Shown here: positions 1 through 6,497 of the stretch, piece after piece
Layout: each line of letters starts with the position of its first letter
Position numbering within the stretch: position 1 is the first letter of the stretch
Assembly: GCA_017478685.1 (NCBI GenBank)
Contig: JAFVDC010000042.1
Span: 1-6,497 of the forward strand
From: Bacteroidales bacterium
Lineage (GTDB): Bacteria; Bacteroidota; Bacteroidia; Bacteroidales; UBA932
Length of the DNA stretch: 6,497 bases
Direction: 5' to 3'
Position numbers and translations under genes: made by a program
Notes under the pieces: model-generated
Database searches by the model: none
What the model saw: only the letters and a program-made list of their open reading frames with translations
Told to the model about the DNA's origin: nothing

Positions 1-873
1 CAGCTCAAGGTCTTCCTCGGAGAACTGGGCCTTGAATTCGTCGCGGATGGCGTTGAAACCGTCCTCGCGCTCGTGCTTGGGCTTTGCGCTCTTTGCAAGT
101 TCGTAGCATTTTGCGTAGCAGGCCTCGTGGACGGCGGTCTTCAGGGCCTCGTCTTCTTCGTCGTGGGGGTAGTCCCTCTTGTTGACGTCTGTACCAAGCT
201 CCTTCATGAGCTCTTTCTGGACGCGGCAGTGCTTCTTGATTTCCTCGTGGGCGAACTTGATGGCTTCCAGCATGTCGTGCTCGGAGACCTCGTTCATTTC
301 GCCTTCAACCATCATGATGTTCTCCTCGGTGGCGGCAACCATAAGGTCAAGGTCGGCTCTCTTGTTGTCCTCGAAGCCGGGGTTGATCACAAACTTGCCG
401 TCGATGCGGGAAACCCTGACCTCTGAGACGGGACCGTCGAAGGGGAGGTCGGAGGTTGCCAGTGCGGCCGAAGCAGCAAGGCCAGCGAGGGCGTCCGGCT
501 GGATGTCTTTTTCGGCCGAAATAAGCATCACGTTCACAAATACTTCCAGATGGAAGTCGTTGGGCCACAGAGGGCGGATGGGGCGGTCTATGAGACGTGC
601 GATAAGGATCTCATAGTCACTGGGACGGCTTTCCCTTTTGAGGAATCCACCGGGGAAACGGCCGGCGGCGTAGTACTTTTCACGGTAATCCACGGTGAGG
701 GGCATGAAGTCTGTGCCTTCCTTTACCTCAGTAGCGCAGGTTACGGTTGCGAGCAGCATGGTGCCGCCCATTTTCACAACGGCTGAGCCGGCGGCCTGTT
801 TGGCCAGCTTTCCGGTCTCAATCTCAATCACGCGGCCGTCCGGCAGGGTGATGGTCTTTTTGATGATGTTCAT
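1..873 (-). CDS. pnp: Polynucleotide phosphorylase, N-terminal 291 residues (partial)
   Basis: PNPase degrades RNA 3' to 5' by phosphorolysis, releasing nucleoside diphosphates, and takes part in mRNA decay in the cytoplasm. Translating the minus strand from the ATG at 873-871 gives an open frame that runs without a stop to base 1. The protein starts [14 protein letters not shown] and contains the first RNase PH domain (about residues 1-210), with the characteristic stretch [18 protein letters not shown] near residue 71 and then [11 protein letters not shown]. The Lys/Glu-rich helical linker follows (about 210-291). The second RNase PH domain, KH and S1 domains lie outside the window, so about 60% of a normal PNPase of about 700 residues is missing only because of the edge. 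It lies downstream of rpsO on the same strand, the widespread rpsO-pnp order. No TAnnTTTG box was found just upstream, so it may depend on read-through of the rpsO terminator. The family call is secure. Confidence 0.96.
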
Positions 874-901
874 TAGTTCTATTATTACGTCTTTATCGTC
901 T

Positions 902-916
902 GTCCCCCAATGGGAC
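902..916 (-). promoter_or_regulatory. Small hairpin in the pnp 5' leader
   Basis: GTCCC at 902-906 and GGGAC at 912-916 can pair around a 5-nt loop in the RNA just before pnp, about 30 nt upstream of its start codon. In enterobacteria a leader hairpin before pnp is the site of RNase III/PNPase autoregulation. Whether this short 5-bp stem plays a similar role is inference, and it could be chance. Confidence 0.3.
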
Positions 917-928
917 TGTCTTTCTCAT

Positions 929-962
929 AAAAAAGGGGTAGGATGCCCTGCATCCGTACCCC
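929..962 (-). terminator. Rho-independent terminator of rpsO
   Basis: Read on the minus strand, GGGGTA (962-957), a bulged C, and GGATGC (955-950) form an arm. It pairs with GCATCC (946-941) and TACCCC (940-935) across a 3-nt loop, and six T residues (934-929) follow directly. This is a classic 12-bp stem plus T-tract. It begins about 20 nt after the rpsO stop codon and lies about 55 nt before the pnp ATG. It therefore ends rpsO transcripts and must be partly bypassed if pnp is cotranscribed. Confidence 0.85.
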
Positions 963-983
963 CAAACTTTCCTATTCTTACGC

Positions 984-1259
984 TTATCGGCGGAGACCAA
1001 GCTCCTTGACGATAGCCCTGTATCTCTCGATGTCGATCTTCTGAAGGTAGTTCAGAAGCTGGCGACGCTTACTTACAAGGCGAAGAAGGCTGCGACGTGT
1101 TACAACGTCTTTCTTGTTCTTCTTCACATGCTCAGTAAGGTGAGCGATACGGTAGGAAAATAAAGCAACCTGACTCTCAGGTGAGCCGGTGTCCTTATTG
1201 GACTTCCCGTACTTCGCGAAAATCTCTTGCTTTTTCTCAGGCTGTAAATATTCTGCCAT
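984..1259 (-). CDS. rpsO: 30S ribosomal protein S15
   Basis: S15 binds the central domain of 16S rRNA early in 30S subunit assembly and contributes to an intersubunit bridge. The 91-residue product, starting [18 protein letters not shown], matches the usual length of about 89 residues. It shows the family blocks [21 protein letters not shown] (about 24-44), the basic KKNKKD loop (about 46-51), and [12 protein letters not shown] followed by [14 protein letters not shown] at the C-terminus. The frame is open a further 39 codons upstream, but that extension covers the leader hairpin and the promoter, so the ATG at 1259-1257 is chosen. No Shine-Dalgarno is present, as is common in Bacteroidota. 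The gene is transcribed from the 1317-1348 promoter, ends at the 929-962 terminator and is followed by pnp. Confidence 0.98.
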
Positions 1260-1288
1260 GATGCAAGTTGTGTTTAATTGGTTAAAGC

Positions 1289-1307
1289 TTGCGGGACCCT
1301 CCCGCAA
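1289..1307 (-). promoter_or_regulatory. Perfect hairpin in the rpsO mRNA leader
   Basis: TTGCGGGA (1307-1300 on the minus strand) pairs perfectly with TCCCGCAA (1296-1289) across a GGG loop, giving an 8-bp stem. It sits between the predicted transcription start (about 1311) and the rpsO ATG at 1259, leaving about 30 nt to the start codon. S15 is known to repress its own mRNA by binding leader structures in several phyla, so this is a candidate autoregulatory element. That role is inferred from position, not from a recognised motif. No T-run follows the stem on the minus strand, so it does not look like an attenuator terminator. Confidence 0.5.
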
Positions 1308-1316
1308 AAAAGCCTG

Positions 1317-1348
1317 CAAATGTACGCAAATTATTTTGAACGGCCAAA
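1317..1348 (-). promoter_or_regulatory. Bacteroidota-type promoter of rpsO
   Basis: On the minus strand TTTG (1348-1345) is separated by exactly 20 nt from TACATTTG (1324-1317). This matches the Bacteroidota primary sigma consensus TTTG / TAnnTTTG. Transcription would start near 1311, immediately before the leader hairpin. This is the only promoter in the window with both boxes intact. Confidence 0.75.
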
Positions 1349-1371
1349 TCTTTTTCCGGCTTGTCTTTCCG

Positions 1372-1428
1372 GTCATTCCCGGCTTGACCTTTCGCCTTTC
1401 CCCGTCATTCCCGGCTTGACCGGGAATC
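1372..1428 (+). repeat. REP-like GTCATTCCCGGCTTGACC repeat, one partial and one full copy
   Basis: The 18-mer GTCATTCCCGGCTTGACC occurs at 1372-1389 and again at 1404-1421, a 32-nt period. Only the second copy is completed to a hairpin: ATTCCCGG (1407-1414), loop CTTGA, CCGGGAAT (1420-1427). A further fragment, CCGGCTTG, is seen at 1356-1363. Short, GC-rich, imperfectly palindromic intergenic elements of this kind are typical REP sequences, the substrates linked to RAYT proteins, and a RAYT gene lies 1.2 kb away. The second copy directly abuts the outer end of the left inverted-repeat arm. Confidence 0.7.
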
Positions 1429-1541
1429 TGTCGTAGAATGTAACCTGTTGTTGATCACCGTGTTATGTAAAACCCTCCCCCTCGAATCAAGGGGGAGGGT
1501 TTTACATATGTATCTTTAAATCAATCATTTTCATTCGACGG
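1428..1541 (-). repeat. Left arm of a 114-bp inverted repeat (end of msrA plus palindrome)
   Basis: Read from 1541 down to 1428 on the minus strand, this arm aligns without gaps to 3498-3611 on the plus strand. A hand count gives roughly 73% identity. From inside to outside the shared parts are: the last six codons and stop of each gene (including AAATGATTGATTTA), a 12-nt spacer, a 45-nt palindrome, 20 poorly conserved bases, then TTACATTCTACG followed by NCAG. All block lengths are equal in the two arms. The outermost base touches the REP-like repeat. Confidence 0.75.
1464..1508. terminator. 45-nt perfect palindrome after the fRMsr-MsrA gene (bidirectional terminator / REP-like)
   Basis: TATGTAAAACCCTCCCCCT (1464-1482) and its exact reverse complement (1490-1508) form a 19-bp stem with a 7-nt loop. 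It starts 12 nt after the stop codon of the fusion gene. The GC-rich core is flanked by A4 and T4 tracts inside the stem, so it should terminate transcription from either side. It is the partner of the palindrome at 3531-3575: both have a 19-7-19 layout, and the two base-pair differences between them are compensated in both arms. Confidence 0.75.
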
Positions 1542-2462
1542 CCACCAGCGAATATGACAGTACCCGCCAGGATTTTTGTCAAGATAATCCTGGTGATATT
1601 CGTCGGCCGGGAAAAAACAGCTGATAGGAAGTAATTCTACGGGGAATTCCGTAACTCCAAGTGATTGCCTGGTGGCGGCAAAGACTTCAGAAAGCAAGGT
1701 GGCATCCTGCGCATTGTCATAATACACGCCAGTGCGGTAACGGGTGCCTTTATCCTCTCCCTGCTGATTGAGGCTAAGGGGATCTATTACCTTGAAATAG
1801 AGTTCCGTCAACTTTTTAAGTGAGACAACTTCCGGATTGTATCTGACATGGACGCATTCTGCATGGCCGGTGGTATCTGTGTAAACTTCCTCATAGGTAG
1901 GGTTTTGGGTTTGTCCGTTTGCAAATCCTACTTCTGTAAAGTCCACACCATTGATGCATTTGAAAAACTTCTGCGCTCCCCAAAAGCAGCCTGCCGCAAA
2001 CCATATGTCCTTCTGCGGGCCGTAAACAAGACCTGCAATTTTCTCCAGATACTTCCTGTCGATCTCATCAAAGGAGCCAATCTCTTTACTGTCTATATCC
2101 AGGACAGCTGTGATTGTGTTCTTATGCCAAATCGGAACCACTATTTCACTCCTTGACTCCGAACTACAGGCGATATGGCCGGGAAACTGTTCAACATCCG
2201 GAACAATGACGGTGCGTTTTTCCTTCCAAGAGGTTCCGCAGACGCCACGCCCGTAACCTATTCTGGTACAGGCTATCGGCCCTTGAAATGCTCCAAGGAC
2301 CAGGTCCTCCCCATTTACACGGTAAAAACCGGTCCACCAGAAACCCATTTCACGGTGCAGGAGTGCAGCCAGATTGGCCATATTGGCAACAAGGTCCGGT
2401 TCTCCGGACAAAAGCCCTTGGGCTTGAGGAAGTAGTGACTGGTACCGTTCTTCTTTTGTCAT
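1521..2462 (-). CDS. msrA: Bifunctional free-methionine-(R)-sulfoxide reductase / peptide-methionine (S)-S-oxide reductase
   Basis: A 313-residue cytosolic repair enzyme with two reductase modules. Residues 1-147 are a GAF-type fRMsr (MsrC/YebR family), which reduces free methionine-R-sulfoxide. All three family cysteines are present, in ACTRI (C65), GVCGTS (C75) and HIACSS (C99), the last followed by SEIVVPI. Residues 150-303 are MsrA, which reduces methionine-S-sulfoxide. It has GCFWG with nucleophile C159, Y190 (NPTY), E202 (TGHAE), D237 and Y242 in QGEDKGTRYRT, and a likely resolving C302 in NPGGYC. Both modules therefore look active and together cover both sulfoxide stereoisomers. The frame is open 55 codons further upstream, but homology begins at MTKEERYQ and a -7 box lies within the extension, so the ATG at 2462-2460 is used. 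The last codons (PSNEND) and stop lie inside the inverted repeat and resemble the RAYT terminus (PLNRND). The gene is divergent from the RAYT gene. Confidence 0.93.
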   Translation of the reverse strand: MTKEERYQSLLPQAQGLLSGEPDLVANMANLAALLHREMGFWWTGFYRVNGEDLVLGAFQGPIACTRIGYGRGVCGTSWKEKRTVIVPDVEQFPGHIACSSESRSEIVVPIWHKNTITAVLDIDSKEIGSFDEIDRKYLEKIAGLVYGPQKDIWFAAGCFWGAQKFFKCINGVDFTEVGFANGQTQNPTYEEVYTDTTGHAECVHVRYNPEVVSLKKLTELYFKVIDPLSLNQQGEDKGTRYRTGVYYDNAQDATLLSEVFAATRQSLGVTEFPVELLPISCFFPADEYHQDYLDKNPGGYCHIRWWPSNEND

Positions 2463-2487
2463 GGTATAAATGTTTTGCACTAAGGTA

Positions 2488-2495
2488 CAAAAATA
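2488..2495 (-). promoter_or_regulatory. -7 promoter element of the fRMsr-MsrA gene
   Basis: TATTTTTG on the minus strand (2495-2488) fits TAnnTTTG. It would start transcription near 2481, about 20 nt before the ATG. No TTTG box is found at the expected 19-21 nt upstream (the bases there read GTCA), so the -33 half is weak or an activator is needed. Confidence 0.45.
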
Positions 2496-2550
2496 TTTGG
2501 AAATTTGAGACAATATGACGATATTGCATCCGATGACCGATTTTTCCGTT

Positions 2551-2575
2551 AAACAACTGCAATAATTAGTTGTTT
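2551..2575 (+). promoter_or_regulatory. Hairpin and T-tract abutting the RAYT start codon
   Basis: AAACAACT (2551-2558) pairs with AGTTGTTT (2568-2575) across a 9-nt loop. The run of T continues to 2579, and the RAYT ATG begins at 2583. An 8-bp AT-rich stem this close to the start could limit translation or transcription of the transposase, or be a protein-binding dyad. No Shine-Dalgarno or TAnnTTTG box was found before this gene. The 120-bp divergent gap (2463-2582) otherwise shows only the msrA-side promoter. Confidence 0.4.
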
Positions 2576-2582
2576 TTTTGTT

Positions 2583-3518
2583 ATGGGCGGAAATAGTCGG
2601 ACTTTTTATCCTAATGTCTTGAATCATTGCTATCAGCGGTCAGCAGATGGCGGAGTTTTATTCTACAACCAACTTGATTATCTGGTCTTGTTTACCATTG
2701 TTTGTAAAGTGGCGCGGCGGTATCGGGTGCAAATACTTGCAATGTGCCCCATGCCGGACCATATCCATTATTCAATTACGGCAGTCTCAAAAAGAGACCT
2801 TACCCTCTTTATGAGAGATTGTTCAAGTTTATACGCAAAGGAATTCAACCGTGTCTGTCATAGAACCGGTCCGGTGTTTGAGGCGCCTTTTGGGAGTGCC
2901 CCGAAGTATACGGATAAAAAGGTTCGCACAAATCTGATATATGTATGGAACAACCCTCCGGAGCGCAAACTTGTAACTAAAGCAGAAGATTACAGGTGGA
3001 ATTTCCTTGCATACGCATCATCCGATCACCCGTTTTCCGAAAAACTGGTGATAAGGAAATCACGTTGGCCGCTTCAAAAGGCCGTGAAAGAGGTTAAAGC
3101 CGCTTTCATGGCAGGCCGGCACCTTCCTTACGCTATGCTGAAAAGGCTGTATGCACCATTGACAAATGACGAAAAGCAGCAGATCACGGATTTCATAATT
3201 AGCACATACAATGTAATTGACCATGAAGCCGCCATGAGTTACTTCGGTAATTATGAAACAACCCTTACTGCTGTTCACTCTACAACAGGAAACGAATATG
3301 ATATCAAAGAGGAAATCTATACAAGCAAGTCTGACAAGCACTATGCATCAATGACGAACATTGTCATGCGTGAACTGGCCCCGCCTGATATTCACGATAT
3401 TCTCAGTTTGCCCAAAGAGAAAAAATATGAAGTATTCCAGCTACTGCGGCGCTATTCATATGCTATGTCAGATCAAATTGCAAAGTTCCTTCATTTGCCG
3501 TTAAACAGAAATGATTGA
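2583..3518 (+). CDS. REP-associated tyrosine transposase-like protein (Y1/HUH family, RAYT)
   Basis: A 311-residue protein whose first 150 residues form a Y1 (IS200-like) HUH nuclease domain. This family nicks and joins single-stranded DNA at hairpin-bearing sequences; RAYTs are linked to spread of REP palindromes. The N-terminus NHCYQRSADGGVLFY is typical of Bacteroidota members. The metal-binding HUH motif is HIH (H60-I61-H62) in CPMPDHIHYSI. The catalytic tyrosine is probably Y84 in SLYAKEFNR, and the terminal block YVWNNPPERKLVTKAEDYRWN (about 120-140) corresponds to the usual YI..NPV..G.. segment. Residues 150-311 are extra compared with short RAYTs and end in RRYSYAMSDQIAKFLHLPL (about 289-307), which looks like a helix-turn-helix that could read DNA. 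There are no disrupting stops, so it is probably intact. It is divergent from the fRMsr-MsrA gene and ends in the right repeat arm. Whether it moves anything today is unknown. Confidence 0.85.
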   Translation: MGGNSRTFYPNVLNHCYQRSADGGVLFYNQLDYLVLFTIVCKVARRYRVQILAMCPMPDHIHYSITAVSKRDLTLFMRDCSSLYAKEFNRVCHRTGPVFEAPFGSAPKYTDKKVRTNLIYVWNNPPERKLVTKAEDYRWNFLAYASSDHPFSEKLVIRKSRWPLQKAVKEVKAAFMAGRHLPYAMLKRLYAPLTNDEKQQITDFIISTYNVIDHEAAMSYFGNYETTLTAVHSTTGNEYDIKEEIYTSKSDKHYASMTNIVMRELAPPDIHDILSLPKEKKYEVFQLLRRYSYAMSDQIAKFLHLPLNRND

Positions 3519-3611
3519 TTTATAAAGATTTATGTACAAACCTCCCCCTTGAAATCAGGGGGAGGTTTGTACATAATATGTTCAGTATTAGAAAATTACA
3601 TTCTACGCCAG
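3498..3611 (+). repeat. Right arm of the 114-bp inverted repeat (end of the RAYT gene plus palindrome)
   Basis: This is the counterpart of 1541-1428. It begins in the RAYT codons for PLNRND, passes the TGA at 3516-3518, a 12-nt spacer and the palindrome at 3531-3575, then 20 diverged bases, and ends with TTACATTCTACG (3596-3607) and CCAG. Its outer edge is two bases from the end of gltX. In the first 21 bases (the coding tail) the five differences from the left arm are all transitions. Confidence 0.75.
3530..3576. terminator. Perfect palindrome between the convergent RAYT and gltX genes (bidirectional terminator / REP-like)
   Basis: TATGTACAAACCTCCCCCT (3531-3549) and its exact complement (3557-3575), extended by one T-A pair, form a 20-bp stem with a 7-nt loop. 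It lies 11 nt after the RAYT stop and about 37 nt after the gltX stop. The C/G-rich core with AAA and TTT tracts inside the stem suits termination from both strands. It matches the palindrome at 1464-1508 in size and sequence. Confidence 0.75.
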
Positions 3612-3612
3612 G

Positions 3613-5394
3613 CTATATGCGCCCAAGGCGTTCGGCCACATAACCCATGCGGCGGGCAAATTCACGCCGGCCGATGAAGGAGAGGATGGCGGCGATGCCA
3701 AGGCCGGAAGCCGCACCGGTGAGAGCCAGGCGCAGGCTGTTCATGACCTTGCCCATGGGGTATTCCCTCATCTTGATGTAGTCTTCCAGGACCTTCTCCA
3801 GGGTGGGGGCGTCGATGGGGCCGCGGTAAACGTCAAGGTCGTCGAAGCCGAATTCGGCACCGGAGATGTACTGGCAAACCTCGAAGCAGTGCTCGTAGTG
3901 GTCCGGATTCCAGAATTTGTCTACGTCCTTGGCAAGGAAGGGCGCAGTCTTGGTGTCGTCGTACACTTTGGCGCGGGGATCCACGGGCCTGTTGGTGTCT
4001 GAGGCTTTCTGGGGAAGACCGGCGCCGGCCTTTATGCCGAAGGTCTCAAAGTCTTTGGGTGCCACGAAGAGATAGGCGGCGATGTCCCACATATCGGCCA
4101 CGAAGGTGGCGCGCTCTTTCACAAGCTCCACCACTGCCTCCACGTACTCACGGGTGAAGATGTGGTTCCCGAAATCTGCGCCGAAGCCCTCGAAGGACGC
4201 ACCGGCGGTGAGGGCGTTGCAAGGGCAGTCCACCACTTTGCAGCCGTGATTCTCAAGCACCGGGATGAAGAGGTCCGTAAGCTGGGCGGTGGTCTTCAGC
4301 CTGAGGTATTCCTTGTTGTACCACTTTGCCTTTTCCGGATTGAACTTGGCGCCGGCCTTCTGGACTTTGTCCAGGGAGAAGGCTTCCACAAGCTCCGGCA
4401 GGGTGAACATTTCGCGGTCGTCACCGGGATTCCATCCAAGCATGGCAAGAAGGTTCACGAAGGCCTCGGGGAAGTATCCGTCCTCGCGGTAACCGTGTGA
4501 CAACTCTCCGGTTTCGGGGTTCTTCCATGCAAGGGGGAACACGGGGAAACCAAGTTTGTCGCCGTCACGCTTTGAGAGTTTCCCGTTGCCAACAGGCTTC
4601 AGAAGCAGGCTCAGGTGGGCAAAGCGAGGCATGGTATCTGTCCAGCCGAAGGCCTCGTAGAGCATGTAGTGAAGCGGCAGCGAAGGAAGCCACTCTTCTC
4701 CGCGGATAACCTCCGTGATTTCCATGAGGTGGTCGTCTACGATGTTTGCAAGGTGGTATGTGGGGAGTTCATCGGCCCTTTTCCAAAGCACTTTGTCATC
4801 CAGGGTATCGGTGTTCACCTCCACGTGGCCGCGGATGAGGTCGTCCATCTTCACAATGCGGTTAAGGGGCATCTTGAAGCGGATGGTCCAGTCCGTGGTG
4901 GTGTCCAGAAGGCGCTTTACTTCGTCTTCCGGGAGGCTCAGGGAATTGCGGAGGCTGCCGCGGGTGGCGGCGTTGTACATGAAGGTCTCGCCTTTGGATT
5001 CGGCCTCTGTCCTGCGCGCGGTAAGTTCATCGGCGCTGTCAAACGCGTAATAGGCCCAGCCTTTCTCAATGAGTTCCTCTGCGTACTTGCGGTAGAGGGG
5101 CTTGCGCTGGCTCTGGCGGTAAGGGGCATGGGGATGTTTTGCCGATGCTTCCTCAACTACCTTTCCGTTTTCCACTCCTTCGTCGGGGATGATACCGCAC
5201 CAGTTAAGGGCCTCTATGATGTACTGCTCCGCTCCAGGCACAAAGCGGTGGGAGTCGGTGTCCTCTATACGGATAATGAAATCTCCGCCCTTTTGCTTGG
5301 CATAGAGATAGTTATACAGTGCCGTACGCACGCCGCCCATGTGCAGCGGACCGGTAGGTGAAGGGGCAAATCTTACGCGTGTTCTTCTTTCCAT
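3613..5394 (-). CDS. gltX: Glutamyl-tRNA synthetase
   Basis: A cytosolic class I aminoacyl-tRNA synthetase that charges tRNA-Glu with glutamate, using ATP. The 593-residue product begins MERRTRVRFAPSPTGPLHMGGVRTALYNYL, carrying the HIGH-type signature as HMGG (18-21). The KMSKS-type loop is KLSKRDGDKLGFPVFPL (272-288), a form familiar in Bacteroidota GltX. The anticodon-binding region follows from about residue 330 to the end. The frame is open upstream through the rpiB region, but family homology starts at the ATG at 5394-5392 and a -7 box precedes it. As recalled, Bacteroides GltX is about 505 residues. The extra length seems to sit mainly in the C-terminal half, at about 386-411 (with DCPC) and 453-486. 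It is convergent with the RAYT gene and divergent from rpiB. It could in principle be a non-discriminating enzyme that also charges tRNA-Gln; this cannot be told from sequence alone. Confidence 0.96.
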   Translation of the reverse strand: MERRTRVRFAPSPTGPLHMGGVRTALYNYLYAKQKGGDFIIRIEDTDSHRFVPGAEQYIIEALNWCGIIPDEGVENGKVVEEASAKHPHAPYRQSQRKPLYRKYAEELIEKGWAYYAFDSADELTARRTEAESKGETFMYNAATRGSLRNSLSLPEDEVKRLLDTTTDWTIRFKMPLNRIVKMDDLIRGHVEVNTDTLDDKVLWKRADELPTYHLANIVDDHLMEITEVIRGEEWLPSLPLHYMLYEAFGWTDTMPRFAHLSLLLKPVGNGKLSKRDGDKLGFPVFPLAWKNPETGELSHGYREDGYFPEAFVNLLAMLGWNPGDDREMFTLPELVEAFSLDKVQKAGAKFNPEKAKWYNKEYLRLKTTAQLTDLFIPVLENHGCKVVDCPCNALTAGASFEGFGADFGNHIFTREYVEAVVELVKERATFVADMWDIAAYLFVAPKDFETFGIKAGAGLPQKASDTNRPVDPRAKVYDDTKTAPFLAKDVDKFWNPDHYEHCFEVCQYISGAEFGFDDLDVYRGPIDAPTLEKVLEDYIKMREYPMGKVMNSLRLALTGAASGLGIAAILSFIGRREFARRMGYVAERLGRI

Positions 5395-5418
5395 CTTGTG
5401 ACAAAAGTTTTGAAGATG

Positions 5419-5426
5419 CAAATTTA
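5419..5426 (-). promoter_or_regulatory. -7 promoter element of gltX
   Basis: TAAATTTG on the minus strand (5426-5419) matches TAnnTTTG and lies 25 nt before the gltX ATG, so the leader would be under 20 nt. A TTTG box at the expected distance is not apparent. It lies back to back with the rpiB -7 element, 13 nt away. Confidence 0.5.
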
Positions 5427-5439
5427 CCTTTTTTGTCCG

Positions 5440-5447
5440 TACCTTTG
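5440..5447 (+). promoter_or_regulatory. -7 promoter element of rpiB-truB
   Basis: TACCTTTG matches TAnnTTTG, with the rpiB ATG 20 nt downstream at 5467, giving a short leader of about 13 nt and no Shine-Dalgarno. No convincing TTTG box is seen about 20 nt upstream; that position lies inside the divergent gltX promoter. Confidence 0.5.
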
Positions 5448-5466
5448 TATGTAAAACCATAAAAAC

Positions 5467-5898
5467 ATGAAAATCGGCATTTGCAACGACCACGCAGGCG
5501 TGGAGTACAAGTTCAAACTGGTGAAGATGCTTCAGAAAAGGGGCATCGAGGTTGTGAATTACGGCACTGACACAGAGGAAAGCGTAGACTACCCGGATTA
5601 TGCCCACAGGCTGGCCCAGGCCGTGGAGGGCGGGGAAGTGGACCTTGGCATTGCCCTTTGCGGCACCGGAAACGGCATGGCCATCACCCTCAACAAGCAT
5701 CAGGGAATCCGTGCGGGCCTTGCATGGGGAACGGCCATCGGCCATCTTGTGGCTCAGCACAACAACGCCAACGTCCTTGTGCTGCCGGCCAGGTTCATCA
5801 GTTACCCCCTGGCATCGGCCATAGTGCGCGAATGGCTCGACACCCCCTTCGAGGGCGGCCGCCACCAGAGGCGCATAGACAAGATGCCCGTGAAATGA
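5467..5898 (+). CDS. rpiB: Ribose-5-phosphate isomerase B
   Basis: RpiB interconverts ribose 5-phosphate and ribulose 5-phosphate in the non-oxidative pentose phosphate pathway, feeding nucleotide synthesis; it is cytosolic. The 143-residue protein has the normal family length. It begins MKIGICNDHAGVEYKFKL, with the D8-H9 substrate-binding pair. The catalytic cysteine C65 is in ALCGTGNGM, followed by the NKHQGIRAG phosphate loop region. H98 lies in AQHNNANVL, and the C-terminal GGRHQRRIDKM (about 130-140) supplies the phosphate-binding arginines. All key residues are present. Its stop overlaps the truB start as ATGA, implying translational coupling. LacA/LacB-type sugar isomerases are related, but the cysteine context and length favour RpiB. 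Confidence 0.95.
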   Translation: MKIGICNDHAGVEYKFKLVKMLQKRGIEVVNYGTDTEESVDYPDYAHRLAQAVEGGEVDLGIALCGTGNGMAITLNKHQGIRAGLAWGTAIGHLVAQHNNANVLVLPARFISYPLASAIVREWLDTPFEGGRHQRRIDKMPVK

Positions 5899-6497
5899 GT
5901 TTTTCCCGTGACATTTCAGATTACCCGGACGGAATAGTCCTTGCGGTGGATAAGCCGTACAGGTGGACATCGGCCGATGTAATCCGTAAACTCAAGTACG
6001 CCGCCATCAAGCACTTCGGGAAGAAAAACCTGAAAGTTGGCCATGCCGGCACCCTGGACCCGCTGGCAACGGGCGTGCTGCTGGTTTGTATCGGCAATGC
6101 CTGCAAACGCGCCCAGGAATTGCAGGACCACGACAAAGAGTACATAGCGCGCATACGTTTTGGTGCCACCACCCCTTCCTACGACCTTGAAAAGGAGGTA
6201 GACCGCACCTTCCCCTTTGAGCACATTACGGCCGAAGCCGTCCGTGCCGCCCTCCCTGCGTTCCTTGGAGAACAGGAGCAGGTGGCTCCGCTTTTTTCCG
6301 CCAAAAGCGTAGATGGCGTCCGCGCCTACGAACTTGCCCGAAAACTCTACCGCTCCGGCCAGACTTCCGCTATTGACGCCGCTGCCCTTGAAACCCTTCA
6401 CCGCAGCCGGATAATCATCTCCGAACTGGAACTGCTGGACTTTGTTCCGGGAGGAGATGGTGACAGAGTCCGGGGGGCTTGTCCACCCCCGGACGAG
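5895..6497 (+). CDS. truB: tRNA pseudouridine-55 synthase, N-terminal 201 residues (partial)
   Basis: TruB converts U55 in the T-loop of most tRNAs to pseudouridine and also acts as a tRNA-folding chaperone. The frame from the ATG at 5895 stays open to the right edge. It shows DGIVLAVDKPYRWTSADVIRKL (about 12-33), the catalytic motif GHAGTLDPLATGVLLV (D55 is the nucleophile), the active-site tyrosine in KEYIARIRFG (Y83), and the SAKSVDGVRAYELAR block (about 135-149). The SKGTYIR segment expected next is beyond the window. The start codon lies within the end of rpiB (ATGA), so the two form an operon. The last residues, VRGACPPPDE, are encoded by a perfect inverted repeat that looks foreign to the family. 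Confidence 0.95.
   Translation, partial: MSFSRDISDYPDGIVLAVDKPYRWTSADVIRKLKYAAIKHFGKKNLKVGHAGTLDPLATGVLLVCIGNACKRAQELQDHDKEYIARIRFGATTPSYDLEKEVDRTFPFEHITAEAVRAALPAFLGEQEQVAPLFSAKSVDGVRAYELARKLYRSGQTSAIDAAALETLHRSRIIISELELLDFVPGGDGDRVRGACPPPDE
6468..6494. repeat. Perfect 9-bp inverted repeat inside truB
   Basis: GTCCGGGGG (6468-6476) and CCCCCGGAC (6486-6494) flank a 9-nt loop, GCTTGTCCA. The G/C-rich palindrome has the look of a REP-type unit, and its loop shares CTTG with the REP-like hairpin at 1407-1427. It lies in frame in truB, near residues 192-200, at a point where family proteins usually have a short variable turn. Confidence 0.55.

Follow-up and report, generated by a model that had tools for sequence, protein, structure and literature searches.

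The 6,497-nt stretch of Bacteroidales DNA analysed here (the window) holds, beside gltX, a RAYT gene and a divergent fRMsr-MsrA fusion gene (the Msr gene) between two similar modules, which raises the question of what joins a transposase and a repair gene in one bracket. The initial annotation offered two answers: a RAYT-type mobile unit with a non-canonical cargo gene, or copying of the RAYT's 3' module onto its neighbour. We consider a different account probable, in which the RAYT is resident and domesticated, cognate elements bracket it, the Msr gene is an enclosed passenger and the elements are joints of rearrangement.

The two modules and the genes between them

A repeat search of the window returned an inverted pair (1428-1542 and 3497-3611, 73% over 115 nt), within which 80 of 111 positions are identical between 1431-1541 and 3498-3608 in inverted reading. 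The ungapped 110-nt cores of the modules have 80 matching positions. Outside the modules, the window's best real 110-mer reaches 45/110, and 200 first-order Markov shuffles of that remaining sequence give at most 51/110. The modules proposed initially are thus real and align well above shuffled sequence, with their length corrected from 114 to 111 bp in the window; the repeated unit is 110 bp in most aligned relatives. The shared layout described for them also holds, as the outer 12-mers agree at 12/12 positions and the inner hairpins at 37/45, and the stop codons of the Msr and RAYT genes sit within their own modules. The outer 12-mer is a terminal arm, the counterpart of the module's first 13 nt (CCGTCGAATG..), that is, of the gene's 3' end. 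The units are individually imperfect palindromes, with self-matches of 72/111 and 66/111, and for this reason a direct alignment of the pair still agrees at 66/111 positions, 14 fewer than in the inverted reading. An Rfam search of the window gave no family at gathering score.

The gene identities given at the outset were borne out. The Msr gene matches PF13185/PF01590 (GAF) and PF01625 (MsrA) above cut-offs, and its translation contains GCFWG and three GAF cysteines. The RAYT scores 30.3 bits against Pfam Y1_Tnp (cut-off 23), and D59, H60, H62, Y120, N123, N124 and P125, which we take to be its catalytic residues, are invariant in 43 aligned homologues. Its AF2 model is closest to the E. coli RAYT 4er8, a kinship that rests on the predicted fold because a PDB sequence search with the RAYT gave no match. 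With 44.7 bits against NCBIfam REP_Tyr_transpos (NF047646, cut-off 80), the protein lies outside that equivalog, and its wider kinship comes from Pfam, fold and flanking repeats. Behind the N-terminal Y1 domain follows a predicted all-helical C-terminal part of ~150 aa with no Pfam match. TIRYT proteins have a helix-turn-helix (HTH) C-terminal extension; no HTH family appeared among the Pfam matches of the 43 members (E up to 1), save one weak winged-helix match in a single member (PF23713, E 0.02). A PHROGs search gave no match for the RAYT.

Features of the window discussed in the text (L001 is the closest relative)
Feature	Position	Strand	Remark
Element 1, double-palindromic, RAYT-linked, 111 bp	1431..1541	-	Outer edge coincides with the breakpoint to L001; first codons encode PSNEND, the end of the Msr protein, plus its stop
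Element 2, 111-bp copy	3498..3608	+	Overlaps the RAYT stop; end lies 4 nt short of the gltX stop codon
Inner hairpin of element 1	1464..1508	.	Stem ~20 bp
Inner hairpin of element 2	3530..3576	.	20-bp perfect stem, 7-nt loop
fRMsr (GAF)-MsrA fusion gene, 313 aa	1521..2462	-	Counted from the ATG at 2462; passenger within the bracket
Intergenic region of the divergent pair, 120 nt	2463..2582	.	Without element
RAYT (TnpA_REP-like HUH tyrosine transposase), 311 aa	2583..3518	+	
gltX	3613..5394	-	Apparently relocated along with the bracketed pair relative to L001
Right breakpoint versus L001	5427..5430	.	gltX promoter spacer just upstream of rpiB

A dispersed family of double-palindromic elements

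Each module is a complete double-palindromic element of ~110 bp in which outer arms and inner stem covary (87.3% of cells paired; 117 double changes versus 52.8 in shuffles). The outer arms are 87.7% paired in 32 elements, for many of which one arm was the search pattern and the other arm free. Outer arms complementary at 10 or more of 13 positions flank 72/191 inner hairpins but 0/191 with shuffled flanks, a control that kept the chosen hairpin centre and did not repeat its choice, and the length mode is 110 (55 loci); because six of these 55 loci overlapped others, a recount without duplicates was made, giving 62/173. A test for pairing between the 19-nt internal segments gave no support, and small side hairpins in each half, just 64-68% paired, are not claimed. 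The first-arm tags of the 32 aligned elements are GTCG (14), GTTG (8), GTAG (5), GTTA (3), GTAA (1) and GTGA (1), the preceding CCGT being partly fixed by the search pattern; other element types (with GGCGC.. ends, in L001) have no GTAG/GTGG-like tag.

Fixed-length copies of the element occur at unrelated sites in relatives' genomes; of the source strain itself, the window displays the two flanking copies. Of 15 RAYT-bearing genomes scanned with a covariance model, 14 have 24-124 strand matches and the remaining one has 10; one further RAYT genome has 13, whereas among six genomes without a detected RAYT the model gave 0 in five and 6 in one. We caution against reading these values as copy numbers: scoring was limited to 150 candidates per genome, many elements appear twice, once for each strand, and elements from seven of the searched genomes went into building the model. 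The search for further module copies suggested by the initial annotation therefore returned scattered copies in relatives and near-absence without a RAYT, and the possibility it had raised that all relatives share one gene order with no copies elsewhere does not apply, since the order differs and copies exist. Both modules belong to a dispersed family of ~110-bp REPIN/TIR-like elements that is linked to RAYTs. One genome (G240) has five RAYT candidates, none above threshold, and may hold a more distant RAYT.

The elements adjoin stop codons, at a median distance of 5 nt over 94 flanks, and lie preferentially between convergent genes (32/74 placed elements versus 106/579 adjacent ORF pairs), counts that come from mechanically called ORFs at loci chosen for holding RAYTs or elements. 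This convergent bias, the A-rich and T-rich tracts that flank the inner stem in most copies and a terminator-like score on one strand of each window element (two found, no commoner than the shuffle mean of 2.7) would suit bidirectional terminators kept between convergent genes, to which the RAYT is now unrelated. We consider this very improbable as the whole explanation, for it offers no reason why 13-bp outer arms should pair, why the length is fixed, why element types are specific to particular RAYTs (described below) or why genomes without a RAYT are nearly free of elements; a terminator role may hold in addition to the RAYT linkage.

The RAYT bracket and its passenger

Elements stand on both sides of 20/43 scanned RAYTs (23/43 have no pair above thresholds), a set in which the 5' hairpin of L009 is counted although judged spurious, and from which L252, a duplicate of L030, was left out. 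Partner elements of one RAYT are on average 0.676 identical (20 units), compared with 0.421 to elements of other units in the same genome (n = 16) and 0.439 in other genomes (n = 364), and the own partner is the best match in 17/20 units. The elements are thus cognate to the neighbouring RAYT, and the bracket belongs to the RAYT. Bracketing pairs are direct in 11 cases and inverted in 8, with 1 tie and many small margins; the inverted arrangement noted initially therefore stands for the window (80 versus 66/111) but is not constant across loci, such pairs being equally often direct. A standard terminal-inverted-repeat transposon was rejected for this reason and because no other site with the unit turned up.

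Of 34 Msr-free RAYTs, 18 are preceded within 330 nt by a 5' element, at a distance of 62-251 nt, and 15 showed none over the 330 nt searched. The window and five relatives that have a 5' element carry the fRMsr-MsrA gene in the interval from that element to the RAYT; since 18/34 Msr-free RAYTs have such an element, it is the RAYT's own bracket that encloses the Msr gene, and copying of the 3' module onto a neighbour, though conceivable, becomes unneeded, as about half of Msr-free RAYTs already have a 5' element. The two distance classes of 5' elements are partly set by design, because a 330-nt stretch was searched at Msr-free RAYTs and one of 900-1500 nt upstream at the nine Msr loci; when every kind of hairpin is counted and the search reaches 1600 nt, the nearest one nevertheless falls into the same two classes (window, L003, L016, L218 and L001 versus L006, L012, L226-L228, L234, L239, L240, L242 and L243), with some RAYTs at a greater distance from theirs (L224, L249 and L251 among them). 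Enclosure without an intervening element is not universal, because L001 has a further, decayed element between Msr and RAYT. L002, L004 and L018 lack most of the Msr-side element.

An alternative interpretation is that one element inserted behind the Msr stop and another behind the RAYT, independently and without forming a unit. The placement of elements against stops and between convergent genes agrees with this, as do resident genes such as ssb within brackets at other loci, the 15/34 Msr-free RAYTs without a 5' element and L001, where the position of the 5' element between Msr and RAYT keeps the reading alive. We nonetheless regard it as unlikely, because the window RAYT would then be without the 5' element that 18/34 Msr-free RAYTs have, and because fused Msr genes away from RAYTs have no nearby element, except for a 94-bp candidate in G440.

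Fused Msr genes were found in 20/400 genomes of the genus. A RAYT lies beside the fused Msr in eight of the 20, all eight adjoining gltX; 11 have neither RAYT nor gltX nearby in the stretches examined, and no Msr-RAYT pair was found at sites other than gltX among the 20 fused-Msr genomes (400 searched). RAYT clades sampled at gltX also remain at gltX, an observation subject to sampling bias (L252 again left out), and brackets without Msr occur at the gltX locus in L006 and L012. This distribution, the mixed orientation of bracketing pairs and a right breakpoint away from any element (below) speak against a RAYT by which the 2178-bp bracket (element-Msr-RAYT-element) would move in its entirety as an IS-like unit with cargo. 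Such a unit would account for the window having the bracket and gltX between rpsO and rpiB, a junction uninterrupted in L001 (96.9% identical to the window over gltX), with its left break at the outer edge of element 1, and it would suit the RAYT of a different lineage (38%) that L001 has at gltX with its own matched elements; on balance we think it improbable. Of the mobile unit first proposed, the RAYT-linked modules and an Msr gene inside the RAYT's bracket stand, whereas nothing shows that the Msr-RAYT pair transposes as a unit, the pair having been found only beside gltX. The locus is a REPtron/TIRtron-like RAYT bracket with Msr as passenger.

In L001, rpsO adjoins rpiB and gltX lies beyond truB, so the rpsO-gltX junction of the window, initially taken as the reference frame, appears from these gene orders to have arisen by rearrangement in this strain. 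On its right side, the window insertion breaks beyond gltX, at a junction that has no element or repeat and joins two promoters. That junction would also fit an assembly chimera in the window, with the relatives' order real, yet this is hardly credible given that the left junction falls at an element edge and the neighbouring genes on both sides are intact. The findings on elements and bracket, which also draw on relatives, would stand regardless. The orientation of gltX and of the Msr-RAYT pair varies among L003, L016, L001 and L218, with elements at the joints; between L003 and L016 the entire block is inverted while the flanking orf412 is 99% identical. Unit and single element were compared at two sites. 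L005 differs from L001 by the RAYT and one element, and four gltX-truB junctions (L008, L010, L032 and L040) have one element and neither RAYT nor Msr. No element was present at 28/45 gltX-truB junctions, mostly in more distant relatives. Species thus appear to differ by inversion or loss of inter-element segments, and elements mark the joints; we infer these rearrangements between species because the relatives are MAGs of different species.

For a resident, domesticated HUH transposase bracketed by cognate elements, with the fRMsr-MsrA fusion enclosed between 5' element and RAYT at the gltX locus of the genus, the following course may be proposed. The element would fold as a single strand through its outer arms and inner stem; the RAYT would cut and rejoin it adjacent to the arms, which would spread solo elements, mostly to sites directly behind stop codons; and the element pair would serve as joints between which DNA is inverted, or removed with one element left. 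We infer both cleavage by this RAYT and its role, instead of host recombination, as maker of the rearrangements, which could be RecA- or replication-driven at any palindrome. A bolder version, which we hold possible though not likely, is a living segment-shuffling system in which the RAYT, or the host via RAYT-made nicks, repeatedly inverts, excises (with one element left) and re-inserts segments at elements, including RAYT plus Msr and even gltX; if true, the cargo of this RAYT locus would be under selection and its RAYT would shape gene order beyond spreading small repeats.

Relation to known RAYT systems

Among the open-licence papers searched on RAYTs, no description was found of a RAYT locus that encloses Msr and has inversions at its elements. 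For uncultured rumen Bacteroidales, the locus contributes three points: a double-palindromic element that is nearly constant in size and varies in type with its RAYT; a cellular repair gene that lies inside a RAYT bracket in several species; and probable local inversions and losses at whose joints elements stand. Should the RAYT be responsible for the rearrangements, the locus would offer a direct handle on RAYT cost and benefit. Judged by what defines the known classes, the elements have the inverted, hairpin-forming end motifs and dispersed single copies of REPINs, and the transposase gene lies between two long non-GTAG repeat copies, as in TIRtrons, in the window and at other loci. Cognate repeats are both flanking and dispersed in relatives, as for RAYT/TnpA_REP, with two flanking copies in the window; an IS200/IS605-like element with cargo would recur as a unit at several sites, but the pair was found only beside gltX.

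Like REPINs and their RAYTs as described in PMC3116915, the elements have two inverted end motifs around a spacer, a single-strand hairpin, dispersed single copies and their own type near each RAYT. They differ in an end motif that is CCGTNGAATG in the aligned type and not a uniform GTAG-tagged REP, and in a 45-nt centre that is a strong covarying hairpin and not a free spacer. In PMC6006769, the genes of TnpA_REP subclass 2.6, from Bacteroidetes, likewise have atypical secondary structures at their flanks that recur elsewhere in the genome, and subclass 2.1 consists of long proteins with a C-terminal extension, there linked to TIRs. The window protein, with 311 aa and the motifs DHIH and YVWNNP, matches no row of the table given there exactly, and its C-terminal ~150 aa without Pfam match sets it apart from the subclasses as described there; the solved chain of E. 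coli TnpA_REP (PDB 4er8) has 165 residues and is without the long helical C-terminal part.

Also close in organization is the system described in PMC3733652, in which a RAYT-like gene is flanked by long, partly self-complementary non-GTAG repeats, standard REPs being 20-40 bp. As here, those repeats lie at short distance from the gene and sometimes overlap it, dispersed copies are moderately abundant, and a repeat family matches a given transposase. The window locus departs from that description, which mentions no enclosed gene, in holding a second gene within the bracket, in having ~110-bp double palindromes whose pair may be direct, and in placing its elements at rearrangement breakpoints.

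Paired elements and their family

The initial annotation described two inverted modules bounding a divergent gene pair, Msr (an fRMsr(GAF)-MsrA fusion) and RAYT (a TnpA_REP-like HUH transposase), and this is borne out by a repeat search that recovers both copies. The two 111-bp units are identical at 80/111 positions, compared with 51/110 for the best 110-nt match across 200 Markov-shuffled versions of the remaining window. Taken singly, each also forms an imperfect palindrome, in which outer arms of 13 nt enclose a central stem of ~20 bp, and both genes run into their unit, which supplies the last codons and stop (C-terminal tails MSR ...WWPSNEND and RAYT ...LPLNRND). Immediately outside element 1 lie two REP-like palindromes of CGTC type (CGTCATTCCCGGCTTGACCGGGAATC), the second of them a full copy.

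Coordinates of features in the window and in relatives
Feature	Sequence	Position	Strand
CGTC-type palindromes	window	1366-1430	
Element 1, Msr 3' end	window	1431-1541	-
Msr	window	1521-2462	-
RAYT	window	2583-3518	+
Element 2, RAYT 3' end	window	3498-3608	+
gltX	window	3613-5394	-
gltX/rpiB promoter region	window	5394-5467	
RAYT upstream of ssb	L238	627-2273	
RAYT upstream of ssb	L245	6795-8924	
RAYT upstream of ssb	L246	7476-9665	
RAYT with ~180-aa ORF	L249	8414-10251	
RAYT with ~180-aa ORF	L251	6512-8240	
Esterase gene and RAYT	L224	3421-5934	
Separate msrA and fRMsr	G006, C55	349-1263	

The Msr protein has GAF and MsrA domains, both above cut-off. A Y1_Tnp domain was found in the RAYT, with a score below the NCBIfam cut-off; its HUH and Tyr motifs are invariant across 43 homologues, and its AF2 model (mean pLDDT 90.9) has E. 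coli TnpA_REP (4er8) as nearest structure. The C-terminal ~150 residues (about 142-311) form a long, all-helical and mostly well-predicted part of the model, for which no Pfam family common to members was found.

A gltX scan of public genomes yielded 80 loci from Bacteroidales MAGs; going by the record titles, most of the nearest come from rumen samples. In eight genomes of these loci the arm CCGTNGAATGNAA had 1 to 17 matches per genome, against 0 to 2 for a control pattern, and in five (G002, G006, G009, G010 and G012) some matches pair up as forward and reverse arms that start 97 bases apart (94 in one), making 110-bp elements at unrelated sites. Across 32 aligned elements, many with one arm set by the search pattern and the other arm and stem free, arms and stem pair and show compensatory changes: 87.3% of cells are standard pairs and 117 carry double changes, versus 52.8 (sd 5.6) in shuffles, and pairing falls steeply when the partner column is shifted by one. 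The 19-nt segments between arm and stem pair with each other no better than shuffles. Outer arms were complementary at at least 10 of 13 positions in 72 of 191 inner hairpins from 55 loci, some overlapping (62/173 with duplicates removed), versus 0/191 with shuffled flanks, and the lengths of arm-bearing hairpins have a sharp mode at 110. Searched with a covariance model, all but one of the 15 RAYT-bearing genomes yielded 24-124 strand matches; the exception, G007, had 10, and G220, a further genome with one RAYT, had 13. Among genomes with no RAYT at the search threshold used, the model gave 6 matches in G240 and none in G231, G235, G253, G255 and G295, the last counted as RAYT-free since it is not among the 84 genomes listed with a match.

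Brackets around RAYTs and the genes they enclose

When the best upstream and best downstream hairpins of 43 RAYTs were taken under fixed thresholds and search ranges, 20 RAYTs had hairpins on both sides. Element identity averaged 0.676 within these 20 units, compared with 0.421 between RAYTs of the same genome (n=16) and 0.439 between those of different genomes (n=364), and the own partner was the best match of all in 17/20 units (it ranks second in L006 and L239, and 13 in L009, whose 5' hairpin is spurious); thus, each fully bracketed RAYT is flanked on either side by an element type of its own. Six of the nine Msr loci have a 5' element, each time with the Msr gene in between, at 1041 (window), 1049 (L003), 1051 (L016), 1063 (L022), 1065 (L218) or 1240 nt (L001) from the RAYT, so the bracket's 5' partner is the element at the Msr 3' end. 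An unconstrained hairpin search gave the same result for the window, L001, L003, L016 and L218; L001 differs in detail, a decayed element lying additionally between Msr and RAYT. The 5' element is largely lost in L002, L004 and L018, where a terminal arm of the otherwise mostly vanished Msr-side element persists in the coding tail (WWPSNEND in L004); this surviving arm is an element fossil within a protein.

An alternative interpretation is that the elements behind Msr and RAYT were inserted separately and do not form a unit. Besides L009's spurious hairpin, a 5' element lies 62-251 nt upstream in 18 of 34 Msr-free RAYTs, and 15/34 have none in the 330 nt upstream searched; because of these 15 we give slightly more weight to independent insertions, which we still consider improbable, and slightly less to the best-supported reading given below.

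Leaving out 4 elements at locus ends, 74 were placed: 32 between convergent, 30 between co-directional and 5 between divergent genes, and 7 within an ORF. Among adjacent ORF pairs at the same loci, 106 are convergent, 360 are co-directional and 113 are divergent. Distances from element to gene have a median of 5 nt to a stop codon on the 3' side (94 flanks) and of 59.5 nt to a start on the 5' side (40 flanks).

Other genes accompany some RAYTs. One RAYT lineage lies directly upstream of ssb in three genomes, RAYT and ssb being flanked by elements or element candidates. In L249 and L251 a RAYT lineage has a similar-looking, co-directional upstream ORF of ~180 aa, without Pfam match, within or beside the bracket. 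At L224 an esterase gene is divergent from the RAYT; a hairpin follows the esterase and an element follows the RAYT, which resembles the layout of the Msr pair.

The gltX locus across relatives

The divergent pair adjoins gltX in 7/80 loci (L001, L002, L003, L004, L016, L018 and L022) and in an eighth, L218; it lies between gltX and truB in seven of the eight, and in L016 gltX lies between the pair and truB. The gltX-truB junction holds a bracketed RAYT without Msr in L006 and L012, a single element with neither gene in L008, L010, L032 and L040, and one element in L023, whose RAYT is on gltX's other side; in L007 and L017 a single element sits at the gltX 3' end, away from truB. No element was found in 28 of 45 loci examined. 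L005 has Msr, no RAYT and one element in the MSR-gltX spacer, the left flank of which matches the Msr side and the right flank the gltX side of L001; the difference is therefore RAYT plus one element.

In locus maps framed by orf412 (forward) at one end and truB (reverse) at the other, the order in L003 is gltX forward, MSR reverse, RAYT forward. Relative to L003, the whole block is inverted in L016, gltX and the pair are each inverted in L001, and the pair alone in L218. orf412 is the same gene in all four (85-99% identical to L003; 99% for L016), and elements are present at these joints, those that are weak being one in L016, all three in L218 and the RAYT-gltX one in L001.

In the window's own REARRANGEMENT, the gltX DNA shares 96.9% identity with that of L001, the closest relative. 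L001 has rpsO directly beside rpiB, and the counterparts of window bases 1430 and 5430 adjoin there (4260 and 4262). Compared with L001, element 1, the pair, element 2 and gltX are inserted at the rpsO-rpiB point. On the left, the break coincides with element 1's outer edge, beside a CGTC-type palindrome; gltX homology to L001 stops at most 3 nt from the outer edge of element 2, and the right break falls in the gltX promoter spacer, without an element; that this arrangement is an assembly chimera is very improbable. The palindrome copy adjoining the breakpoint is present too at L001's uninterrupted junction. The divergent promoter region common to gltX and rpiB is apparently recombined, the part beside gltX being as in L001 and the remainder from the rpiB side.

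The gltX tree groups the window with L001 (99/99), next with L002-L005, L016 and L018 (99/98). In the RAYT tree, the window's copy falls in a clade of eight (99/98) and that of L001 in a separate deep clade (100/100) with L009, L023, L033 and L218; all members of both are at gltX, partly a sampling effect because the rows were taken from gltX loci, one Msr locus and the best matches to the window's RAYT. Since L006's Msr-free RAYT is nested inside the window's clade, Msr was probably lost there. The gltX-locus Msr genes, L218's excepted, group together with moderate support (92/88). Two RAYT lineages, each with elements of matching type, thus share a single Msr lineage, a pattern that favours exchange of RAYT and elements in place over a freely moving unit.

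The fused Msr occurs in 20/400 genomes of the genus and in 2 of 199 drawn from the family (G001 included). Eight of the 20 have a RAYT beside Msr, all adjoining gltX, and G005 has the fusion at gltX without RAYT; in the 9-17 kb around Msr, the remaining 11 show neither RAYT nor gltX, and no element except a 94-bp candidate in G440. In G281, truB and rpiB lie ~5 kb from the fused Msr. In several relatives that lack the fusion, msrA is followed closely by a separate fRMsr stretch, the reverse of the fusion's domain order.

Comparison with REPIN/RAYT systems

The best-supported reading, to which we attach fairly good confidence, is that this RAYT locus resembles a REPtron or TIRtron, has REPIN-like elements of ~110 bp as its own and encloses a passenger gene, the elements being likely joints of local inversion and one-element loss. 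A REPIN/RAYT-like way of working (PMC3116915, PMC3733652, PMC6006769) has better support than assignment to any single named class: the GTAG tag varies, and the protein can be given a subclass only tentatively.
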